Source: a bacterium
GTDB taxonomy: Bacteria > T1Sed10-126
Assembly (NCBI GenBank): GCA_003554945.1
Contig: PWHN01000099.1
Location: 33,613-97,612, forward strand
DNA: 64,000 nucleotides
Direction: 5' to 3'
Each line of letters starts with the position of its first letter. Positions within the stretch are counted from its first letter, which is position 1. The translations under genes and the position numbers were made by a program. The notes under the pieces were generated by a model. It saw only the letters and a list, made by a program, of their open reading frames with translations. It did not search any database and was not told the DNA's origin. Of this stretch, positions 1-64,000 are shown piece after piece.

Positions 1-484
1 AATGCGCCGAATTATCAGGCGCTCATCCAAAATTCTAGATATTGAGATTAAAGAAGAGGGGGTTGACGAGATAGCCCGACGTTCCCGGGGAACACCGCGA
101 ATAGCTAACCGTCTGTTACGAAGGGTGCGCGATTTTGCTGAAGTTGAGGGAGACGGTCTGATCGACAACGATATAGCTCAGCATGCTCTGGAGCGACTGG
201 CCGTAGATCAGCAGGGTTTGAAGAGGATGGATAGGGAAATACTTTCCACAATTATTAATCATTTTGACGGGGGACCGGTAGGAATAAAGACCCTTGCGAC
301 AGCAGTTGGAGAAGAAGCCGGAACCATTGAGGAACTGCACGAACCATTTTTGATTCAATCCGGTTATCTTAAGCGAACAACCCGGGGTCGAGTTACTACT
401 CGCCGGGCTCGTGAACATCTCGGGATTAAAACAGAGGACAGCGGCCCGAGTCAACCCGGGGAGAGGAGTCTTTTTGACGAGTAA
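1..484 (+). CDS. ruvB: Holliday junction helicase RuvB, C-terminal part
   Basis: The frame is open at the window's left edge, so only the last 160 or so residues of a roughly 340-residue protein are seen. RuvB is the hexameric AAA+ motor that drives branch migration of Holliday junctions with RuvA. The visible part holds the end of the AAA+ lid ([21 protein letters not shown]) and the winged-helix DNA-binding domain ([10 protein letters not shown] to [21 protein letters not shown]), both typical of the family. The first ATG at position 2 is internal, not the start. The next gene begins at the base after the stop codon, suggesting co-transcription. Confidence 0.95.
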
Positions 485-2662
485 ATGTTTTTAACCCGCC
501 TGTTACTGCTCAGCCGTTTATATCTGGAAGTGAGGGGGCGCTGTCTTGAGTTTTTGCCGCTGGCGGTCCGTGATATTATTTTTCCCCGCCCGGGAATTCC
601 CTCGGTTTCACTGACGATTGTTTTAATATTGTCTGCTTTATTATTTGTGACGCCGCTTTATGGCGAAGGTTTTAGCTGGCCTCTTGGCGAACCGACCCAA
701 ATTTCGGGATCGTTTGCTGAAATTCGAGGACGCGGCCTGCATGACGGAATAGATTTCTCAACTTTCCATCAGTCCGGGCGGCGCGTTAAAGCCGTCAAAT
801 CCGGCTGGATTGACGAAGTCTATTTTGACCCGGTTCGTTACGGAAAAACGGTTGTGATCGAACATGAATCCGGTTATAGAAGCTCCTATTCCCATCTGGC
901 CGGGCTTGCTCCAGAAATAAAAGAAGAACTGCAGGAAGAAATACTACCACGTATGCATATACAGCCGGACAAGCGGATAAAAATCAACCGAGGCCAGATT
1001 TTAGGTGAAGCCGGGGATACCGGCCGCGGGCCTGTTCACCTGCACTTCAGTTTGAGAGATCCGGAAGGCAATTTCGTCAATCCTGTCGGTTATTTCGATC
1101 CGCCACTTCCTTATAACCCCCGGCCACGAATAGAGGAGGTTGTTTTTATTCCTCTTGACGGTTCGAGTTGGGTTGAAAATCGCGGGCAGGTTGTCAGTGT
1201 CTCACCGACGCGAGAAGATCCCGTAACACTCTGGGGGCGTGTTGCTGTGGCTGTAAAACTCTATAATCTGCATCCGGGGTCAGCCAATCGTACTCTTCCA
1301 TACAGGACAGAAATTTTTGTGGACGATGTACTGGTCGGCCACCGGACCTTTAATGAACTATCTCCTGAAGAGACATCAGCCGGTGCCTCTGCCAATTATT
1401 TAAAAAATAGTTCAAATATTGGGCCGACTAAATATTTTCTTAAGTTAACCGAAGTTGGTCAGACCGACTCCGGGAATCGGTATTTAAGTTTTTTTGAGGC
1501 TGGGAACAGCGGTGAAATTCGTATTGAGAGTCGTACTAAAACCGGAGAAAAAACCTCTGCAACTATTCCTTATGAAACAAAATTACCGCCGCGTCCTCAC
1601 GATTGGAGCTATCTGAGAAATCAAGCTGCTGAATCTACAGACGGCGGTGAGGGGGAATTTGTCACGACAACCATGAACGCTCATCAGCGTGTGCAAAAAC
1701 AATACTCGCCCCCCCTTGCAGAAGTAGCGGAAGAGACTACTACAATGGACCTTGATATAAGCCGGCTTCATAACCGGCTTGAGATTCTGGTTGATGTTGA
1801 GGGCGGCTGGAAAGACTTTCCAGATTTACATTTGAATAAAGGCGGAGAAACGGAAACGATTGATTTAATTCACAAGGAACCTGGACGTTTTATAGGCTGG
1901 TGGGCGCCGGATTACGACGAACAGGGGTGGTTTTCATTAAAAGCTTCTCTAGACGGTCCAGGCGGCCAAAATAATACTGTATCTGATTCTGTTTATGTTC
2001 AGGCCATACGCCGCAACCGGCCCGGTGCAGTTGCCAGTCCTGACGGCACTTTTTCATTGTTCTCCGACGGTCGTGGGCTCAATCATAATTCATTGGTATT
2101 CTTTCAAGAACGACCTGAACTTCTCGATAAGGCTGAGGAAGGGCTGGAACCGGTTAGCAGTGCTTTTAAAATTTCTCCGTCTCATGTCCAGACAACCGGT
2201 GAGTTTTATCTGTATGCTTTTGTGCCTGATACTGTTGACCGGCCCAGGCAGGTGGGATTATATCGCTGGAACGAAACCGCAGAACGCTGGGAAAACTTGA
2301 CTTTTGAAAGTTACACCCGGGGGCCAAAGTGGGAACGGGAAGCCAGGGTTTCATCTCTGCCCACTGTGGCTCTGTTTCACGACCAGATTCCACCCGAAAT
2401 AGAAGAAGTGAGTTTTCTTTCCGCCGGCCATGAGTTGAAGATTGGTCTCTCGGAGACGCCCTCCGGTTACCACGACGAGGACCAGAAAGTATTGTATCAG
2501 GGACGAGAGCTTAGCGTTTACTACCACGAGAGCGAGAACAGTCTTATCGTTGATGCCCGACCTCTGGAAAGTGGCGGCGAAAACGAAGTGCTTGTTAAAG
2601 TAAAGGACCGAGCCAGCAACCTTGTTGAAGAAAAAATAACAGTGGAGTCCCGGCAGAATTAA
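485..2662 (+). CDS. Large M23-family (LytM-type) peptidase-like exported protein
   Basis: This 725-residue protein has a hydrophobic signal or anchor segment at about residues 39-60, then an M23 domain. The zinc-site motifs are visible: HDGID near residue 86, a YSHL segment, and HLHF near residue 185. M23 enzymes cut peptidoglycan cross-links or act as regulators of other hydrolases. The remaining 500 or so residues look like a beta-rich exported region with no motif I can name. The start is the ATG directly after the ruvB stop. The M23 domain being N-terminal, followed by a long tail, is unlike the usual C-terminal placement. The substrate is unknown. Confidence 0.8.
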   Translation: MFLTRLLLLSRLYLEVRGRCLEFLPLAVRDIIFPRPGIPSVSLTIVLILSALLFVTPLYGEGFSWPLGEPTQISGSFAEIRGRGLHDGIDFSTFHQSGRRVKAVKSGWIDEVYFDPVRYGKTVVIEHESGYRSSYSHLAGLAPEIKEELQEEILPRMHIQPDKRIKINRGQILGEAGDTGRGPVHLHFSLRDPEGNFVNPVGYFDPPLPYNPRPRIEEVVFIPLDGSSWVENRGQVVSVSPTREDPVTLWGRVAVAVKLYNLHPGSANRTLPYRTEIFVDDVLVGHRTFNELSPEETSAGASANYLKNSSNIGPTKYFLKLTEVGQTDSGNRYLSFFEAGNSGEIRIESRTKTGEKTSATIPYETKLPPRPHDWSYLRNQAAESTDGGEGEFVTTTMNAHQRVQKQYSPPLAEVAEETTTMDLDISRLHNRLEILVDVEGGWKDFPDLHLNKGGETETIDLIHKEPGRFIGWWAPDYDEQGWFSLKASLDGPGGQNNTVSDSVYVQAIRRNRPGAVASPDGTFSLFSDGRGLNHNSLVFFQERPELLDKAEEGLEPVSSAFKISPSHVQTTGEFYLYAFVPDTVDRPRQVGLYRWNETAERWENLTFESYTRGPKWEREARVSSLPTVALFHDQIPPEIEEVSFLSAGHELKIGLSETPSGYHDEDQKVLYQGRELSVYYHESENSLIVDARPLESGGENEVLVKVKDRASNLVEEKITVESRQN

Positions 2663-2678
2663 ATATCTTCTGAAGTTT

Positions 2679-3467
2679 TTGCGCGGCTTGCTCGATTTAA
2701 TTTTACCGGTTAAATGTCTGTTTTGTGACAAACCGGTCAGCTCAAAAAATATTATACCGCTGCCTATTTGTGCAGAACACGAGCGTGAACTTCCCCGACT
2801 AAATCCGCCCCTTTGCAGATTGTGTGCGCTGCCCCTGGGTGCCCGGGTTGTTCGCCGTCCAAATGAAGCGTCCAGTCCAGAACCTGATATTAAAAAAATA
2901 CCCCCCGAGGTCCCTCTCTGTGGAGATTGCCGGCTATCCGTCGTAAAATTTGATTTTGTGCTCGCCTCCTATGCTTACTGTGACGAGTTGCGAACTATCG
3001 TCCACGACTGGAAATTTAACTCATTTAAATACTGGGGAAGCTGGCTGGGCAGACGCATGGCCCATCAGTTAGAGGGGGAGTTTGTTCCAGAAAAATGGGA
3101 TTACCTGGTTCCGTTGCCCCTTTACTTCCGAAAACTCCGTCAGCGAGGCTTTAATCAGGCAGTTCAACTTGCCGAACAACTCTCCTATCATTTTGAATTG
3201 CCCCTCTTGAAAGCACTGAGAAAGAGCCATGCCACACGCGCTCAGTCAGAGTTAAAATTTAGCGAGCGGTTGGCCAACCTGGCCGGTTGTTTTTGCATTT
3301 TAGAAGAACAGAAAAGCAAAGTTGTGGACAGTTCCATACTGCTGGTAGACGATATTTATACGACGGGCGCTACCTTGAAGTGTGCCGCCGATGAACTTCA
3401 AAAAGCTGGGGCAAACAGAGTCGCCGGGTTAGTATTGGCCCGTTCGCTTCCTCCCGGTTTTGATTAA
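2679..3467 (+). CDS. comF: ComF-family phosphoribosyltransferase-like protein
   Basis: The protein has 262 residues and a TTG start; no good Shine-Dalgarno is seen, so coupling to the upstream gene is likely. The N-terminus carries a zinc-ribbon-like set of cysteines (CLFC, CRLC and CGDC). The C-terminal half is a type I phosphoribosyltransferase fold with the PRPP loop LLVDDIYTTGAT at about residues 222-233. In competent Firmicutes and Proteobacteria ComF helps bring in transforming DNA. Here, as in Bacillus, it sits just upstream of the flgN-flgK-flgL cluster. No yvyF or flgM lies between comF and flgN. Confidence 0.9.
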   Translation: MRGLLDLILPVKCLFCDKPVSSKNIIPLPICAEHERELPRLNPPLCRLCALPLGARVVRRPNEASSPEPDIKKIPPEVPLCGDCRLSVVKFDFVLASYAYCDELRTIVHDWKFNSFKYWGSWLGRRMAHQLEGEFVPEKWDYLVPLPLYFRKLRQRGFNQAVQLAEQLSYHFELPLLKALRKSHATRAQSELKFSERLANLAGCFCILEEQKSKVVDSSILLVDDIYTTGATLKCAADELQKAGANRVAGLVLARSLPPGFD

Positions 3468-3521
3468 TTTTCAATATAGTCGTTTCACCAGGTGACATTT
3501 CTTTCCTGAGTTTCCTCTAAA

Positions 3522-3556
3522 AAGCTTTTTTCCTCTGCGGAGGCGAGGAGAAAAAA
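3522..3556. terminator. Inverted repeat after comF, possible terminator
   Basis: A T-rich arm followed by CCTC pairs imperfectly with a GAGGAG-A-run arm, with a central CCTC-TGCG-GAGG hairpin. It separates comF from the flagellar operon. The T tract after the stem is short (TTTT), so termination is only possible. Confidence 0.35.
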
Positions 3557-3585
3557 TTTTGAGCGAGAACTCTTTCCTTTTTTCT

Positions 3586-3612
3586 TTAGCTTTCTTGAAT
3601 AGTGGCCGAAAA
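3586..3612 (+). promoter_or_regulatory. Possible sigma-D/sigma-28 promoter for flgN operon
   Basis: GCCGAAAA at 3605-3612 matches the flagellar sigma -10 (GCCGATAA) at 7 of 8 positions. TTAGCTTT 11 bases upstream matches TAAAGTTT at 5 of 8. It lies about 40 bases before flgN, which has its own strong GGAGG at 3641-3645. Confidence 0.45.
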
Positions 3613-3653
3613 TTAACTATGAAAACCACTATTATCGTCGGGAGGAATTTACC

Positions 3654-4148
3654 TTGAGCAAAGAAACGAAACTAATAGAAAATTTAGAAGAACTCAATGA
3701 AAGACACGAAGTGCTCTTATCTCTACTGGATCGTAAGCTGGAAGCAGTAATTGAACGAGAAATAGATAAGCTTGCTGAGATTACTGAAGAGGGTAGGGGG
3801 CTGGTCAATGATATCAAGAGCTTGCACGAGACGAGGCGCAACCTCTGGGTTGAAGTTGGCGGCGAAGCGGTTATAACGGTGGAAGATTTAAGTTCAGAGT
3901 TGGACTCGAAGACTGTTGAAAGACTGCAGTCGCTTGCGGAAGATTTACGCCGGAAAAACCGAAAAGTACAGCTCAAAACTGAACGTATTTCTGAGGTTTT
4001 ACGCTCAAGAATAGGTGATATAGACCAGGTTTTTGAAACTGTTTTTGAGGTTTTAAACGGTGAGGGACAAGAACAGACATACGATGAGAGCGGGCGAAAA
4101 AGCGACAAGGAGAACAAACAATCAATGGTTTTTGACGAGGCGGTGTAA
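3654..4148 (+). CDS. flgN: FlgN-type flagellar export chaperone
   Basis: This 164-residue, almost wholly helical and charged protein has the size and coiled-coil pattern of FlgN, the cytosolic chaperone for the hook-filament junction proteins FlgK and FlgL. It precedes both genes here, as in Bacillus. The TTG start is fixed by GGAGG 8 bases upstream. Direct sequence similarity to FlgN is weak, as is usual in the family, so the call rests mainly on fold and position. The flgK start is 6 bases after the stop, giving one operon. Confidence 0.8.
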   Translation: MSKETKLIENLEELNERHEVLLSLLDRKLEAVIEREIDKLAEITEEGRGLVNDIKSLHETRRNLWVEVGGEAVITVEDLSSELDSKTVERLQSLAEDLRRKNRKVQLKTERISEVLRSRIGDIDQVFETVFEVLNGEGQEQTYDESGRKSDKENKQSMVFDEAV

Positions 4149-4154
4149 GAGAAA

Positions 4155-6887
4155 ATGGCCGGTTTTCAGGCGATGGACAACGCTCTGTCGGGGCTTTTAG
4201 CGTCCAGGAGGTCTCTGGACACCACCGCTCACAATATCGCCAATGCGGGTAATAAGAGTTATTCTCGTCAGCGGGCTGAACTACAGACCAACCGTCCCCA
4301 GGTTATTGGCGGGCTCACCATTGGGACCGGCGTTCATGTTGCTGAGATTACCCGGGCGCGCGATCATATGCTTGATACGCGCATGAGACAATCTACATCG
4401 ACGCTTGATCGATACGATCAGTTAACTACACTTTACGATGATATAGAGACAGCTCTTAACGAACCATCGGACGAAGGGTTACGGGGAACTTTTGGTGATT
4501 TAAATGCCGCCATGCAGGAGCTGGCCAACGAGCCGGAAAACCGAGGCAGCCGGAGGACAGTTATCGGGCAGGCCGAAACTTTTGCCAGTGGGATAAGAAG
4601 GTTTTATCGGACTTTAAATGATATCGGCGGCGGTGAAGGTGAAAACAGTATAAATGTACAGATAGAATCCACTCTGGATGAGATAAATAATATCGCTGAG
4701 AATATTGCTTCGCTTAACAGAGAGATTAATGCCTCTGAGGCCCGCGGGACAAACCCGAACGATTTACTTGACCAACGAACCGAATTGACCCGTGAGCTTT
4801 CCGAATATATAGACGTTACAGTTCAGGAAACATCGGAACAATTTCGCGTGAACGTTGCAGGTTTCACCCTTGTGCAGGGCAGTGAGTCCCATGAACTTGA
4901 CTTTCGGCAGCCCGGCCCCGGAGAACCGCGCAAAATTGTTTATGATGATCATTTGGAAAGTGTTGTCACACCGCAAAATGGTAAGCTGAAAGCACTTATG
5001 GATATGCGGGAGGAAGGCATTCCAGACATTATTGACGATCTTAATGACCTGACTGTACGGCTGGTTGACCGTTTCAACGACATCCACCGGAGCGGTTTTG
5101 GTATGCAGGAGCAGAGCCGCAACAACTTCTGGTCGGAGCTTCCGACCGCTGATGAGGGGATGTTCAGGTTTGAAGGTCTGGGAGACGTTGGTGGTGATTA
5201 TCCGGAACGTAAGGCCGGTCACGTCGATGCACCGGACGAGCTTCTGTTTATTGACGGAGAGTCCGATGACGCCCGAGAAATGCCCCGTAATTTTGACGGT
5301 GACAGCGGGATATCAGATAACCCGGACGGAACGCTTTTAATTAACGGCCATTCAATTAATTACAACATGAAAGAGGATTCGCTGGACGACATAATTGACC
5401 GCATTAATGAGTCGCCCAACCACGCACAGGCCTACTGGAGCGCCGATGAACGGCTGGTAATCACCGGAACACAGGAAAATGACTATCGAATTGACGAAAT
5501 GCGTGATAACGGGCTTTTACTCGACAAAACCAATATTCTTTCCGTCGGCGGAAGCAATCGAAGCAGTTCGAGGTCCGTGGACGACGTGGAAGAAGACATT
5601 GCCTCTGAACTTGAAAGTTTTTTTGATGACGTGGATTATGCCGATGGGACGCTGGAGTTTTCTTCCCAACGTGAAGAAGACTTTACAATAAATTACGACG
5701 CTGAAGAGGATTCTCTGGTGGAATTGGTCGATAGAATCAACAACGCAAGCGAAGCGGCAGATTCAGACGTGGTTGCCTCGGTTACTAGTAACGACGAACT
5801 ACGGTTGTTTACTGCTCATGAAGAAGAGCTTGATGAAGACGAAGGTCCTATTTATGGTGCTGGAGAAGAGATAGACCTGCATGTTTCAAATGTTCATGAC
5901 GTTCAACGGGGTGATACTGTTCGAGTCTCTGATAACGATGGAGCCGAAGAAGCTCGTGTTATTCATGTTAATCGTGACGACGGTATCATTACGGTAGATG
6001 AACTTGACGAAGAGTATGATACTGGCGAAGACGCAGTAGTCCATATCAACAATAAACAGGACGATTTCAGGGTTAATGACACGTCTAGTTTTGGTATTGA
6101 TGATACGGACGTCGACGAGCATGATGACGAAGATTGGTATGGAATATATTTAACAGATGACGATGATTCCAGCAATTTTACTGAAGGCGACACGGTGATA
6201 GTGGCGAATGACACTGAAACAGCGGGTGATGAGATCCGTGGCCGGGTGATGGAAGTCGACGACGAGGAGGGCATAGTCTACATTGATGAGGAGGTCGACG
6301 CAGCAGATATAGATGAGGGCGCAACAATAAGAAATACCAGGGATGAACATGAGACCCGTAATTTGTTGGCGGGCCTGGGAATGGACCGGCTTTATCGAGA
6401 CGACAGCAGCTACGAGTATGCGATCACCGGTCAGTCGCAGCGGCCGCCCCTGGCCGATCAGGCGGCGGCTCTTGAGGTGGACAGCCTGATTGATGCCAAT
6501 CCGGATCTGATTGCCGCTTCTGGCGGTGACGATATTGATAACACGGGAATTGCCGACACGATGAAAGGTGAAGGCGACGGTTCAGTGATGAACGAACTGT
6601 CCAATCTTCACGATAAAAATGTAATGGCCCAGGGTGAAAAATCAATGGACGATCACCTGAGTGAAATGGCCGCTGAGATTGGCAGCGACTCCTCTCTGGT
6701 TCGCCGCGAAAAACGTGCATCTGAACAATTGGTTCATCAGCTTGAGGACCAGATACAGAGCGTCTCCGGCGTTAGCCTGGACGAAGAAATGAGCAAATTG
6801 ATACGCGAACAGCAGGGGTTCCAGGCGGCCAGCCGGGTGATTGGGGCAGTGCGTGATATGTCTAATGAAATTATGCAGTTGATTTAA
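4155..6887 (+). CDS. flgK: Hook-filament junction protein FlgK, with large acidic insert
   Basis: The N-terminal 330 or so residues (ALSGLLASRRSLDTTAHNIA, NKSYSRQ) and the last 150 (SKLIREQQGFQAASRVIGAV) are classic FlgK (HAP1), which joins hook and filament. At 910 residues it is about twice the common length. The extra 400 residues hold two flagellin-IN-like units (near 391-430 and 497-535, both with an SL-(V/D)-RIN core). Two copies follow of a small beta unit (near 576-640 and 670-735, each beginning GDTV). The insert is extremely acidic, fitting a surface domain in brine. FlgL carries the same two unit types. Confidence 0.95.
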   Translation: MAGFQAMDNALSGLLASRRSLDTTAHNIANAGNKSYSRQRAELQTNRPQVIGGLTIGTGVHVAEITRARDHMLDTRMRQSTSTLDRYDQLTTLYDDIETALNEPSDEGLRGTFGDLNAAMQELANEPENRGSRRTVIGQAETFASGIRRFYRTLNDIGGGEGENSINVQIESTLDEINNIAENIASLNREINASEARGTNPNDLLDQRTELTRELSEYIDVTVQETSEQFRVNVAGFTLVQGSESHELDFRQPGPGEPRKIVYDDHLESVVTPQNGKLKALMDMREEGIPDIIDDLNDLTVRLVDRFNDIHRSGFGMQEQSRNNFWSELPTADEGMFRFEGLGDVGGDYPERKAGHVDAPDELLFIDGESDDAREMPRNFDGDSGISDNPDGTLLINGHSINYNMKEDSLDDIIDRINESPNHAQAYWSADERLVITGTQENDYRIDEMRDNGLLLDKTNILSVGGSNRSSSRSVDDVEEDIASELESFFDDVDYADGTLEFSSQREEDFTINYDAEEDSLVELVDRINNASEAADSDVVASVTSNDELRLFTAHEEELDEDEGPIYGAGEEIDLHVSNVHDVQRGDTVRVSDNDGAEEARVIHVNRDDGIITVDELDEEYDTGEDAVVHINNKQDDFRVNDTSSFGIDDTDVDEHDDEDWYGIYLTDDDDSSNFTEGDTVIVANDTETAGDEIRGRVMEVDDEEGIVYIDEEVDAADIDEGATIRNTRDEHETRNLLAGLGMDRLYRDDSSYEYAITGQSQRPPLADQAAALEVDSLIDANPDLIAASGGDDIDNTGIADTMKGEGDGSVMNELSNLHDKNVMAQGEKSMDDHLSEMAAEIGSDSSLVRREKRASEQLVHQLEDQIQSVSGVSLDEEMSKLIREQQGFQAASRVIGAVRDMSNEIMQLI

Positions 6888-6913
6888 TCATGCCAAAAAA
6901 GGAGGTGGTGTAA

Positions 6914-8575
6914 ATGGGGCGAGTCTCGTTCATAACTCAGTTTGAGCAGCCAAAAAGAAACCTGATGTCAAATACTAACGATATCCAGCAGACAATGGAA
7001 CAAATATCGACCGGAAAACAGATTAGCAGACCGTCGGATAGCCCACCTGATATGGTGCGGCTGTTTGAACACCACAACGAACAGGGAAGAATTGGCCAGT
7101 ATAAAGACAATATAACCTCAGCCCGAAATGAACTTGAGACAGCCGAGGGTTCTCTGGGTGAAGTGACTAATCTGTTGCAACGCGTGCGAGAGCTTTCAGT
7201 CCAGGCGGCTAACGATTCTTTAAGTGACCGGGACAGGGAATTGATTAGTGCTGAAGTCGACGAGCGAATTGAGGAGTTGGTGGATGTTGCTAACAATCGA
7301 CTGGCCGGGCAGTTCTTGTTTGGAGGCACAGAAACGGAAGACCTCGATCAGTTGTTCACTGTTGAAAGAGATGGCCAGGATCAAATCCAGGAAGTCCAAT
7401 TTAACGGCGATTTCAACCCCACGAACAAACAAATTGGTGACGGGGAATTCATTCCCTCCAATTTAATTGGTAGCGAAATATTTCAGGCAACCAACGAGAG
7501 TGCCCGCGGAGATTTTGAAACAGTAGCTTTTGATACTGACCCCGATGTAGATGAATACGATTTTGCCGAAGACCCGTTAAAGGATCATAACAATATCCCC
7601 AAAAGCAAAGGTTACTTTCAGCTCAACGATAGGCAGGTTTACTACGATACAAACGAAGATACTATCATTGATGTCGCGGAACGTATTAACGACATGGGAA
7701 TCACGGTTGAGTCAATGTTTGAAGAGGTGCGTGGGGTTCACGAAGATGACGTGGTAGACTTGGAAGATAACGAAATAACTATCGCCCAGGATGACCTGCC
7801 GGTGGATGTTGAAGTCGGGGATAGGATTAGAATTAAGGATGACGACGGCGACCAGCAAATATTAAGGATAGAAGAGCTGGAGTTTGATGACGATGAAGAT
7901 GAGGTTACTATTAGGTTAGACGATGATGTTGATGACCCGGACGATGTTCAAAGCGTTCAATTCATTGATTCGGCCGGGATTGAACACTCCCCGACTGAAG
8001 CGCGGGAACTTGATGAAGACAACCATGACGTCCAGTTCAAGCTCAAGTCTCGAACCCCTCATGAAATATATCTGCGAGATTTTGACCGCAATCCGGCCAA
8101 CGGTGACGGCGAGCAGGGGCTGCTGAATGATCTTGGAATAATCGGCCAGAACGGCGAACCCCCTGAACCTCGGGAGAGACAAAATTATCCTGTTGAATAC
8201 CACGACGGTGCTTTCCGGGAAGGAAAATCAATTTTTGATACCTTAATTGATTTCAGAAATACCCTCCAGGGTGAGCCGCCGGCAGACGTTGAAAATGAGG
8301 CGGAGGGTTTCCAGCAGTCTATTGAAGAGATTCAACTGGGGGTCGAAAACATACTGGTTCACCGCAGTATTGCCGGTGCTCGTGTTAACAGATTGGATTC
8401 GGCTGAAAACCGGATTGAAGACCGGGAATTGCATACGCAGGAATTAATATCACAGCTTGAGGACGCTGATCTGGCGGAAGTAATAACTGAACACGAGCGT
8501 TTGCGGACAGTTCAGGAGGCTTCGCTTCAAATGTCCTCAAATATTATGCAACTGAGCCTGGCAAATTTTATCTAA
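6914..8575 (+). CDS. flgL: Hook-filament junction protein FlgL, with acidic insert
   Basis: The 553-residue protein has FlgL (HAP3) ends: an N-terminal D0/D1 helix set with ERDGQ-like filament core features, and the C-terminal stretch EASLQMSSNIMQLSLANFI. Usual FlgL is about 300 residues. The extra part includes one IN-like unit (about 233-270, with the core AERIND) and one beta unit (about 282-350, beginning GDRIRIKDDDGD) like those in FlgK. The strong Shine-Dalgarno AAGGAGGTGGT lies about 7 bases before the ATG. FlgL caps the hook-filament junction on the filament side. Confidence 0.95.
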   Translation: MGRVSFITQFEQPKRNLMSNTNDIQQTMEQISTGKQISRPSDSPPDMVRLFEHHNEQGRIGQYKDNITSARNELETAEGSLGEVTNLLQRVRELSVQAANDSLSDRDRELISAEVDERIEELVDVANNRLAGQFLFGGTETEDLDQLFTVERDGQDQIQEVQFNGDFNPTNKQIGDGEFIPSNLIGSEIFQATNESARGDFETVAFDTDPDVDEYDFAEDPLKDHNNIPKSKGYFQLNDRQVYYDTNEDTIIDVAERINDMGITVESMFEEVRGVHEDDVVDLEDNEITIAQDDLPVDVEVGDRIRIKDDDGDQQILRIEELEFDDDEDEVTIRLDDDVDDPDDVQSVQFIDSAGIEHSPTEARELDEDNHDVQFKLKSRTPHEIYLRDFDRNPANGDGEQGLLNDLGIIGQNGEPPEPRERQNYPVEYHDGAFREGKSIFDTLIDFRNTLQGEPPADVENEAEGFQQSIEEIQLGVENILVHRSIAGARVNRLDSAENRIEDRELHTQELISQLEDADLAEVITEHERLRTVQEASLQMSSNIMQLSLANFI

Positions 8576-8654
8576 CAATTTTATCTAAATTATTCAGACT
8601 GACAAAATCAGCTAAAGGGGGGAGACAAAAGGGGAGAAAAGATGGCTTGCCGGG

Positions 8655-8695
8655 TCAAGCAGCGTCATGCCGGACTTGATCCGGTATCGAAAGTG
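8655..8695. repeat. REP-like palindromic repeat, degenerate copy
   Basis: The sequence ATGCCGGACTTGATCCGGTAT is a variant of the TCATTNCCGG-loop-CCGGNAATCC palindromes seen elsewhere in the window (33.7, 43.9, 48.5, 49.9 and 59.1 kb). It sits in the flgL-fliW spacer. Confidence 0.6.
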
Positions 8696-8718
8696 ATGAA
8701 ATCGTTGGAAAGTCTGAG

Positions 8719-8747
8719 TTGCATTTTATCACTATTTTGTATAAACT
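8719..8747 (+). promoter_or_regulatory. Possible sigma-A promoter for fliW-csrA
   Basis: TTGCAT at 8719-8724 and TAAACT at 8742-8747 are separated by 17 bases, just upstream of fliW. The match is moderate. Confidence 0.4.
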
Positions 8748-8792
8748 TATATTAACAGCTTAACAGATATGCGGAAAGGGTTTGATCAAACC

Positions 8793-9266
8793 GTGAAAAT
8801 TAAGTCGAAGCCCTACGGCGAAATTGAAATTGACAGGGATAAAATAGTTACAGTCCGAGGCGGACTGTTTGGGTTTGAAGACCAGGAGGAATACGTAATC
8901 ATAGGAAGAGAGAGCGAACAGCCCTTTGAGTGGTTACAGGCGGTAAACGATCCCGACCTGGCTTTTGTTGTAGTGCCTCCTAACCTCATACGACCGGATT
9001 ACGAGCTTTCTATTCTGCCGGAAGATCTCAAGCAGATAGAAGCGGATTCGACCGACGATTTGATGCTTTATTCGATCGTGGTTGTGCCACAAAATCCGGA
9101 CGCGATGACAATTAACTTTCGCGGACCGGTAATAGTAAATCAGGAAAATTTTCTGGCCAAACAGGTGATTAACCAGGTAGATGAATATACGGTGCGTCAT
9201 CGGGTTCTTGATGAGCTGGAAGCTTCCGGTCGGCAGGGACTGGTCGCGAAGGGCGGGAGCGAGTAA
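8793..9266 (+). CDS. fliW: Flagellar assembly factor FliW (CsrA antagonist)
   Basis: FliW binds flagellin and CsrA in turn, releasing CsrA repression when flagellin is secreted. The 157-residue product from the GTG at 8793 begins [14 protein letters not shown], which aligns with the normal FliW N-terminus. GGAAAGGG lies 12 bases upstream. An in-frame ATG at 8769 would add 8 residues but has no Shine-Dalgarno, so the GTG is preferred. Core features include GLFGFED, the PDLAFVVV region and NFLAKQVI. The stop overlaps the csrA ATG (TAATG), implying translational coupling. Confidence 0.95.
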
Positions 9267-9517
9267 TGCTTGTTCTTACCCGAAAAGTTGACGAACGCGT
9301 TATGATTGGCGACGACATTGAGATTATGATTGTCGATCAGGACGGCGATCAGGTCAAACTGGGAATTGAAGCACCGCGTGAGATACCGATTCATCGCCGC
9401 GAGGTTTATGAAGAAATCCAGAAAGAAAACATCGAAGCAGCCCGCGCAAGCGGGGAGGAGACCCGTTCTGTGGCAGAGTTTCTTAAACAACAAAGTGAAG
9501 AAAAAAAAGAATCTTAA
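9266..9517 (+). CDS. csrA: Carbon storage/translation regulator CsrA
   Basis: This 83-residue protein starts [20 protein letters not shown] and contains [21 protein letters not shown], which is textbook CsrA. CsrA dimers bind GGA motifs in hairpin loops and over Shine-Dalgarno sites. In Firmicutes the known target is flagellin mRNA, and FliW is the protein antagonist. All three pieces are present: fliW directly upstream, and three flagellin leaders with GGA-loop hairpins downstream. The C-terminal 25 residues are a charged tail, somewhat longer than the minimal 60-70 residue family members. Confidence 0.98.
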
Positions 9518-9525
9518 AAAAATAT

Positions 9526-9554
9526 TTGACAAACGGCGATTGATGTCCGATAAT
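9526..9554 (+). promoter_or_regulatory. Sigma-A-type promoter for flagellin 1
   Basis: A consensus TTGACA (9526-9531), a 17-base spacer and GATAAT (9549-9554) start right after csrA. The overlapping TCCGATAA resembles a sigma-28 -10, but no matching -35 is present. Transcription from here gives a leader of about 510 nt before the first flagellin gene. Confidence 0.7.
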
Positions 9555-9842
9555 TAGATTGACATAAGAAAAAGTCAGCAAGGATGCTGGCTGGAGGACA
9601 ATTTTTTCACATGGAGGTTTGATAATATTACACTTGTAAACTTAGCCTATTCTTGGTGTGCAGTCTCGGACTGCGCAGGCAGGGGTAGGTTTTTTTTGTG
9701 CACCATGTTGTATACGCGCTTTTTTTGGGGCTCATGAGAGTTAAAGTTGGATTAGTAGTATTTGTAGTAACTCTGGATTGATCTTTTTTCTTTTTTGCTC
9801 TACGGGGTAAACGGTTCGACGTCATTTGACGGCCGGACTGAA

Positions 9843-9886
9843 GCTCTTTGACATTCAAATATAGTCGATAGGTTGAGACAGCCTGG
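9843..9886 (+). promoter_or_regulatory. boxA-like element plus 5' arm of flagellin-1 panhandle
   Basis: GCTCTTTGACA (9843-9853) resembles the boxA antitermination element of rRNA leaders. Bases 9861-9886 can pair with 10992-11016, beyond the stop codon of flagellin 1. I count 25 base pairs (three of them G-U) with one bulged base (T9874). Confidence 0.75.
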
Positions 9887-10028
9887 ACGCCGGTATGGTG
9901 GTTGTATCCTCCGCCGCTTTAGTGGGGAACAACTGCTGTTACCGGACTGTTTTACCACGTTTTTTTTACATCATTAGTGCTTGACTGCACAGGACTATCA
10001 GTACAATTTAGCACAATCTTAGCACAAT

Positions 10029-10067
10029 TCGAATCAAGGACGATTCGATCTTAACTCCAGGAGGGAG
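10029..10067 (+). promoter_or_regulatory. CsrA-type hairpin and Shine-Dalgarno of flagellin 1
   Basis: A 7-bp stem (10029-10035 with 10042-10048) shows AAGGAC in its loop, the usual GGA-in-loop CsrA site. The second site is the Shine-Dalgarno AGGAGGGAG at 10059-10067, 10 bases before the ATG. This two-site layout is that of B. subtilis hag. Confidence 0.8.
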
Positions 10068-10077
10068 TGTTCTACCG

Positions 10078-10971
10078 ATGGGTGGTATGTTTAGAATTAA
10101 CACTAACGTTCAGGCTACATTTGCACAACGACAGTTACACAGAAGTTCTGGTGATCTTGACCAGGCGCAGGAGCGTCTGTCCAGTGGTTTACGTATTAAC
10201 GTGGCTGCTGATGACGCCGCTGGACTGGCCATTGCTGAGAAATTGAGCATGGCCGGCCGTGGTCTTGACCAGGCGCAGTCTAACGCTCAGGACGGTATAT
10301 CAGTACTTCAGACCGCCGAGGGTGGTCTTGAGTCTATTGGTGACGACCTGCAGCGGATGCGTGAGCTGGCTGTTCAGGCAGCTAACGACAGCTTGACTGA
10401 CGATGACCGTGAACTGATCCAGACTGAGATTTCTCAGCTGGTAGATGAGGTTGACCGAACCGCCTCCACGGTTCAGTTTAACCAGCGTCAACTGCTTACC
10501 AATCAATTTGGTGAAGTTGACGAGGCTGGACGAGCTACTGCTGGAGAGGCATCACTGACTTTCCACATTGGCGCTAACCGTGACGAGACAATCACGGTGG
10601 CCATGGGAGACGGTCAAGCTATTCAGACGGCTACCTCGCAAGCGCTTGGTATTCGTGTCGACGACGCCCCGATAAGCGTTGAATCACGTGAGGGTGCTGA
10701 ATCGGCGATCGAAACGGTTACCCAGGCGATTAACGAAGTTTCGGAAACTCGCGCTAACATTGGTGCCGTTCAGAACCGTCTCGAGGGAGCTGTTGACTTC
10801 CTGCAGATCCAGGGAGAGAACACCGAGGCTTCCGAGAGCGCGATTCGTGACGCTGACATTGCCGCGGAAGCGGTCAACCAGACCCGAGCTAACATCTTGA
10901 CTCAAGCCGGTACTTCCGTGCTTGCACAGGCCCAGCAGACGCCGCAGATGGCGCTGCAGTTGCTCGGTTAA
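10078..10971 (+). CDS. fla1: Flagellin 1
   Basis: This 297-residue flagellin has conserved D0/D1 ends (MFRINTNVQATFAQRQLHRS, LSSGLRINVAADDAAGLAI, and the C-terminal TQAGTSVLAQAQQTPQMALQ) and a very short middle. It therefore lacks large D2/D3 surface domains. It polymerises into the filament after FliS- and FlgK/L-dependent export; fliS and fliD are not in the window. It is the closest paralogue of flagellin 3. The gene lies entirely within its own 5'/3' arm pair, and its leader is the longest of the four. Confidence 0.97.
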   Translation: MGGMFRINTNVQATFAQRQLHRSSGDLDQAQERLSSGLRINVAADDAAGLAIAEKLSMAGRGLDQAQSNAQDGISVLQTAEGGLESIGDDLQRMRELAVQAANDSLTDDDRELIQTEISQLVDEVDRTASTVQFNQRQLLTNQFGEVDEAGRATAGEASLTFHIGANRDETITVAMGDGQAIQTATSQALGIRVDDAPISVESREGAESAIETVTQAINEVSETRANIGAVQNRLEGAVDFLQIQGENTEASESAIRDADIAAEAVNQTRANILTQAGTSVLAQAQQTPQMALQLLG

Positions 10972-10991
10972 CTTTTTTAGTTCTTTTTTAC

Positions 10992-11016
10992 CCGGGCTGT
11001 CTCGCCTATCGGCTAT
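10992..11016 (+). promoter_or_regulatory. 3' arm of flagellin-1 panhandle
   Basis: This segment, 20 bases after the flagellin-1 stop, is complementary to 9861-9886 with one bulge. It separates flagellin 1 from flaG, as a processing stem would. A T-rich tract follows at 11018-11026. Confidence 0.75.
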
Positions 11017-11078
11017 CTTTTATTTTTACGAAAAACTGCTGGTGCGGTTTATGCCACAGCGGATGGGAATGAGATGAA

Positions 11079-11468
11079 ATGAATCATGGGACCGGAGCGA
11101 TTGAGGGACCCGAGTTTCAAAATAGTTTGATCCAAAATAATAATTTGAACAGAGCCGAAACTACGGCTGAAACAGACCGACCGGATAACTCTGCCGGAGC
11201 AGCGGTCGAGCGACCGGTTGCTGAGACTACCGTAAGTGTAGAGGATCAGGCAGTTGCCGAAGCTGTTGAAGAACTCGATCAGGCGGCCGCCGAAGCCTCT
11301 TTTTACGGGATTGATTTTAATATCTTGCCCGATGACAACCTGGTCCAGGCACGGTTGATCAGCCAGGAGAATGAGGAGTTGATTCGCGCTATCCCGCCTG
11401 ATGAACTGCTGGAAATAAGGCAGCGCGTTGACGCTTTCATAGGACTGTTGTTTGATGTGACAAGATAA
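11079..11468 (+). CDS. flaG: FlaG-family protein
   Basis: The C-terminal half of this 129-residue protein fits FlaG: EAVEELDQAA, then a beta segment (FNILPDDNLVQARLISQENE), then LIRAIPPDELLEIRQRV and GLLFD at the end. FlaG proteins affect filament length in several bacteria; the mechanism is not settled. The N-terminal 50 residues are low-complexity and polar, as usual. It starts about 60 bases after the flagellin-1 3' arm with a weak ribosome site, and it precedes flagellin 2 by 69 bases. Confidence 0.85.
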   Translation: MNHGTGAIEGPEFQNSLIQNNNLNRAETTAETDRPDNSAGAAVERPVAETTVSVEDQAVAEAVEELDQAAAEASFYGIDFNILPDDNLVQARLISQENEELIRAIPPDELLEIRQRVDAFIGLLFDVTR

Positions 11469-11537
11469 CAAAACTTCATCGCCGCCCGGGTCACGGAAGA
11501 CCTGGTTAAAAATCTCCAGGAGGGAGCTGAAGCCGCT

Positions 11538-12428
11538 ATGGGCGGTTTATTTCGTGTTAACACCAATACGCAGGCGACCTTTATTGAGCGCCAGCTCTAT
11601 CGCAATACCCGGCAACTGGATCGGGCGCAGGAACGTCTGGCCAGTGGCTTCAGGATTAATCGGGCAGCTGACGATGCAGCCGGGCTGGCTATTTCTGAAA
11701 AGTTGCGCATGGCCGAGCGCGGCCTGAGTCAGGCTCAGGCCAACGCTCAGGACGGGATCTCACTCCTTCAGACTGCCGAAGGTGGTATGGAGACAGTTAC
11801 AGAAGATTTACAGAGAATTCGTGAGCTCAGCTTACAAGCGGCCAACGACAGTCTTACCGACTCCGATCGTGAATTAATTCAGGCTGAAATAAATCAACTT
11901 GTCCAGGAGATAGACCGTACGGCCTCTACCGTGCAGTTTAACCAGCGTCAGCTGCTTAAAAATGATTTTGGAACTGTTGATGCTGGCGGTCGGGTCCAGG
12001 ATGACGGCCGAGCTTCCCTTGCTTTCCACATTGGTGCCAACCGTAACGAAATTATCAGGGTTACTACAAACGAATTAGGAACTACTACCTCACGTTCTTT
12101 GAACCTGAGAACCGAGGATACTTCGCTAAGTATCAGTACACGCGAGGCCGCCGAGTCGGCAATCGAAGTGGCTACCCGGGCAATTAACCAGGTCTCCCGG
12201 CAGAGGGCTAATATTGGAGCACTTCAGAATCGACTCGAGGGTGCGGTCGATTTTCTCCAAATTCAAGAAGAAAATACTCAACGTGCCGACAGCCGCATAC
12301 GTGACGCTGACATCGCCCGGGAGACGATGAATATGACCCGCTCTCAAATTCTTGTCCAGGCCGGCACCTCGCTGCTTGCCCAGGCCCAGGAACTGCCCCG
12401 CACCATCCTCCAAATACTGGGCATCTAA
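11538..12428 (+). CDS. fla2: Flagellin 2
   Basis: This 296-residue flagellin has the same short architecture as the others (MGGLFRVNTNTQATFIERQL, LASGFRINRAADDAAGLAI). It differs most at the C-terminus (GTSLLAQAQELPRTILQILGI) and so may be a minor or differently placed filament subunit. Unlike the other three it has no boxA-like element, no paired arms and no GGA-loop hairpin, only the Shine-Dalgarno CCAGGAGGGAG. It is probably expressed from the flaG transcript. A small local stem (CCGGGTC and GACCTGG, about 11488-11508) precedes it. Confidence 0.96.
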   Translation: MGGLFRVNTNTQATFIERQLYRNTRQLDRAQERLASGFRINRAADDAAGLAISEKLRMAERGLSQAQANAQDGISLLQTAEGGMETVTEDLQRIRELSLQAANDSLTDSDRELIQAEINQLVQEIDRTASTVQFNQRQLLKNDFGTVDAGGRVQDDGRASLAFHIGANRNEIIRVTTNELGTTTSRSLNLRTEDTSLSISTREAAESAIEVATRAINQVSRQRANIGALQNRLEGAVDFLQIQEENTQRADSRIRDADIARETMNMTRSQILVQAGTSLLAQAQELPRTILQILGI

Positions 12429-12638
12429 CTTTTTTCTTTTTTCTAAAGCTATCTTTGAAGTTTTTAGATTCCAGTTCCAGGTTTTAACTCGCAACACGCA
12501 ACACGCAATAAGGTTTATGGTTTTGAAGTTTGATTTCAACTTTAAACTAAAAACTATAAACTGGAAACTAATTTTATCCCGCAACTACACTTTTACACTT
12601 TCCCACTTTCTAACTTTCCCACTAACAAATTTCTCCAC
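12429..12638 (+). repeat. Low-complexity spacer with short direct repeats
   Basis: This stretch after flagellin 2 has no gene. It contains short near-repeats: CGCAACACGCAACACGCAA, AAACTAAAAACTATAAACT, and several TTTCCCAC or TTTCTAAC units. A similar stretch (ACCGATTACCGATCACCGAA) occurs at about 16048-16067 before argS. It looks like slippage-type sequence with no evident function. Confidence 0.5.
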
Positions 12639-12665
12639 TCAAGATTTTTCCTCCGTAGTCGATAA
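12639..12665 (+). promoter_or_regulatory. Sigma-D/sigma-28 promoter of flagellin 3
   Basis: TCAAGATT (12639-12646), an 11-base spacer and GTCGATAA (12658-12665) fit the flagellar consensus TAAAGTTT-N11-GCCGATAA at about 13 of 16 positions. The predicted transcript start (about 12672) is upstream of the boxA-like element. Confidence 0.7.
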
Positions 12666-12696
12666 TTAAGAACAGGATTATTACGAGACGACAGGG

Positions 12697-12739
12697 ATCT
12701 TTGACATGTGAATACAGCCGGCGAACGGGGACCTGGCCC
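12697..12739 (+). promoter_or_regulatory. boxA-like element plus 5' arm of flagellin-3 panhandle
   Basis: ATCTTTGACA (12697-12706) is boxA-like. Bases 12711-12739 can pair with 13738-13766 along all 29 positions, with a single G-U pair and no bulge. The helix would enclose the whole of flagellin 3. Confidence 0.85.
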
Positions 12740-12768
12740 TTTTGTAGCATCAGTACGACCGTTGAACT

Positions 12769-12809
12769 TCGAATCAAGGATGATTCGATTCTAAAATTCC
12801 AGGAGGGAG
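12769..12809 (+). promoter_or_regulatory. CsrA-type hairpin and Shine-Dalgarno of flagellin 3
   Basis: The stem 12769-12775 / 12782-12788 exposes AAGGAT in the loop. Shine-Dalgarno AGGAGGGAG is at 12801-12809. It is almost identical to the flagellin-1 element. Confidence 0.8.
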
Positions 12810-12819
12810 TGTTCTAATT

Positions 12820-13719
12820 ATGGGAGGTCTATTTCGAATCAACACAAACGTGCAGGCCACGTTCTCTCAACGTCAACTGCACAGAAGTTCCGCTGATCTT
12901 GACAGAGCACAGGAGCGTTTGTCCAGCGGGTTAAGGATTAACGTCGCCGCAGACGATGCCGCAGGACTGGCTATTGCTGAGAAGTTAGAAATGGCTGGCC
13001 GCGGTTTAAGCCAAGCCCAGGACAACGCTCAGGACGGTATATCCGTCCTGCAAACCGCTGAGGGTGGTCTTGAATCCATTGGAGACGACCTGCAGCGGAT
13101 GCGTGAGCTGGCCGTGCAAGCTGCTAACGACAGTTTGACTGACGACGATCGTGAACTGATCCAGACTGAGATTTCTCAGCTGGTCGATGAGATCGATCGC
13201 ACAGCTTCCACGGTGCAGTTCAACCAGCGTCAGCTTTTAACCAACGAGTTTACAACCGTTGACGAATCTGGCGAGGCCCAAGAAGGTGAAGGCCCGGGTT
13301 CGCTTTCTTTTCACATTGGAGCGAACCGTGACGAGGTCATTACCGTGGACGTGGAAGACGACATTCAGACCGCAACTGCTACAGCACTCGGTATTCGCGA
13401 CGCTGACACGGGAGAACCCGTGAGCGTTGAAACCCGAGAACTTGCCGAATCCACGATCCAAACCGTTTCCGAGGCGATTAACGAGGTCTCGGAAAGTCGG
13501 GCCAACATCGGTGCCGTTCAGAATCGGCTCGAAGGTGCCGTCGATTTTCTCCAGATTCAGTATGAGAATACCGAGGCATCGGAGAGCGCGATTCGTGACG
13601 CTGACATTGCCGAAGAAGCTGTTAACCAGACAAGGGCCAACATTTTGACCCAGGCCGGTACTTCCGTTCTTGGTCAGGCACAGCAAACGCCACAGATGGC
13701 CCTGCAGCTTCTGCAGTAG
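12820..13719 (+). CDS. fla3: Flagellin 3
   Basis: This 299-residue flagellin is very close to flagellin 1 over the D0/D1 regions (MGGLFRINTNVQATFSQRQL, GTSVLGQAQQTPQMALQLLQ), with differences mainly around residues 145-200. The strong identity of the ends suggests recent duplication or gene conversion. It has its own sigma-D promoter, CsrA hairpin and enclosing arm pair, so it is a self-contained unit. Confidence 0.97.
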   Translation: MGGLFRINTNVQATFSQRQLHRSSADLDRAQERLSSGLRINVAADDAAGLAIAEKLEMAGRGLSQAQDNAQDGISVLQTAEGGLESIGDDLQRMRELAVQAANDSLTDDDRELIQTEISQLVDEIDRTASTVQFNQRQLLTNEFTTVDESGEAQEGEGPGSLSFHIGANRDEVITVDVEDDIQTATATALGIRDADTGEPVSVETRELAESTIQTVSEAINEVSESRANIGAVQNRLEGAVDFLQIQYENTEASESAIRDADIAEEAVNQTRANILTQAGTSVLGQAQQTPQMALQLLQ

Positions 13720-13737
13720 TTTTTTACTGACCTTTCC

Positions 13738-13766
13738 GGGCCAGGTCTCCGTTCGCCGGCTGTATT
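13738..13766 (+). promoter_or_regulatory. 3' arm of flagellin-3 panhandle
   Basis: Complementary to 12711-12739 over its full 29 bases (one G-U). It starts 18 bases after the stop codon. Confidence 0.85.
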
Positions 13767-13801
13767 TTTGAGCTGATTTTCTCCAAGGGAGTTTTATTTC
13801 C

Positions 13802-14764
13802 ATGAAAGTAACTTTTTCTTCTGAACAGCCGCTTGAAATTGAAGCGCCTGACCCCGAGCAGAAGCTGGGAGATTATATCGATTTTGTAAATAAAAAATTA
13901 AGCGATGTAAACCGGTTTATTTTTTCTGCCGAGGTCGACGGCGAACAAATTACAGAAGAACGCTGCCGGCAGAAATGTGATTCGTTTGAAGAATTAAAGC
14001 TGGAAGCCCGCTCTTTCGAAGAGATGACCATCGACACCATTGGCCGCTTAGGAGCTTATTGCCAGGAATACCTGGCTAAACTTCCACAGGTCATTGACGA
14101 GTGGAAAAAAAAGAGCGACGAAGAGAAAAATGCATTGCGTCGTCAAGTGCTTGAAGCTATAAATCTGGCCGGTAAGGTTCTGGACTCGATTGATGATTTT
14201 CTTGACGTCGCAGTGGAAGAACATGACACAATAAAAAGCAGAACAGAAAAATTGGCGGGGCAGTTTCGTGAGGCAGGGAGAGAAGAATTGAAGTCCTTGC
14301 TAACAGAGCAGGGGAGCGAATATTTTTCTGAATTATTTGACCACCTCAGAGCTGTACTGGATTACGTTGACGGGCAAAAAGATGCTGAGTCAGACCAGCT
14401 TTCACGTCTGGGCCGCCAGCTCGATGAACTGCACGAAGAACTAACCAACCTTATTAATAAATTCCAGGGCGGGGATATTGCCGACGCTTACGACCAATTG
14501 ACTGATCGAGCTACTGAAATAGATGAATTGCTTGCTGTTATCGGCGGGTTGGACAAGACTGGTTTCCTCAAACGTAATTTCACACCGGAAACTCAGGACG
14601 AATTAAGTCAGGCCCATACAGAACTTCACCGCGGTCTCACCGAATTACTTCAGGCCGTGGAGGAGCGCGATCCGATAATGGTCTGCGACATACTTGAGTA
14701 TGAGTTTTTACCCTACCTTGAATCTCTCCAAAAACTCTTTGGCAGCGTCGACGAAGCGGAATAG
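13802..14764 (+). CDS. Unknown helical protein in the flagellin cluster
   Basis: I do not recognise a family for this 320-residue protein. The first 70 or so residues look like a small mixed alpha/beta unit (MKVTFSSEQPLEIEAP). The rest is strongly helical and acidic, with coiled-coil character. The end has a distinctive stretch, ERDPIMVCDILEYEFLPYLE. There is no signal peptide or membrane segment, so it is likely cytosolic. It starts 35 bases after the flagellin-3 3' arm, and the flagellin-4 promoter begins right after its stop. Its position suggests a role in flagellin handling (chaperone, export or modification), but that is inference from position only. Confidence 0.75.
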   Translation: MKVTFSSEQPLEIEAPDPEQKLGDYIDFVNKKLSDVNRFIFSAEVDGEQITEERCRQKCDSFEELKLEARSFEEMTIDTIGRLGAYCQEYLAKLPQVIDEWKKKSDEEKNALRRQVLEAINLAGKVLDSIDDFLDVAVEEHDTIKSRTEKLAGQFREAGREELKSLLTEQGSEYFSELFDHLRAVLDYVDGQKDAESDQLSRLGRQLDELHEELTNLINKFQGGDIADAYDQLTDRATEIDELLAVIGGLDKTGFLKRNFTPETQDELSQAHTELHRGLTELLQAVEERDPIMVCDILEYEFLPYLESLQKLFGSVDEAE

Positions 14765-14769
14765 ATCGC

Positions 14770-14797
14770 TAAAGAATTTTTTTAATCAAACCGATAA
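14770..14797 (+). promoter_or_regulatory. Sigma-D/sigma-28 promoter of flagellin 4
   Basis: TAAAGAAT (14770-14777) and ACCGATAA (14790-14797) fit the flagellar sigma consensus with a spacer one base longer than usual. It starts 6 bases after the preceding stop codon. Confidence 0.7.
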
Positions 14798-14835
14798 TAT
14801 AACTCAAAGCTAAGTACTATACCTCAATAAAACTA

Positions 14836-14882
14836 TGTTCTCTGACAATTAAATACGGCCGGTGTGACGTTTCCTCTCCCGG
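14836..14882 (+). promoter_or_regulatory. boxA-like element plus 5' arm of flagellin-4 panhandle
   Basis: TGTTCTCTGACA (14836-14847) is boxA-like. Bases 14851-14864 pair perfectly (14 bp) with 15995-16008. After an internal loop, CCTCTC (14873-14878) and CCGG can pair with GAGAGG and CCGG near 15979-15989. Confidence 0.8.
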
Positions 14883-14948
14883 AGTTGTTCTTTTTTTAGC
14901 ATTTATTTATCTTTTTTATCCTTTTTGGAACAGCTCTCTGCTGTTCCA

Positions 14949-14989
14949 ATCGAATCAAGGACGATTCGATTACACTCCATAGAGGGAGG
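14949..14989 (+). promoter_or_regulatory. CsrA-type hairpin and Shine-Dalgarno of flagellin 4
   Basis: The 8-bp stem 14949-14956 / 14963-14970 exposes AAGGAC. GAGGGAGG at 14982-14989 is the ribosome site and a second potential CsrA site. Confidence 0.8.
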
Positions 14990-14997
14990 CATGTACT

Positions 14998-15966
14998 ATG
15001 TCAGAACTTTTTCGTATTCAGAATAACATTGCCGCTCAGTTTGCACAGCGGCAACTTAACCGCTCTGATTCTACATTAAACGAAGCCCAGGAAAGGCTTT
15101 CCAGTGGTTACAGAATTAACACCGCCTCGGACGATGCTGCCGGTCTTGCTATTTCGGAACGACTGCGAATGGCAGACCGAGGCCTCGGTCAGGCGGAGAG
15201 AAACGCACAGGACGCTATTTCAGTTCTGCAGACCGCCGAAGGAGGCCTGGAAACTATTGGCGATAACCTTCAGCGGATGCGCGAACTGGCCGTTCAAGCG
15301 GCTAACGACAGCCTGACCTGGGATGACCGGAGGTTGATCCAGACTGAGGTTGATCAGCTGGTCGAGGAGATCGATCGTAGTGCCTCGAGCGTGCAGTTCA
15401 ACCAGCGACAGCTTCTTAAGAACGACTTTGGAACTGTCGACGCGTCTGGTGAAACTGAAGAAGGTTCGGGATCATTAGTCTTTCACGTCGGGGCTAACCG
15501 GGATGAAGTCATGGAGATTACAACCGATGAACTGCGAACCATGACTTCGGTTAACCTTGGTCTCCGACTCACGGAAGACCGGAATGAGATCATTGAATAT
15601 CCCGGCGGTACTCTCTTGTATGGCCCCGACGATCAGTATTATGCTCTCAGTCTTTACCGGGACTCAGCCGGTAATTTGGATCGTAATGCTGCTGAATCCG
15701 CTATCGAGCGGATTACCCGGGCCATTGACCAGGTTTCAGACTCGAGAGCACGAATTGGTGCTGTTCAGAACCGTGTTGAGTCTACTATTGACTTCCTGCA
15801 ACTTCAGCAGGAGAACACGCAGGCTTCTGAAAGCAGAATTCGTGACGCTGATTTGGCGGAAGAGTCCGTCCGACGGACTCAAGCCGACATCCTGATGCAG
15901 GCCGGTACTTCCGTGCTTGCCCAGGCTAATCAGCAGCCTCAACTGGCATTACAGTTGTTGGCTTAG
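14998..15966 (+). CDS. fla4: Flagellin 4
   Basis: This 322-residue flagellin starts MSELFRIQNNIAAQFAQRQL and ends GTSVLAQANQQPQLALQLLA. It is the most divergent N-terminus of the four and has about 25 extra residues in the middle (around 195-225, including YPGGTLLYGPDDQYYAL), the variable surface region. It is a full sigma-D/boxA/arm/CsrA unit, so it is likely under the same control as flagellins 1 and 3. Confidence 0.97.
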   Translation: MSELFRIQNNIAAQFAQRQLNRSDSTLNEAQERLSSGYRINTASDDAAGLAISERLRMADRGLGQAERNAQDAISVLQTAEGGLETIGDNLQRMRELAVQAANDSLTWDDRRLIQTEVDQLVEEIDRSASSVQFNQRQLLKNDFGTVDASGETEEGSGSLVFHVGANRDEVMEITTDELRTMTSVNLGLRLTEDRNEIIEYPGGTLLYGPDDQYYALSLYRDSAGNLDRNAAESAIERITRAIDQVSDSRARIGAVQNRVESTIDFLQLQQENTQASESRIRDADLAEESVRRTQADILMQAGTSVLAQANQQPQLALQLLA

Positions 15967-15978
15967 AAAGAATTTTCA

Positions 15979-16008
15979 CCGGCGAGAGGTTCGCCACCGG
16001 CCGTATTT
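15979..16008 (+). promoter_or_regulatory. 3' arm of flagellin-4 panhandle
   Basis: Bases 15995-16008 are the exact complement of 14851-14864. The inner part (15979-15989) matches 14873-14882 in two short helices. Confidence 0.8.
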
Positions 16009-16091
16009 CTTTCCTTATTTTCGCCTTTTCGCTATACTTACAGACCACCGATTACCGATCACCGAATACTGACACAGAAGGAGCCTTTAGT

Positions 16092-17699
16092 TTGCAATAT
16101 CCGACTCAAATTATTAAAACCGTTGTTAATAATTTCAAAAATCAATATCCAGAAATTGAGCAAATTCCCGCCGGTATAGAACCGCCACCCGAAACAGAAA
16201 CCGGGGATCTGGCCGTTGCCTTACCAATGCGAGCAGCCGGTGCTCTTCAGCGCTCCCCCCGGGAAATTGCCACCGAGCTGTCAGAAATGCTAAAGCAACG
16301 CTCTGAACTCAAATCGGTTGAAGTGGCCGGTCCCGGTTTTGTTAATTGTACCTTCACTGATTCTTTTCTCTTAAAAAGCGTTGCGAAGATTATCGAACAA
16401 CAAACGGTAGAATTTCCTGAACCTGGTTCAAACAAACGGGTGCTGATAGAATTTGTTAGTGCTAACCCGACCGGACCGTTGCACGTGGGCCACGGTCGCG
16501 GGGCTATCTATGGCGACGTGCTCGCCCGTTTGTTTGAAGTCTTTGGCTATCAGGTTGAGCGGGAGTATTACGTCAATGACGGTGGTTCTCAAATTGAGCG
16601 GCTCGCCGAAAGTATGCTCTTGCGGTCCCGGCAGGCAGAGGGCGAAGCTGTGGAATTATCCGAGGACCACTACCGGGGCGACTATTTAAAAGAAATAGTC
16701 GCTGATTCTGGTATTAGTCCCGGGGATTCTATTGAAACAGTTGCCCGCCGGGGAAAAGAGGAAATAATTGCCTGGATTTTTTCGACCCTTGAACGGTTCC
16801 GGATAAATTTTGACAACACTGTTTATGAATCTGAAGTGGCACCTCCAGAGGCGGTAGGTGAGCTGGTCAAACGTCTGGAAGCGGAGGGGCTGGTTCGCCG
16901 GGAAGACGGCGCTACTTACTTGTCCACCTCGAAGCTGGGCGACGATAAGGACCGCGTGCTCATACGCAGCAACGGTGAGCCGACATACTTTGCCAATGAC
17001 CTGGTCTATCATCTGGACAAGTATAACCGGGGAGCTGATCAGTTTATAGATATCTGGGGGCACGACCATCACGGCTATCAGCAGCGCCTTCGCTCGGGAT
17101 TACAGGCGCTGGGCTGCGCTACTGAACGGTTGGAGATCGAGCTCTATCAGCTCGTCGACCTTTACCGTGGAGGTGAGCCGCTGCAGATGTCTACCCGCCG
17201 GGGTGAATTTGTCACTCTGGACGAGTTGATTGATGAAGTCGGGGTGGACGCTGTTCGTTTTAACTTTTTGACTAAAAATCATAACAGTCCGCTTGATTTT
17301 GATATTGAGGTCGCCACCTCGCAGAGCGAGGACAATCCCGTCTATTACGTTCAATACGCTCACACCCGCCTGGCCGGCATTCTACGAAAAGCCGACGGGC
17401 AGTTTGACGACGTTGAACCGGAGGATAGTCTCTCCGAAGCTGGCCACAGACTGGTCTTCAAAGCGCTCGGGTTTGTTCCCTTCCTGCAACAGACTCTGGC
17501 CGGCCGTGAACCGCATCGTATAACCTTCTGGCTTCGAGAGTTGGCCCGCCATTTTCATACCTATTATACTGCGCATCGGGTTGTTGACCCGTCGGCGCCG
17601 GCGATTAGTGCCCGCCGGCTGGAGCTGGTTAAATTTCTCAAAATAATCTTTAAGACCGGCCTGGACCTGCTCGACGTTAATGCGCCGGAGCGCATGTGA
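16092..17699 (+). CDS. argS: Arginyl-tRNA synthetase
   Basis: This 535-residue class I synthetase charges tRNA-Arg. The N-terminal Add1 domain leads to EFVSANPTGPLHVGHGRGAI with the HVGH signature. The second signature loop is LQMSTRRGEFVTLDEL, a KMSKS variant typical of ArgS. The C-terminal DALR anticodon-binding domain ends the protein. The start is a TTG preceded by AAGGAG at about 16078-16083. A housekeeping gene here between flagellins and glycosylation genes is unusual, and its stop overlaps the next gene's start. Confidence 0.97.
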   Translation: MQYPTQIIKTVVNNFKNQYPEIEQIPAGIEPPPETETGDLAVALPMRAAGALQRSPREIATELSEMLKQRSELKSVEVAGPGFVNCTFTDSFLLKSVAKIIEQQTVEFPEPGSNKRVLIEFVSANPTGPLHVGHGRGAIYGDVLARLFEVFGYQVEREYYVNDGGSQIERLAESMLLRSRQAEGEAVELSEDHYRGDYLKEIVADSGISPGDSIETVARRGKEEIIAWIFSTLERFRINFDNTVYESEVAPPEAVGELVKRLEAEGLVRREDGATYLSTSKLGDDKDRVLIRSNGEPTYFANDLVYHLDKYNRGADQFIDIWGHDHHGYQQRLRSGLQALGCATERLEIELYQLVDLYRGGEPLQMSTRRGEFVTLDELIDEVGVDAVRFNFLTKNHNSPLDFDIEVATSQSEDNPVYYVQYAHTRLAGILRKADGQFDDVEPEDSLSEAGHRLVFKALGFVPFLQQTLAGREPHRITFWLRELARHFHTYYTAHRVVDPSAPAISARRLELVKFLKIIFKTGLDLLDVNAPERM

Positions 17700-19192
17700 A
17701 AAAGGAACGCTTTCTCCGTCGGCTGCGGCAGCAGAAAAAAACACTGGGCCGGACTGAACTATATTCCCTGTTTCAATACCACCTTTTGATTCGTCAGTGG
17801 GATAATTATCCACGCTTTAAATTCCAACCAAAGCCGCCGCCGGCTAAAGTTGAAAATATGCTTGTCGTTCAGCTCAGCTCTATTGGTGACGTTACCTGCA
17901 CAATCCCGGCCCTCTTTGCTCTTAAGGAGCGCTTCCCGGCCGCGGAGTTGCATTTTTTGACCGAAGCTGAATCTACCGTTGGCGTGCTAAATCATCCGGC
18001 TATAGATAAACTCTGGACTTTACCTGCGGAGAGTTGGATTGGACTGCTGAAATCAGGTCAAAAACAAAATTTTGTTTCTGAACTGCGCGCCTGGCTTCAT
18101 CAATTGAAAAAGCAGCGGTTTGATTTTTTACTTAATCTGCACAGCTCGCCGCTCTCCGCTCTAATTGGTAATCTGCTCGACCCGGACAGCTACTCTGGTT
18201 GCCTGATCGATAATAATCTACAGCCGGTTGTAATCGGCAGTCCGCATCAGTTTGCCCGCTATCTGGATCAGCCACCGCCCGTGCACACTCTGGGAGCCAC
18301 CTGTCTTTACGCTGACGCTGTTCCCGAAAAGATGCAGTTTTATCGTCGTCAAGACGATAAAATAGAAAACAAAGTGGAAGAAATTTTTGCAAATAAACAT
18401 CAGGACAATCGCCCGCACGTCTTGATAAATACAGGCTCCCGCATGAAGGGGCGTGTCTGGCCGCCCGACCACTGCTCGCAGGTGGTTGAGCAGTTGCTGG
18501 AAGCAGGCTGTGAAGTCGGTTTGATCGGTGGCCCCAGTGATTTTGAACGACTTGAGAAAATAGACAAACAAATTAAAAATCCACGTTTAATTAGCTGGTA
18601 TAAAATTAACGATAGCTTGCTTGCGGACTTACACCTGTCTGACCAAGCTAACCTAACTGTTACTACTGATTCGGGTCCCCAGCACCTGATATCCGCCCGG
18701 GATAACCGCTGCTTGGTTTTGGCCGGAGACATCTGGGTTGGCCCCTGGACGGACCGCAGCTTAACGTTACAATCTACTGAAAAGAAGATTGGGAGTTTGC
18801 CGGTAGAATTAATTGTTCAAACGGTCCTGGCACAATTGGAGCATGGTGAGCCCCCACAGCCCGGGGCAGGCGTTGATTTGTTTCGCGGAGTAGGAGGGCG
18901 AAGCTTCTGGTTTCGTAACATACCGGTTGGTCAGAAAAGTTCGAATGAAACAAAAATGCGGCGCTGGCTTAAAAAGATTTATCTTTACTCACTGCTGGAA
19001 CAGGTCGGCAGCAGCCTGGGTTGGAAAGGGCTGGGGGAGTCCCCCCTGGAGCACCTGGAGGAATTATACGAGCTATACTGGTCGGTCGAGAAGCCTGATA
19101 TACCTTACCCGAAAATTGATCAAGTGCTGCCCCCGGGACTATCTTTTCTGGCGGAAGATTACGAACTTAAATGGAGTTATGAAGATGGCTAA
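17696..19192 (+). CDS. Glycosyltransferase family 9 (heptosyltransferase-like)
   Basis: The 498-residue protein starts with a GTG that overlaps the argS stop by four bases. GT9 features are visible: MLVVQLSSIGDVTCTIPALFALKERFP near residue 55, NTGSRMKGRVWPPDHCSQVV in the donor domain, and VTTDSGPQHLISA. GT9 enzymes usually transfer heptose in LPS core synthesis. Here the next gene is a flagellin glycosylation factor, so this enzyme may act on flagellin sugars instead. The last 100 residues extend beyond the normal family end. Confidence 0.85.
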   Translation: MKKERFLRRLRQQKKTLGRTELYSLFQYHLLIRQWDNYPRFKFQPKPPPAKVENMLVVQLSSIGDVTCTIPALFALKERFPAAELHFLTEAESTVGVLNHPAIDKLWTLPAESWIGLLKSGQKQNFVSELRAWLHQLKKQRFDFLLNLHSSPLSALIGNLLDPDSYSGCLIDNNLQPVVIGSPHQFARYLDQPPPVHTLGATCLYADAVPEKMQFYRRQDDKIENKVEEIFANKHQDNRPHVLINTGSRMKGRVWPPDHCSQVVEQLLEAGCEVGLIGGPSDFERLEKIDKQIKNPRLISWYKINDSLLADLHLSDQANLTVTTDSGPQHLISARDNRCLVLAGDIWVGPWTDRSLTLQSTEKKIGSLPVELIVQTVLAQLEHGEPPQPGAGVDLFRGVGGRSFWFRNIPVGQKSSNETKMRRWLKKIYLYSLLEQVGSSLGWKGLGESPLEHLEELYELYWSVEKPDIPYPKIDQVLPPGLSFLAEDYELKWSYEDG

Positions 19193-20879
19193 TATAAACC
19201 AACAGCTAAAACCGGCTGAGGAACTGGGGCAAAAACTAAAACAGGCGGGGGTCAAGAAAAAAGAACTATCCGTTCTGAGTCAAATTTCAGCACGGACTCC
19301 ACAGGCAGGTTATAGAAGCGCGGAGGCAACCGCCGGTGTTGAGGCTCTAAAGACTCCTTTGCTGGTCTTTTGCGGTGTTGAAAATTTTCCTTTGATGCAG
19401 ACCAGTGACCCTCGAGCGCGCATGAGTTCCGTGGTTCTGGTCGAGCCCGAGCTTGATTATTTTAAAGATTTTCTTGAAAATTTCGATCTGCTTTCTCTTC
19501 TGCGTGAACGGACTGTTTTTATTGTGCTCGGAGATCGTGTTGATCGCTTGGGCGACGAGCTTGAGTGCTTGTTTGGTCTTGCTGCCAGCAATGAAGTCTG
19601 TACTGTCAAACCTATTCCCTCCCGCTCATCGCAGTTTAATGAGGCCCTGGACAGCTTTGAGAAGTTCAAGCAGATATCGAGCAGTAACATTGATACAATG
19701 GATAAGTTTCTTGAAGACTGGCATCTTAATTTTGCCGCTAATCTACCCCGGTATTTAAGCGAAAAAAATCTCCGCTCTCTCGAAGGTGCTCTGTCCGGTC
19801 AGACGGCTCTCCTTATTGGTCCCGGGCCGACCCTTGAGAAACGGCGTCCCTATATTGAAAAATTAAAAGACAGACCCGTTATTGCTCTCGATACAGCTCT
19901 GCCCACCCTGATTAATATAGGTGTTGAGCCTGATTTTGTGGTCAGTGTTGACGTCGGCGAGAGCAACCTGAAATACTTGCGTGAAATACCTGACTCTACT
20001 GCACTTGTCGCTCCCGCTTATATGCGTCCCGACGTGCTGGAAAGAGCTGCGGAAAATTATCTTTTTGAACCTAACTTTCCGCCCGCCACCTGGCTGACGC
20101 CGGAGCTCGACTCGCCCGGTTTTCTTGCCGTCTCCGGGACGGTAGCCGTCACGGCCATTGACCTCGTCAGGCTGCTTGCCCCGGCCGAATGTTTTATGAT
20201 CGGGGTTGACCTTAGCTATCCCGATGCTCTTGCTGTTAGTCGCCTCAGCCCTGTTTACAACGACTATGTTTCTAAACTCAATCGCTTCAAGACGCTGCCC
20301 GCCCAGAATCTGGCTAAAATATCTGAAAAAGAGCCCATTACCGTTGAGGTTGACGGAGAAAATTTATTGACTTCGGTCCCGTTTTATCGCTGGAGGCGTT
20401 TTTTTGATTATCTGATCGGTGAGATGGAGACAAAATTTTATCGTGACACAAAATTAGTCCTGCCGGTGGAAAATACACACCCTTTCCCCCCGCTGACCAG
20501 CCTTGAAGAAAACGCAGAGTCTGAACTTAAAGTAAAATCTTTTAGCTCAAAAACGGATGTATCATCCCTGAAGCGTCGCCTGAAGCAATTTGAGCAAGAT
20601 TTACGTCAGCTTGAAATGGATCTTAAACCACTGGCGGTCTTTCAGCAGCGGAACGAGGAGATGTTTCTCAATCGCTGGCTTCAGTTCACACGTTTGCTGG
20701 TAGCTTTTGATGAAGTGGTCCGTTACTTTCACTGGGAAGTGGACCGTTTAACACGGGAACTGCAGGAAATAAACTCTGAAAATAAGCTGGCGTTTTTTCA
20801 GCGCCAGTACGAACGGTGGAAAAAATTGATTACTCAGACACGCAAAGGAGTTGAACAGGGTTTAAATTCCCTCGAATGA
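19185..20879 (+). CDS. maf: Motility accessory factor (Maf, DUF115) flagellin glycosylation protein
   Basis: The ATG at 19185, overlapping the previous gene by 8 bases, gives 564 residues. The central DUF115 region is clear: GQTALLIGPGPTLEKRRPYIEKL, PVIALDTALPTLINIGVEPDFVVSVD and LAVSGTVAVTAIDLVRLL. Maf proteins transfer nonulosonic acids such as pseudaminic or legionaminic acid to flagellin Ser/Thr in Campylobacter, Helicobacter, Clostridium and Geobacillus. No sugar-synthesis genes (pse, leg, neu) are in the window. A C-terminal coiled coil follows. Confidence 0.9.
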   Translation: MANINQQLKPAEELGQKLKQAGVKKKELSVLSQISARTPQAGYRSAEATAGVEALKTPLLVFCGVENFPLMQTSDPRARMSSVVLVEPELDYFKDFLENFDLLSLLRERTVFIVLGDRVDRLGDELECLFGLAASNEVCTVKPIPSRSSQFNEALDSFEKFKQISSSNIDTMDKFLEDWHLNFAANLPRYLSEKNLRSLEGALSGQTALLIGPGPTLEKRRPYIEKLKDRPVIALDTALPTLINIGVEPDFVVSVDVGESNLKYLREIPDSTALVAPAYMRPDVLERAAENYLFEPNFPPATWLTPELDSPGFLAVSGTVAVTAIDLVRLLAPAECFMIGVDLSYPDALAVSRLSPVYNDYVSKLNRFKTLPAQNLAKISEKEPITVEVDGENLLTSVPFYRWRRFFDYLIGEMETKFYRDTKLVLPVENTHPFPPLTSLEENAESELKVKSFSSKTDVSSLKRRLKQFEQDLRQLEMDLKPLAVFQQRNEEMFLNRWLQFTRLLVAFDEVVRYFHWEVDRLTRELQEINSENKLAFFQRQYERWKKLITQTRKGVEQGLNSLE

Positions 20880-20890
20880 CAGATTTTTAC

Positions 20891-20919
20891 TTGACAATAG
20901 CTTTTTTTGTAAGTATATT
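20891..20919 (+). promoter_or_regulatory. Sigma-A promoter of the CBS/HTH regulator
   Basis: TTGACA (20891-20896), a 17-base spacer and TATATT (20914-20919) lie in the spacer after maf, about 90 bases upstream of the regulator's ATG. Confidence 0.75.
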
Positions 20920-21007
20920 TAGTTAGCTCTTAGACATTCCTGCCATTACTGTTGTATCAGAGTTAATTTATTCTTCTCTTCGGACGAGGGAAATCCAACT
21001 GAAGCCT

Positions 21008-21739
21008 ATGCAAATAAATAGCCCGGACGAGCTTATGGGACTCTTTTTCAAGCATCGAATTAATGAGCTCCCCGTAGTTGATGAGGGGGAAGTTCGAGGT
21101 AGTATTAAGAAGAATGATCTGGTCGGTCGGCTCCGGAAGACAGACCAGTTTTCCCGCGATGTGGTTAAGATTATAGACGATCTTCTTAAACCGGCCGACA
21201 AAAAGACGCTGGATAGATTGCGGGCCAAACTTAAACGTGGTGAGATTAGCGGTATACCGGTTATTAATCCCGCTGGTAAGATTCAGCGTGTTATCACGCC
21301 CGGTATTTTGCAGGCTGAGGCCAGGGCGGGTAAGTTTTTAGATCAGACTGAACAGTGTGCAGTCTTTGAAAAATTACTGGCCGGTTTTCCTTTCCCGATT
21401 AAACTGGAGGAAAACGGGCAGGAAATTTTTGTGAATAAAGCTTTTGAATCGAAAAAATTGGAGTCGGACGGGCTAAACTGGGAAAAAGTTGAATTTGAAG
21501 AGGGAAAATACTCCATAAATATTTTCATGCCCGCGGCCGTTTTCTCTTTACATCAGGCTTTCAATTCAATCGCTAACGCTGGCAGTTTTGATTTAAGAGA
21601 ACTGCTGGAAGAAATTGAATTGAACTTACTTGAGCAGGCGCAGCAGAACGCTGAGACTGTTAAAGAGGCGGCCCGAATGGTTGGGCTGCCCAGGCAGACC
21701 TACAATTATCGTCTCAACAAAGACAGGAAGGACAGCTAA
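21008..21739 (+). CDS. CBS-PAS-Fis-type transcriptional regulator without AAA+ domain
   Basis: This 243-residue protein has paired CBS-like motifs (HRINELPVVDEGEVRGSIKK near residue 20, and SGIPVINPAGKIQRVITPG near residue 80). A short PAS-like region follows (about 115-165, FPFPIKLEENGQEIFVNKAF). The C-terminal helix-turn-helix (EAARMVGLPRQTYNYRL) is the Fis/NtrC type. It resembles a sigma-54 activator with the central ATPase missing, so it cannot open sigma-54 promoters itself. CBS pairs often sense adenine nucleotides. Its targets are unknown; the following two unknown genes are candidates. Confidence 0.75.
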   Translation: MQINSPDELMGLFFKHRINELPVVDEGEVRGSIKKNDLVGRLRKTDQFSRDVVKIIDDLLKPADKKTLDRLRAKLKRGEISGIPVINPAGKIQRVITPGILQAEARAGKFLDQTEQCAVFEKLLAGFPFPIKLEENGQEIFVNKAFESKKLESDGLNWEKVEFEEGKYSINIFMPAAVFSLHQAFNSIANAGSFDLRELLEEIELNLLEQAQQNAETVKEAARMVGLPRQTYNYRLNKDRKDS

Positions 21740-21740
21740 C

Positions 21741-22433
21741 ATCGAAAATTTTCCCAACTGGCACGAGTGGCTGCAAGAGGTAAAAGACAGCGGTGGTATT
21801 AATTTTGACTGGCTGGAAAAATACTTTCCCCTTGAAAAAATGGAGGATAGCCAGGAAATTGAAGCGCTTCGCTATTCACTTCAGTCATGTCAGTCGCCAC
21901 TGGTCTGTCTGGAAGATGAGACTCGCCAGTTCTTTGCTTTAAATCCACGGGATAGCTGGGAGGTTTTTGAATTTACCGGCAGTGGTGAGGAGCGAGAGAT
22001 CGCCCGGTTCTTACGTTACTTAATAAATACTGAAAAAATTGTTTCGGCTGCGATTGAGAGTAGGGGAAGGGGGAACTATTATTCTGTTGATCCCCTGATT
22101 TATAGCGCCGAATATTGGCTTAATCGGGTTTGCCCTGAAGAATTTTCTGTTCATGATAGCGATAAATTTAAATTAGCTCTGCTCCTTTTTATGAGACCTC
22201 GGCGCGAGCAGATTTTTGAATTGATCGGCCGGCTTGATAATTCATCCCGGCCCGGTTTTGTCGGGGGCAACATTGCTGTTATTACTCCGTTTAACGATAG
22301 ATCTGAGCTGCGTAAAATCGCCAGGAAAATTGGTCGTGATTTAGAGATCAAAGGAACACGTAACTGGGTTTTAGGCGAAGAAATCCAAAATACTCACGAG
22401 TTAAAAAGTAGAGTGAAGAAATATAATGACTGA
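21741..22433 (+). CDS. Hypothetical protein with probable AUC start
   Basis: I do not recognise this protein of about 230 residues. It is soluble and mixed alpha/beta, with no signal or membrane segment. The frame is clearly coding from IENFPNWHEWLQEVK onward, but no ATG, GTG or TTG lies at that point. An ATC at 21741 sits 10 bases after AGGAAGG. The first internal ATG is at 21839 without a ribosome site, and upstream in-frame starts would overlap the regulator by over 100 bases. The C-terminal half (VGGNIAVITPFNDRSELRKI) is the best-defined part. It overlaps the next gene by 8 bases, so they form an operon. Confidence 0.65.
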   Translation: MENFPNWHEWLQEVKDSGGINFDWLEKYFPLEKMEDSQEIEALRYSLQSCQSPLVCLEDETRQFFALNPRDSWEVFEFTGSGEEREIARFLRYLINTEKIVSAAIESRGRGNYYSVDPLIYSAEYWLNRVCPEEFSVHDSDKFKLALLLFMRPRREQIFELIGRLDNSSRPGFVGGNIAVITPFNDRSELRKIARKIGRDLEIKGTRNWVLGEEIQNTHELKSRVKKYND

Positions 22434-23142
22434 ACTCAGCGATCAAACTGGTCAAATCGAGAAATATAGTCTTTATGGTTTTGAACCCCTGGAGCTGGAA
22501 AATTTTTCTGAAGTAGAGGAAATTTTGTTAAAACTGGCGTCAAGGTTGCGTAAGAGCGGTGCCTGTTATGATATAAGCTGGCGTGGCGCAAAAACACCTT
22601 TTCGATTGCGCAGTGAGACTCCGGTGAGTGAAAATACCACTGAAATAAGCCGGGTTACGTCCCGGGGGGGACGGATTACCCTGAGGATAAGCGGTATTTC
22701 TGAAACTGTTAAAAAGGCTCTGGTTCAGGAACTGGAACTGCTTTTTCACCTGCCTGCCGGGCCTTTTCAGGAACGCCAGGAAAAAGATCTTAATTTGCTC
22801 TTTCCTGGCGCCTTTGAGGCCGAGGTGAAGATTGAGTTTAGCCGCTGGCATGAATATGAACTTCCCTTCTGGTTGCTGCGACTGGAATTGTCCGAACAGC
22901 TCCAGTGGAGACGGGTTACAAAAACTTTAAAACATGCTTCCAGCCTTCGTGATAAGATCTGTAAGGTCACCGATCAGTTGCTGTTGATTCTTTTTAGAGC
23001 TCGTTCTTATGAGGAAAGGCTGGATACTGAATTAAATACCCGGCTTAACCGTCAGCATTCCGCCCAAAAATTTAAACTGCTCTCGTTACATGTGCCGGAA
23101 AGTTGTGAAGATTGGAATGAAATCAAGAACTTTATGAGATAA
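22426..23142 (+). CDS. Hypothetical protein
   Basis: This 238-residue protein belongs to no family I recognise. It starts with an ATG overlapping the previous gene (22426-22433), consistent with translational coupling. It is soluble, with an N-terminal beta-rich part and a helical C-terminal half (residues 150-220). A role linked to the preceding regulator and unknown gene is likely from the operon layout, but no function can be stated. Confidence 0.7.
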   Translation: MTELSDQTGQIEKYSLYGFEPLELENFSEVEEILLKLASRLRKSGACYDISWRGAKTPFRLRSETPVSENTTEISRVTSRGGRITLRISGISETVKKALVQELELLFHLPAGPFQERQEKDLNLLFPGAFEAEVKIEFSRWHEYELPFWLLRLELSEQLQWRRVTKTLKHASSLRDKICKVTDQLLLILFRARSYEERLDTELNTRLNRQHSAQKFKLLSLHVPESCEDWNEIKNFMR

Positions 23143-23162
23143 TAACCCAAACTTACTACTCA

Positions 23163-23245
23163 CCTTATCTTTCCCCCCCTTGAAGGGGGAAAAACAAAGG
23201 GGGGTGACCCCCGGCCCTCTCCCTCCAGGGGAGAGGGGATAGATG
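23163..23245. repeat. C-run/G-run interspersed repeat upstream of rho
   Basis: TTCCCCCCTTGAAGGGGGAA with a trailing AAAGGGGGGTGACCC forms a strong hairpin, and CCCTCTCCCTCCAGGGGAGAGGGG forms a second. The first unit recurs at about 49930 and 59153. It lies in the 147-base spacer before rho. Confidence 0.7.
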
Positions 23246-23289
23246 AGTAGTTATAACTCAAATTTTGTAATAAAGGAGTGGCTGCAAAG

Positions 23290-24573
23290 ATGTCAGGAGA
23301 ATCGATTAATCTGCAGAAAATTAGCATCGAAGAGTTGAATAATATGGAGCGTGATGAGCTCGACTCGCTGGCCGCAAGTGTCGGCGTGGAAGAACTTGAA
23401 GACAAGAACCACAAAGAGGTTGCTTTTGAAGTTCTTCGGGCCAAAGCCCATGACAATGGAAACCGTTTTGGCAAGGGGGTATTGGAAATTTTGCCCGATG
23501 GATTCGGTTTCTTGCGCCGTGAAGCTCAGAGCTATGTTCCCGGTGAAGATGACATCTATATTTCCCCTTCACAGGTAAAAAGATTTTCTCTGCGGATGGG
23601 GGATACCGTTGTCGGCCAAATTAGACCGCCCAAAAAAAGTGAACGGTTCTATGCTCTCTTAAGGGTGGAAGCTGTTAACGGCCGCGATCCGGAGCTTGCC
23701 TCCCGGCGGACCGATTTTGACAAATTGACACCACTATATCCGGAACAAAGGCTTCAGCTTGAAACTACCAAGGAAGAGGTATCAACCCGGATTATTGATC
23801 TCTTTACTCCGATTGGTAAGGGTCAGCGTGGTCTCATCGTTTCTCCGCCGCGAACCGGGAAGACCATACTTCTGCAGAAAGCTGCTAATAGCATTCACGC
23901 CAACCATCCCGAGTGTTATATTATTATCCTGCTTATCGACGAGCGACCGGAGGAGGTCACCGACATGGAGCGCAATGTCGGCGCCGCTGAAGTCATATCG
24001 TCAACTTTTGATGAACAGGCGGAGAGGCACACTCGCGTAGCTGAAATGGTTATTGAAAAGGCCAAACGGCTGGTTGAATACCAGCAGGACGTTGTGATTT
24101 TTCTCGATAGTATTACCCGTCTGGCTAGAGCTTATAACCTTACAGTACCGACCAGCGGCAAAGTTCTTTCCGGTGGTGTGGACTCTAATGCTTTACATAA
24201 ACCGAAAAGATTCTTCGGCGCCGCCCGCAACATAGAGGAGGGAGGCAGTCTCACAATTCTGTCCACCGCTCTAATTGAAACCGGAAGCCGCATGGATGAC
24301 GTTATTTTTGAAGAGTTCAAGGGCACCGGTAACATGGAGATTAATCTCATACGGGAACTGGCCAACAAGCGAATTTATCCGGCGATCGATTTGAATCGCT
24401 CAGGCACGCGAAAAGAGGAACTGCTGCTTGAAGATGGCGAGCTGCGTAAGGTCTATGCCCTGCGTAAAGCTCTCAGTCAATTGCCCCCTGCGGATAGCAT
24501 GGAGATGGTGCTGGAAAAGATGTATGAAAGTGAAAATAATGAAAAGTTTCTGGAAATGGTAAACTCGGGTTAG
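23290..24573 (+). CDS. rho: Transcription termination factor Rho
   Basis: This is a hexameric RNA-dependent ATPase that ends transcription. From the ATG at 23290 (AGGAG 11 bases upstream) the product has 427 residues. It shows the N-terminal helix bundle, the RNA-binding cold-shock-like domain ([14 protein letters not shown]), Walker A ([13 protein letters not shown]), Walker B ([16 protein letters not shown]), and the Q- and R-loop regions ([35 protein letters not shown]). A GTG at 23278 overlaps the ribosome site and is unlikely. Its stop overlaps the convergent formyltransferase stop by a few bases. Confidence 0.97.
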
Positions 24574-25496
24574 ATTACTTTACTTAACACGGAGAGCGCC
24601 TGCTGCTCGCGCTTTTGAAACATCTTGCCGCTGCCCTGGTAGTAATGTCCCATGCACACGGATTTTAACTTGACCCAGCCGTCGGCGCAGCGGACAAGTG
24701 GCCCGCTGTCTGTCGCTTTAATGCTCCCAGGGCTGGCCTTCTGCTCAAAATCCGCTCTCTCCACTTCGTAAATTTTTAACTCCGCACCGCGGAATGTTGT
24801 CTGAGCCCCAAAAAATGGGTTGCCCGCCCTAACATGGGCCTCAATCTCTTCGTATTTTTTATTCCAGTCAATTCTCAGGTGCTTCTCTTGAACCCGCGGT
24901 GCCTGCGGAAGATTTTCCACCTCTCGCTGTTTTTTTGCCTCTGGCATCCCGTCGTCGTTTATCTGCTTGAGCAGCTCAACTATTAACGTGCACCCCAGTT
25001 CGTTCAAAGTATAAAATAACTCGCCTACCGTTTCCGTCAAATCAAGCTCTACCCTGTGTCTGCTCAATATCGGCCCGGTGTCAAAGTTTTCGTCCATCAG
25101 GTGTAAAGTTGCTCCTGAATAAGGTTCGCGATTTTTTATCACCCAAAAATAAGGGTTGGCACCACGGTATTCGGGCAGCAGGGCCGGATGCATGTTGACT
25201 GTCCCCAGGGGTGGCGTTTCAATGAGAAATTTAGGCAGAAGCTTGTCGTAACCTACTGATATGGCTATATCTGGTTTTTTCTCCTGCAACCATTTTTTAA
25301 CCCGGGGACTATCCAGCTCCGACGGAATAGAGTAGGGGATATTTGCTTCTTCCAAAAAATTACGCTGGTCTGTAGTTTCGGTGGGAAATTTTTCCGGGAG
25401 AAAAGCTCCACTGACCTGGACAGAATTGAGCTCATTTAGCTCCCTTAACAGCATCATTCCCGATATCGGTAGTAAATAAAGGACAACTTTCAACAT
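24570..25496 (-). CDS. Formyltransferase-family protein (Fmt/ArnA-N-like)
   Basis: The 308-residue protein has the formyl-tetrahydrofolate transferase core: [20 protein letters not shown] with the Asn-His pair of the active site, and [14 protein letters not shown] with the catalytic Asp. The C-terminal domain resembles that of methionyl-tRNA formyltransferase ([22 protein letters not shown]). The loop after YRG differs from true Fmt (AAPI), so a sugar-nucleotide or other amine substrate is possible. It stands alone on the minus strand, convergent with rho. Confidence 0.75.
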
Positions 25497-25573
25497 ATCT
25501 TAAACTCCTCTCCGAATATTGACGAAAATAAATTAGAAGCTTTAACCCACAACTAAAGGAGTCAAACGTACTA

Positions 25574-26641
25574 TTGAATAAGAAAAAATATAAGCGACCA
25601 CGAAATTTTAACAGTAATATTTTGAAAATTGCAGGTAGTCTGATAGCGATTGGTTTGTTATTTTATTTTTCTCTCGGATATTTTGGTCAAACAGGAGCAC
25701 AAGACCGACGATTTGAACAGAACGTTGGCCGTGATCTCATGATTGCCGGCCCGGAAGCTGCACTCCATCCAACCGGGTCAAAAAATGCCGAAGGTACAGA
25801 AACGGGTGGTCCTGAACGTATTAACGGGTTGAATGGGTTTATTACTCCCTCGACTGATTATATTGATCCCTTTGAGCAGCACGAAGTGCTGGAATATATT
25901 ACTCATGAAGTAAAACCCGGCGAAAGTCTCTGGGCGATTTCCAACCTTTACGGCCGCCGCCAGTATACGATCGCATCAGCAAATTACGACCTCCTGCGCC
26001 GATATAATTCTCTGCCGGTAGGAATAGAGTTAAGAATACCGAATAGAGATGGCGTTGTAACTGAATTAAGTCATGGACAGACGCTATCGGATATTTATCT
26101 CGCCTATGGAGTAAGTCCGGATGAGATACTTGAATTTAACGAGCTGGACGATGCCGGACGACTCAGCGTTGGCCAGGAGCTCTTTATTCCCGGAGCCGAG
26201 CCGCTTAACCGCTTTGCTTTACGTTTTGACCACGGTAACAACAGTGACTATATATGGCCGCTACCGGTTGACAATCCACGGATAACCTCCGGATTTGGCG
26301 ATCGGATTCATCCTGTCAAAGAAAGAGAAATTTTTCATACCGGTATAGATATTGCCGCTGCTCATGGAAAGAAAGCCTATTCAGCCAGAGACGGTCGAGT
26401 AAACTTTGTCGGTGTAATACCTGGCTACGGTAACGTTGTTACCGTTATACATTCTAACCGCTACAAGACCCTGTATGCTCACCTTTTGGAACAGCTAGTC
26501 AGGCCAAATCAGTTCGTCGAACAGGGCCAGCCGATAGGTCGAGTCGGAGCAACCGGCTATGCTACAGGCCCTCACCTTCATTTTGAAATTAGGCGTTCAG
26601 GTAATCCCGTTAATCCCCTGGAGTATCTTCCCGACCGCTAA
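25574..26641 (+). CDS. LysM and M23 domain murein peptidase
   Basis: This 355-residue protein has an N-terminal membrane anchor (about 17-37) and two LysM-like peptidoglycan-binding repeats (YITHEVKPGESLWAISNLYG near 113; ELSHGQTLSDIYLAYGVSP near 160). A C-terminal M23 domain has HTGIDIA and HLHFEI zinc motifs plus LYAHLLEQ. It should cut or regulate cross-links in the cell wall outside the membrane. The TTG start is supported by AAAGGAG about 12 bases upstream. It ends 12 bases from the convergent sulfatase gene. Confidence 0.92.
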   Translation: MNKKKYKRPRNFNSNILKIAGSLIAIGLLFYFSLGYFGQTGAQDRRFEQNVGRDLMIAGPEAALHPTGSKNAEGTETGGPERINGLNGFITPSTDYIDPFEQHEVLEYITHEVKPGESLWAISNLYGRRQYTIASANYDLLRRYNSLPVGIELRIPNRDGVVTELSHGQTLSDIYLAYGVSPDEILEFNELDDAGRLSVGQELFIPGAEPLNRFALRFDHGNNSDYIWPLPVDNPRITSGFGDRIHPVKEREIFHTGIDIAAAHGKKAYSARDGRVNFVGVIPGYGNVVTVIHSNRYKTLYAHLLEQLVRPNQFVEQGQPIGRVGATGYATGPHLHFEIRRSGNPVNPLEYLPDR

Positions 26642-26653
26642 ATAATATCACCT

Positions 26654-28285
26654 TTAGAGATAACCAAGGTCGGTTAACGCCTCTTTTAGCTCCTCGTTTT
26701 CGTTAGCACTTAATTTTTTATCTTCTTTTGAACGCTGTTTTTCTACTTCTTCCGGTTCTGGAAATCTCTTGTTTAGTCTTTTTTCTAATTCCTCTGCTAC
26801 TTTTTGATAACTCGGCTCCGGCGGTTTTCTCCCCAGTAAATTGTCTCTCTCCAGGTGATCTTCCCGCCAGCGTGTTAGCGTTGGCGAGTGAAAATTACGT
26901 TGTTGGTCAAGTCTTAAAACAAATTTTTCTCGCTCCTGCCGGCTGTCGTTAGCTCTAAGTTCATCTGAATATTTATTAATTACCGTCTCGTCCGGTTGAA
27001 CGAGCAGACGTTTCATAAAAGCTGTTTCCACAAATTTTTCAACTGGTAATTCATAATCTTTTTCCTTTAACGGAAGACCCGCCCGGGTAAATTTATATCC
27101 CCCGGCAGTTAAGATCGTCTCCCAGTTTATAAAAGCCTCGCGTGGGAAATCATCCTTCGATTTATTTTTGTCGTCACTATATTCGCTGTAAAGTGATCTT
27201 TCTTCAGTGATGGTTTTTAAAAGATTATAACCAGAAAAATTTTGATTATTGCTGTCCAGGCCGTGTAATCCAAGCAGAGTAGGGGCCAGGTCAACCATCG
27301 AGCTGTAGCTTATCTCATCAACTGTTAGAAGCTCTTCACCGGCTGTATACAGCAGTCCGGGTATACGAATAAGATCCTGGTCGGGGGGACCAGAATGTTC
27401 AAAGCCGAGCAGATCAGAGTTTTCTCGTATTGTCTCTCCGTGGTCGGCCGTGAGAAGAAAATTTGTATTTTTACCGTGCTCATCCTCAAACAGAAAATCA
27501 ACCAGGGGAGCCAGTGAGTGGGCGTCGAAATGATTAACACCTTCCACATACCAGTTGGCCATGTATTCAATTGGATTGTCAATCTTTTGATCCCGTTTTA
27601 TGTGGATGTGATAGGCGGTTTTTAAGAACTGCCAGAGCAGCTGGTCGCCGCTCGCTCGAAAGGGATAATCTTCCCCCCGCGCTCTCTCCAACGCGTCACT
27701 TCGTTTGAAATTGTAGTCAAAACCAAGTAGTTCAGCTAACTCCGTCGCCTTCTCAATTGCCCGGTCATGATAGCTACGGTTTGGTGGATAATGAGACAGC
27801 AGGTAAGGGTGGTGGACGTCCATCGTGTGATAATATATAAAGACCGGCCGGTTATTTTCGTTATGACGTTTTATTTCCTCGATCAATCGGTTCACAGGAC
27901 CTTCAAGATAGTGGTCGAATCTATCACCAAGACCATTATGTTTCAGTAATTTTATGCCGTTAAATATAATTGTGACGTAGCCGGATTCTTTGAAGTAGTC
28001 GGCGAGAGTTTTTGTTTCTTCAAAAATTTCGCACTGAAACCCGTAAAGACCGTGTTCGCGCGGATATTTACCCGTCATAAGACTTGCCACGGCGGGCGGT
28101 GTCGCTGTGTAAGACGTGTGCAGGCGGGGGATGATCGAGCCTTTTTCGACTAATTTTTGCAGGTTTTTTAGCTCTAATTTTTCTATCAAGTCATGTTTGG
28201 CCAGCACGCCCTGGTCTTGTTCAGAGTCGGGAAGGACGTCAAAACGGAGCGAATCAACCAGGAAAAGAAGACAATTTTTTTTCAA
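26654..28285 (-). CDS. Sulfatase / alkaline-phosphatase-superfamily hydrolase
   Basis: The 543-residue protein shows the metal-binding N-terminus (LLFLVDSLRFDVLP), the nucleophile region (YTATPPAVASLMTGKYPREHGL) and the second metal motif (LLTADHGETI). The nucleophile position appears to be Thr in TATPPA rather than the CxPSR of true sulfatases, so phosphatase, phosphodiesterase or phosphoglycerol-transferase chemistry is more likely. No signal peptide or membrane segment is seen, so it looks cytosolic. It is divergent from the kinase-like gene that follows. Confidence 0.8.
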   Translation of the reverse strand: MKKNCLLFLVDSLRFDVLPDSEQDQGVLAKHDLIEKLELKNLQKLVEKGSIIPRLHTSYTATPPAVASLMTGKYPREHGLYGFQCEIFEETKTLADYFKESGYVTIIFNGIKLLKHNGLGDRFDHYLEGPVNRLIEEIKRHNENNRPVFIYYHTMDVHHPYLLSHYPPNRSYHDRAIEKATELAELLGFDYNFKRSDALERARGEDYPFRASGDQLLWQFLKTAYHIHIKRDQKIDNPIEYMANWYVEGVNHFDAHSLAPLVDFLFEDEHGKNTNFLLTADHGETIRENSDLLGFEHSGPPDQDLIRIPGLLYTAGEELLTVDEISYSSMVDLAPTLLGLHGLDSNNQNFSGYNLLKTITEERSLYSEYSDDKNKSKDDFPREAFINWETILTAGGYKFTRAGLPLKEKDYELPVEKFVETAFMKRLLVQPDETVINKYSDELRANDSRQEREKFVLRLDQQRNFHSPTLTRWREDHLERDNLLGRKPPEPSYQKVAEELEKRLNKRFPEPEEVEKQRSKEDKKLSANENEELKEALTDLGYL

Positions 28286-28427
28286 AATTTTCCTCCTTGA
28301 TCCAAATATTGTGTGTTTAAGAGTAGGAAGCTTGATTCAGCAACTAAATAATATACGCTAATCTGCACAAGAGCAACAGTCTCAATCGCAGAACCTACCA
28401 ACATGGCCTTAGACTGGAGGATTTACC

Positions 28428-29630
28428 ATTAAAAAGCATGAACCCACTTTAACCAATGTTGAGCCGGAAGAACTGACCGAAATAATTGATAAGCTGAGCA
28501 AGGTCGAACAATCCCTCGGGTTTTCTCTGCCGGAACCTGCTGATAGAGGTTTTTATAGTTTTGGCAAGTGGATAGTCCCGGCTGATTACCTGGACTGGCT
28601 TTCTAAGGACAGGAAAGAGCAGGACGCTACAGCGGAGTTGAAAGAGATAGATGGGATAATTAGTCAGTTGCATCACGAAAGCGGAGGGATACCGGATTAT
28701 GAGAGTGAATTAATCGACAGCTATAAACTGCATGCGCCGCTGGTTTTTGTCGGTCCTTATCGACGCGGCCGCCAGTTCGCCCGTCTCTTCTATTTTCAAC
28801 CGCAACTCGCATCGGTTAAGGTGGGACTGGAGGGAGATAAAGCCGATCAACTTCTGCATAGAGAAGTGGAGGTTAGATTGATTTTTGAAGAGATTGCTCC
28901 TGAGTTGATAACTCCCAATCTTTTTCAGGCAAAACTTGACCATGAGCCTCCATTCTATGCTGAACCGGTAATTAATTTTCGTACGTTTGATTTAAAACGG
29001 GACATACATCTTTTGCGCAGTCAGTTTTTACCTGCCTACACACGGCTGCAGAGAACCTGGGGAGTTGATGTTAAGCCTGTAAGTTCATTCTTTACCGATT
29101 TTGCTTCAGGAGAAGATGATGAGGCAGTAAAACCCCCCGGTTTAATTGATGTTTTAAAACTCTTCAAGGAGATAACCTGGCAGCCCTGCTGGGTTGAACC
29201 TCAGAAGATGGCCGAGCAGTTGGTTACTATTTTTAACAGCGACAAAAAACTACTGATTGGCTTAATTCATGGTGATGTTCATACATCAAATTTCCTGGTT
29301 GACGAGAACAATTCTATTCTTTATTTCATTGATTGGGAGGACGCCCGGGTCTCTTATCTATTTTATGACTGGTATAAAATGCTCAGGTATTTCCCGTCGT
29401 CTGTTGCTATTGATCTGATAGCAACAAATCATATGCTTCTTAGCGCTGAATTTCCTGATGAAGATGTCCTTGACTGGCAGTCGCAGTTAATTATATTTTT
29501 CTATCAGCAGCTTCGATACAGCGTTGAGTCCAGGCAAAAGCAGATGGAAGAAAAAATAGATATGGACTGGTTAGAGAGTAATTTAAAAAAGATCGACTAT
29601 ATCGATCAGTTGTTAAAGTTAAGAGAATAA
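28428..29630 (+). CDS. APH/choline-kinase-like phosphotransferase, probable AUU start
   Basis: The C-terminal half carries the kinase signature LIHGDVHTSNFLVDE (catalytic Asp) and FIDWEDARVSYLFYDWYKML (metal-binding Asp), as in aminoglycoside phosphotransferases and choline/ethanolamine kinases. The frame stays open and coding well upstream of the first canonical start (28638). An ATT at 28428 lies 7 bases after GGAGG (28416-28420), giving 400 residues. The nearby ATG at 28438 is out of frame. The natural substrate is unknown. The sulfatase-fold gene next door suggests a shared pathway for a phosphorylated compound, which is speculation. Confidence 0.75.
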   Translation: MKKHEPTLTNVEPEELTEIIDKLSKVEQSLGFSLPEPADRGFYSFGKWIVPADYLDWLSKDRKEQDATAELKEIDGIISQLHHESGGIPDYESELIDSYKLHAPLVFVGPYRRGRQFARLFYFQPQLASVKVGLEGDKADQLLHREVEVRLIFEEIAPELITPNLFQAKLDHEPPFYAEPVINFRTFDLKRDIHLLRSQFLPAYTRLQRTWGVDVKPVSSFFTDFASGEDDEAVKPPGLIDVLKLFKEITWQPCWVEPQKMAEQLVTIFNSDKKLLIGLIHGDVHTSNFLVDENNSILYFIDWEDARVSYLFYDWYKMLRYFPSSVAIDLIATNHMLLSAEFPDEDVLDWQSQLIIFFYQQLRYSVESRQKQMEEKIDMDWLESNLKKIDYIDQLLKLRE

Positions 29631-29819
29631 GCAGTAAATCTCTCCGGGGATATTGTTTATGGCCCCGCTGATCCCACCAATTTAGTTCACCCGTCCGCTG
29701 CCGGTTTGTAACCATAAACACGTGAGGCAGTGGAGTTTGAACCAGGTATTGAACGAATATGACGGGAACATGATATTAGGGCAGGAAGTTGAGATTATTT
29801 TCCGTTACTTCCGATAAGT

Positions 29820-29871
29820 TATATTATGTAAAATCGGAGATATGCAATTATCTCCGATTTTACATAATATA
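29820..29871. terminator. Perfect 23-bp inverted repeat, likely bidirectional transcript end
   Basis: Arms 29820-29842 and 29849-29871 are exact inverse complements around the 6-base loop TGCAAT. It lies between converging genes (kinase on plus, exeA/exeB on minus). The stem base is AT-rich on both sides but has no T-run, so an intrinsic terminator is not certain. The rest of 29631-29908 holds a REP-like fragment (AACCCGGAATCCATC to CGGGTT, about 29881-29908) and nothing else I can name. Confidence 0.55.
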
Positions 29872-29908
29872 GTGGCAAACCTAACCCGGAATCCATCTAT
29901 CTATCGGG

Positions 29909-30118
29909 TTATGACCATAGAAAGGTCAACAAAACCACGAGCTGGCTGCCCAGCGCCGTTGCTAATATTACTATCAGGACAGTCAATACAGCCCATTTGC
30001 TGTCGGAATCGCTCTCTTTGCTAAATTGATAGTCCTCGTGTCCGGGAACTCCTGTGAGCTGGCGTTTTCCGTTGCGTCTCTTTTCGCTGCGGTCTAGCGC
30101 CTCTTTAATCAGTGACAT
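29909..30118 (-). CDS. Short ExeB/GspB-like membrane protein
   Basis: The 69-residue product starts MSLIKEALDRSEKRR, the usual opening of ExeB/GspB partners of ExeA. One membrane segment follows (about 43-65), and the protein ends right after it. Known ExeB-type proteins continue with a periplasmic domain, so this is either a minimal form or truncated. A REP-like palindrome begins at the stop codon, hinting at truncation by repeat insertion. The start overlaps the end of exeA by 14 bases. Confidence 0.7.
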   Translation of the reverse strand: MSLIKEALDRSEKRRNGKRQLTGVPGHEDYQFSKESDSDSKWAVLTVLIVILATALGSQLVVLLTFLWS

Positions 30119-31919
30119 CCCTGTCGCTTAACCTCCTTATAAAAGACTTTATTTCCTCTCCTGTCCAATCTGGTTCTCCGCGTCCCGATTCACTCAACAG
30201 CAGCGCCAGGGTCTCTTGGTCAATCTCTCCACTTGGTTCTAAGCCAACCTCATTCTGAAAATCCACTACAGAATTTTCGGTTTGTGGCCCAAAAAATTCA
30301 GTTCCAGGCAGATCATAGTCGCCGACTAAATTTAGTAATTCCTGAATCTCTTTAATTTCCTCTGTTTCCATCCAGATGCTGTAAGTTGTCTCCGGGTCGA
30401 CTATGAGTTCATCCGGGAAGACAATAATTTCTTTTTGCCATTTTTTGTCTGCTGTGTCACCGTTCAAATCAGTCCAGCCATAAATTGGGTCCCAGGCCCG
30501 GTCATCAGCCCCTGGTGTTATTAATACATAACGACTTTTTTCTTCGCCCCACAAACCAAGTAGCGGTATATCTACTTCCGATAAGTTATCCGCACTTAGC
30601 TTTAGGTATGTCGGTGTAGATGTCAATATTTCCGGAAAATATTCTTCAAATTCTGCTTCTTTTATATAATTATCGCTGTCAATGTTTTGTTCATCAACTT
30701 TTTGGTCGGAGTATGCACTTATCAGTCTACTCAAACTTAAAAATTTCCCCCGGTCCCCCGGCAGTTGGTCTGCTTCCACCGGTTCTATTTTTAACGGATT
30801 GGGTAGCGGCTCTTCTTCCTTTTCCTTTTTCTCTTTCTCTTCTTCCTCTGTTTTTGAAACAATCCCCTCCTCTACTTCACTCGTGCTGATTACCGGTGCA
30901 TCAGACGATAGGATTGTTTGCATCTGATTTATCACCCAGCCCAGGCCGGCTCCCAGGAATAAGACGACAAGGGCTGCTGCTAACGCTCTTAAAAGCCAAC
31001 CGGGGTTTGATAACCTGTCGCGCAAACACGACGAGTTAATCAGTGAGCGTAGTCTCCGTATTGCTCGTGAGCTGGTTAAATAACCGTTTTTATATCCTTC
31101 GCCGTCCGCCAACAGCTCCTCGGCCGCCGTAACCAGGTGCTGCTTGTTGATCAGGTGTGTCTCCTCAACGTAAGCTGCCATCAGGGCACGGTCGCAGATT
31201 AAGTTTATCAGTCGCGGATTGCCGCGAGTTACCTGGTAAAGTTTTTTAAATACATCGCGACTTACCTTTAACGGTTTTTCAGGCTGGGCTACTTCCAACC
31301 GATGCAGCACATACTCCCGGGTTTCTTCTCTGTCAAGATTCGACAGGTGACTGCGCACCGCAATTCTCTGTTTTAACTGGCGCAGCTCTTTTTCCCCCAG
31401 CAGGCTGTTTAGTTCTGGCTGTCCGACCAATACAATCTGAAATAGTTTCTCTTTGTCCGTCTCAAAATTAGACAAAAGACGCAGGTTCTCCAGCACGTCG
31501 TAGTCCAAATTCTGTGCTTCGTCAATAACCAGACAGACGTTATTGCCCCGTTCATACTGGTCGATTACAAACTCCTGTAATAGATCGATTACTTCCTTTT
31601 TTGTCGGGTTCTCTGGCAGTTTTATACCCAGGTCTTCGGCAATTGTCAGCAGAAGTTCGTTGAAATTCATGGTTGAATTTAAGACAAGCGCAGTTTTTAC
31701 TGATTCGTCCAGTTCCTTTAAAAAGGCCCTACATACTGTGGTTTTCCCCGTCCCCACCCGCCCGGTTACCAGCACGAAACCCTTGCGCTCCTGCACGCCA
31801 TACATCATGTGCGCGAGGGCTTCCTTGTGCTGGTCGCTGTAATAGAGAAAGTCGGGATCTGGTGTAACGTTGAACGGCTTGTTCTTAAAACCAAAATAAT
31901 TTTCGTAAACTTCGCGCAT
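30105..31919 (-). CDS. exeA: ExeA/GspA-type AAA ATPase with peptidoglycan-binding domain
   Basis: This 604-residue protein starts MREVYENYFGFKNKPFNVTPDPDFLYYS, an ExeA hallmark. It has Walker A (VTGRVGTGKTT) and Walker B (NVCLVIDEAQNL). A membrane segment lies at about 305-330, followed by an acidic linker, and a C-terminal PG_binding_1 domain ends the protein (about 535-590, FFGPQTENSVVDFQNEVGL). ExeA with ExeB inserts the type II secretin or remodels the wall around it. No gsp secretion genes are in the window, so it may serve type IV pili or another secretin. A downstream ExeB-like gene overlaps it. Confidence 0.9.
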   Translation of the reverse strand: MREVYENYFGFKNKPFNVTPDPDFLYYSDQHKEALAHMMYGVQERKGFVLVTGRVGTGKTTVCRAFLKELDESVKTALVLNSTMNFNELLLTIAEDLGIKLPENPTKKEVIDLLQEFVIDQYERGNNVCLVIDEAQNLDYDVLENLRLLSNFETDKEKLFQIVLVGQPELNSLLGEKELRQLKQRIAVRSHLSNLDREETREYVLHRLEVAQPEKPLKVSRDVFKKLYQVTRGNPRLINLICDRALMAAYVEETHLINKQHLVTAAEELLADGEGYKNGYLTSSRAIRRLRSLINSSCLRDRLSNPGWLLRALAAALVVLFLGAGLGWVINQMQTILSSDAPVISTSEVEEGIVSKTEEEEKEKKEKEEEPLPNPLKIEPVEADQLPGDRGKFLSLSRLISAYSDQKVDEQNIDSDNYIKEAEFEEYFPEILTSTPTYLKLSADNLSEVDIPLLGLWGEEKSRYVLITPGADDRAWDPIYGWTDLNGDTADKKWQKEIIVFPDELIVDPETTYSIWMETEEIKEIQELLNLVGDYDLPGTEFFGPQTENSVVDFQNEVGLEPSGEIDQETLALLLSESGRGEPDWTGEEIKSFIRRLSDRDVTD

Positions 31920-31921
31920 TA

Positions 31922-32761
31922 TTAGTTCAGCTCCCTGTGCTGGAGGGCCGGCAGTTTCCGGCGTATCTCATTTATTCTGTTTCTATTTATTGTGAAATTT
32001 AACAGTCCCGGGCGTCTTTTTTTCTCAGCCACCACTTGCCCCCAGGGATCAACCACCAGGCTGTTACCATGGCTGTCGACGCCGTTAATTCTATTTTTTC
32101 CTGTCTGTGCCGGTGCAATCACGTAACATTGATTTTCAATAGCTCGAGCTTGCAGCAGTGGCCGCCAGTGGACCTTTCCTGTCTCATCGGTGAAGCAGGC
32201 CGGCACGAAAATAACTTCCGCCCCCGCTTTGCTCAGTTGCCGAAAAAGTTCTGGAAAGCGGAGGTCGTAGCAGATACCGACACCGCACTTGAACCCGTCA
32301 AAATCCACTACCGCAACCTCTTTCCCCGGCTTTAAATAGTCCGCCTCTCTTAGCTTGAACTCATCCGCAAGCTCAATGTCGAACAGATGTATTTTTCGGT
32401 AAAAGGCGCTAATTTCACCGGTGCTGTCTATAAAATAGGCCGTGTTATAAAATCCTCCCGCCTCGCCGACCGGTTCCGGAATTGATCCGGCAATAATATT
32501 TATCTTCTCTTCTTTTGCTTTTTTTCTTAGCTGTTTTAGTCCTTCTTCTCCCGCTTTATAACCAAGAGTTCTAATGGTATCACCGTCACCCCGCAGCAGG
32601 AAGTTTTCGGGAAAAGCAATCAGCGAGCAGCCGTCTGTCCGCGCCGACTCAATCAAATTCAGTGTCTGCCGGAGGTTATCTTCAAAGTCCCCTGATGCGT
32701 CGACCTGAGCCAGAGACCAGCGACGCTGGTTCTTTTGTTCAAATTTGCTGTTTTCGACCAT
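31922..32761 (-). CDS. Carbon-nitrogen hydrolase (Nit/omega-amidase-like)
   Basis: This is a 279-residue nitrilase-superfamily enzyme with the Glu-Lys-Cys triad in view: FPENFLL, FYRKIHLFD and GVGICYDLRFPELFR. The pattern is closest to Nit1/Nit2 or omega-amidase proteins that clean up deaminated glutathione or alpha-ketoglutaramate. The exact substrate cannot be told. It sits 2 bases upstream of exeA and 6 bases downstream of the UPF0173 gene in the same direction, so they share a transcript. Confidence 0.88.
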   Translation of the reverse strand: MVENSKFEQKNQRRWSLAQVDASGDFEDNLRQTLNLIESARTDGCSLIAFPENFLLRGDGDTIRTLGYKAGEEGLKQLRKKAKEEKINIIAGSIPEPVGEAGGFYNTAYFIDSTGEISAFYRKIHLFDIELADEFKLREADYLKPGKEVAVVDFDGFKCGVGICYDLRFPELFRQLSKAGAEVIFVPACFTDETGKVHWRPLLQARAIENQCYVIAPAQTGKNRINGVDSHGNSLVVDPWGQVVAEKKRRPGLLNFTINRNRINEIRRKLPALQHRELN

Positions 32762-32767
32762 AAATCA

Positions 32768-33442
32768 TCATTCGATGCCGCGACTAAAGTGTGTCTGGCC
32801 CGGCTGTAGAACAATCACTTCTGCTTCGTAGCCGACCAGCTTTTTGAACTTTTCCGGGTCCTGGCTTATCGGTTCAAAAGTGTTGTAGTGCATTGGTATT
32901 ACCTGGCTAACGCCCAGCATCTCGACGGCGCGGCTTGCGCTCGGGGGCCCCATGGTAAAGCGATCTCCGATCGGCAGTAGCGCAAGCTCGGGTTCAAGCA
33001 TCTCGCCGATCAGCTCCATGTCGGAGAACAGTCCCGTGTCTCCGGCGTGATAGACGTTTAACTCAGGTGTTTCAATGACAAAGCCGCACTGGTGACCGAG
33101 GGCGCCGGAAGAATGTAGTGCTTCGGTCATGTGAAATTTGACCTCTTCACCGCTAACACTCCCCCCAATATTCATCGGTTCTACATCGCTAACCCCCTGC
33201 TCGCTGGCGTCGACGGTAATTTCATAATTGGCAACCAGTGTTGCCCCGGTATTTTTGCAAATTTTCACCGCCTGTCCGTAGTGGTCATCGTGGCCGTGGG
33301 TAACCGTTACGTAGTCGGCCGACTTTATTTCATCAACTTCTATTGGACAGAGCTCGTTGCCTTCGATGAACGGATCCACGTAAATTTTGTCATTCTCAGT
33401 CTCCAATTTAAAAAAGGCGTGACCGTACCATGTTACTTCCAC
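32768..33442 (-). CDS. UPF0173 metallo-beta-lactamase-fold hydrolase
   Basis: The 224-residue protein begins MEVTWYGHAFFKLETENDKIYVDPFIEGN and has the metal motif THGHDDHYG, as in the UPF0173 (YtkL-like) family. Further metal ligands appear in YHAGDTGLF and IPMHYNTF. The family role is unknown. It is the first gene of a likely operon with the nitrilase and exeA/exeB. Confidence 0.9.
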   Translation of the reverse strand: MEVTWYGHAFFKLETENDKIYVDPFIEGNELCPIEVDEIKSADYVTVTHGHDDHYGQAVKICKNTGATLVANYEITVDASEQGVSDVEPMNIGGSVSGEEVKFHMTEALHSSGALGHQCGFVIETPELNVYHAGDTGLFSDMELIGEMLEPELALLPIGDRFTMGPPSASRAVEMLGVSQVIPMHYNTFEPISQDPEKFKKLVGYEAEVIVLQPGQTHFSRGIE

Positions 33443-33715
33443 TGCAATTCACCTCTAAAATAAATGTTAGACGCAGATAAACTATGTCGGGATAAAATGA
33501 AGGTTGGGGTAAGAGGATTTGAAGACAGGAGTGCGCCGCTCTCTTCTACAATCGACATTTTTTGTCCCACCGGTATTTTCTGGTATATTCGTTCTCTCTT
33601 CTCTGGCTGCTGTGTCTAAGGCTGTCTTTGTCGATCTATTTTCGTCTATTTATAGTTTACAATCTATTCCGAGAAATTTCCAGTTTTGATTTTATCAGAA
33701 CCCTCCACCGATTTC

Positions 33716-33804
33716 GTCATTGCCGGGCTTGACCCGGCAATCCATCTTGAATATACCATAGATTCCGGGTCTGCGGTCGCTACGCTCCCTTGCCCGGAAT
33801 GACG
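33716..33804. repeat. Two REP-like palindromes
   Basis: TCATTGCCGGGCTTGACCCGGCAATCC (8-bp stem) lies at about 33717-33743. GATTCCGGGT to CCCGGAATGAC, with a longer loop, lies at about 33771-33803. The first occupies the TCATT-to-AATCC orientation, the second the reverse. They sit in the 387-base spacer between UPF0173 and the SplB-like gene; the rest of that spacer shows nothing I can name. Confidence 0.75.
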
Positions 33805-33829
33805 TTGGAAGGTTTTGTGATTTTATTTT

Positions 33830-34828
33830 TCATTTTTTTATCACTAAATCGTTCCAGATATACTCTGGTTCCATGCACAAACCGACGCGCAGATTTTCTA
33901 CCGGCAGCCAGTTTAAGAATTTGCGGTAGGCTGCCGTTCGGCGAAAACGCGGGTATCTGTATTTGCCGTCCGGCCCCCGCACAAACTCGTCCCGAATAAA
34001 ATCACGCCCCGGGAATCGCTTCTCAATTGTTTGATCAAGACCGGCCGGGAAACGAAAACAACCCAAAATGATATACTGCAGTTGTTTGGGGTTTATTTCT
34101 GCGAAAATATGTTCCACCAACTGTCGGTATTCTTCTTCCCAGTCTCTTTGAAGAATAATTGGATCCAGTCGCAAGGCGCAGTTAAAACCGGCCTCGGCCA
34201 GGCGCTTGAGTGCCTTTATACGCTCTTTGGGCGCCGCGGTTCGAAGCTCAATACGGCGGGCAACCGATGGCGGGCTTAGTGTCCAGGCAAAAGTAACGTT
34301 TTTCAGCGGCATCAATTCTCTAAGCACCGGCCCTACATTTATGCTTTTACTCCGAATTTCAAGCCTTACCTGTTCGTTTTTTTGAAACAAGTTCCAGATG
34401 AAGGGCAAAAAATGCATTACCGGCTCCAGCTCTAATCCGTCACTCAGCTCACCGAGACTGAAGTATTTCTCGCCCGTTTTTATCCGCTGCTCTATTTCCT
34501 GATAGATAAGCTCATAATTTACAGTCGCTCTCGGTACCGATTCCTGCAGGTAAGTCAGCAGGTAGCAGTAGCAGCAGTCAAAGGGACAGCCTTCTACCGG
34601 GCTGATACAGTTTTCGGCCCGGTCAGGCAGGGGCGGGTGGTGTTCCCATTTATTTACGTGTGAACTCGAAACTGCGTTTAACACCAGGCTCTGTCTGGAA
34701 TTCTGCTCAATCTCATCCGGACTCAACACCTCTATACCCAGCCGTTCGGCACGTTCAATTATTTCGCGGCCCCGTTTTGTATTTCTGGCCTCCCGTTCCA
34801 CCAGAAGACGTTTAAGTCCGGTTTTCAA
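33830..34828 (-). CDS. splB: Spore photoproduct lyase-like radical SAM protein
   Basis: The 332-residue protein has the family signature GCPFDCCYCYLLTYLQ, giving the CxxxCxxC iron-sulfur motif of the SplB subgroup of radical SAM enzymes. SplB repairs the 5-thyminyl-5,6-dihydrothymine lesion formed in spore DNA by UV. The conserved SNKWEHHPPLP-like stretch (HVNKWEHHPPLPDR) precedes the cluster. Halanaerobiales often keep SplB-like genes even when sporulation is not observed. It overlaps the next upstream gene by 4 bases. Confidence 0.82.
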   Translation of the reverse strand: MKTGLKRLLVEREARNTKRGREIIERAERLGIEVLSPDEIEQNSRQSLVLNAVSSSHVNKWEHHPPLPDRAENCISPVEGCPFDCCYCYLLTYLQESVPRATVNYELIYQEIEQRIKTGEKYFSLGELSDGLELEPVMHFLPFIWNLFQKNEQVRLEIRSKSINVGPVLRELMPLKNVTFAWTLSPPSVARRIELRTAAPKERIKALKRLAEAGFNCALRLDPIILQRDWEEEYRQLVEHIFAEINPKQLQYIILGCFRFPAGLDQTIEKRFPGRDFIRDEFVRGPDGKYRYPRFRRTAAYRKFLNWLPVENLRVGLCMEPEYIWNDLVIKK

Positions 34829-35736
34829 ACCAGATCAAACAGCCGGCGACATTTTTTGATTGCGCGGAGGAGCTTCTCAAAATCTTCCTCTTTTGACCAG
34901 CGAAAAGAAAAATCGAGGTAATCTCCTTCAAAATTTTGTGGCGGTTTTACATTTATTCGCCCGTCAAGATCCAGCTCCTCCAATTTTTTAGAAAAATTTT
35001 CTCGGTAGTTGGTAAGTTCTGGGTAAGCTCTTTTGTTAATTCCATTAAGCAGCTTTTCAGTCTGTTTTTTTAGGTCATCTTTTGATTCTAAACAGCTGCG
35101 AGCAAGACCGATAATTTCAGGTAATTCGTCTCTGGGCAGCCGCCGCACGGCTGTGCTTAACTGCCTTGCTTCCTGCACTGTCAGCCGCAGTCGCTGTTCG
35201 GCCAGTGCTTGTGTTAGAAGCGTAAACAGCTCTTCAGGAAGGTCATTCAGCTGATAGAAGAGGTTGATGCTGATCTGCTCGTCCTGCAGCTGTTTTTGCA
35301 GCTCTGAGGGCAATTGTGGGAAAGCGAGGTATGTCTCAATCCACTGCTCAGCAGGGGGGATTTGCAGTGATTGACTGGCCAGTTGTTTCAGTTGGCTTGT
35401 TGTAGATTTTTTTTTATTTTTTAAAAAATTGAGCACATATCCCTTTTCCAGGGCACTAATTCGGTCGACTTGTTGCCACAGTTCGAGTGTCAACTCAATA
35501 TGGGAAGGTTGAGTCTCTTCAACCAGCAGCAGCGGCCCTCTGTTTTCGCTCGTTTGGGCGAATTTTCGCGGCTGCCAGAGGACTTTCAATTCAGACCCTT
35601 CATCGACCACCCAGGTGGGAAGCAGTTTTTGCTGTTCAGCTCTTTTTTCATCTGATAATTTTTCTTGTCTGGCGTAATCCAGCAGAGGGCTGGTTTTAAG
35701 CTGGCCGTTCGCTTGGGAAATGGCGGTAATTTTCAT
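34825..35736 (-). CDS. Hypothetical protein upstream of splB
   Basis: I do not recognise this 303-residue protein. The first 100 residues are mixed. The middle (about 115-225) is helical with a weak helix-turn-helix feel (QRLRLTVQEARQLSTAVRRL). The C-terminus ends with a basic/acidic segment (FSFRWSKEEDFEKLLRAI). The middle resembles the helical part of ParB-like proteins only loosely. Its stop overlaps the splB-like start, so the two are coupled, and it may be a partner of the repair enzyme. Confidence 0.65.
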   Translation of the reverse strand: MKITAISQANGQLKTSPLLDYARQEKLSDEKRAEQQKLLPTWVVDEGSELKVLWQPRKFAQTSENRGPLLLVEETQPSHIELTLELWQQVDRISALEKGYVLNFLKNKKKSTTSQLKQLASQSLQIPPAEQWIETYLAFPQLPSELQKQLQDEQISINLFYQLNDLPEELFTLLTQALAEQRLRLTVQEARQLSTAVRRLPRDELPEIIGLARSCLESKDDLKKQTEKLLNGINKRAYPELTNYRENFSKKLEELDLDGRINVKPPQNFEGDYLDFSFRWSKEEDFEKLLRAIKKCRRLFDLV

Positions 35737-35755
35737 TCGGGTTTCAGATTAGAAG

Positions 35756-36139
35756 TCAAGAAGAGACCCCGGGAGAAAATTCAGGGGCCCTGAGTGCCTC
35801 TTCCAGGTCGAGAACGTCATCAAAATCCTCAATGCTGTCCTCGTCTTGTTTGGTCATCAGTCCGGCATCAATGAGCAGGTAGACAATTTCGCCGAGATCG
35901 CTGGTTGAAAATACGCCCCATTCCTGGAAAACAGTGTGAGCCAAATCGCCAAACTCCTGGCGGGCGTAAGCGACCAGCATCTCGGTAAATTCCTGGCCGC
36001 TTAAATGACGTCGTTGGCCCAGTTCGACAAAAGACCACTGGATCCCGTTGAGGACGAACAGAAGTGCCTCGCGGGGATAACGCTTGTCACGTTGAGAGAG
36101 CTCTGTCATTTTTTGTAATATGTCTCCATTGTTACTCAT
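35756..36139 (-). CDS. Minf_1886-family conserved protein
   Basis: The 127-residue protein has the pattern of this small family: YPREALLFVLNGIQWSFVELGQRRHLSGQEFTEMLVAYARQEFGDLAHTVFQEWGV, then DLGEIVYLLIDAGLMTK. Its function is unknown. It is soluble and acidic at the C-terminus. It sits 21 bases downstream of NAD kinase in the same direction. Confidence 0.8.
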   Translation of the reverse strand: MSNNGDILQKMTELSQRDKRYPREALLFVLNGIQWSFVELGQRRHLSGQEFTEMLVAYARQEFGDLAHTVFQEWGVFSTSDLGEIVYLLIDAGLMTKQDEDSIEDFDDVLDLEEALRAPEFSPGVSS

Positions 36140-36160
36140 CTTATCATCATACTCCTCTGT

Positions 36161-37009
36161 TTACGTTCTTCCGCTCCATTGGAGTTTTGAGGCCAGAAGC
36201 TCATAAAAACTGAGCTCTGGTGGAACTATGAGCGAGGTCGTGCAGTCAGCTTTCCTAACCCGGGCAATGTCACCATTGCTCAGGTTAGTTATTTTTTTTT
36301 GGCCATCGGCAATCAGGTGACACCTGTCGTCGGTCAGTAACTCCAGTTCTATCTCACTGTCCGGCGGCAGTATTAACGGCCGGTTGGTCAATGTGTGCGG
36401 GCAGATGGGGTTCAGGATAAGAGAATCCATCTCCGGGTGAACAATCGGTCCGTTGGCCGCTAGATTATAAGCGGTGGAACCGGTCGGTGTACTGATTAAT
36501 ATACCGTCGCAGACAAAACGAGTTACCAAATCGTCATTCACCCGCGCCTCTATTTCAACCACTCTACCATGCTTTTCGCGGCTTAATACCATGTCGTTCA
36601 AAGCCAGCATTTCACTTCCGTTATCGCTGGTTTGACCGCGCAACATTGAACGTTCGCTAACTTTGTATTTATTGTTTATTATTCGAGGCAACGCCGTTTC
36701 CAGACCCTCCAGGGTTGTCTCCGTTAAAAACCCTAACTGACCGGAATTTATTCCTAAAATTGGCGTCCCTGCCTCGGCCAACTGGGCCGCTATTCTCAGG
36801 ATTGAGCCGTCGCCACCAAACACAATCACTACTTCACAGGTTTTTCCAATCTCTTCAACACTTAATTTTTCCAGCTCTGCCCCTGTTTTCTCAGGCGCCT
36901 CCTCCTCAACGTAAACTTCGCAGTCCTTCTCTACCAGCCAGTTAATCGCTTGCTCGACCCGGTCATAAACTTCAATTTTTTTAGGATTGAGCACAATACC
37001 TATTTTCAT
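36161..37009 (-). CDS. nadK: NAD kinase
   Basis: The 282-residue enzyme makes NADP from NAD and ATP (or polyphosphate). Diagnostic parts are VVIFGGDGSILRIA (GGDGS with the catalytic Asp), GINSGQLGFLTE, STPTGSTAYNLAANGPIVHP and ICPHTLTNRPLILP. Length is normal. It begins a short minus-strand operon with the Minf_1886, unknown and SplB-like genes. The 760-base spacer upstream holds the structured element and the DnaA boxes. Confidence 0.97.
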   Translation of the reverse strand: MKIGIVLNPKKIEVYDRVEQAINWLVEKDCEVYVEEEAPEKTGAELEKLSVEEIGKTCEVVIVFGGDGSILRIAAQLAEAGTPILGINSGQLGFLTETTLEGLETALPRIINNKYKVSERSMLRGQTSDNGSEMLALNDMVLSREKHGRVVEIEARVNDDLVTRFVCDGILISTPTGSTAYNLAANGPIVHPEMDSLILNPICPHTLTNRPLILPPDSEIELELLTDDRCHLIADGQKKITNLSNGDIARVRKADCTTSLIVPPELSFYELLASKLQWSGRT

Positions 37010-37224
37010 TTATGAACTTACCTTTCTCGGTTTGTATCCCGCTGAGGCTCTCTTGCTCAAATATTATATCAAACCAGCCGTAAAAGCCCAGACAGTAAAC
37101 TTTCAAAACCTTTTTTCTAACTAAAGCTTTGTGTTTTGCAAGCAAGATAGTCTATATCTTTCTCTATGCGTTTATTTTTGGTCAAGTAGAGATTGGACCC
37201 TAATTTGTAAAAAAAGAAGCAGTA

Positions 37225-37362
37225 GTTCTGAGGACCGATGTGTTTCTGACGGATTTATAACGACCTCAGACCCCAGGATGGGGTTGTTTTGAGGTCTTTA
37301 TACCTCGGAAGTGGCCTGGAGGGCCACGAGAATGATGTCAGAAATATATCGGTCCTCAGAAC
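37225..37362 (+). ncRNA. 138-nt structured element, copy 1 (possible small RNA or MITE)
   Basis: A 15-bp outer stem (37225-37239 with 37348-37362) encloses an 8-bp stem (37243-37250 with 37337-37344). Inside are two hairpins. Hairpin A (37262-37296) ends in ACCCC-AGGAT-GGGGT, and hairpin B (37304-37330) ends in GTGGCC-TGGAG-GGCCAC. On the plus strand both apical loops show GGA. A second copy at 39910-40047 has the same length and about 6 differences. The homology extends about 100 bases upstream of both. No protein is encoded. Confidence 0.65.
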
Positions 37363-37397
37363 GGGGAAACTGCAAAACTTGAGTTTCTAAACAAGCC

Positions 37398-37482
37398 TGT
37401 GGATAAACTGTGAATAAGACGGCGGTCACTTGTGAGTTGGTCTGTGGATAAAACCTATATTTTGTTGATAAACTGTGGATAA
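37398..37482. promoter_or_regulatory. Cluster of DnaA boxes
   Basis: TGTGGATAA, the reverse complement of the DnaA box TTATCCACA, occurs perfectly at 37398-37406, 37443-37451 and 37474-37482. One-mismatch copies are at 37409-37417 (TGTGAATAA) and 37463-37471 (TGTTGATAA). Two pairs are spaced 11 bases apart, about one helical turn. All boxes are in the same orientation. The following 280 bases (to 37768) are AT-rich with no gene or other feature I can name. Confidence 0.7.
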
Positions 37483-37768
37483 ATTGTAAACAACTGCTCT
37501 GTTTTCGGATTCGCTAATTATTTTCGGTTTTGATAATCGAAAAATTGTCATTATCAGGATGTAATTCACTTAAAGCTTTTTATAGCTATTAACATGTAAA
37601 AAGCGCTTATGCGGGATTTAGGTGTTTTGATATAGGAAAACATTTAGTAATTACTGCGAAACGAGGGATCAATTTTAGTCGGAGTTTAAAGGGCCACCGG
37701 CGGGGCGGGCGGATTTTGGGGAGAGGTTCTTTGAGTGAGTTCAGAAAAAAAGGAGGGGCAGTTAACTA

Positions 37769-38188
37769 TCAGGTTATTTTTTCTCCGGTGGTGGACATGG
37801 AAAGTTTTGCATGAATTACCCCTTTCGTGCTTCGCAGTCTGTTGCTAACTTCTTTTAATTTATCAGCCGGGCCGCTAACTGCTAAAACTTCAAGACAGTT
37901 GTGGGCGTCCAGATGAATATGTGTGCTGGAGATTATTTCATCCGTGTAATCGTGTTGTATACTGGTAAGTTGTGACAATAATTCGCGTGTGTGATGGTTG
38001 TAAACTAAGGATATTGTGCCAACACAGCGTTCGTTCCCCTCTTTCCATTCGGAGTGAACCAGGGCCTCGCGAATCAGGTCGCGGATTGCCTCGGAACGGC
38101 TGGAGTAGTTTTGGCTTTCAATTAATTTATCAAATTCATTCAAGAGTTGTTCGGACAGGGAAACGCCAAATCTTTTCGTTTCTCCCAT
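37769..38188 (-). CDS. nikR: Nickel-responsive regulator NikR
   Basis: This is a 139-residue ribbon-helix-helix repressor (TKRFGVSLSEQLLNEFDKLI, SRSEAIRDLIREAL) with a C-terminal ACT-like nickel-sensing domain. The ligands are in STHIHLDAHNCLEV (His, His, Cys), with another His in YNHHTREL. The ATG at 38188 is fixed by AGGAGGT 7 bases upstream; the longer reading from 38206 is not needed. NikR represses nickel uptake when Ni is ample. It lies 14 bases after hypE, linking nickel supply to hydrogenase assembly. Confidence 0.95.
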   Translation of the reverse strand: MGETKRFGVSLSEQLLNEFDKLIESQNYSSRSEAIRDLIREALVHSEWKEGNERCVGTISLVYNHHTRELLSQLTSIQHDYTDEIISSTHIHLDAHNCLEVLAVSGPADKLKEVSNRLRSTKGVIHAKLSMSTTGEKIT

Positions 38189-38202
38189 TTTTTGACCTCC
38201 TA

Positions 38203-39231
38203 TCAACAGATACGGGGTAGTTGTTCTCCGCTTTTAACTTCCAGCACTCTGTCAACACCAAAGGCGCTGCGGGCGCTGACCAGGTTTTTGTTATCTGCTG
38301 TAACTTCGCCAATTGTGGTTGCATCCTGCGTGACTTCCAATTGAGATAAAACTTTGATAGTTTTATCTTCCTCATCGGGCGGTACGACGACTACCATGCG
38401 ACCCTCACAGGCTGAGTAAAAGGGGTCCAGGCCTAAAATTTCACAGACGGCGGCCACCTCTTTCTTGACGGGGACAGCTTCCCGGTCAATACTTATTCCG
38501 ATTTTTTTGTTGAGCAGCTCGTTTAAGTTAGTGGCCAGTCCTCCGCGTGTCAAATCTCTCATACAGCGCGGCTCTATTCCGGCTTTTATAAGCGCCTCAA
38601 CTGCCGGCCAGAGCGGCGCACAGTCACTTTTTATCTCGCTTTCAAATTCCAGACCTTCACGACGCGACAGCACGGCCATGCCGTGACTTCCGACGTCTCC
38701 GCTCAATACTATTTTATCGCCTGCTTTAATTGCCGCGGGTCCGGAATTTTCTTTTAACAGCACCTCCCCTACTCCAGCCGTGTTAATGTAGATGCCGTCC
38801 GCTTTGCCACGTTCGACTACTTTTGTGTCCCCGGTGACTATTTTTGTCCCGGCAACCTCTGCTGCGTGTTGCATCGACTCTATAATTTTTTTAAACTTTT
38901 CAAGGGAAAAACCTTCCTCGATTATCAGACCAGCGCTTAGCAGGCGGGGGCGGGCTCCACACATTGCCAGGTCATTTACGGTTCCCCAGACGGCCAGCTT
39001 ACCGATGTCTCCGCCCGGAAAAAATAGTGGTGTGACGACAAAGGAATCCGTGGTAAAAGCCAGCCGTTTATTTTCGGTTTCAAAGACTGCCCCGTCGTGC
39101 CTCTGCCGGAGATGTTCGTTGTCAAAATTTGGAAAAATCAATCCCTCCAGCAGTTGGTGGGTAAGCTTCCCGCCGCCGCCGTGGGAAAGCTGGACTTCAT
39201 CATACTTTTCAACAGAACTTACCGATGACAT
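38203..39231 (-). CDS. hypE: Hydrogenase maturation factor HypE
   Basis: This 342-residue member of the PurM/SelD-like fold opens with VQLSHGGGGKLTHQLLEGLI. It ends with the diagnostic PRIC tail, whose C-terminal Cys is carbamoylated and dehydrated to carry the cyano ligand for the NiFe site. Other features are FTTDSFVVTPLFFPGGDIGKLAV and MRDLTRGGLAT. HypF, HypC, HypD, HypA and HypB are not in the window. The client is presumably the hydrogenase at 57-60 kb. Confidence 0.96.
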   Translation of the reverse strand: MSSVSSVEKYDEVQLSHGGGGKLTHQLLEGLIFPNFDNEHLRQRHDGAVFETENKRLAFTTDSFVVTPLFFPGGDIGKLAVWGTVNDLAMCGARPRLLSAGLIIEEGFSLEKFKKIIESMQHAAEVAGTKIVTGDTKVVERGKADGIYINTAGVGEVLLKENSGPAAIKAGDKIVLSGDVGSHGMAVLSRREGLEFESEIKSDCAPLWPAVEALIKAGIEPRCMRDLTRGGLATNLNELLNKKIGISIDREAVPVKKEVAAVCEILGLDPFYSACEGRMVVVVPPDEEDKTIKVLSQLEVTQDATTIGEVTADNKNLVSARSAFGVDRVLEVKSGEQLPRIC

Positions 39232-39244
39232 TCCGGATCACCGA

Positions 39245-39380
39245 GCACTCAATCGAGAGCGCAGGCTACAAGTAACGTCAAACATAGCCGTCACCCCGAT
39301 GAAAATGGATAGTTGTTTTTTAGCCTGGTTAAACGGCATCTTTTGAATTTGCCTCGGAGTTTTCAGGATCGATTGAGTGC
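39245..39380. repeat. 12-bp inverted repeat flanking the hypE-ridA spacer
   Basis: GCACTCAATCGA at 39245-39256 and its exact complement at 39369-39380 bracket about 110 bases between hypE and ridA. A related CATTCAATCGAA string occurs at 63932-63943. No gene is supported in the spacer. Confidence 0.5.
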
Positions 39381-39416
39381 ATCGGGTAGTTTCGGAATCA
39401 ATGGTCTCAGTTTTTT

Positions 39417-39797
39417 TCATTTCGTCGCTATTGCCTCGATTTCCAGATTGACTCCCCTGGGTAGGGCTTTAACCTCAACTACTGAGCGAGCCGGCAGTGA
39501 TTTGGCAAAATAATCGCTGTATATTTCGTTCAACTCATCGTAAAGCGAAAGGTCGGTCAGATATACAGTTGTCTTTACAATACTTTCTCGCGAGCCTCCC
39601 CCCGCTTCCACCACGGCCAGCAGATTTTCAAGTACCTGCCGGGCCTCTTCTCGAAAACTTCCCGTCACTAACTCTCCGCTGTCTGGATGCAGGGCGATCT
39701 GGCCGGAAGTGAAGATCAGCTCTCCTACCTGCTGCCCCTGGCTGTAGGCACCCACGGCAGCCGGTGCCTCATCGTTCTGAATTTCTTCTTTCCTCAT
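39417..39797 (-). CDS. ridA: RidA/YjgF-family enamine deaminase
   Basis: The 126-residue protein starts at the ATG with GAGGAGGT 8 bases upstream (39797). RidA hydrolyses reactive imine/enamine intermediates of PLP enzymes. Family features are PAAVGAYSQGQQVGELIFTSGQIALHP, the VVKTTVYLTDLSLYDELNEIYSDYF region, and PARSVVEVKALPRGVNLEIEAIA with the conserved Arg. A longer reading (from 39815) adds six residues without a ribosome site. The upstream spacer holds copy 2 of the structured element. Confidence 0.95.
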   Translation of the reverse strand: MRKEEIQNDEAPAAVGAYSQGQQVGELIFTSGQIALHPDSGELVTGSFREEARQVLENLLAVVEAGGGSRESIVKTTVYLTDLSLYDELNEIYSDYFAKSLPARSVVEVKALPRGVNLEIEAIATK

Positions 39798-39909
39798 TAA
39801 AAATAACCTCCTCAAAATTAACTTATTACTAAAGTTTTGTGTCTTGTAAGCAGGACACGTTTATTTTTATTCAAATTATGATCGAATCCTACTTTGTAAA
39901 AAAACGGCG

Positions 39910-40047
39910 GTTCTGAGGACCGATCTGTTTCTGACGGATTTATAACGACCACAAACCCCAGGATGGGGTTGTTTTGAGGTCTTTATACCTCGGAAGTGAC
40001 CTGGACGGCCACGAGAATGATGTCAGAAATATATCGGTCCTCAGAAC
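39910..40047 (+). ncRNA. 138-nt structured element, copy 2
   Basis: Same length and order as copy 1 (37225-37362). The outer 15-bp stem (39910-39924 with 40033-40047) is identical. Hairpin loops AGGAT and TGGAC keep GGA. About six substitutions occur, two of which weaken hairpin stems (GACCACA for GACCTCA, GTGACC for GTGGCC). Upstream homology with copy 1 includes ACTAAAG-TTTGTGT and TTTGTAAAAAAA. It lies between recQ and ridA, both on the minus strand. The rest of the spacer to 40219 shows only a REP fragment (CCCGGAATCCATCTTGAAT). Confidence 0.65.
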
Positions 40048-40219
40048 GATAGAATCGCAAAAATATTTTTTACAAAATTTTTTTAGAACACAACAGATTA
40101 TCATTAAAACCGTTGGTTGTCATTCCCTCTTTGATTTCATCCCTATATTTTCCTCTTCACGCAGGGAGACCGACCCGGAATCCATCTTGAATTTTTACTA
40201 ACCAGATTCCCTGTTCAAC

Positions 40220-41860
40220 TCAGAACGGCGGATAATCGTAGGAATTAATTTTATCGTCGGTTTGTTCAAAACTGTCTGAAGTTGTCTCATTTATGTTTAA
40301 TTCTGCAGGCTGCTCACTGCAACTGTTCTCTTGTTGTTTCGCATTACCTTGATAGTCATCGCAGGCGTCACAGCAGGGGCTTGTCTCAATTTCTTCCTCT
40401 TCGCCGAAGTAATCAAGTATGTATCGCCGCCGGCAATCGACCCCGCTCGATGCGTAATCAATCATTTGATGCAGCCGTTTAAATTTTCCCTTCCGTCTTT
40501 TTTCAACTGCACCCATCTGAGCTTCTAACTGGTCGTATTTCTCTTTTTTTATCTTCAGGTAACGAACATCTTTTTTATAACCCAGATCTTCCAGCCAGTC
40601 GGCTTCGACTAACAGTCTTATGCCCGTTCTGACCTTAATATCGTTTAGCTTCCCGTCGACAAGTTTTCCTGATTTCAGGTGGGCGGTGCGACCAACCGGA
40701 AGCGGATTATCCTTATCGCCTGGCGGTGAGCGGCGTATTTTATCGTAAAGTTCATATACCTCGCTTGTCTCGGGGGCATCGTTATTAATGAAGTAACGCT
40801 GCAGCTTGCGGTCTTCCAGGTGAAACAGCAGTACACAGCGGGCCGGCAGACCGTCACGGCCCGCTCTCCCCGCCTCCTGGTAATAAGACTCAATACTGCC
40901 CGGAAAACGGAAATGAATTATCAGTCGAATGTCCGGCTTATCTATTCCCATTCCAAAAGCGTTGGTAGCCACCATTACCTGCACCTCGTCAGCCAGGAAT
41001 TTTCTTTGCATAGTTTTGCGCCGCTTGCGACCCATCCCGCCGTGATAACAGGCGGCTTTTAAACCCGTAGTTATTTCTACGTGCTCGCTCAGTTTTTCCG
41101 CTTCATCTCGCGTCCCGGTATAGATGATAACGCTCCCCTTACCTATTTTTTTTAACAACTTATCAATTTCTTTGTCTTTATCCTCCGGCGCCGAACAGCG
41201 GCGCACATCGAGATAAAGGTTGGGACGGTTAAAACCGTGTACTTTTATTTTCATCTGCGGTAGAGAGAGCTGCCGGCGAATGTCCTGTTGAACGTCCGGT
41301 GTTGCTGTCGCAGTAGTGGCCAGGACTACCGGGTTACCAATTCGCTGTCGCGTCTCTGGTATCCGACGAAAAGCGGGCCGAAAGTCATAGCCCCACTTTG
41401 AAATACAGTGGGCTTCGTCAATGGCAAGCAGTTCCACCTCAATGTCCTTTAAAGCCTCCTGGAAACGCTGGCTTTCCAGCCGTTCCGGCGCCACGTAAAC
41501 AAGATCGTATTTGTTTTGCCGGATTCCCTCGAGCCGAGTCAGTTGTTCTTTAAACTCAAAACTGCTGTTGATTGCCGCCGCTGATATTCCTTCAGCCGTT
41601 AGTTTGTCCACCTGGTCCTTCATCAGCGAAATAAGTGGCGAAATAACCAGGGTGACGCCGGGGTTGATTAAGGAAGGCAGTTGATAACAGAGAGATTTTC
41701 CCCCGCCGGTCGGCATGACCAGCAGCGTATGTTTGTCGTCAAGAATGTTTTGAATAGTTGCCCGTTGCCCCTGATGGAAAGAATTAAAGCCGAATTTTTC
41801 CTTCAGTATTTGTTCTATCCGCGGACGCGACCAGAGCGCCCGGTTTTCTTTATCAGCCAT
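40220..41860 (-). CDS. recQ: RecQ-family DNA helicase
   Basis: The 546-residue SF2 helicase has motif 0/I (FGFNSFHQGQRATIQNIL, MPTGGGKSLCYQLP), motif II (LLAIDEAHCISKWGYDFRP), motif III (VLATTATAT) and motif VI (YYQEAGRAGRDGLPA). The zinc-binding RecQ-C-terminal region (CRRRYILDYFGEEE, CCDACDDY) follows. There is no clear HRDC domain, so it is a shorter form. The tail is polar and low-complexity. It lies 21 bases downstream of the PLD/ATPase gene, suggesting an operon of DNA-processing enzymes. Confidence 0.93.
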   Translation of the reverse strand: MADKENRALWSRPRIEQILKEKFGFNSFHQGQRATIQNILDDKHTLLVMPTGGGKSLCYQLPSLINPGVTLVISPLISLMKDQVDKLTAEGISAAAINSSFEFKEQLTRLEGIRQNKYDLVYVAPERLESQRFQEALKDIEVELLAIDEAHCISKWGYDFRPAFRRIPETRQRIGNPVVLATTATATPDVQQDIRRQLSLPQMKIKVHGFNRPNLYLDVRRCSAPEDKDKEIDKLLKKIGKGSVIIYTGTRDEAEKLSEHVEITTGLKAACYHGGMGRKRRKTMQRKFLADEVQVMVATNAFGMGIDKPDIRLIIHFRFPGSIESYYQEAGRAGRDGLPARCVLLFHLEDRKLQRYFINNDAPETSEVYELYDKIRRSPPGDKDNPLPVGRTAHLKSGKLVDGKLNDIKVRTGIRLLVEADWLEDLGYKKDVRYLKIKKEKYDQLEAQMGAVEKRRKGKFKRLHQMIDYASSGVDCRRRYILDYFGEEEEIETSPCCDACDDYQGNAKQQENSCSEQPAELNINETTSDSFEQTDDKINSYDYPPF

Positions 41861-41881
41861 TTAGCGGCTCAGTAACTCCTT

Positions 41882-43804
41882 TCAAAAAGGTAACTTTTCT
41901 TTTAAATGGTCGAGCAGGCTGTGGTCAAAGCGGTTAATACCCAGCCAGCGGTAAAATTTTTCTGGATTTTTTACCAGTAGATCGTGTCCTTCACGTTCTG
42001 CTCGAACTTCGGGCGGGAGGTGGCGTTTAAGCTCGTCAATCTCCCAAAACTCGAAGGACTCGGGGAAGTTCATCCGCAGGTTGCCGTCTCGCCGGCTGGT
42101 GGTTATGGAAGTCTCCCGGCGCAAGCGTGCCCATTTTACGCGTCCCATGTCGTGCAATTTTTCTGCCGGTTCAATCGGAAAATATTTGGGTAGAGTGCGG
42201 CCGGCTTCCTGGTATAGCTCCTGCAGGACAGTTCGGACCGGCTGTAGCGGATCGTCGTGCAGCTCGACGTCACCACGCTGAAAACGTTGGAAAAGGTCGC
42301 GTGAAACCCAGCGATAGAGTGGATTCCCTGCGTTCAGAATACGATTTACCTCGGATTCCCCTTTCTTCGTTGTCTGAAACATAACGTCAAAGTGAAGTAT
42401 TTTAGCCCGATTGCGGAACCATTCATTTGGCTTGCGATCATTGCTTATAAAGGTTAAAGTCGGAAAATTAGAGTCATTATCCCAACTGGACCAGTAATTT
42501 TTAAGCGGATCAAGCTGGTTTATCTTCGACTTGTCAATATCATCAACGACCATCGGAAAACAGGAGTTGGCCAGGCGCACATTTCTGATATTTCGTCGTC
42601 CAAGCTCATCAGCGTCAAGTGGGCCGGTCACCCTGTTCAATGACAATAAGCCCAGGGCAAAGCGGGCAAATGTTCCTTTGCCACTGTTGGATTCTCCATA
42701 GAGATAGAGGAAAGGAAGATTTTTATCCAGGTTAGTAATTCCTTCGCTTTTGTAGAGTCGGGCCTGTAAATTTACAAACGGCGCCCAGAACAGGTAAATA
42801 AGAGCTTCAAACATATGCTGCTGCACGGCCAGGGGCCGGTTTGTTTCTCCAAATTTTTTTACGGAGTCAAAATAATTTTCTAAATTATTCAAGGCTCGAT
42901 CAATACCCCGTTCGTCTTTTGGCGGCTGGGAGAGAACGACCGGGCTTTCGCCTGGAGGAATGAAATGTAGGCCATCCGCGTGAAAGGCCATGTGCGGGAT
43001 ACCGTAACGTTTCTTGAGGAAACGGCTGTAGTTGGGCGGACTTATGCGGGCGGTATCCTGGCCAACCGCGCCGCCGTAAGCTGTAAAATCCTCGCGCACT
43101 TTTTCCCTGGTGTCCGGCTCGTAGCCGTGCAAAGAGAGGACGATTTCTTCTTCGCCTTCCGCTTCTCTTAATTTATCAGTTGCTCGAATGTTCAACTCCT
43201 GAAATTCATTCCGTGCCGAACTGCGGCCTTCCAGCCAGTAGCGTATTACCTCTTCTCTTTCGCTCTCTTCTTCCTCTAATTCCTCGGTTAAATCCTGGAG
43301 AAACAGTTCGCCGTATTCTTCTTTTTGCTCCCGATACTGTTTTTTAAATTTATCAGCCAGATATTCGTTTCTGTCGGCGTCAATGACGGCAATGTGGTTG
43401 GTCTGGTTGCTCCAGCCGGTGCGCGTTAAGTTGGGCGAACCGGTAATCAGCCTGGTCTGGCCGGCTTCGGTCTCAATCCAGTACATTTTGGAGTGAACGA
43501 CTTTTTGGGGGCAGGTATAAATGACAAGTTTTTCCTTCTCCTTTAGTCTTTCAAGCCGGTCGACAAGATCAATCTCTTTCTCCCCCAGTCTCTCCCGGTA
43601 GTCCTTGACGTCACCGACCACTACTTCAAGCTGTTCGAGTTCTCTTTTTTCAAAAAAATCAAGCAGCAATTCAGGCGAGTCACAGAATGTAATTGCCCGC
43701 AGCCGCCTGGCACCGGCGAACTGTTTTTCAAAGGCCTGCCAGCTCTTGACTATTTCTAACTCAATTCCTTCGTCCTGGCCGCCAAAAAATGTTTTTTGAG
43801 CCAT
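41882..43804 (-). CDS. PLD-nuclease/P-loop ATPase fusion protein
   Basis: From the ATG at 43804 (AAGGAGG just upstream) the product has 640 residues. Residues 1-150 are a PLD-like fold with one active-site set: H104-S-K106 and GSPN at 122-125. A charged helical linker follows. Residues 360-475 hold a P-loop ATPase: Walker A YGESNSGKGT (369-378), Walker B PMVVDDID (417-424) and a sensor-like TFISNDRKPNEW. The ATPase resembles phage or virus SF3-type and packaging-type P-loops. The C-terminal 150 residues look like a winged-helix region. One PLD half-site implies a dimer. The architecture suggests DNA cutting or restriction of foreign DNA. Confidence 0.8.
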   Translation of the reverse strand: MAQKTFFGGQDEGIELEIVKSWQAFEKQFAGARRLRAITFCDSPELLLDFFEKRELEQLEVVVGDVKDYRERLGEKEIDLVDRLERLKEKEKLVIYTCPQKVVHSKMYWIETEAGQTRLITGSPNLTRTGWSNQTNHIAVIDADRNEYLADKFKKQYREQKEEYGELFLQDLTEELEEEESEREEVIRYWLEGRSSARNEFQELNIRATDKLREAEGEEEIVLSLHGYEPDTREKVREDFTAYGGAVGQDTARISPPNYSRFLKKRYGIPHMAFHADGLHFIPPGESPVVLSQPPKDERGIDRALNNLENYFDSVKKFGETNRPLAVQQHMFEALIYLFWAPFVNLQARLYKSEGITNLDKNLPFLYLYGESNSGKGTFARFALGLLSLNRVTGPLDADELGRRNIRNVRLANSCFPMVVDDIDKSKINQLDPLKNYWSSWDNDSNFPTLTFISNDRKPNEWFRNRAKILHFDVMFQTTKKGESEVNRILNAGNPLYRWVSRDLFQRFQRGDVELHDDPLQPVRTVLQELYQEAGRTLPKYFPIEPAEKLHDMGRVKWARLRRETSITTSRRDGNLRMNFPESFEFWEIDELKRHLPPEVRAEREGHDLLVKNPEKFYRWLGINRFDHSLLDHLKEKLPF

Positions 43805-43849
43805 TATATCCTCCTTTTTTATTATAAATTTCTTTAATTGTTTAGCGTC

Positions 43850-44110
43850 TTCACTGTCATTCTTGGAACGAATGATGTCCCGGCAACGACGACCCGCGAG
43901 GTCTTGACCGTCATTCCCGTGGAAACGGGAATCCAGCGGCTTTGAATTTGATAGGTCTAAAAGGTCAACGTCAAAGCCACTGGATTGTCCGGTCAAGCCG
44001 GACAATGACGACCGGAATCCATCTTGGGCTTTTGGTCGTCCCGGTTGAGATGTTGAACGATAACCGTAAATAACGAATAATGGATTGCGGATCGGAGTCC
44101 GCAATGACGA
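43850..44110. repeat. Cluster of REP-like palindromes between the helicase and PLD genes
   Basis: At least three palindromes are seen: TCATTCCCGTGGAAACGGGAATCC (about 43911-43934), GGATTGTCCGGTCAAGCCGGACAATGAC (43982-44009), and GGATTGCGGATCGGAGTCCGCAATGAC (44082-44108). The first two are joined by a further inverted repeat (CCAGCGGCTTTGA with TCAAAGCCACTGG). Stem sequences differ but the TCATT/AATCC edges are kept. This fills the 367-base gap. Confidence 0.8.
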
Positions 44111-44171
44111 TCATTGGATCAAACTCTGAGACGTCATACGTTCCCACAATTACCTGGTGGGCGCTAAACAA

Positions 44172-45719
44172 TTATAAATTTCTTACTCGGGCGATTCTTT
44201 TGAGCGAATACTGCCGTGGCTCCTCGTGACGATAGCTGTAGGCGTCAAGACCTTCGTAAGGATTGCCCATGTAACTGAATTGTCCCACTTTCCGGGGCGA
44301 TAGAACCCGGCGTGACTTCTCGCCCTTGCTGTTTACGTAGACTATCTCCACGTCCTCATCTTTTGAAATCGCCTGTTTTAATTTTTGTTTAACAACTTCG
44401 TCGTCCTCCAGCTCTTCGCGTTCCAGGTGATATTTTTTGAAAAACTCAACCACCCGCCAGTCCATCCAGACGTCCTTCTTTCGCAGTGGCTTGCGCAGGA
44501 CTAAGCCATCGAGGCTCGTGCAGCGGCTTAAGGCGACGTAGGCCTGACCGTGGGCAAACATTCCCGAGCGGCGCGTGTCAAGTATAACGTGGTCCAGGGT
44601 TTTCCCCTGGCTTTTATGTATCGTAACTGCCCAGGCGAGCCGCATGGGGAGTTGCTTGAAGGTGCCCAGCGTTCGCGGCCTCAATTGGCCGGCCCGTGAG
44701 TCGTATTCAAATTCTATCATCTTCCACTCGAAAGGTTGAACCTCAACCCGCTCGCCGGTTTGCAGGCTAACTTCTACAGTCGTCTCCTTCCGGTTATTCT
44801 GAATTTCACGAATTTGCCCCATGGTGCCGTTGACCCAGCGACGCAGAGGATCGTTGTTCAGGAGCATAACCTGGGCTTCCTCTTTGAGCAGAAGTTCACG
44901 CTGAGTCGGAGCGCGGGAGAGTTCAAAATCACCGCTAACCTCAGCCATAAATTTCTCCTTTTCTGTTTCCAGAGACTCGAGGTTGCGCTGGTTAATCTCC
45001 TCGGCAGCACGGTTGGTCGGTGTCAGATGAACGCAGTAGTCGTTAGTTTGGGGCTGGTAGTCAGGTTTGACTCGTTGATTGAGTTTTTTTAACTGTGTCT
45101 CGGTCATTGTGCGGGTGCGGATACCGTTCAAAATTTCTACAAATTCTGGATCTTCCTGGCGGTGAATCGTGGTCAGTTCTATCATTTCACAATCAATAGC
45201 TTTAAAAGCGTGACTGTCAAAAAACCAGGGACTGCCATATTTTTCTTCAAAAAATTCTTCCTCCTGGTTCATAAGCACCGGTTCGAGCTGAAACGGGTCG
45301 CCGATAAATATCATTTTTATTTCGCCGAAAGGCTTGTTTTTATCGGGGCCGTTCATTCGTAGGTAGGTATCGACACAATCCAGCAGGTCGGCGCGCACCA
45401 TTGAGACTTCGTCAATGATAATTGCGTCCAGGTTTTCCAGCAGTTCTTCGTCGCCGCGACCGTCATACTCCCTTTTGACCTGTTCTACAGTAATTTCCGG
45501 TCCAAACCCAAAAAAAGAATGGATGGTCTGACCGCGTACGTTAACAGCGGCGACGCCGGTAGGAGCTAAGACAACCAGATCTTTATCGGTCTGACTGCGA
45601 AAATATTCAAGCAGCGTTGATTTACCTGTCCCCGCTTTACCGGTGATAAAGACGTGTTTGTCCGCAGTTTCCATTTTGGCGAGAGATTTTTTGAATTCAG
45701 CGGTGATATTTAATTGCAT
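44172..45719 (-). CDS. Pif1-family helicase fused to a WYL-like domain
   Basis: The 515-residue protein has the SF1B Pif1/RecD2 core: Walker A ITGKAGTGKSTLLEYF (25-40), LAPTGVAAVNVRGQTIHSFFGFGPE, Walker B AIIIDEVSMV, GDPFQLEPV, and the C-terminal AVTIHKSQGKTLDHVILD and AYVALSRCTSLDGL. Residues about 445-515 form a WYL-like domain (VEIVYVNSKGEKSRRVLSPRKV, then DAYSYRHEEPRQYSLKRIARV). WYL domains bind ligands or nucleic acid and are common in defence and repair systems. It lies upstream of the PLD/ATPase gene, separated by repeats. Confidence 0.88.
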   Translation of the reverse strand: MQLNITAEFKKSLAKMETADKHVFITGKAGTGKSTLLEYFRSQTDKDLVVLAPTGVAAVNVRGQTIHSFFGFGPEITVEQVKREYDGRGDEELLENLDAIIIDEVSMVRADLLDCVDTYLRMNGPDKNKPFGEIKMIFIGDPFQLEPVLMNQEEEFFEEKYGSPWFFDSHAFKAIDCEMIELTTIHRQEDPEFVEILNGIRTRTMTETQLKKLNQRVKPDYQPQTNDYCVHLTPTNRAAEEINQRNLESLETEKEKFMAEVSGDFELSRAPTQRELLLKEEAQVMLLNNDPLRRWVNGTMGQIREIQNNRKETTVEVSLQTGERVEVQPFEWKMIEFEYDSRAGQLRPRTLGTFKQLPMRLAWAVTIHKSQGKTLDHVILDTRRSGMFAHGQAYVALSRCTSLDGLVLRKPLRKKDVWMDWRVVEFFKKYHLEREELEDDEVVKQKLKQAISKDEDVEIVYVNSKGEKSRRVLSPRKVGQFSYMGNPYEGLDAYSYRHEEPRQYSLKRIARVRNL

Positions 45720-45758
45720 ATCGGGACCTCAAGTTTTATAAAAATAACGACTATATTA

Positions 45759-45764
45759 ATTATA
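45759..45764 (-). promoter_or_regulatory. Possible promoter of the Pif1-WYL gene
   Basis: On the minus strand a perfect TATAAT -10 lies about 40 bases upstream of the start codon. The -35 at 17 bases is weak (TGTTTA). Confidence 0.4.
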
Positions 45765-45859
45765 CCGCAAAGAAGGGCTTTTAAACAGAGGGAGGGATTT
45801 TTAATGGAACTATGATACTGGTAACTGAAAAAGTTATGGCTCTGAGAATCAGGGAAATA

Positions 45860-45868
45860 TGGTATAAT
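45860..45868 (+). promoter_or_regulatory. Extended -10 promoter of the M16 peptidase pair
   Basis: TGGTATAAT is an extended -10 (TGnTATAAT) about 90 bases before the M16 gene. No good -35 is needed for this type. Confidence 0.55.
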
Positions 45869-45954
45869 CTTGGTTAATGGATTTTCCTTCCAAGATTCCG
45901 TCTTTCAATTACCGGACGGATTAACCCAGCTTCGGACAAGAGGAATGAATTTTT

Positions 45955-47217
45955 ATGAAAGAGATTGAGTTTTATGGTCGCGGGGAAATTATGCAGCTGG
46001 ACAGCGGCCTGGAGGTGCTGCTCAAGCCACTGGAATATGCTCGCAGTGTGGCAATGCAGTTATGGTTTCGTGTTGGTGCTCTGTATGAGAATGAAACTAA
46101 CAGTGGTCTCTCCCATTATTTAGAACACATGTTGTTCAAGGGAACTGAGAAATACTCACCGCAGCAGGTCAATCGACTTATTGAAGAAGTTGGCGGGCGG
46201 CAGAACGCCGCCACTTCTCAGGACTATACAAAGTATCACGTTACTCTGCCCGCTGACCGCTGGCAGCGCGGACTGGAGCTTTTAAGTCAACTCTGTTTTC
46301 ATCCCCGTCTGCCTGAAGATGAATTTGAGAAAGAACGACGGGTTGTTTTATCAGAACTGGACCGCTACAGTGATCAACCCGATAAAATTTTGTGGAAACA
46401 ATTTATTCCCCGTCTTTATCACGACCATCCTTACGAGCGGCTTGTCATCGGTTCTCGTGAAGTGCTGGAATCAGTTAGCTACTCGGATCTGCTATCCTAT
46501 TATGAAAAATTTTATGCTCCCCAAAACGCTACTCTGATCATAGCCGGGGACTTCGATCGCGAGCCACTGCTGGACCAGATAAAGCAACTGTTTGAATCGC
46601 TGGAGTCTAAAGAAGACCTGGGGACGATGGATTTTCCTGCAATAAAAAAGCCGTTAGAAAATGGAATGAAAAGAGTTTCTGGCCGTGTGAATCAAGTTTA
46701 TGGTGTTCTGGGGACGCCGGGATATCCTGCCGACGACGAACGTATAGCAGCGCTTGATTTATTAATGGAAATATTAGGTGGAGGCCCGGCTTCCCGGCTT
46801 TATGAAAAGCTGGTGCTGCGAGAAGAGCTGGCATCTACCCTGACGGCTCGTTTTTGGACGCAAAGAGAAAGCGGCCCACTTGTTGTTCGTTTTCGCTGTG
46901 AACCAGAAGCTACCGGTAATTTAATGGAAGCAATTTACAATGAAATGAAGGCATTAGCGAAAACACCTCCAACTGAGCAAGAACTTGAGCGAAGTCGTGT
47001 GCAGCTAAAAACGGACGTCATGTTTTCAGCACAGACAGCAGCCGGTCAAGCAAATCAGCTCGGCTATGGCCGGGTTGTGGAGTCGTTTGATCACTTTGCC
47101 AAATATTTGCGCGGGCTTGAGAAAGCAACAGCGGAACAGTTAAGAGAGATCAGCAGAGAGCTACTTGATCCGGAGCGATGGACAGGCGTTCTGCTGGAAC
47201 CGGAGGAGGGAGAGTAA
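45955..47217 (+). CDS. M16-family zinc peptidase, active subunit
   Basis: The 420-residue protein carries the inverted zinc motif HYLEHMLFKGT (HxxEH) with the downstream Glu in the YTKYHVTLPAD-to-LSELDRYSDQPD region. This marks it as an active M16 (insulysin/processing peptidase-like) enzyme, cutting small peptides. In many Firmicutes such genes come as an active/inactive pair, as here. The next gene begins one base after the stop. Confidence 0.92.
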   Translation: MKEIEFYGRGEIMQLDSGLEVLLKPLEYARSVAMQLWFRVGALYENETNSGLSHYLEHMLFKGTEKYSPQQVNRLIEEVGGRQNAATSQDYTKYHVTLPADRWQRGLELLSQLCFHPRLPEDEFEKERRVVLSELDRYSDQPDKILWKQFIPRLYHDHPYERLVIGSREVLESVSYSDLLSYYEKFYAPQNATLIIAGDFDREPLLDQIKQLFESLESKEDLGTMDFPAIKKPLENGMKRVSGRVNQVYGVLGTPGYPADDERIAALDLLMEILGGGPASRLYEKLVLREELASTLTARFWTQRESGPLVVRFRCEPEATGNLMEAIYNEMKALAKTPPTEQELERSRVQLKTDVMFSAQTAAGQANQLGYGRVVESFDHFAKYLRGLEKATAEQLREISRELLDPERWTGVLLEPEEGE

Positions 47218-47218
47218 A

Positions 47219-48454
47219 ATGGCTGCTGACAGGAGTAATAAATTTCAGAAAATAAAGCTTTCCAACGGCTGTAAGATAATTCAGGAAAAGCGGGAGCTTC
47301 CGCCTTTGAGTGTAGTCAAAGTATTAATCCCCGGTGGCAGCGGGGTGGAACCAGCCGGTAAAGAAGGTCTGGCTAATCTGACGGGACGGCTGTTGTCTGC
47401 ACAGACAGCAGATAAAGATATCTATGAATTTTCTCAGTTGCTGGAAGACAACGGTATAAAAGTTTCCGGTGGAGCTGGGACTGATTATTTAAAGTTTACT
47501 TTTATGGCACCAAATGAAAAGAAAGAACTGCTCTTAAATTTGATGCGGGAGCTATTTCACCTCCCCGGTTTTTCTGAAGAAGCACTGGCTAAATTAAAAA
47601 TTCAGCAGGCTTCTCAAGCCGATAGCCGCAAGGACAGCTCCCAGGCCAGCGTTCGTGATCGAGCCCGCAAGCTGATTTATGGGAACCACCCATACAACCA
47701 CCACACGTTAGGCAGCCGGAAATCGATCGAAGAGTTAAATCAGGCAGATGTTAAAGATTTTTACAATTCTTTTTTCAGTCTTGATCAACTGGTTGTCTCA
47801 GCAGTCGGTGCGATAGAAATTGATGAGCTGGAAGAAGTTTTTGGATCCTTAAAGTTGCCGGCCGTTGAAGCCAGTTATGCTCCGCCTGTCAAATCATTTT
47901 ACACACCAGAGCGCAAGATTATTACAAGACAAGTAGATCAACCAACGCACGTACTTGCCTACCCGGCGCCATCGATAAATTCCGAGGATTATGTTTCGAC
48001 CAAACTGTTTTCTACTCTGCTTGGCGGTGGAATGAGCAGTTTGCTGTTTGAAGAGCTGCGGGAAAAGCAATCGCTCGGCTACCAGGTGGGCAGCTACTAC
48101 CCGAGTTATCGTCAACAGTCATTATTTATGTTTTATCTGGGAGGGGGAGACCCCGAGGGGGAGAAGTTTTGTGAGGGGATTAAAGCGATTGTTGAAGGAA
48201 TAAGTGATAAGGGAGTATCGGAAGAAAAGCTATCCGGTGTGAAAGAATACCTCTCTGGTAATTTCCAGTTAAAGCACGAGACTTTTGCCGATACAGCAGC
48301 TCACCGCGGTTTCTACGAGATACTGGGTAGAGGAGCAGAGTTTGATGAACAATATCCGCGGTTGGTTGGCGAGGTTTCTAACGATGAAATTATGGCTATA
48401 GCAGACAATCTGATACAGGAAAGCGAACCAGTATTTGTAACAGTGAGAAGTTAG
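47219..48454 (+). CDS. M16-family peptidase homologue, inactive partner
   Basis: The 411-residue protein is collinear with the first M16 protein but has GLANLTGRLLS where HxxEH should be, so it lacks the zinc site. The C-terminal half keeps the family fold (LFSTLLGGGMSSLLFEELREKQSLGYQVGSYYPSY). It should form the non-catalytic half of a heterodimer, like PqqF/PqqL or MPP alpha/beta pairs. The ATG at 47219 is preceded by GGAGGAGGGAGAG. Confidence 0.9.
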   Translation: MAADRSNKFQKIKLSNGCKIIQEKRELPPLSVVKVLIPGGSGVEPAGKEGLANLTGRLLSAQTADKDIYEFSQLLEDNGIKVSGGAGTDYLKFTFMAPNEKKELLLNLMRELFHLPGFSEEALAKLKIQQASQADSRKDSSQASVRDRARKLIYGNHPYNHHTLGSRKSIEELNQADVKDFYNSFFSLDQLVVSAVGAIEIDELEEVFGSLKLPAVEASYAPPVKSFYTPERKIITRQVDQPTHVLAYPAPSINSEDYVSTKLFSTLLGGGMSSLLFEELREKQSLGYQVGSYYPSYRQQSLFMFYLGGGDPEGEKFCEGIKAIVEGISDKGVSEEKLSGVKEYLSGNFQLKHETFADTAAHRGFYEILGRGAEFDEQYPRLVGEVSNDEIMAIADNLIQESEPVFVTVRS

Positions 48455-48474
48455 CTCAAAATCAAAACCTCCCA

Positions 48475-48568
48475 ACATCATTCCGGACAAGGATACGAAG
48501 TGCCCGCAGATCCGGAATCTCGGGGTTGAGACTACGGGATTGCCGGGCCAAGCCCGGCAATGACGGGG
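48475..48568. repeat. REP-like palindromes between M16 and DUF389 genes
   Basis: CATTCCGGA to TCCGGAATC (48479-48520) and GATTGCCGGGCCAAGCCCGGCAATGACG (about 48539-48566) lie in the 140-base convergent spacer. They may also act as transcript ends. Confidence 0.7.
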
Positions 48569-48594
48569 CTTCGGTAGGTTCCGGCTCAAAATGA

Positions 48595-49851
48595 TTAAGG
48601 ATTGATTTTTTGCAAAGCTTGCTGGAGCAGATTGATTTCAAGATCAATCTCTTTTTCAGCCAGTAAAGACCTGAGCTCTTCCAGCTGATTTTTGTCGTAT
48701 TCTCTGACAATTAGAGTAATTGTTGAAGCACGGCGGAAAAGCCAGCTCATTTCGTATTCAACTTCGTGATCTAACAAATCCATTCCCGTCGCCTCAACAG
48801 TATCTAAAATTTTCTGATGCTGAATACCACTGCGGCGTTCATACATCGTTGTGGTGGTCAAAAATCCTGTAAGTGCGATAATTGCCAGAGCGAGGATAAA
48901 ACCGCGGCGGAGTGTATTTCCCCGGGCGCTGTCTTTTTGATGATATTTTTCGGGTCGATACCCCTTGAACCAGAGTGTAATCAAGGCGGCCAGATTGATG
49001 GAGAGTATATTAACTACGACAAGAATAAAAGAACTGAGCGCAATAATAGGTTCAAAATAAGCAATGCCAAGGCCGACTGTGGCGGCCGGAGGAATTAAAG
49101 CGACAGCGATCATTACTCCGACCAGGGCGGCGCTGGCCCCTGAGGTTAATGAAAGAGCCCCGGCCACCCCGGCGGCCAGAGCAACGGCGAGAGAGAGCAA
49201 GCCGGGATGAACCCGCTCAGCTATCTGGCCGATTAACATCAGATTAAGTCTTGGCGCTGTAATAAAACGCATTAAAAAGGCAAAAATCGTGGCGCCGCCA
49301 ATAGCGGTAAATATACCAACTATTTGAGCCTGGATTCCCTTCCAGAAGAGTTCGTTATCTTTTATCACGCTGCCAACGCTGGAAGCCATTGCCGGCCCGA
49401 TAAGGGGGGCTATAACCATGCTGCCAACCACCACGGAAGCGCTGTCCATAAGTAGCCCTGCGGTAGCCACTATAGCACTGAGTAGAGTGAAAAGGATATA
49501 GTTAACAGAACGCCGTGAAAGAGCACGCGCTGACTCGCGCAGCTCGGCCCGGGCGATTTTCCCTTCCCCCTCCCCTTCTCCGTCTTGCTCCTTATCACGT
49601 TCTACTTCAATTTTTTGAGAGACTACCGCTTCCACCTCGGAAATTATGAGAAATCCTTCCGTATCAACTCCGAGACCGCGAAGTTTCTGCAGGACGTCAT
49701 CAGTCTCTCTATTTTTAACGGGAAGCATTAGAAGATGACTGTATTTTTCTTTTTCCTCGGGGAGAAGGACGTAATCGTAATCGGCGCTCTCCAACCATTC
49801 GGTGAGCGGTTTAACATCTTCCTCAATTAACGAAGCCTGTATAAGACGCAT
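48595..49851 (-). CDS. DUF389-family membrane protein
   Basis: The 418-residue protein matches the DUF389/TIGR00341 pattern: a cytosolic N-terminal domain of about 130 residues, then at least six membrane segments beginning YILFTLLSAIVATAGLLMDSASVVVGSMVIAPLIGPAMA. A C-terminal soluble tail follows. Function in the family is unknown. It lies downstream of hycI with a repeat-filled spacer, so a link to the hydrogenase operon is uncertain. Confidence 0.88.
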   Translation of the reverse strand: MRLIQASLIEEDVKPLTEWLESADYDYVLLPEEKEKYSHLLMLPVKNRETDDVLQKLRGLGVDTEGFLIISEVEAVVSQKIEVERDKEQDGEGEGEGKIARAELRESARALSRRSVNYILFTLLSAIVATAGLLMDSASVVVGSMVIAPLIGPAMASSVGSVIKDNELFWKGIQAQIVGIFTAIGGATIFAFLMRFITAPRLNLMLIGQIAERVHPGLLSLAVALAAGVAGALSLTSGASAALVGVMIAVALIPPAATVGLGIAYFEPIIALSSFILVVVNILSINLAALITLWFKGYRPEKYHQKDSARGNTLRRGFILALAIIALTGFLTTTTMYERRSGIQHQKILDTVEATGMDLLDHEVEYEMSWLFRRASTITLIVREYDKNQLEELRSLLAEKEIDLEINLLQQALQKINP

Positions 49852-49887
49852 AGGTAAATCATCACTTTATATATTTGGTGTCTCCAG

Positions 49888-49975
49888 CGTTGTTGCGGGC
49901 CCCGACCCGCGATCCATTTTTCTCCCCCCCTTGTCTTTCCCCCCTTCAAGGGGGAAAAAGGAAAGGGGGAAAGTC
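49888..49975. repeat. Composite repeat: REP-like palindrome plus C-run/G-run unit
   Basis: GTTGCGGGCCCCGACCCGCGATCC is followed by TCTTTCCCCCCTTCAAGGGGGAAAAAGGAAAGGGGGAAAG. The same two parts in the same order occur at 59121-59190, and the second part occurs alone at 23163. The end of hycI is read from this repeat. Confidence 0.75.
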
Positions 49976-50452
49976 CAAAAAATAATTTAACAATTCTTCG
50001 TAACTTTTTCTACATACCTCGGTCAATTCGGTTCCGGTCGCGGTTGATTGAGGTATTAGACAGAGAATCTTAATTTCAGCACCAGTGCGTTCTTTTAACT
50101 TATCAAACAAAAAAGCGGGAGAAAAGTTATGAGTGGAGAAACCGGTTAAGGAGACCTCTTCCGGTTTCACCAGGATTAGATCGCCGGCCTGTTTAGGCAG
50201 TCGCACGGCATCAACTAAAAGTACGACGTCAGGATTAAATTCAGCAGCGGGTTTTAAAAAATTTTGTGGGGTTGTGCCACAATCAATAGCTCTAAAATTT
50301 TCATTATCCACCAGGTGGTTCGCCAGTTCCTCACCGAGAAGCGAACCGAAAGCGTCGTCATTTTTCAACCGGTGACCGATACCCATCAGGTAGACCTTTT
50401 TATTGAGCAGAAATGAATCGAGCTTTTTTTTAAGTGGTGCGGGAAGAGAAAT
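49946..50452 (-). CDS. hycI: Hydrogenase maturation protease HycI, probable AUU start
   Basis: The peptidase trims the C-terminal tail of the NiFe large subunit after nickel insertion. Visible features are LMGIGHRLKNDDAFGSLL (GIGN-like, with the nickel-binding Asp) and the conserved LCLIPQSTATGTELTEVCRKS. From the ATG at 50386 it has 146 residues and lacks the usual N-terminal helix. The frame continues upstream through PLKKKLDSFLLNKKVYL to an ATT at 50452 (TAATT with the ferredoxin stop, GAGG 7 bases before), giving 168. The last residues (FPPFLFPP) come from an interspersed repeat. Confidence 0.85.
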   Translation of the reverse strand: MSLPAPLKKKLDSFLLNKKVYLMGIGHRLKNDDAFGSLLGEELANHLVDNENFRAIDCGTTPQNFLKPAAEFNPDVVLLVDAVRLPKQAGDLILVKPEEVSLTGFSTHNFSPAFLFDKLKERTGAEIKILCLIPQSTATGTELTEVCRKSYEELLNYFLDFPPFLFPP

Positions 50453-51108
50453 TATACGTCCTCAAAATCGGGAGGTTCTTCTACTTCGTGATGGGCTTCG
50501 AATAGCGAGGCGTCGCGTTTACAGGCGGGACAGAGCAGGCGCATTCTTCGGTCCCGATCGAGCTTATCACGAATACCTTGTTTAATTTCATTCTCATTCA
50601 CAAGTTCCAGCCGGGCCAGTCGAGCCAGGTAAAGAGTTGGGTTGCTGTAGGTTTTTGGGCCAAGCTCATCCCCAACCCATAGTATGTGTTCGTAAGCGGA
50701 GATAAGGTCGCCACAGCCGGCACAAAATACGAGTTCCTTCTCCACTTCACTGGTCTGTTCCTCGCGGACGTCAGTGGCCAGATCATAGCGGTGAGTATAT
50801 TCAATTCCTTCTTCAGTTGTGCACAGTTCAACGCACTGTCCGCAGAATATACACTCGTCGAAGTGGCGAATCATGCGGCGGTAGGGGGAGTCAGCGTCAA
50901 TGACATCAATAGCATCGATAGCGTCGGCTGGACAGACGTTTTCGCAGCCGCCGCAGGCGACACAGCCGTCTTCCTGAAATTCAGGTGCACCGCGAAAATT
51001 CTCCGCCGGTTCGCACGGTTCGGCCGGATAATCAACGGTATCCGGGCCCTTAATCAGGGCGGTAATAGCTTCTTTTAATTCCCGTAATTTAGGCAGTGGT
51101 ATGCTCAT
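50452..51108 (-). CDS. Polyferredoxin-type hydrogenase subunit (HycF/MbhN-like)
   Basis: The 218-residue protein has two 4Fe-4S motifs (CVACGGCENVCPADAI and CIFCGQCVELC), as in NuoI/HycF-type electron-transfer subunits. A C-terminal half with CxxC pairs (CAGCGD, LCPACKRD) could bind another metal site. It should pass electrons between the ferredoxin/diaphorase side and the NiFe site. It lies between the Mrp genes and hycI at the distal end of the operon. Confidence 0.85.
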   Translation of the reverse strand: MSIPLPKLRELKEAITALIKGPDTVDYPAEPCEPAENFRGAPEFQEDGCVACGGCENVCPADAIDAIDVIDADSPYRRMIRHFDECIFCGQCVELCTTEEGIEYTHRYDLATDVREEQTSEVEKELVFCAGCGDLISAYEHILWVGDELGPKTYSNPTLYLARLARLELVNENEIKQGIRDKLDRDRRMRLLCPACKRDASLFEAHHEVEEPPDFEDV

Positions 51109-51144
51109 GTTGTAAACCTTCTTTGCGTCTTTGCGTTTTTCATG

Positions 51145-51471
51145 TTAATCCTTCTCTTCCGCGTATTTGTCAACAACGGTTGATTCGTCAAGCTCAACGC
51201 CCGCGGCGTGGGAGGCGCGCGAAATAGCGTGAGCTGCTGTTGGCGTGGTAACGACAATGAAGGCCAGGGCAATCAGAGCTTTTATACCAATTGCGCCGGG
51301 GCCAAGATAGACAAAAGTGCCAACAAGAATAAAACAGGTTCCCAGGGTAACACATTTAGTAGCAGCCTGCAGTCGGTTAAAAACATCGGGAAACCGAATC
51401 AGACCAAAACAGCCGAAGAAGTCAAACAACAGGCCGATAGAAACTAATGTCAATCCAATTATTTCACTCAT
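51145..51471 (-). CDS. mrpG: Na+/H+ antiporter subunit MrpG/MnhG
   Basis: The 108-residue protein starts at MSEIIGLTLVSIGLLFDFFGCFGLIRFPDVFNRLQAATKC, the MrpG signature, with three membrane segments. The start is inside the end of mrpF (8-base overlap); a longer reading adds unrelated residues. Mrp complexes exchange Na+ and H+. Together with a hydrogenase module this makes a proton- or sodium-pumping machine. Confidence 0.92.
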   Translation of the reverse strand: MSEIIGLTLVSIGLLFDFFGCFGLIRFPDVFNRLQAATKCVTLGTCFILVGTFVYLGPGAIGIKALIALAFIVVTTPTAAHAISRASHAAGVELDESTVVDKYAEEKD

Positions 51472-51727
51472 CGAAACTCTTCCCCTCCAGATGTTTGGCC
51501 AGGGCCAGGCTGCCAATGAAGCCAATAAGTGCCCAGGAAATACCAACAATCATATAGACGTCTTGCCCGGTATCCATGGAGAGTAGAGCGCAGAAACCAA
51601 CAATAACAACGCCAAGGATATCGATGGCAACAATACGGTCGGGCACAGTCGGTCCCCGGCCAATACGATAAAGACACATAAAAACACAAGCCAGCAAAAC
51701 GAGATAAAAGAAACCAAAGGTTGTCAT
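51464..51727 (-). CDS. mrpF: Na+/H+ antiporter subunit MrpF/MnhF
   Basis: The 87-residue protein has three membrane segments and the family motif RIGRGPTVPDRIVAIDILGV. Overlaps on both sides (4 bases with mrpE, 8 with mrpG) show tight coupling in the Mrp module. Confidence 0.94.
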   Translation of the reverse strand: MTTFGFFYLVLLACVFMCLYRIGRGPTVPDRIVAIDILGVVIVGFCALLSMDTGQDVYMIVGISWALIGFIGSLALAKHLEGKSFDE

Positions 51728-52242
51728 TCGAAGATTCTCCTGATCAGGCCCTCAAAGCGGCCGGCAATTATTTCCGAAGCTTCATCCACGTCTGTTGTCT
51801 TTACATTAATCCAGTGGACATAGAGTATATTTTCTTCATTTTCAAAATCAACGTCAACTGTAAGCGTTCCGGGTGTCAGGGTGATAGAATTAGCCAGAGC
51901 AGTCAGGGCGGAGTTTGTGGTCAAGTCAGTCTTTATTTTTACAATACCCGGTTTGATCGGCATATCCGGATGAATAGCACGATAAACGACGTCAATATTT
52001 GCAAGAATACAGTAATAGGCAAAGACTGGAACATAGATTAAAAACCAGAGATAACGGAGAGGATTTACCGCCCGGGCGTGCTCTTTTATAAAAACTTCGT
52101 CGAAGAGCAAAGCAACGATCAGCGAAGCGAAAATCCCGGCAATCAGGTTAGCCCAGTGTATTTCCCAGGCAACAATGTCAATAGGCAGGGCCAGCAACAG
52201 CCAGGTAATCAGAGAAAGGACAAAAATAACAGCTCGTCTCAT
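51724..52242 (-). CDS. mrpE: Na+/H+ antiporter subunit MrpE/MnhE
   Basis: The 172-residue protein has two or three N-terminal membrane segments and a soluble C-terminal part typical of MrpE (IKTDLTTNSALTALANSITLTPGTLTVDVD). Essential for Mrp assembly in studied species. It overlaps neighbours by 4 bases on each side. Confidence 0.94.
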   Translation of the reverse strand: MRRAVIFVLSLITWLLLALPIDIVAWEIHWANLIAGIFASLIVALLFDEVFIKEHARAVNPLRYLWFLIYVPVFAYYCILANIDVVYRAIHPDMPIKPGIVKIKTDLTTNSALTALANSITLTPGTLTVDVDFENEENILYVHWINVKTTDVDEASEIIAGRFEGLIRRIFE

Positions 52243-53762
52243 AGTATTCCAACCCTCGCAAGATAACCGGAGGCACCGCGAATCAGGTCCTCACCGGCCG
52301 GTGTTAGAATCATTTCACGTAAAACGGGAACAATCAAAAAGCTAAGAAATATACAGAAAATTGCAAGAAAAAGCATTGAAACTTTCATAAAAAGAGGTGC
52401 CTCTAGGTTACTATTTTGTTTTTTCTCAGACAGATGTGACTTACCCCAGAAGGCGTAACGCTGGACTTTCATGAAGGAAGCCAGTGTTAATATACTGCCA
52501 ATTACAGCCAGTAGTGCATAAACCGGCCGGCCAGCAAGAACCGCAGCAAAAATTATCAATACCTTGCTCCAGAAGCCGTTGAAGGGGGGAACGCCAGAGA
52601 TAGACAGCGACCCCACCATGGAAGTAACGCCGGTCACGGGCATCAGTTTTGCCAGTCCACCCATTTTTTTAAGCGAGCGGGTGCCGGTGGCGGCTTCGAT
52701 GGCGCCGGAGTTTAAGAAGAGCAAGGATTTAAAGATTGCGTGGTTGAAAAGATGGAACAGACCGGCGGCGATGCCGAGCGAGGTGCCCAGCCCAACGGCC
52801 ATAATTACGTAACCCATCTGGCTGATGCTATGATAGGCAAAGAGACGTTTTATGTCCCACTGGTAGAGAGCAAGCAGAACTCCAATTATCATCGAAATAC
52901 CGCCAATAACAAGCAGCAGATTGAGGAAAACCGGGTCGGCTCCAAGATCAAAGACGTTGAAGCCGACGCGTAGCATGGCATAGACGCCAAGCACCTTAAT
53001 AACAACACCGGAGAGCATTGCCGATATTGGTGCCGGTGCCGAGGGATGGGCGTCGGGTAGCCAGGCGTGGAACGGGATCAACGCAGCTTTCAGCGAAAAA
53101 CCCATCATAAAGAGAGCAAAAGCAAAGTAAAGCGCTCTATTCATGCCCTGTTCCTGGATAAATTGGGCGGCGTAAGCCATATTCAAAGTACCGGTTACCA
53201 GGTAGACAAGTATTACTGCAAGCAAGATCAAAGCTGAAGCTATGGCTCCCATAACCAGGTATTTGAAAGCTGCTTCGAGTTCCTCGGCTTCAACCCCAAA
53301 GCTGACCAGTATGTAGGAAGAGACTGAAGCCAGCTCCAGGAAGACGAACAGGTTGAAAAGATCGCCGGTTATTAACATGCCGTTCATACCGGCTAACATG
53401 AATAGTATCAGCGAGTAAAAATAAGTGCGTGACGTATAACGCTGTAAATAATTAACTGAATAGAGTATGACGGCGAAGCTAACCAGATTAACGACAATCA
53501 ACATGAATACAGTCAAGCCGTCAAGAAATATATTAATTCCAAGCGGAATATCCCAGCCGCCCACAGGCAGATTAAAACTGGTGACTAGATAGCCGTCCTG
53601 GAAAGTGCCGGCTCCGGCAAGACTCAGAGCAAGTAGCAGTAAAACCAGTGTTACGGCAACAGATACAATTTCCGCAACGTAGGGCCGCTGTTTGAGAAGT
53701 AGAATGTAAAGGAAACCCATGGCCAGTGGCAGGGCAACAAACAATACCGGCAGGTTGGTCAT
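52239..53762 (-). CDS. mrpD: Proton-pumping antiporter subunit MrpD/MnhD
   Basis: The 507-residue, about 14-segment protein belongs to the complex I NuoL/M/N antiporter family. Characteristic elements are LITGDLFNLFVFLELASVSSYILVSF, AFHAWLPDAHPSAPAPISAMLSG with the conserved His/Pro region, and LLALYQWDIKRLFAYHSISQMGY with the conserved Lys and His. It should form one ion path of the complex. Confidence 0.93.
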   Translation of the reverse strand: MTNLPVLFVALPLAMGFLYILLLKQRPYVAEIVSVAVTLVLLLLALSLAGAGTFQDGYLVTSFNLPVGGWDIPLGINIFLDGLTVFMLIVVNLVSFAVILYSVNYLQRYTSRTYFYSLILFMLAGMNGMLITGDLFNLFVFLELASVSSYILVSFGVEAEELEAAFKYLVMGAIASALILLAVILVYLVTGTLNMAYAAQFIQEQGMNRALYFAFALFMMGFSLKAALIPFHAWLPDAHPSAPAPISAMLSGVVIKVLGVYAMLRVGFNVFDLGADPVFLNLLLVIGGISMIIGVLLALYQWDIKRLFAYHSISQMGYVIMAVGLGTSLGIAAGLFHLFNHAIFKSLLFLNSGAIEAATGTRSLKKMGGLAKLMPVTGVTSMVGSLSISGVPPFNGFWSKVLIIFAAVLAGRPVYALLAVIGSILTLASFMKVQRYAFWGKSHLSEKKQNSNLEAPLFMKVSMLFLAIFCIFLSFLIVPVLREMILTPAGEDLIRGASGYLARVGIL

Positions 53763-54106
53763 CCGCGCAGCCTCCTGATTTCATTGATGTCAAAAGTCCC
53801 GTATTTTTCGTAAAGCCTAATAGCTATAGCAACAACCAGAGCGGTTATGCCAAAGTTGATAATAATAGCTGTCAGAACAAGCACCTGCGGCAGCGGGTCA
53901 ACGGCAAGTTGTACAAATTCTGAGATACTCTGCCCCTCCTGCAGGATGGGAACAATACCGCCACGCTGGTAGCTGACCAGAACTATAAAAAGGTGAACAG
54001 CATATTCCATGATAATAAGTCCCATGATAATTTTAATCAGATTGCGTTTAACGACGATACCGTAAAAACCTACCAGAAACAGTATCAGGCAGAGACCGTA
54101 AATCAT
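53759..54106 (-). CDS. mrpC: Na+/H+ antiporter subunit MrpC/MnhC (NuoK-like)
   Basis: The 115-residue, three-segment protein is NuoK-like: GLCLILFLVGFYGIVVKRNLIKIIMGLIIMEYAVHLFIV with the conserved membrane Glu, then DPLPQVLVLTAIIINFGITALVVAI. It overlaps mrpD and mrpB by 4 bases. Confidence 0.94.
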   Translation of the reverse strand: MIYGLCLILFLVGFYGIVVKRNLIKIIMGLIIMEYAVHLFIVLVSYQRGGIVPILQEGQSISEFVQLAVDPLPQVLVLTAIIINFGITALVVAIAIRLYEKYGTFDINEIRRLRG

Positions 54107-54555
54107 TCCGTCTCCTCCCCCTCGTCGAGTCTGAACAGGGAGAGATACATGAACATAGCGAAGATAGCGGCTCCGACTTTCAGACCAATTGCTACGTTGT
54201 TCAAGACAATCGTTCCGGCGCTGGGTAATCGAAAGGGTTCGCCGGCAGCCATAAAATTTTGCAGGAAGTAATTGCCTAAAATCAATCCCAGGAAACCAAT
54301 GAATAAAAATAAGAAGATACTGAAACTGTCCACCACCGAGGCGTCGTCAAGTGAAAATAGTTTAAGCGCAAACTCTTTCCCTGCTGCCAGGGTAATCAGA
54401 ATGAAGGAACAGGCAATGATTACCCCGCCCGGGAATCCTCCACCGGGAGTTATATGGCCAAAAAGCATAACGTAAATCCCAAAGAGAAAAATAAAGCTGT
54501 TTATCCAGCAGGTGACAGTCTTGACGATTAGTGACATTCCTTGATCAGGCTTCAT
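54103..54555 (-). CDS. mrpB: Na+/H+ antiporter subunit MrpB/MnhB
   Basis: The 150-residue, four-segment protein starts at MKPDQGMSLIVKTVTCWIN, with AGGAGGA 5 bases upstream. The motif YVMLFGHITPGGGFPGGVIIACSFIL is diagnostic of MrpB. A longer reading (from 54630) lies within the previous gene and is not supported. Confidence 0.94.
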   Translation of the reverse strand: MKPDQGMSLIVKTVTCWINSFIFLFGIYVMLFGHITPGGGFPGGVIIACSFILITLAAGKEFALKLFSLDDASVVDSFSIFLFLFIGFLGLILGNYFLQNFMAAGEPFRLPSAGTIVLNNVAIGLKVGAAIFAMFMYLSLFRLDEGEETE

Positions 54556-55129
54556 CGTCTTCCTCCTTCTGCCCAAAAGCAACAGCTTCTCCGCGCAATC
54601 GGCCTTTCTTACGCAGTACAGTCCAGACACCGATCAGGGCAACGAATAATACGGTTACCTCACCCAGGGTGTCATAAACACGATAATCAAGCAGTATAGC
54701 GGTTACAATATTAGCGGCGCCGGTTTCGCTCAAGGCCTCGCTCAGGTAGTGAAAAGAAGGATTGCCTATATTTACCATGTGGTCCTGGAGACCAAAAGTC
54801 GGCAAAACTTCTACCATGTGCAGACTGAAAAGTAGCAGAATAAGTAGTGCACAGACGGAAATAGTCATTACGAACTGTGGTCGGCCCGCTTCTATAGTAG
54901 TAACATCGCGGCTAATAGTAGCGCGAATTAATATAAGCAAGACAAGCACTTCAACCACTACCTGTGTAATTGCGAGGTCTGGTGCTCCCATGAAGAGGAA
55001 GGCAATGGAAATTCCAATACCAACCGCAGCCAGCGCTACAACTGCAGCAAGAGTATCTCGGATTTCCAGGGCGATGATAGCCCCGATAATCATAAAGACA
55101 AGCAGCAGTGCTATTATATAGGGAGTCAT
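54545..55129 (-). CDS. MrpA C-terminal-type subunit (MbhD/MbhE-like fusion)
   Basis: The 194-residue protein has about five membrane segments. The first half (ALEIRDTLAAVVALAAVGIGISIAFLFMGAPDLAITQVVVEVLVLLILI) is MbhD-like (DUF4040). The second half (YRVYDTLGEVTVLFVALIGVWTVLRKKGR) is MbhE-like. In bacterial MrpA these form the C-terminus of the large subunit; here they are a separate gene, as in archaeal Mbh complexes. The NuoL-like core is the gene immediately upstream. Confidence 0.88.
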   Translation of the reverse strand: MTPYIIALLLVFMIIGAIIALEIRDTLAAVVALAAVGIGISIAFLFMGAPDLAITQVVVEVLVLLILIRATISRDVTTIEAGRPQFVMTISVCALLILLLFSLHMVEVLPTFGLQDHMVNIGNPSFHYLSEALSETGAANIVTAILLDYRVYDTLGEVTVLFVALIGVWTVLRKKGRLRGEAVAFGQKEEDDEA

Positions 55130-55130
55130 G

Positions 55131-57020
55131 CTACCACATACCCATAAAAACGAAGAGATAAATAATTAAGCCGACCAGCGCCCAGGTAACATAGGTGGTT
55201 AAAACACCCGTGTGGGAGTTACTGAAGTAAGAGGCAATTGAGAGACTGAGCCCGGAGAAGAGCTCATAGACGTCAAAGTAGCCTTTTTTCTGCAGACTAA
55301 ATATTTTATTTAAAAGAGGCATTTCGTCAATTGTCCGGTAAAACTCTGTGCCCGGAAAATAAGCCCGCTCGGGGTCGTGAACCGACCCGCCTACCCAGGT
55401 GGGAACTCGGCGTAGATCTTTAAGCGAATCAAACAGCCAGTAGAGAAAGATACCAGCCACCACCGCTAGGACCAGTAAAGCGGCCGCAACTGCGGCATTC
55501 CAGGCGGCAAATAGGTTCAGGGCGACAAATTCTTCCAGCGTTGCCACCGCCGGGGCGATAAACGTGTAAAGCGGGTAAGTGTATGCGACTCCAAAGACAA
55601 TACAGATGCCGGCCAATATTAACACCGGCAGGGTACGAAAATAATTGACCTCCCTGATTTTTTCAAGATTAATCCGTGTGCTGGGCGTCGACCAGAAGAC
55701 GGAGTGCATAACCTTTATGAAAGAGGCCAGCGTCAGGGCACTGCCAAACATTGCCGCCAGCAGCCAGATAATCCAGAGTGCACCACCAGCCTCTCCTGTT
55801 TCAATCAGCCCCCGGTAGACCAGCCACTTGGAGACAAACCCGTTTAGCGGTGGTATCCCGGAGATGGCCAGGGCGGCGATGAGCATGGATATAGAAGTCA
55901 GCGGCATGAGCTTACCCAGTCCGCCGAGCTTTTCCAGCTCGCCCGTTCCCGCTGCGTCCTCGACATTGCCGGCGCAGAGGAAAAGAGCTGATTTATAAAT
56001 TGCGTTGTTTAACATGTGGAAAAGACCGCCGGCCATGCCGATTGGATTTAAAGTGGCTAAACCAAGGACCATGTAGCCGACCTGGCTGACGGCGTGGTAG
56101 CCAAGCAGCCGACGAATGTTGTGTTGAACAAGGGCTAACATTACGGCGCTTATAATTGTAAGAGCACCGATCGCCATCAGGTAAATGACAGCCCAGGAAC
56201 TGGCCGAAAAACTAAATATTTCAGTGCAGATACGATAGAGGAAATAAATACCAAGTAATTTATCAAGCGAGCCGGGAAGAAAAGCGGCAGTTGTTGGTTT
56301 GGCTTTTTCACCGGCATCAGGAACCCAGGTGTGCAGCGGCAAAGCACCGGCTTTTGAGAAGGCGGTGAGGCTGAGAAGCAAAAAAGCCAGCACTCCATAA
56401 GTACCGCTTACCGGCTGCTGGCTCCAGAGGTCCATAGCGCTACCGGCATTGCTCATCAGGGCGGCGAGGCCGTCGACGCTTTCCCCCGGTAGATTGAGGA
56501 GAAAGAGCATAGCCAGCCCGAGAATCAGAAAAGCATCGGCGCCGCCGGTGATCAGCATTGTCTTTTTAGCGGCGGCGGAGGCCGAGGGACCCGCGAGACC
56601 AATCATTAAGTACAGGGTCAGGCCGAGAAAGCCCCAGAAGCTTAAGAAAAGTATCATGTTAGTAGAAAAGATAACCCCGGCCGCGGCACCAATTGTCCAG
56701 AGAAAATAAGCGAAAAATTCGTTCGAACGTTCAGCTTCACTCTCAGTTCCAAAAGCGTAAATAGCGTTAACAGCGGCGAAGAAGACGGTGAAGAAAAATA
56801 TGAAGACGGCCAGTCCATCGGAGCGCAGCCCGCCCCAGAGTAATTCCTGGTTGGGAGCAATGGCCAGTCCTACCGCACCGATTAATAAGCTGACCAGGGT
56901 AACTACTACTATTAGCTCTTTTATTACCTTCAACCGTGAAGGTACTATAACGGCCAGTATGCCGGTAAACAGTGGCAGCACAATCGCCAGGGGCATTATT
57001 AAATCCAGTTGATTCAGCAT
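55131..57020 (-). CDS. NuoL/MrpA-type proton-conducting subunit
   Basis: The 629-residue protein, with at least 14 membrane segments, belongs to the antiporter-like family (GALPLHTWVPDAGEKAKPTTAAFLPGSLDKLLGIY, MLALVQHNIRRLLGYHAVSQVGYMVLG). The C-terminal region has further segments and a soluble loop (LRRVPTWVGGSVHDPERAYFPGTEFYRTIDEMP) as in Mbx/Mbh and Hyf-type large subunits. It is the second pump unit of the complex. It overlaps the large hydrogenase subunit gene by 7 bases. Confidence 0.9.
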   Translation of the reverse strand: MLNQLDLIMPLAIVLPLFTGILAVIVPSRLKVIKELIVVVTLVSLLIGAVGLAIAPNQELLWGGLRSDGLAVFIFFFTVFFAAVNAIYAFGTESEAERSNEFFAYFLWTIGAAAGVIFSTNMILFLSFWGFLGLTLYLMIGLAGPSASAAAKKTMLITGGADAFLILGLAMLFLLNLPGESVDGLAALMSNAGSAMDLWSQQPVSGTYGVLAFLLLSLTAFSKAGALPLHTWVPDAGEKAKPTTAAFLPGSLDKLLGIYFLYRICTEIFSFSASSWAVIYLMAIGALTIISAVMLALVQHNIRRLLGYHAVSQVGYMVLGLATLNPIGMAGGLFHMLNNAIYKSALFLCAGNVEDAAGTGELEKLGGLGKLMPLTSISMLIAALAISGIPPLNGFVSKWLVYRGLIETGEAGGALWIIWLLAAMFGSALTLASFIKVMHSVFWSTPSTRINLEKIREVNYFRTLPVLILAGICIVFGVAYTYPLYTFIAPAVATLEEFVALNLFAAWNAAVAAALLVLAVVAGIFLYWLFDSLKDLRRVPTWVGGSVHDPERAYFPGTEFYRTIDEMPLLNKIFSLQKKGYFDVYELFSGLSLSIASYFSNSHTGVLTTYVTWALVGLIIYLFVFMGMW

Positions 57021-58207
57021 TGGTCGATCAGCTCTTTGGTTTTGTTTCTTGAAGCTTCCAGTAGTTGTCGCGGCGTCAGCAGACGTTCGTCGCTGCTGGT
57101 CGGAGTTAGTTTCAGTGAACGCTCGGTGCAGGAGTAACAGGGGTCGACAGCAGCCAGAGTCAGTAGAACGTCGGCAATCTCTTCGCCGATACAGGAAGCC
57201 TCAAAAGAAGGTACATTGTTAAAGCTGGGTGCCCTGACTTTGTGGCGTATCGGGCTGTTAGTTCCGTCGGAAGCAACGTAGTGGAACGTCTCTCCCCGGG
57301 GGGCTCCGTAGGTGCCTATCCCCTCTCCCGGCGGTATTTCACGGACTTCGTTTTCAATTGGTCCGGGAACCATCTGATCTATACACTGGCGAATAATTTT
57401 TATCGACTCCATGTTTTCTCGCAAGCGGACCATTGTTTTGGCATAAACGTCACCAGATTCTTCCACGCAAACGTCCCAATCAACCCAGTCGTAGGCGGCA
57501 TGGGGGTGGTCCCGGCGGACATCAATATCATATCCGGATCCCCGTGCAGTTGGTCCCAAGGTGCCCCAGTCACGGGCTTCCTGTTCGGTAAGGACACCAA
57601 CCCCCTGGAGACGAGACTTGAGCACCGGGTCTTCAGGAACTGCTTCCAGCAGCATGCGGCACTTCTCTTCTACATCGTCAAGCATATCGAGTATCTTCTC
57701 GTATTTGCTTTCCTCGAGGTCGCGGCGGACGCCCCCGATTTTCAGAGTTGCGTAGTGCTGGCGGTTACCCGTCACTTCCTCAAGAATATCGAGGACCGGT
57801 TCGCGGTACTTCCAGCCCCACATGAAGACCGTGTTGTAGCCGATAAAGTGGCCGGCCAGTCCCATCCAGAGCAGATGACTGTGAAGACGCTCGAGTTCAG
57901 CTACAATCGTGCGAATATATACGGCTCGCTCCGGTATTTCCACCTCGGCCAGATCTTCCACGGCGCGCACAAATCCATAAGGATGAGAGTGTGAACAGAT
58001 TCCACAGATACGTTCAACCAGGAAGCATATCTGATCGTATGTTTTAGTCTCAGCAATAGTCTCTATACTGCGGTGATTGTAACCGGTTTTCCAGTAAATT
58101 TCTTCGACAACTTCGCCGCGCACAGTAAGCTCAAAGAGCTCCCCTTCCTCCAGCACAGGATGATAGGGGCCAAAAGGGATTACTTTCTTTTCCGGTGATT
58201 TACTCAT
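57014..58207 (-). CDS. Group 4 [NiFe] hydrogenase large subunit
   Basis: The 397-residue, NuoD-related catalytic subunit has all four nickel ligands: RICGICSHSH near the N-terminus and DPCYSCTERS near the C-terminus. It is therefore a true hydrogenase rather than a complex-I-like relative. About 34 residues follow CTER and would be removed by the HycI protease, which is encoded in the same operon. The ATG at 58207 has GAGGAGCC just upstream; the longer reading is not supported. It evolves or consumes H2 at the membrane. Confidence 0.95.
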   Translation of the reverse strand: MSKSPEKKVIPFGPYHPVLEEGELFELTVRGEVVEEIYWKTGYNHRSIETIAETKTYDQICFLVERICGICSHSHPYGFVRAVEDLAEVEIPERAVYIRTIVAELERLHSHLLWMGLAGHFIGYNTVFMWGWKYREPVLDILEEVTGNRQHYATLKIGGVRRDLEESKYEKILDMLDDVEEKCRMLLEAVPEDPVLKSRLQGVGVLTEQEARDWGTLGPTARGSGYDIDVRRDHPHAAYDWVDWDVCVEESGDVYAKTMVRLRENMESIKIIRQCIDQMVPGPIENEVREIPPGEGIGTYGAPRGETFHYVASDGTNSPIRHKVRAPSFNNVPSFEASCIGEEIADVLLTLAAVDPCYSCTERSLKLTPTSSDERLLTPRQLLEASRNKTKELIDQC

Positions 58208-58652
58208 TTTTTGGCTCCTCTCCTCCCTGGCGAAGCGGATAATGGTCGTCGGGGAGACCGTCAAATTTTAAAAATTTTGAGCTGTCGCTAATATTTTCAA
58301 CCTTAACTCCCAAGAAGTCACTGATTTCTCTTTCCACATAGGCAGCGCCGGGAATAACCTCGTGGATTGAGTCTACCCGGGGCGACTCGTGATCTAAAAT
58401 TATTCGAAGCGTAACGAAGAAACCACCGCTTTCAAAGCCGAAGTGATAGAGCAGTTGAATACCGGCTTCCGTGTCTCGCCCGGTGATCGTGGCAAGACGA
58501 CCCTCTAATTCTTGATAGACGAACTGTACCGCCTCAACTATACTTGCCGCTTCTATTTCGACGTAATAACGTTTCTCGTTCTGCTTGCGCAGCGCGAGGT
58601 AGTCGTCACCGATTTTTTCTTCAATTTTTTCAACTACGTTATCGGGTGTCAT
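58200..58652 (-). CDS. Hydrogenase NuoC-like subunit (30 kDa family)
   Basis: The 150-residue protein shows the complex I 30-kDa family pattern: QLLYHFGFESGGFFVTLRIILDHESPRVDSIHEVIPGAAYVEREISDFLGVKVE, then DDHYPLR at the end. It bridges the large and small subunits. It overlaps the large subunit by 8 bases and abuts the small subunit. Confidence 0.92.
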   Translation of the reverse strand: MTPDNVVEKIEEKIGDDYLALRKQNEKRYYVEIEAASIVEAVQFVYQELEGRLATITGRDTEAGIQLLYHFGFESGGFFVTLRIILDHESPRVDSIHEVIPGAAYVEREISDFLGVKVENISDSSKFLKFDGLPDDHYPLRQGGEEPKNE

Positions 58653-59096
58653 TCAGAGAGCCTCCAGTGTTTTAACGGCGGCTGAGATAATAGCTTCCGG
58701 CCGCGGCGGACAGCCGGGCACGTAAGTTATAATTGCTTCCGGATCTTCTTCACGGATTACACGGTCGACCGTGCCGTTTACATTCAAACCGTCCTTGAAG
58801 ATGCCGCTGGAACAGCCGCAGGCGCCAAAAGCAACCACGGCGCATGGTTTTGGTGTGGCTTCGTAAGCGTCTCGCAGAGGCTGTTCCGTGTGTCTGGTAA
58901 CCGGTCCGGAAACCAGCAAAACGTCGGCGTGCCGGGGCGTTCCGACAAGCTTTATTCCGAAGCGTTCCGCGTCAAATCGGGGGCACAAAACGTCCAGAAT
59001 CTCAATATCGCAATTGTTACAGGCACCGGTGTTAACATGGTAGACCCAGGGAGATCGCTTGATACCCCAGCGGGCCAGTCTCTCTTTCCAGTTCAC
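58653..59096 (-). CDS. [NiFe] hydrogenase small subunit (NuoB-like)
   Basis: The 147-residue protein binds the cluster nearest the NiFe site: NTGACNNCDIEILDVL, the ADVLLVSGPVTRHTE region, GACGCSSGIF and YVPGCPPRPEAI supply the cysteines. The start is a GTG with GGGAGGT 7 bases upstream. A repeat-filled gap of 144 bases separates it from the NuoH-like gene. Confidence 0.94.
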   Translation of the reverse strand: MNWKERLARWGIKRSPWVYHVNTGACNNCDIEILDVLCPRFDAERFGIKLVGTPRHADVLLVSGPVTRHTEQPLRDAYEATPKPCAVVAFGACGCSSGIFKDGLNVNGTVDRVIREEDPEAIITYVPGCPPRPEAIISAAVKTLEAL

Positions 59097-59109
59097 GATC
59101 TCAACCTCC

Positions 59110-59225
59110 CGAATTGCTCGTCATTGCGGACCCCGATCCGCAATCCATGTTCTTTCCCCCCTTGAAGGGGGGAAAAGAAAGGGGGGGGGATTCCGGGTCT
59201 CCGCTTCGCTTCGCCCGGAATGACG
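59110..59225. repeat. Composite repeat inside the hydrogenase operon
   Basis: TCATTGCGGACCCCGATCCGCAATCC, then TTTCCCCCCTTGAAGGGGGGAA with a G-run, then GATTCCGGGTC to GCCCGGAATGACG. The first two parts repeat the 49888-49975 unit in the same order. It splits the NuoH-like and small-subunit genes without breaking either frame. Confidence 0.8.
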
Positions 59226-59240
59226 TTATTGGATTTTGGT

Positions 59241-60185
59241 TCACAGCCAGCTCACCCCGTAAATTTCACCCAATGCCGCCAGACCGGCGGCAATCAGAGC
59301 GAGCGCCGTAACCTTGGTCCAGAAAAAATTTACGGCCTGGTCAATGCGCAGGCGCGGGTTCGTATTTTTTATCAGAATAATAATCACCAGCAGCAGAACA
59401 TATTTTAAGACGCCAAGTAGCATCCACCAGCCCTCTCCCAGCCCACCAAGGAACAGAGTGATCACATAAAGGGGTAAAATATAAAGAAGCAGCGCTTCCA
59501 TAGTTTTAAAAATAGCCAGCGGCAGACCGGAGTATTCGACCAGTGGACCTTCCATTATTTCCGTCTCGGCCTCGGGGATGTCAAAAGGAACCACGGCCAG
59601 TTTGGCCTGCACACAGATCAAAGTAACCAGCAGAGCCAGAAATCCGGAGACGGAAGCAGCTCCGGGGCCAGCCACAATATTGTTTAAGTTCAAGGTGAAT
59701 CCTGCATTGATAATCACCGTAATTACGGCTAAAGCCAAGGGCAATTCATAAGCAAGAATTAATTTCATTTCACGCGAAGACCCAATGGCAGATATTGGAT
59801 TGCCGGAGGCTGAGCCACCAATTATAATGGCCAGCGAAGGTAGAAACAAGAGATAGACGAGAACGATTAGGTCGCCGACAAAACTGCTCTGTAAAAAGTT
59901 CACCGAACCGAGCAGAAAAGCTGCCAGAACCGCTCCGGCCAGGCCAACCAAAGGTGCAAAAAGAAAAACAAGTGGCTGTGCGCCAACGGGTAACAGCACT
60001 TCCTTACCGATTAATTTAACCAAATCATAGACAGGCTGAAGCAGTGGTGGACCAACGCGCCACTGGATACGTGCGGTAACTTTGCGATCGATCCAAACGG
60101 CCAGCAGGCCAACCAGTAAGGAAAAAATAAACCCGGGAAAGATAAGAAAATAAAGCAGATACATATACCAGTCAGTGGCCATCAT
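59241..60185 (-). CDS. Membrane anchor subunit (NuoH/HycD/MbhM-like)
   Basis: The 314-residue protein has about eight membrane segments. NuoH-type motifs include AVWIDRKVTARIQWRVGPPLLQPVYDLVKLIGKE and PFDIPEAETEIMEGPLVEYSGLPLAIF, with conserved acidic residues at the quinone/ion interface. It docks the hydrogenase module to the Mrp membrane arm. Two adjacent ATGs (60185 and 60182) are possible, overlapping the ferredoxin stop. Confidence 0.93.
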   Translation of the reverse strand: MMATDWYMYLLYFLIFPGFIFSLLVGLLAVWIDRKVTARIQWRVGPPLLQPVYDLVKLIGKEVLLPVGAQPLVFLFAPLVGLAGAVLAAFLLGSVNFLQSSFVGDLIVLVYLLFLPSLAIIIGGSASGNPISAIGSSREMKLILAYELPLALAVITVIINAGFTLNLNNIVAGPGAASVSGFLALLVTLICVQAKLAVVPFDIPEAETEIMEGPLVEYSGLPLAIFKTMEALLLYILPLYVITLFLGGLGEGWWMLLGVLKYVLLLVIIILIKNTNPRLRIDQAVNFFWTKVTALALIAAGLAALGEIYGVSWL

Positions 60186-60676
60186 TTTTCTTCCACCTCT
60201 TCTTCTTCCCAGTCAACAGCATGAACGAAGAACCCCTCTTCCACCCGGTAAACGTGGTCTTCACGATCTTCTTCATAGTCGCCATAATCAACTGCGTCGT
60301 AGGGGCAGGTATCGACGCAAACCGGCTTTTGCCCCTTGTCGAGCCGTGGTTCGCAGAGGTCACAACCGGAGTGTAAAAAGGCTAAGACATCGCGGTCCAT
60401 TGTACCAAAAGGACAGGCAATGGTGCAGGTACGACAGCGTATGCAGAGCATGCTGGCTCGTTCGACCCGGCCATCCCCGTTTTTTTCAAGAGCTTCCTGA
60501 GGACAGGATTCAACGCAGAAAGCGTCTTCACACTGGCGGCATATTTTTTCCCAGGTACCCTTCTCGCGCATCTTTGTTATACCGTTGTTGTGAGGGTGGT
60601 AGAAGTAGCTGCAGTCAACCACGCATTCAGGACAACGGCGGCAAATTTCAAGGTCAACGAATAATCCTGTTTCCAT
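60182..60676 (-). CDS. 4Fe-4S ferredoxin subunit (HycB/CooF-like)
   Basis: The 164-residue protein has four cysteine clusters in the HycB/CooF pattern (CRRCPECVVDC, CRQCEDAFCVESCP, CIRCRTCTIACP, CDLC and CVDTCP), enough for four 4Fe-4S centres. Such subunits link a soluble donor to group 4 hydrogenases. Its neighbours are the gamma-type flavoprotein and the NuoH-like anchor. Confidence 0.9.
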   Translation of the reverse strand: METGLFVDLEICRRCPECVVDCSYFYHPHNNGITKMREKGTWEKICRQCEDAFCVESCPQEALEKNGDGRVERASMLCIRCRTCTIACPFGTMDRDVLAFLHSGCDLCEPRLDKGQKPVCVDTCPYDAVDYGDYEEDREDHVYRVEEGFFVHAVDWEEEEVEEK

Positions 60677-60689
60677 ATTTATCTACCTG

Positions 60690-61511
60690 TCAGTCAAAAA
60701 CTTCGTCGTAATCTTCAAGTTTATCGTATGTCATTACCGGTCCATGTTTGCAGACGTAATAGGGACCAATACCGCAGTGGCCGCACTTGCCAACCCCACA
60801 GGACATATTTTTTTCCATTGAAAGATAAATCTGATCGGGATCATAACCCATGTCCAGTAGTTTTAGCGTTGCGAATTTCATCATTATAGGTGGTCCACAG
60901 ACTACGGAAACACCCGATTCGATGTCTGCGTCCGGGTCTTCCATTATGGTCGTAACCACACCCTCTTCGCCGTCCCAGTCCGGATAGTCTTCTGCCGAAT
61001 CAACGGTTAGTTGAAGCTCAAGTTCGTCTCCTTTTAGCCACTTTTCAACCTCGTCTTTGTAAATAATTGCTTCCGGGTTTCGAGCTCCAAATTTAACACG
61101 GACGTTTTTGTAGGAATCAATATCTGCAAGCAAAGCATAAATCAAACTTCGCAGTGGAGCAAGCCCAACACCGCCGCCGGCTATGTAAACATCCTTCCCT
61201 TTGAATTCTTCCAGGGGGTAGCCTTCGCCATAAGGACCGCGAACGCCGAGCACGTCGCCCACTTGCGTCTTTTCCTTCAAGTGATTGGTAACCTCACCGA
61301 CGTGCATTATGCTGATTTCCATCTCTTCTTTAACCAGTGGGGATGAGGAGGGCGTAAATGGTGCCTCCCCAACTCCGGGAACACATAATTCAACAAACTG
61401 TCCGGTAGCAAAAGGGATAGGCTTTTCGGGGCTCAGCCGGTAAGTAGTGATCGTGGGAGATTCTTCAATAATTTCAACCAGTTCTGCCGGCACGGGTTGA
61501 TAGGGATTCAT
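60690..61511 (-). CDS. FAD/NAD(P)-binding subunit (sulfhydrogenase gamma/AsrB-like)
   Basis: The 273-residue protein is of the ferredoxin-NADP reductase fold: FATGQFVELCVPGVGEAPFTPSS (flavin), VYIAGGGVGLAPLRSLIYALL (nucleotide), and VCGPPIMMKFATLKLL. A C-terminal 2Fe-2S motif CGVGKCGHCGIGPYYVCKHGPV ends it. It matches the gamma subunit of soluble sulfhydrogenases (HydG) and AsrB. It would exchange electrons with NAD(P)H. It overlaps the beta-type gene by 4 bases. Confidence 0.92.
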   Translation of the reverse strand: MNPYQPVPAELVEIIEESPTITTYRLSPEKPIPFATGQFVELCVPGVGEAPFTPSSSPLVKEEMEISIMHVGEVTNHLKEKTQVGDVLGVRGPYGEGYPLEEFKGKDVYIAGGGVGLAPLRSLIYALLADIDSYKNVRVKFGARNPEAIIYKDEVEKWLKGDELELQLTVDSAEDYPDWDGEEGVVTTIMEDPDADIESGVSVVCGPPIMMKFATLKLLDMGYDPDQIYLSMEKNMSCGVGKCGHCGIGPYYVCKHGPVMTYDKLEDYDEVFD

Positions 61512-62533
61512 TTCTGCACCCCCTGTAATAGCTCTCTTATGTCAATATCGGCCGGGCAGGCGGAGATACAACGACCGCAGCCGACACAACCGTAGTAGTC
61601 AAAAGATTCCTTGAGGTAATCAAACTTATGGGCAATTCTGTGACGGATTCTTTGCATTAGCATTGGCCGCGGAGTTTCGTCACCGGCAAGCCGGGCATAA
61701 GCGTTATACTGGCAGGAGTCCCAGACGCGAAATCGTCTGAATGCCTCTTCTCCCACCTCACGATCGGCGAGGTAAAAACAGTAACAGGAGGAACAGACGA
61801 GGTTACAGCCTCCACACTCGACACAGTCTTCGGCTTTTTCAGCAAAAACACCGGCATCTCTGTTTTCTCGGACCGGCTCGTGTATTTTTTCGTCAATTCC
61901 ATAATCATCGTTTTGATTTTTTACACGCTCGGTAATTTCTTGCCGTTGCTCCTGTAGATTTTCCCTGATCTCGTCTGATATTTCCTGAAGATTCAAACTT
62001 GCCTCCGCCAGGGCCCGGTGTCCCTCTTCGCTGCCTACTGTAATAATAAACTGATCGTTTAAGTGACTTATGTTCAAGTCAAAATTTCCTGTTGTCGGGT
62101 AAGGTTTTAATCCCACTTCAGTGCAAAAACAGGTGTCACGGACCTCGACACAGTCGCAGGAGATTATGAACAAATTTTCGCGGCGTTTACGGTAAAATAC
62201 GTCCGGCCATTCGTCGTCTAACATTATTTCGTCGAGGAGACGAATGTGGTTGGTAGAACAGGCTTTAAAACCAAAAAGAGTCAGGTTAGGCGCTTCAATT
62301 TCCGACATTTTTTCGGGGAAAGTGGCCACTTCTTCAAAAGGAGACATCAGGAAGGTCTTCAGCGGGTCATAAGGGCGGAAGCTATCGACAATCAGGGACG
62401 GGTTGTCATTTTCTCTAAACTCTTTGAGCTCTACCTGTTCGCCCTCTTCTATTGGAATAATGAGCCGGGATTTTTCCGCCTGGGACTTGAGCAGCCTATT
62501 AATTTCGCCGGCTGTTACCTTGTATTGATCCAC
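61508..62533 (-). CDS. Iron-sulfur subunit (sulfhydrogenase beta/AsrA-like)
   Basis: The 341-residue protein has the beta-subunit pattern: the central DCVEVRDTCFCTEVG-like stretch, then CVECGGCNLVCSSCYCF and CVGCGRCISACPADIDIREL (two 4Fe-4S centres). It relays electrons from the flavin subunit. It is the first gene of the operon and starts with GTG after TTAGGAGAGC. Confidence 0.9.
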   Translation of the reverse strand: MDQYKVTAGEINRLLKSQAEKSRLIIPIEEGEQVELKEFRENDNPSLIVDSFRPYDPLKTFLMSPFEEVATFPEKMSEIEAPNLTLFGFKACSTNHIRLLDEIMLDDEWPDVFYRKRRENLFIISCDCVEVRDTCFCTEVGLKPYPTTGNFDLNISHLNDQFIITVGSEEGHRALAEASLNLQEISDEIRENLQEQRQEITERVKNQNDDYGIDEKIHEPVRENRDAGVFAEKAEDCVECGGCNLVCSSCYCFYLADREVGEEAFRRFRVWDSCQYNAYARLAGDETPRPMLMQRIRHRIAHKFDYLKESFDYYGCVGCGRCISACPADIDIRELLQGVQK

Positions 62534-62576
62534 GTTAGCTCTCCTAATTTTGTTTTATTTGTGTTAAGTTTGCCTA

Positions 62577-62605
62577 AGTATATAAAAGGAAAGAAAAGAA
62601 AACAA
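62577..62605 (-). promoter_or_regulatory. Sigma-A promoter of the hydrogenase operon
   Basis: Read on the minus strand: TTGTTT (62605-62600), a 17-base spacer and TATACT (62582-62577), about 45 bases before the first gene. Confidence 0.65.
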
Positions 62606-62629
62606 TAGTTAATCCTCAAAACGTTCGGC

Positions 62630-63799
62630 TTATTCTTTTAAAAGCTGCAACTGACTCAGGACTTCATCGCCCGGTACATGCTGAAGCGATTGGATTACTA
62701 TCATGCTGGTCTTGTAAAGTTGGACATCATTTTCCGGACTGTTCAAATTTATCATGGTGTCGTCCATGGTTATAGTTGTATTTTCTTTAAGGTCGTTCAA
62801 TACCCGCATAAAATAGCGACGAGTCTGTGAAATTTCCTCTATTTCGTTTTCGCATTCCTCGATCTTACGCTTGGCGCGCGCCAGCTCGTTCTGGATTTTT
62901 TGAAACCGAGCTGCGTGGTTTTTTAATTTTTTCTTTTTTTCCGGTGAAAGGTCCTTAACCTTATCTCCCAGCTGCTGAATAGTTTTAACAACTTTCTCCA
63001 GCTTTGAATATTCTTGCTCACACTCCTCAATATAATCCAAAAGTTTTTCCTTTTCCCGGCGCAGGGAAGCCTTCTGGGGGTCGCGGAAGATTAGATTGTT
63101 TCCGTCACCGGTGGAGGAGTCAAGTTCGTCAGCTAACAGTTTTCCTTCAACCCGCAATTGAGTGTTAACGATACTTCCCATACTTTCGTCATGGTGAACT
63201 ACCAGATTTCCCCTGCAATCAATTTCAGAATTATTTACAGGCCCCTGAACAAGAACGTTGCCCTCAATAGAAACTTCTGCCTCGTCAACAGAAGGGGTGC
63301 GAATCAGTTTGTCAGCAACCAGCTTAATATTTTTGCCAGTCAGTTCACCTTTGATATCAATTGACCCCCCACTGGCATGTATTGTTCCGCTTCTTACTTT
63401 TCCTTTGATTTCCACGTCGCCAGTAGTCTCTATAATCGCCCCATCAACAACGTCGCCGTCGACCACAACATTTTTCTCCCCTTCATACTTACTGGCCAGG
63501 TTCCCTTCAACCAGTATACCGTCGGCGGTCTCCTTTATTTGATCTACGCTTACTGTCTCGTCTTCTTCTTCAACTGCAGCCTCTTCTTCAGCCAGTTCTT
63601 CCTCAGTTTTTTCAACAAAAACAGCAACCTGGCGAACTCCAGCAGCTGTAAGTCGGCGAATTAATTTTTCGGACAGTTCTTTACCTTCAGGGACAATTTT
63701 CTGCCCGCTGGGATTGTGAACGTCCGTTGCCAGAACCATGCCCGGGTGACATCGATTTATATTGATCGTTTCCTTGGTAATTGTTTTTGCGGCCGACAT
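62630..63799 (-). CDS. FapA-family (DUF342) protein
   Basis: The 389-residue protein has an N-terminal segment (RCHPGMVLATDVHNPSGQKIVPEG) seen before HD-GYP and related domains. Then comes a beta-helix FapA/DUF342 domain (about 95-235: repeats of VEGN, VDGDV, EIKGKVRSG, DIKGELTGK). A long coiled coil follows (about 245-335) and a short C-terminal domain. FapA-type proteins are often linked to cell-surface or membrane organisation; function is unclear. The 96-base spacer from the hydrogenase promoter separates it. Confidence 0.88.
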   Translation of the reverse strand: MSAAKTITKETININRCHPGMVLATDVHNPSGQKIVPEGKELSEKLIRRLTAAGVRQVAVFVEKTEEELAEEEAAVEEEDETVSVDQIKETADGILVEGNLASKYEGEKNVVVDGDVVDGAIIETTGDVEIKGKVRSGTIHASGGSIDIKGELTGKNIKLVADKLIRTPSVDEAEVSIEGNVLVQGPVNNSEIDCRGNLVVHHDESMGSIVNTQLRVEGKLLADELDSSTGDGNNLIFRDPQKASLRREKEKLLDYIEECEQEYSKLEKVVKTIQQLGDKVKDLSPEKKKKLKNHAARFQKIQNELARAKRKIEECENEIEEISQTRRYFMRVLNDLKENTTITMDDTMINLNSPENDVQLYKTSMIVIQSLQHVPGDEVLSQLQLLKE

Positions 63800-63884
63800 A
63801 GGCTATCCCTTTCTGTTTAAAACTTATAAAAGTGTGCCTTTTATTTGGAGAATCATCAAGGGATTTAGGGATAAACTAACCCGG

Positions 63885-63917
63885 ATAATTCCCGACAGCA
63901 CAACTGTCGTGAATTAT
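63885..63917. repeat. Strong hairpin near the right edge
   Basis: ATAATTC (63885-63891) and CGACAG (63893-63898) pair with CTGTCG (63904-63909) and GAATTAT (63911-63917) around a 5-base loop, with one mismatch. A second small palindrome CGCCCGTAGGGGCG follows. It resembles an interspersed repeat. The remaining bases to the edge show nothing I can name. Confidence 0.55.
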
Positions 63918-64000
63918 TCGCCCGTAGGGGCGCATTCAATCGAAGCCGGAATTTTGATTCAAAACCATTATACGGCTTTAAAACATTGGTTTCAATGCTA

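What the first reader, a model, noticed from the sequence alone, without database searches (positions are those of the whole stretch)
9843..16008. Flagellin mRNAs built like rRNA operons: boxA-like motif plus gene-specific 5'/3' complementary arms
Seen directly: flagellins 1, 3 and 4 each have a CTTTGACA- or CTCTGACA-type motif followed 3-7 bases later by an arm that pairs with a segment just past the same gene's stop codon. The pairs are 9861-9886 with 10992-11016 (25 bp, one bulge), 12711-12739 with 13738-13766 (29 bp, one G-U), and 14851-14864 with 15995-16008 (14 bp perfect, plus inner helices). The arm sequences differ between genes, yet each pairs with its own partner, which is internal covariation and argues strongly for a selected RNA helix. 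Known: rRNA operons of Clostridia-like bacteria have boxA (CTTTGACA-type) followed by a leader/trailer stem cut by RNase III. Inference: these units borrow rRNA-style antitermination (NusB/NusE) and end-to-end closing or RNase III processing, to give very stable, highly made flagellin mRNA. I know of no described mRNA class with this layout.
Basis: partly seen in the sequence, partly recalled or inferred. Interest (0 to 1): 0.93.

Follow-up and report, generated by a model that had tools for sequence, protein, structure and literature searches.

The report
Flagellin mRNAs wired like ribosomal RNA
In two poorly sampled bacterial lineages, the messages for flagellin carry the same start-signal-plus-closing-helix layout that bacteria otherwise use for ribosomal RNA, which suggests that the machinery for making and protecting ribosomal RNA was borrowed for a heavily made protein message.

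Summary
Flagellins 1, 3 and 4 have CTYTGACA, three bases, then a 5' arm that pairs with a 3' arm just past their own stop codon. Whole-transcript folding closes 25-29 bases of each 5' arm, and the trailers have no stable local hairpin. Arms covary between paralogues and with the flagellin-4 orthologue of a second genus (7 of 15 pairs changed on both sides). Mismatches are G-U on the sense strand, never A-C (9:0), so selection acts on the transcript. A scan of 166 flagellins that ignored boxA ranked these three, and one flagellin each from two genera of another lineage (G133, G192), near the top; those two have TATTTGACAATTAAATA plus wholly different, still pairing arms. G133's own 23S leader has TATTTGAAAATTGAATA, and four 16S leaders have boxA directly followed by the leader-trailer helix. 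The focal organism's own rRNA is missing from its assembly. Each element is known separately; I found no report of the combination on an mRNA. Most likely NusB-S10 on boxA tethers the 5' arm to polymerase, giving Rho-resistant transcription and a closed transcript. Closure is well supported, boxA identity good; tethering, RNase III cutting and termination are inference.

The parts
8769..9266 (+). fliW (flagellin-binding antagonist of CsrA)
   Evidence: Pfam FliW E 1.2e-35
9266..9517 (+). csrA
   Evidence: Pfam CsrA E 1.6e-25
9846..9853 (+). boxA-like CTTTGACA of flagellin 1
   Evidence: anchored scan z 8.5
9861..9886 (+). 5' arm of flagellin 1
10029..10048 (+). hairpin with AAGGA loop (CsrA-type site), flagellin 1 leader
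   Evidence: fold; CsrA role inferred from known CsrA site rules
10078..10971 (+). flagellin 1
   Evidence: Flagellin_N/C
10992..11016 (+). 3' arm of flagellin 1, followed by CTTTTATTTTTA
   Evidence: no stable local fold
12699..12706 (+). boxA-like CTTTGACA of flagellin 3
   Evidence: z 10.7
12711..12739 (+). 5' arm of flagellin 3
12769..12788 (+). hairpin with AAGGA loop (CsrA-type site), flagellin 3 leader
12820..13719 (+). flagellin 3
13738..13766 (+). 3' arm of flagellin 3
   Evidence: local fold no better than shuffled
14840..14847 (+). boxA-like CTCTGACA of flagellin 4
   Evidence: z 7.5
14851..14864 (+). 5' outer arm of flagellin 4
   Evidence: covaries with G001 orthologue
14873..14882 (+). 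5' inner arm of flagellin 4 (CCTCTCCCGG)
   Evidence: pairs with 15979-15989
14950..14969 (+). hairpin with AAGGA loop (CsrA-type site), flagellin 4 leader
   Evidence: z -2.8
14998..15966 (+). flagellin 4
15979..15989 (+). 3' inner arm of flagellin 4
15995..16008 (+). 3' outer arm of flagellin 4, followed by CTTTCCTTATTTT

Best explanation
Flagellin mRNAs 1, 3 and 4 carry an rRNA-type module: boxA, 3 nt, 5' arm, CsrA-type hairpin, Shine-Dalgarno, coding sequence, 3' arm. SHOWN by comparison: the 5' and 3' arms form a conserved end-to-end helix in the sense transcript. SUPPORTED: the motif is a boxA of the rRNA kind. INFERRED: NusB-S10 binds boxA and stays on the elongating polymerase, as in rRNA, so the 5' arm is held at the exit channel while about 1.1 kb of flagellin RNA loops out. 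This makes transcription resistant to Rho even when CsrA keeps the message untranslated. When the 3' arm emerges it pairs at once with the tethered 5' arm and closes the transcript. The closed ends resist exonucleases and, in the longer helices, would be RNase III substrates that separate flagellin RNA from its neighbours. The ribosome site and stop codon lie inside the loop (3' arms start about 19-29 nt after the stop), so translation can go on with the ends closed.
For: Helices far above chance, each scoring highest with its own partner and closing in full-length folds. Covariation with the flagellin-4 orthologue of another genus: outer arms GGCC/GGCC -> GGTC/GACC; inner helix of different sequence at the same place (CCTCTC..CCGG vs TTCGGTTTG). 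On the four-sequence alignment 7 of 15 pairs change on both sides, 0/500 shuffles as high, slid controls 0-1. 9 G-U and 0 A-C mismatches on the sense strand. Second lineage: G133 and G192 have TATTTGACAATTAAATA followed by arms of wholly different sequence that pair in each (folds). Of 92 boxA-like sites in leaders of 173 flagellins only these five have the arm directly behind; a scan that ignores boxA ranks the same five in its top seven. Of 104 boxA-like sites in G000/G001 sequence tested for arms, the three flagellin sites rank first (77, 57, 48; next 41). rRNA: G133's own 23S leader has TATTTGAAAATTGAATA; 16S leaders of G147, G029, G110 and G133 have boxA followed within -2 to +5 nt by the leader-trailer helix. 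NusB over cut-off in G000, G001, G133, G192. Literature: tether model and boxA-anchored pairing in 16S (PMC10250234); NusB-S10 acts on sigma28 flagellar operons in E. coli (PMC10578931).
Against: No rRNA of the focal organism or its one held relative is available. No transcript data. The flagellin-1 orthologue of G001 and the organism's other flagellins lack the module. The outer helix of flagellin 4 is only 14 bp before an internal loop, short for RNase III. The motif shows no genome-wide excess, so alone it is not evidence. In E. coli suhB a boxA lowers, not raises, expression (PMC5725501).
Confidence: 0.55

Rival explanations
1. Split terminator: the 3' arm is the second half of an intrinsic terminator whose first half lies 1.1 kb upstream; boxA tethering lets the hairpin form in time, and the U-rich tract after the 3' arm then ends transcription.
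For: Every 3' arm of the focal genes is followed by a T-rich run: CTTTTATTTTT, TATTTTT, CTTTCCTTATTTT; G133 GTTTTTTATTTTTT; the boxA-less flagellins of G018/G165 ATTTTTTT or ATTTTTATTTTT. Trailers have no stable local terminator hairpin (one search lists only one weak site over the flagellin 3 stop codon, before the arm).
Against: In G192 a normal terminator follows about 70 nt after the 3' arm. After flagellin 3 the next gene starts 36 nt past the arm with little room for a promoter, so polymerase probably reads through. NusB-S10 complexes are known to suppress, not cause, intrinsic termination.
Confidence: 0.2
2. The helix is only a closing clamp or RNase III substrate; the motif in front is a chance resemblance or part of the helix signal, and Nus factors are not involved.
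For: G018/G165 flagellin mRNAs have a covarying leader-trailer helix without boxA, so closure can exist without it. Motif frequency genome-wide is not above control.
Against: boxA is conserved in sequence between G133 and G192 while the arms behind it differ almost completely; it tracks the lineage's own rRNA boxA (ATTTGA in G133); near-exact spacing in five genes of two lineages. NusB is over cut-off in the boxA lineages and below it in G018/G165.
Confidence: 0.15
3. boxA acts as in suhB: the polymerase-tethered loop hides the ribosome site and delays translation, a repressor working beside CsrA until the hook is finished.
For: suhB precedent (PMC5725501); CsrA-type hairpins sit between arm and start codon.
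Against: Does not need the 3' arm, which is the most strongly selected part.
Confidence: 0.08
4. DNA-level inverted repeats for flagellar phase inversion (Hin type).
For: Flagellin genes flanked by 25-29 bp inverted repeats.
Against: Arms differ between genes; no recombinase among the flagellar-cluster proteins tested; the mismatches are G-U on one strand, which DNA repeats would not show.
Confidence: 0.02

Closest known systems
16S/23S pre-rRNA boxA plus leader-trailer helix (rrn antitermination, RNase III stalk; PMC10250234)
   Same: boxA, then the 5' half of a long helix whose 3' half follows the RNA; boxA sequence CTTTGAAAAYTGAATA-like; boxA-to-helix distance about that in G147, G029, G110, G133 rRNA
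   Different: Encloses a translated flagellin reading frame of about 1.1 kb; helix 14-30 bp; U-rich tract behind the 3' arm
boxA in mRNA leaders: suhB and other gamma-proteobacterial genes (PMC5725501)
   Same: NusB/E site in an mRNA 5' UTR
   Different: No 3' arm or leader-trailer helix described; outcome there is repression
NusB-S10 readthrough of sigma28 flagellar operons in E. coli via MotR (PMC10578931)
   Same: Links the same antitermination pair to flagellar genes
   Different: No boxA named there, no end-to-end helix
icaR 5'-3' UTR pairing, S. aureus (PMC3868564)
   Same: mRNA whose own 3' UTR pairs with its 5' UTR and is cut by RNase III
   Different: Short motif that blocks the ribosome site; no boxA; lowers IcaR production
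Flagellin leaders under CsrA-FliW, e.g. Campylobacter flaA (PMC4894983)
   Same: CsrA-type sites before flagellin; csrA and fliW adjacent here
   Different: No boxA or closing helix described, as far as I know

Membership tests
rRNA-type boxA antiterminator | Sequence match to boxA of rRNA leaders | tested here: met
   G133 flagellin vs its own 23S-leader boxA 17/21; G001 flagellin 4 vs G147 16S leader 17/21
rRNA-type boxA antiterminator | Match to the focal organism's own rRNA boxA | not testable with these tools
   No 16S or 23S in G000 or G001
rRNA-type boxA antiterminator | NusB encoded | tested here: met
   TIGR01951 over cut-off in G000, G001, G133, G192
rRNA-type boxA antiterminator | NusB-S10 binding and reduced termination | not testable with these tools
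   needs bench work
leader-trailer helix | Complementary flanks closing the transcript | tested here: met
leader-trailer helix | Covariation | tested here: met
   G133 vs G192
leader-trailer helix | RNase III cleavage in the helix | not testable with these tools
   helix lengths suitable in flagellins 1 and 3, G133, G192; flagellin 4 has only 14 uninterrupted pairs
intrinsic terminator | Local hairpin plus U tract | tested here: not met
   trailers fold no better than shuffles; U-rich tract present
invertible DNA element | Near-identical repeats and a nearby recombinase | tested here: not met
   (proteins tested: the flagellar cluster and some neighbours)
known Rfam family | Match at gathering score | tested here: not met
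   0 matches in the window

The most novel reading that the evidence does not exclude
A class of pre-rRNA-like mRNAs: Nus-factor tethering of a 5' arm to the polymerase is used to fold an mRNA end to end during transcription, making a Rho-proof, closed, long-lived flagellin message and possibly ending its own transcription through a terminator split across 1.1 kb; evolved or kept in at least two separate bacterial lineages.
Probability: 0.35. Interest if true: 0.88.

Novelty: new variant of a known kind. Interest (0 to 1): 0.74.

Why it matters
Nus-factor antitermination together with a leader-trailer helix is regarded as special to rRNA. Finding it on flagellin messages in two lineages would show it is a portable module for making much of one RNA, and would explain how a message held untranslated by CsrA escapes Rho and decay. 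It also offers a simple system, free of ribosome assembly, to test the open question of whether boxA tethering drives leader-trailer pairing.

Tried and rejected
Own rRNA leader: no 16S/23S in G000 or G001. Own family, order, class and phylum searches each returned only two genomes. Other own-genome boxA-like sites: 104 tested for arms, none convincing beyond the flagellins. CTTTGACAACATA near contig ends of G000:C106 and C17 was suspected as an rRNA leader but looks like a two-copy repeat. Hits L139/L245 in the flagellin scan are self-complementary hairpins, probably terminators duplicated between tandem flagellins; most high-GC hits with many gaps under loose scoring vanished under stricter scoring. 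Cross-pairing of the flagellin 3 3' arm with the flagellin 4 5' arm (score 38) reflects the shared ATAC-GGCCGG core and is weaker than the cognate pairs. RNAduplex energies over whole leaders were too permissive and were replaced. A sigma28 promoter pattern search gave no match at the flagellins; CCGATAAT-like sequences before flagellins 1 and 4 were seen by eye only.
Full report
CHECK OF THE OBSERVATION. By local helix scoring of leader against trailer, flagellins 1, 3 and 4 score 57, 77 and 47; 0 of 400 shuffles reach any of them, and the non-cognate combinations in those genes' rows score 18-38. With stricter scoring p is 4.5e-7, 2e-10 and 4e-4. Folding the full transcripts (1.1-1.2 kb) puts 25 of 26, 29 of 29 and 27 of 32 arm bases in the closing helix, in the ensemble as well as the optimum. 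Alone, the trailers fold no better than shuffles, so the 3' arm has no strong partner nearby. Flagellin 2 has no such feature.

SURROUNDINGS. The genes run flgN, flgK, a flagellin-like protein in the flgL position, fliW, csrA, flagellin 1, flaG, flagellin 2, flagellin 3, a 320-aa protein without a confident family, flagellin 4, argS. The leaders of flagellins 1, 3 and 4 have a hairpin GAATC-AAGGAY-GATTC before the ribosome site, the form of a CsrA site; with csrA and fliW adjacent, CsrA-FliW control of translation is likely (inference from known systems, e.g. PMC4894983).

RELATIVES. Only one other genome of the phylum is held (G001, another genus). Its flagellin-4 orthologue is broken by a contig end: the 5' part lies behind the orthologue of the 320-aa gene (L023), the 3' part before argS (L024), as in the window. 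The 5' side reads CTTTGAAAATTGAATACGGTCGGTG, the 3' side CACCGACCGTATTT: against the window, one pair has changed on both sides, and an inner helix of different sequence sits in the same place (TTCGGTTTG/CAAACCGAA). The four boxA-to-arm sequences align without gaps; 7 of 15 pairs have changes on both sides, 95% of cells pair, 0/500 shuffles match, slid controls give 0-1 (the rows were cut by hand at the arms, so the percentage paired leans towards the structure). Mismatches in the helices are G-U in the sense RNA nine times and A-C never; sense duplexes are more stable than antisense in 7 of 8 cases. Part of this bias could come from the scoring that found the arms, but hardly for the long helices of flagellins 1 and 3. 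This is selection on the transcript and argues against DNA-level inverted repeats.

A SECOND LINEAGE. Flagellins from a sample of several hundred genomes across bacteria were scanned, 166-173 genes with usable flanks. Without using boxA, the best leader-trailer helices were flagellin 3, flagellin 1, G133, G192, G018, flagellin 4 and G165, apart from one self-complementary hairpin shared by tandem genes. G133 and G192 (two genera of one class, outside the window's phylum) both have TATTTGACAATTAAATAATA in front of the arm. Behind it the arms differ almost completely between the two (AATCCGCGACGCGGCAACGGCAA; GCCAAACCCCTGAGAGGTTAACCGG) and each pairs with its own trailer. Thus boxA is conserved in sequence and the arms mainly in pairing. 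Both also have CsrA-like sequences (CAGGGATG, CAAGGGATTG between short complementary stretches, by eye). G018/G165 have a covarying helix (TCAGGGACCCC...) whose 3' arm ends in a U run, but no boxA.

IS IT boxA? rRNA leaders of four other genomes were read. G147 has CTTTGAAAACTGAATAGG before 16S and CTTTGACAATTTAATAGG in the spacer before 23S; G029 CTTTGAAAAGAATATAAGG; G110 CCTTGAAAGCTGAATAGCG; G133 ATTTGAAAAAATAGCCCGG before 16S and TATTTGAAAATTGAATATTA before 23S. In all four the 16S leader-trailer helix starts -2 to +5 nt from the end of boxA; in the flagellin mRNAs it starts 3-4 nt after. G133 is the key case: the flagellin motif shares the lineage's unusual first base (ATTTGA) with its own rRNA. 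NusB is present over cut-off in all four genomes with the module and only below cut-off in G018/G165. The motif alone is at background frequency in the genome, so its weight comes from position and context.

HOW IT PROBABLY WORKS. In rRNA, NusB-S10 is thought to hold boxA on the polymerase so that the leader strand is in place when the trailer emerges; spacing mutants and boxA mutants behave alike (PMC10250234). The same anatomy on flagellin RNA suggests the same: Rho-resistant elongation of a message that CsrA may hold untranslated, then immediate end-to-end closure. What follows closure is open: exonuclease protection, RNase III cutting (helices of 25-30 bp suit it; flagellin 4's 14 bp less so), or termination at the T-rich tract behind each 3' arm. 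Probable read-through into the gene after flagellin 3, and a separate terminator in G192, speak for processing rather than termination as the general rule.

WHAT IS KNOWN. boxA in mRNAs (suhB, PMC5725501), NusB-S10 acting on sigma28 flagellar operons (PMC10578931), 5'-3' UTR pairing cut by RNase III (icaR, PMC3868564) and the rRNA module itself are published. Searches of the held papers for the combination found nothing; the library is incomplete. The module is therefore a known one in a new setting.

LIMITS. Few sequences per lineage; no expression data; no own rRNA; the G001 gene is inferred from two contigs by synteny; taxon names of the genomes are hidden, so 'outside the phylum' rests on the tool's kinship label ('same domain').

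Noticed in passing
window 9555-9745; G001 L023 3425-3235 (-): A conserved RNA between csrA and flagellin 1: sigma70-like promoter (TTGACA-17-GATAAT, 9526-9554), a GCAAGGATGC hairpin, TTTTTCACATGGAGGTTTGATAAT identical in both genera, and a strong terminator-like hairpin with U8 near 9698 (fold z -3.65). No Rfam match. Candidate CsrA-binding small RNA or attenuator.
   Followed up: partly
L094, L095 (genomes G165, G018): Flagellin mRNA with a covarying leader-trailer helix (CAGGGACCCC / GGGGTCCCTG), the 3' arm followed by a U run and without a local partner: looks like a terminator split across the gene, no boxA.
   Followed up: partly
L079 (G000:C106 end) and L084 (G000:C17): Two copies of a repeat with CTTTGACAACATACAGGGAGC followed by a long hairpin (ATAGCCGGTTGC...GCAACCGGCTAT); nature unknown.
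   Followed up: no
window 13802-14764; L023 1419-454 (-): A 320-aa protein with no confident Pfam family (weak apolipoprotein-like helical match), conserved in place before flagellin 4 in both genera of the phylum; possibly a flagellar accessory protein.
   Followed up: no
genome G000 and G001: The phylum of this genome holds only two genomes in the collection, both with several flagellin genes (four in the window plus further copies on contigs C112 and C100).
   Followed up: no
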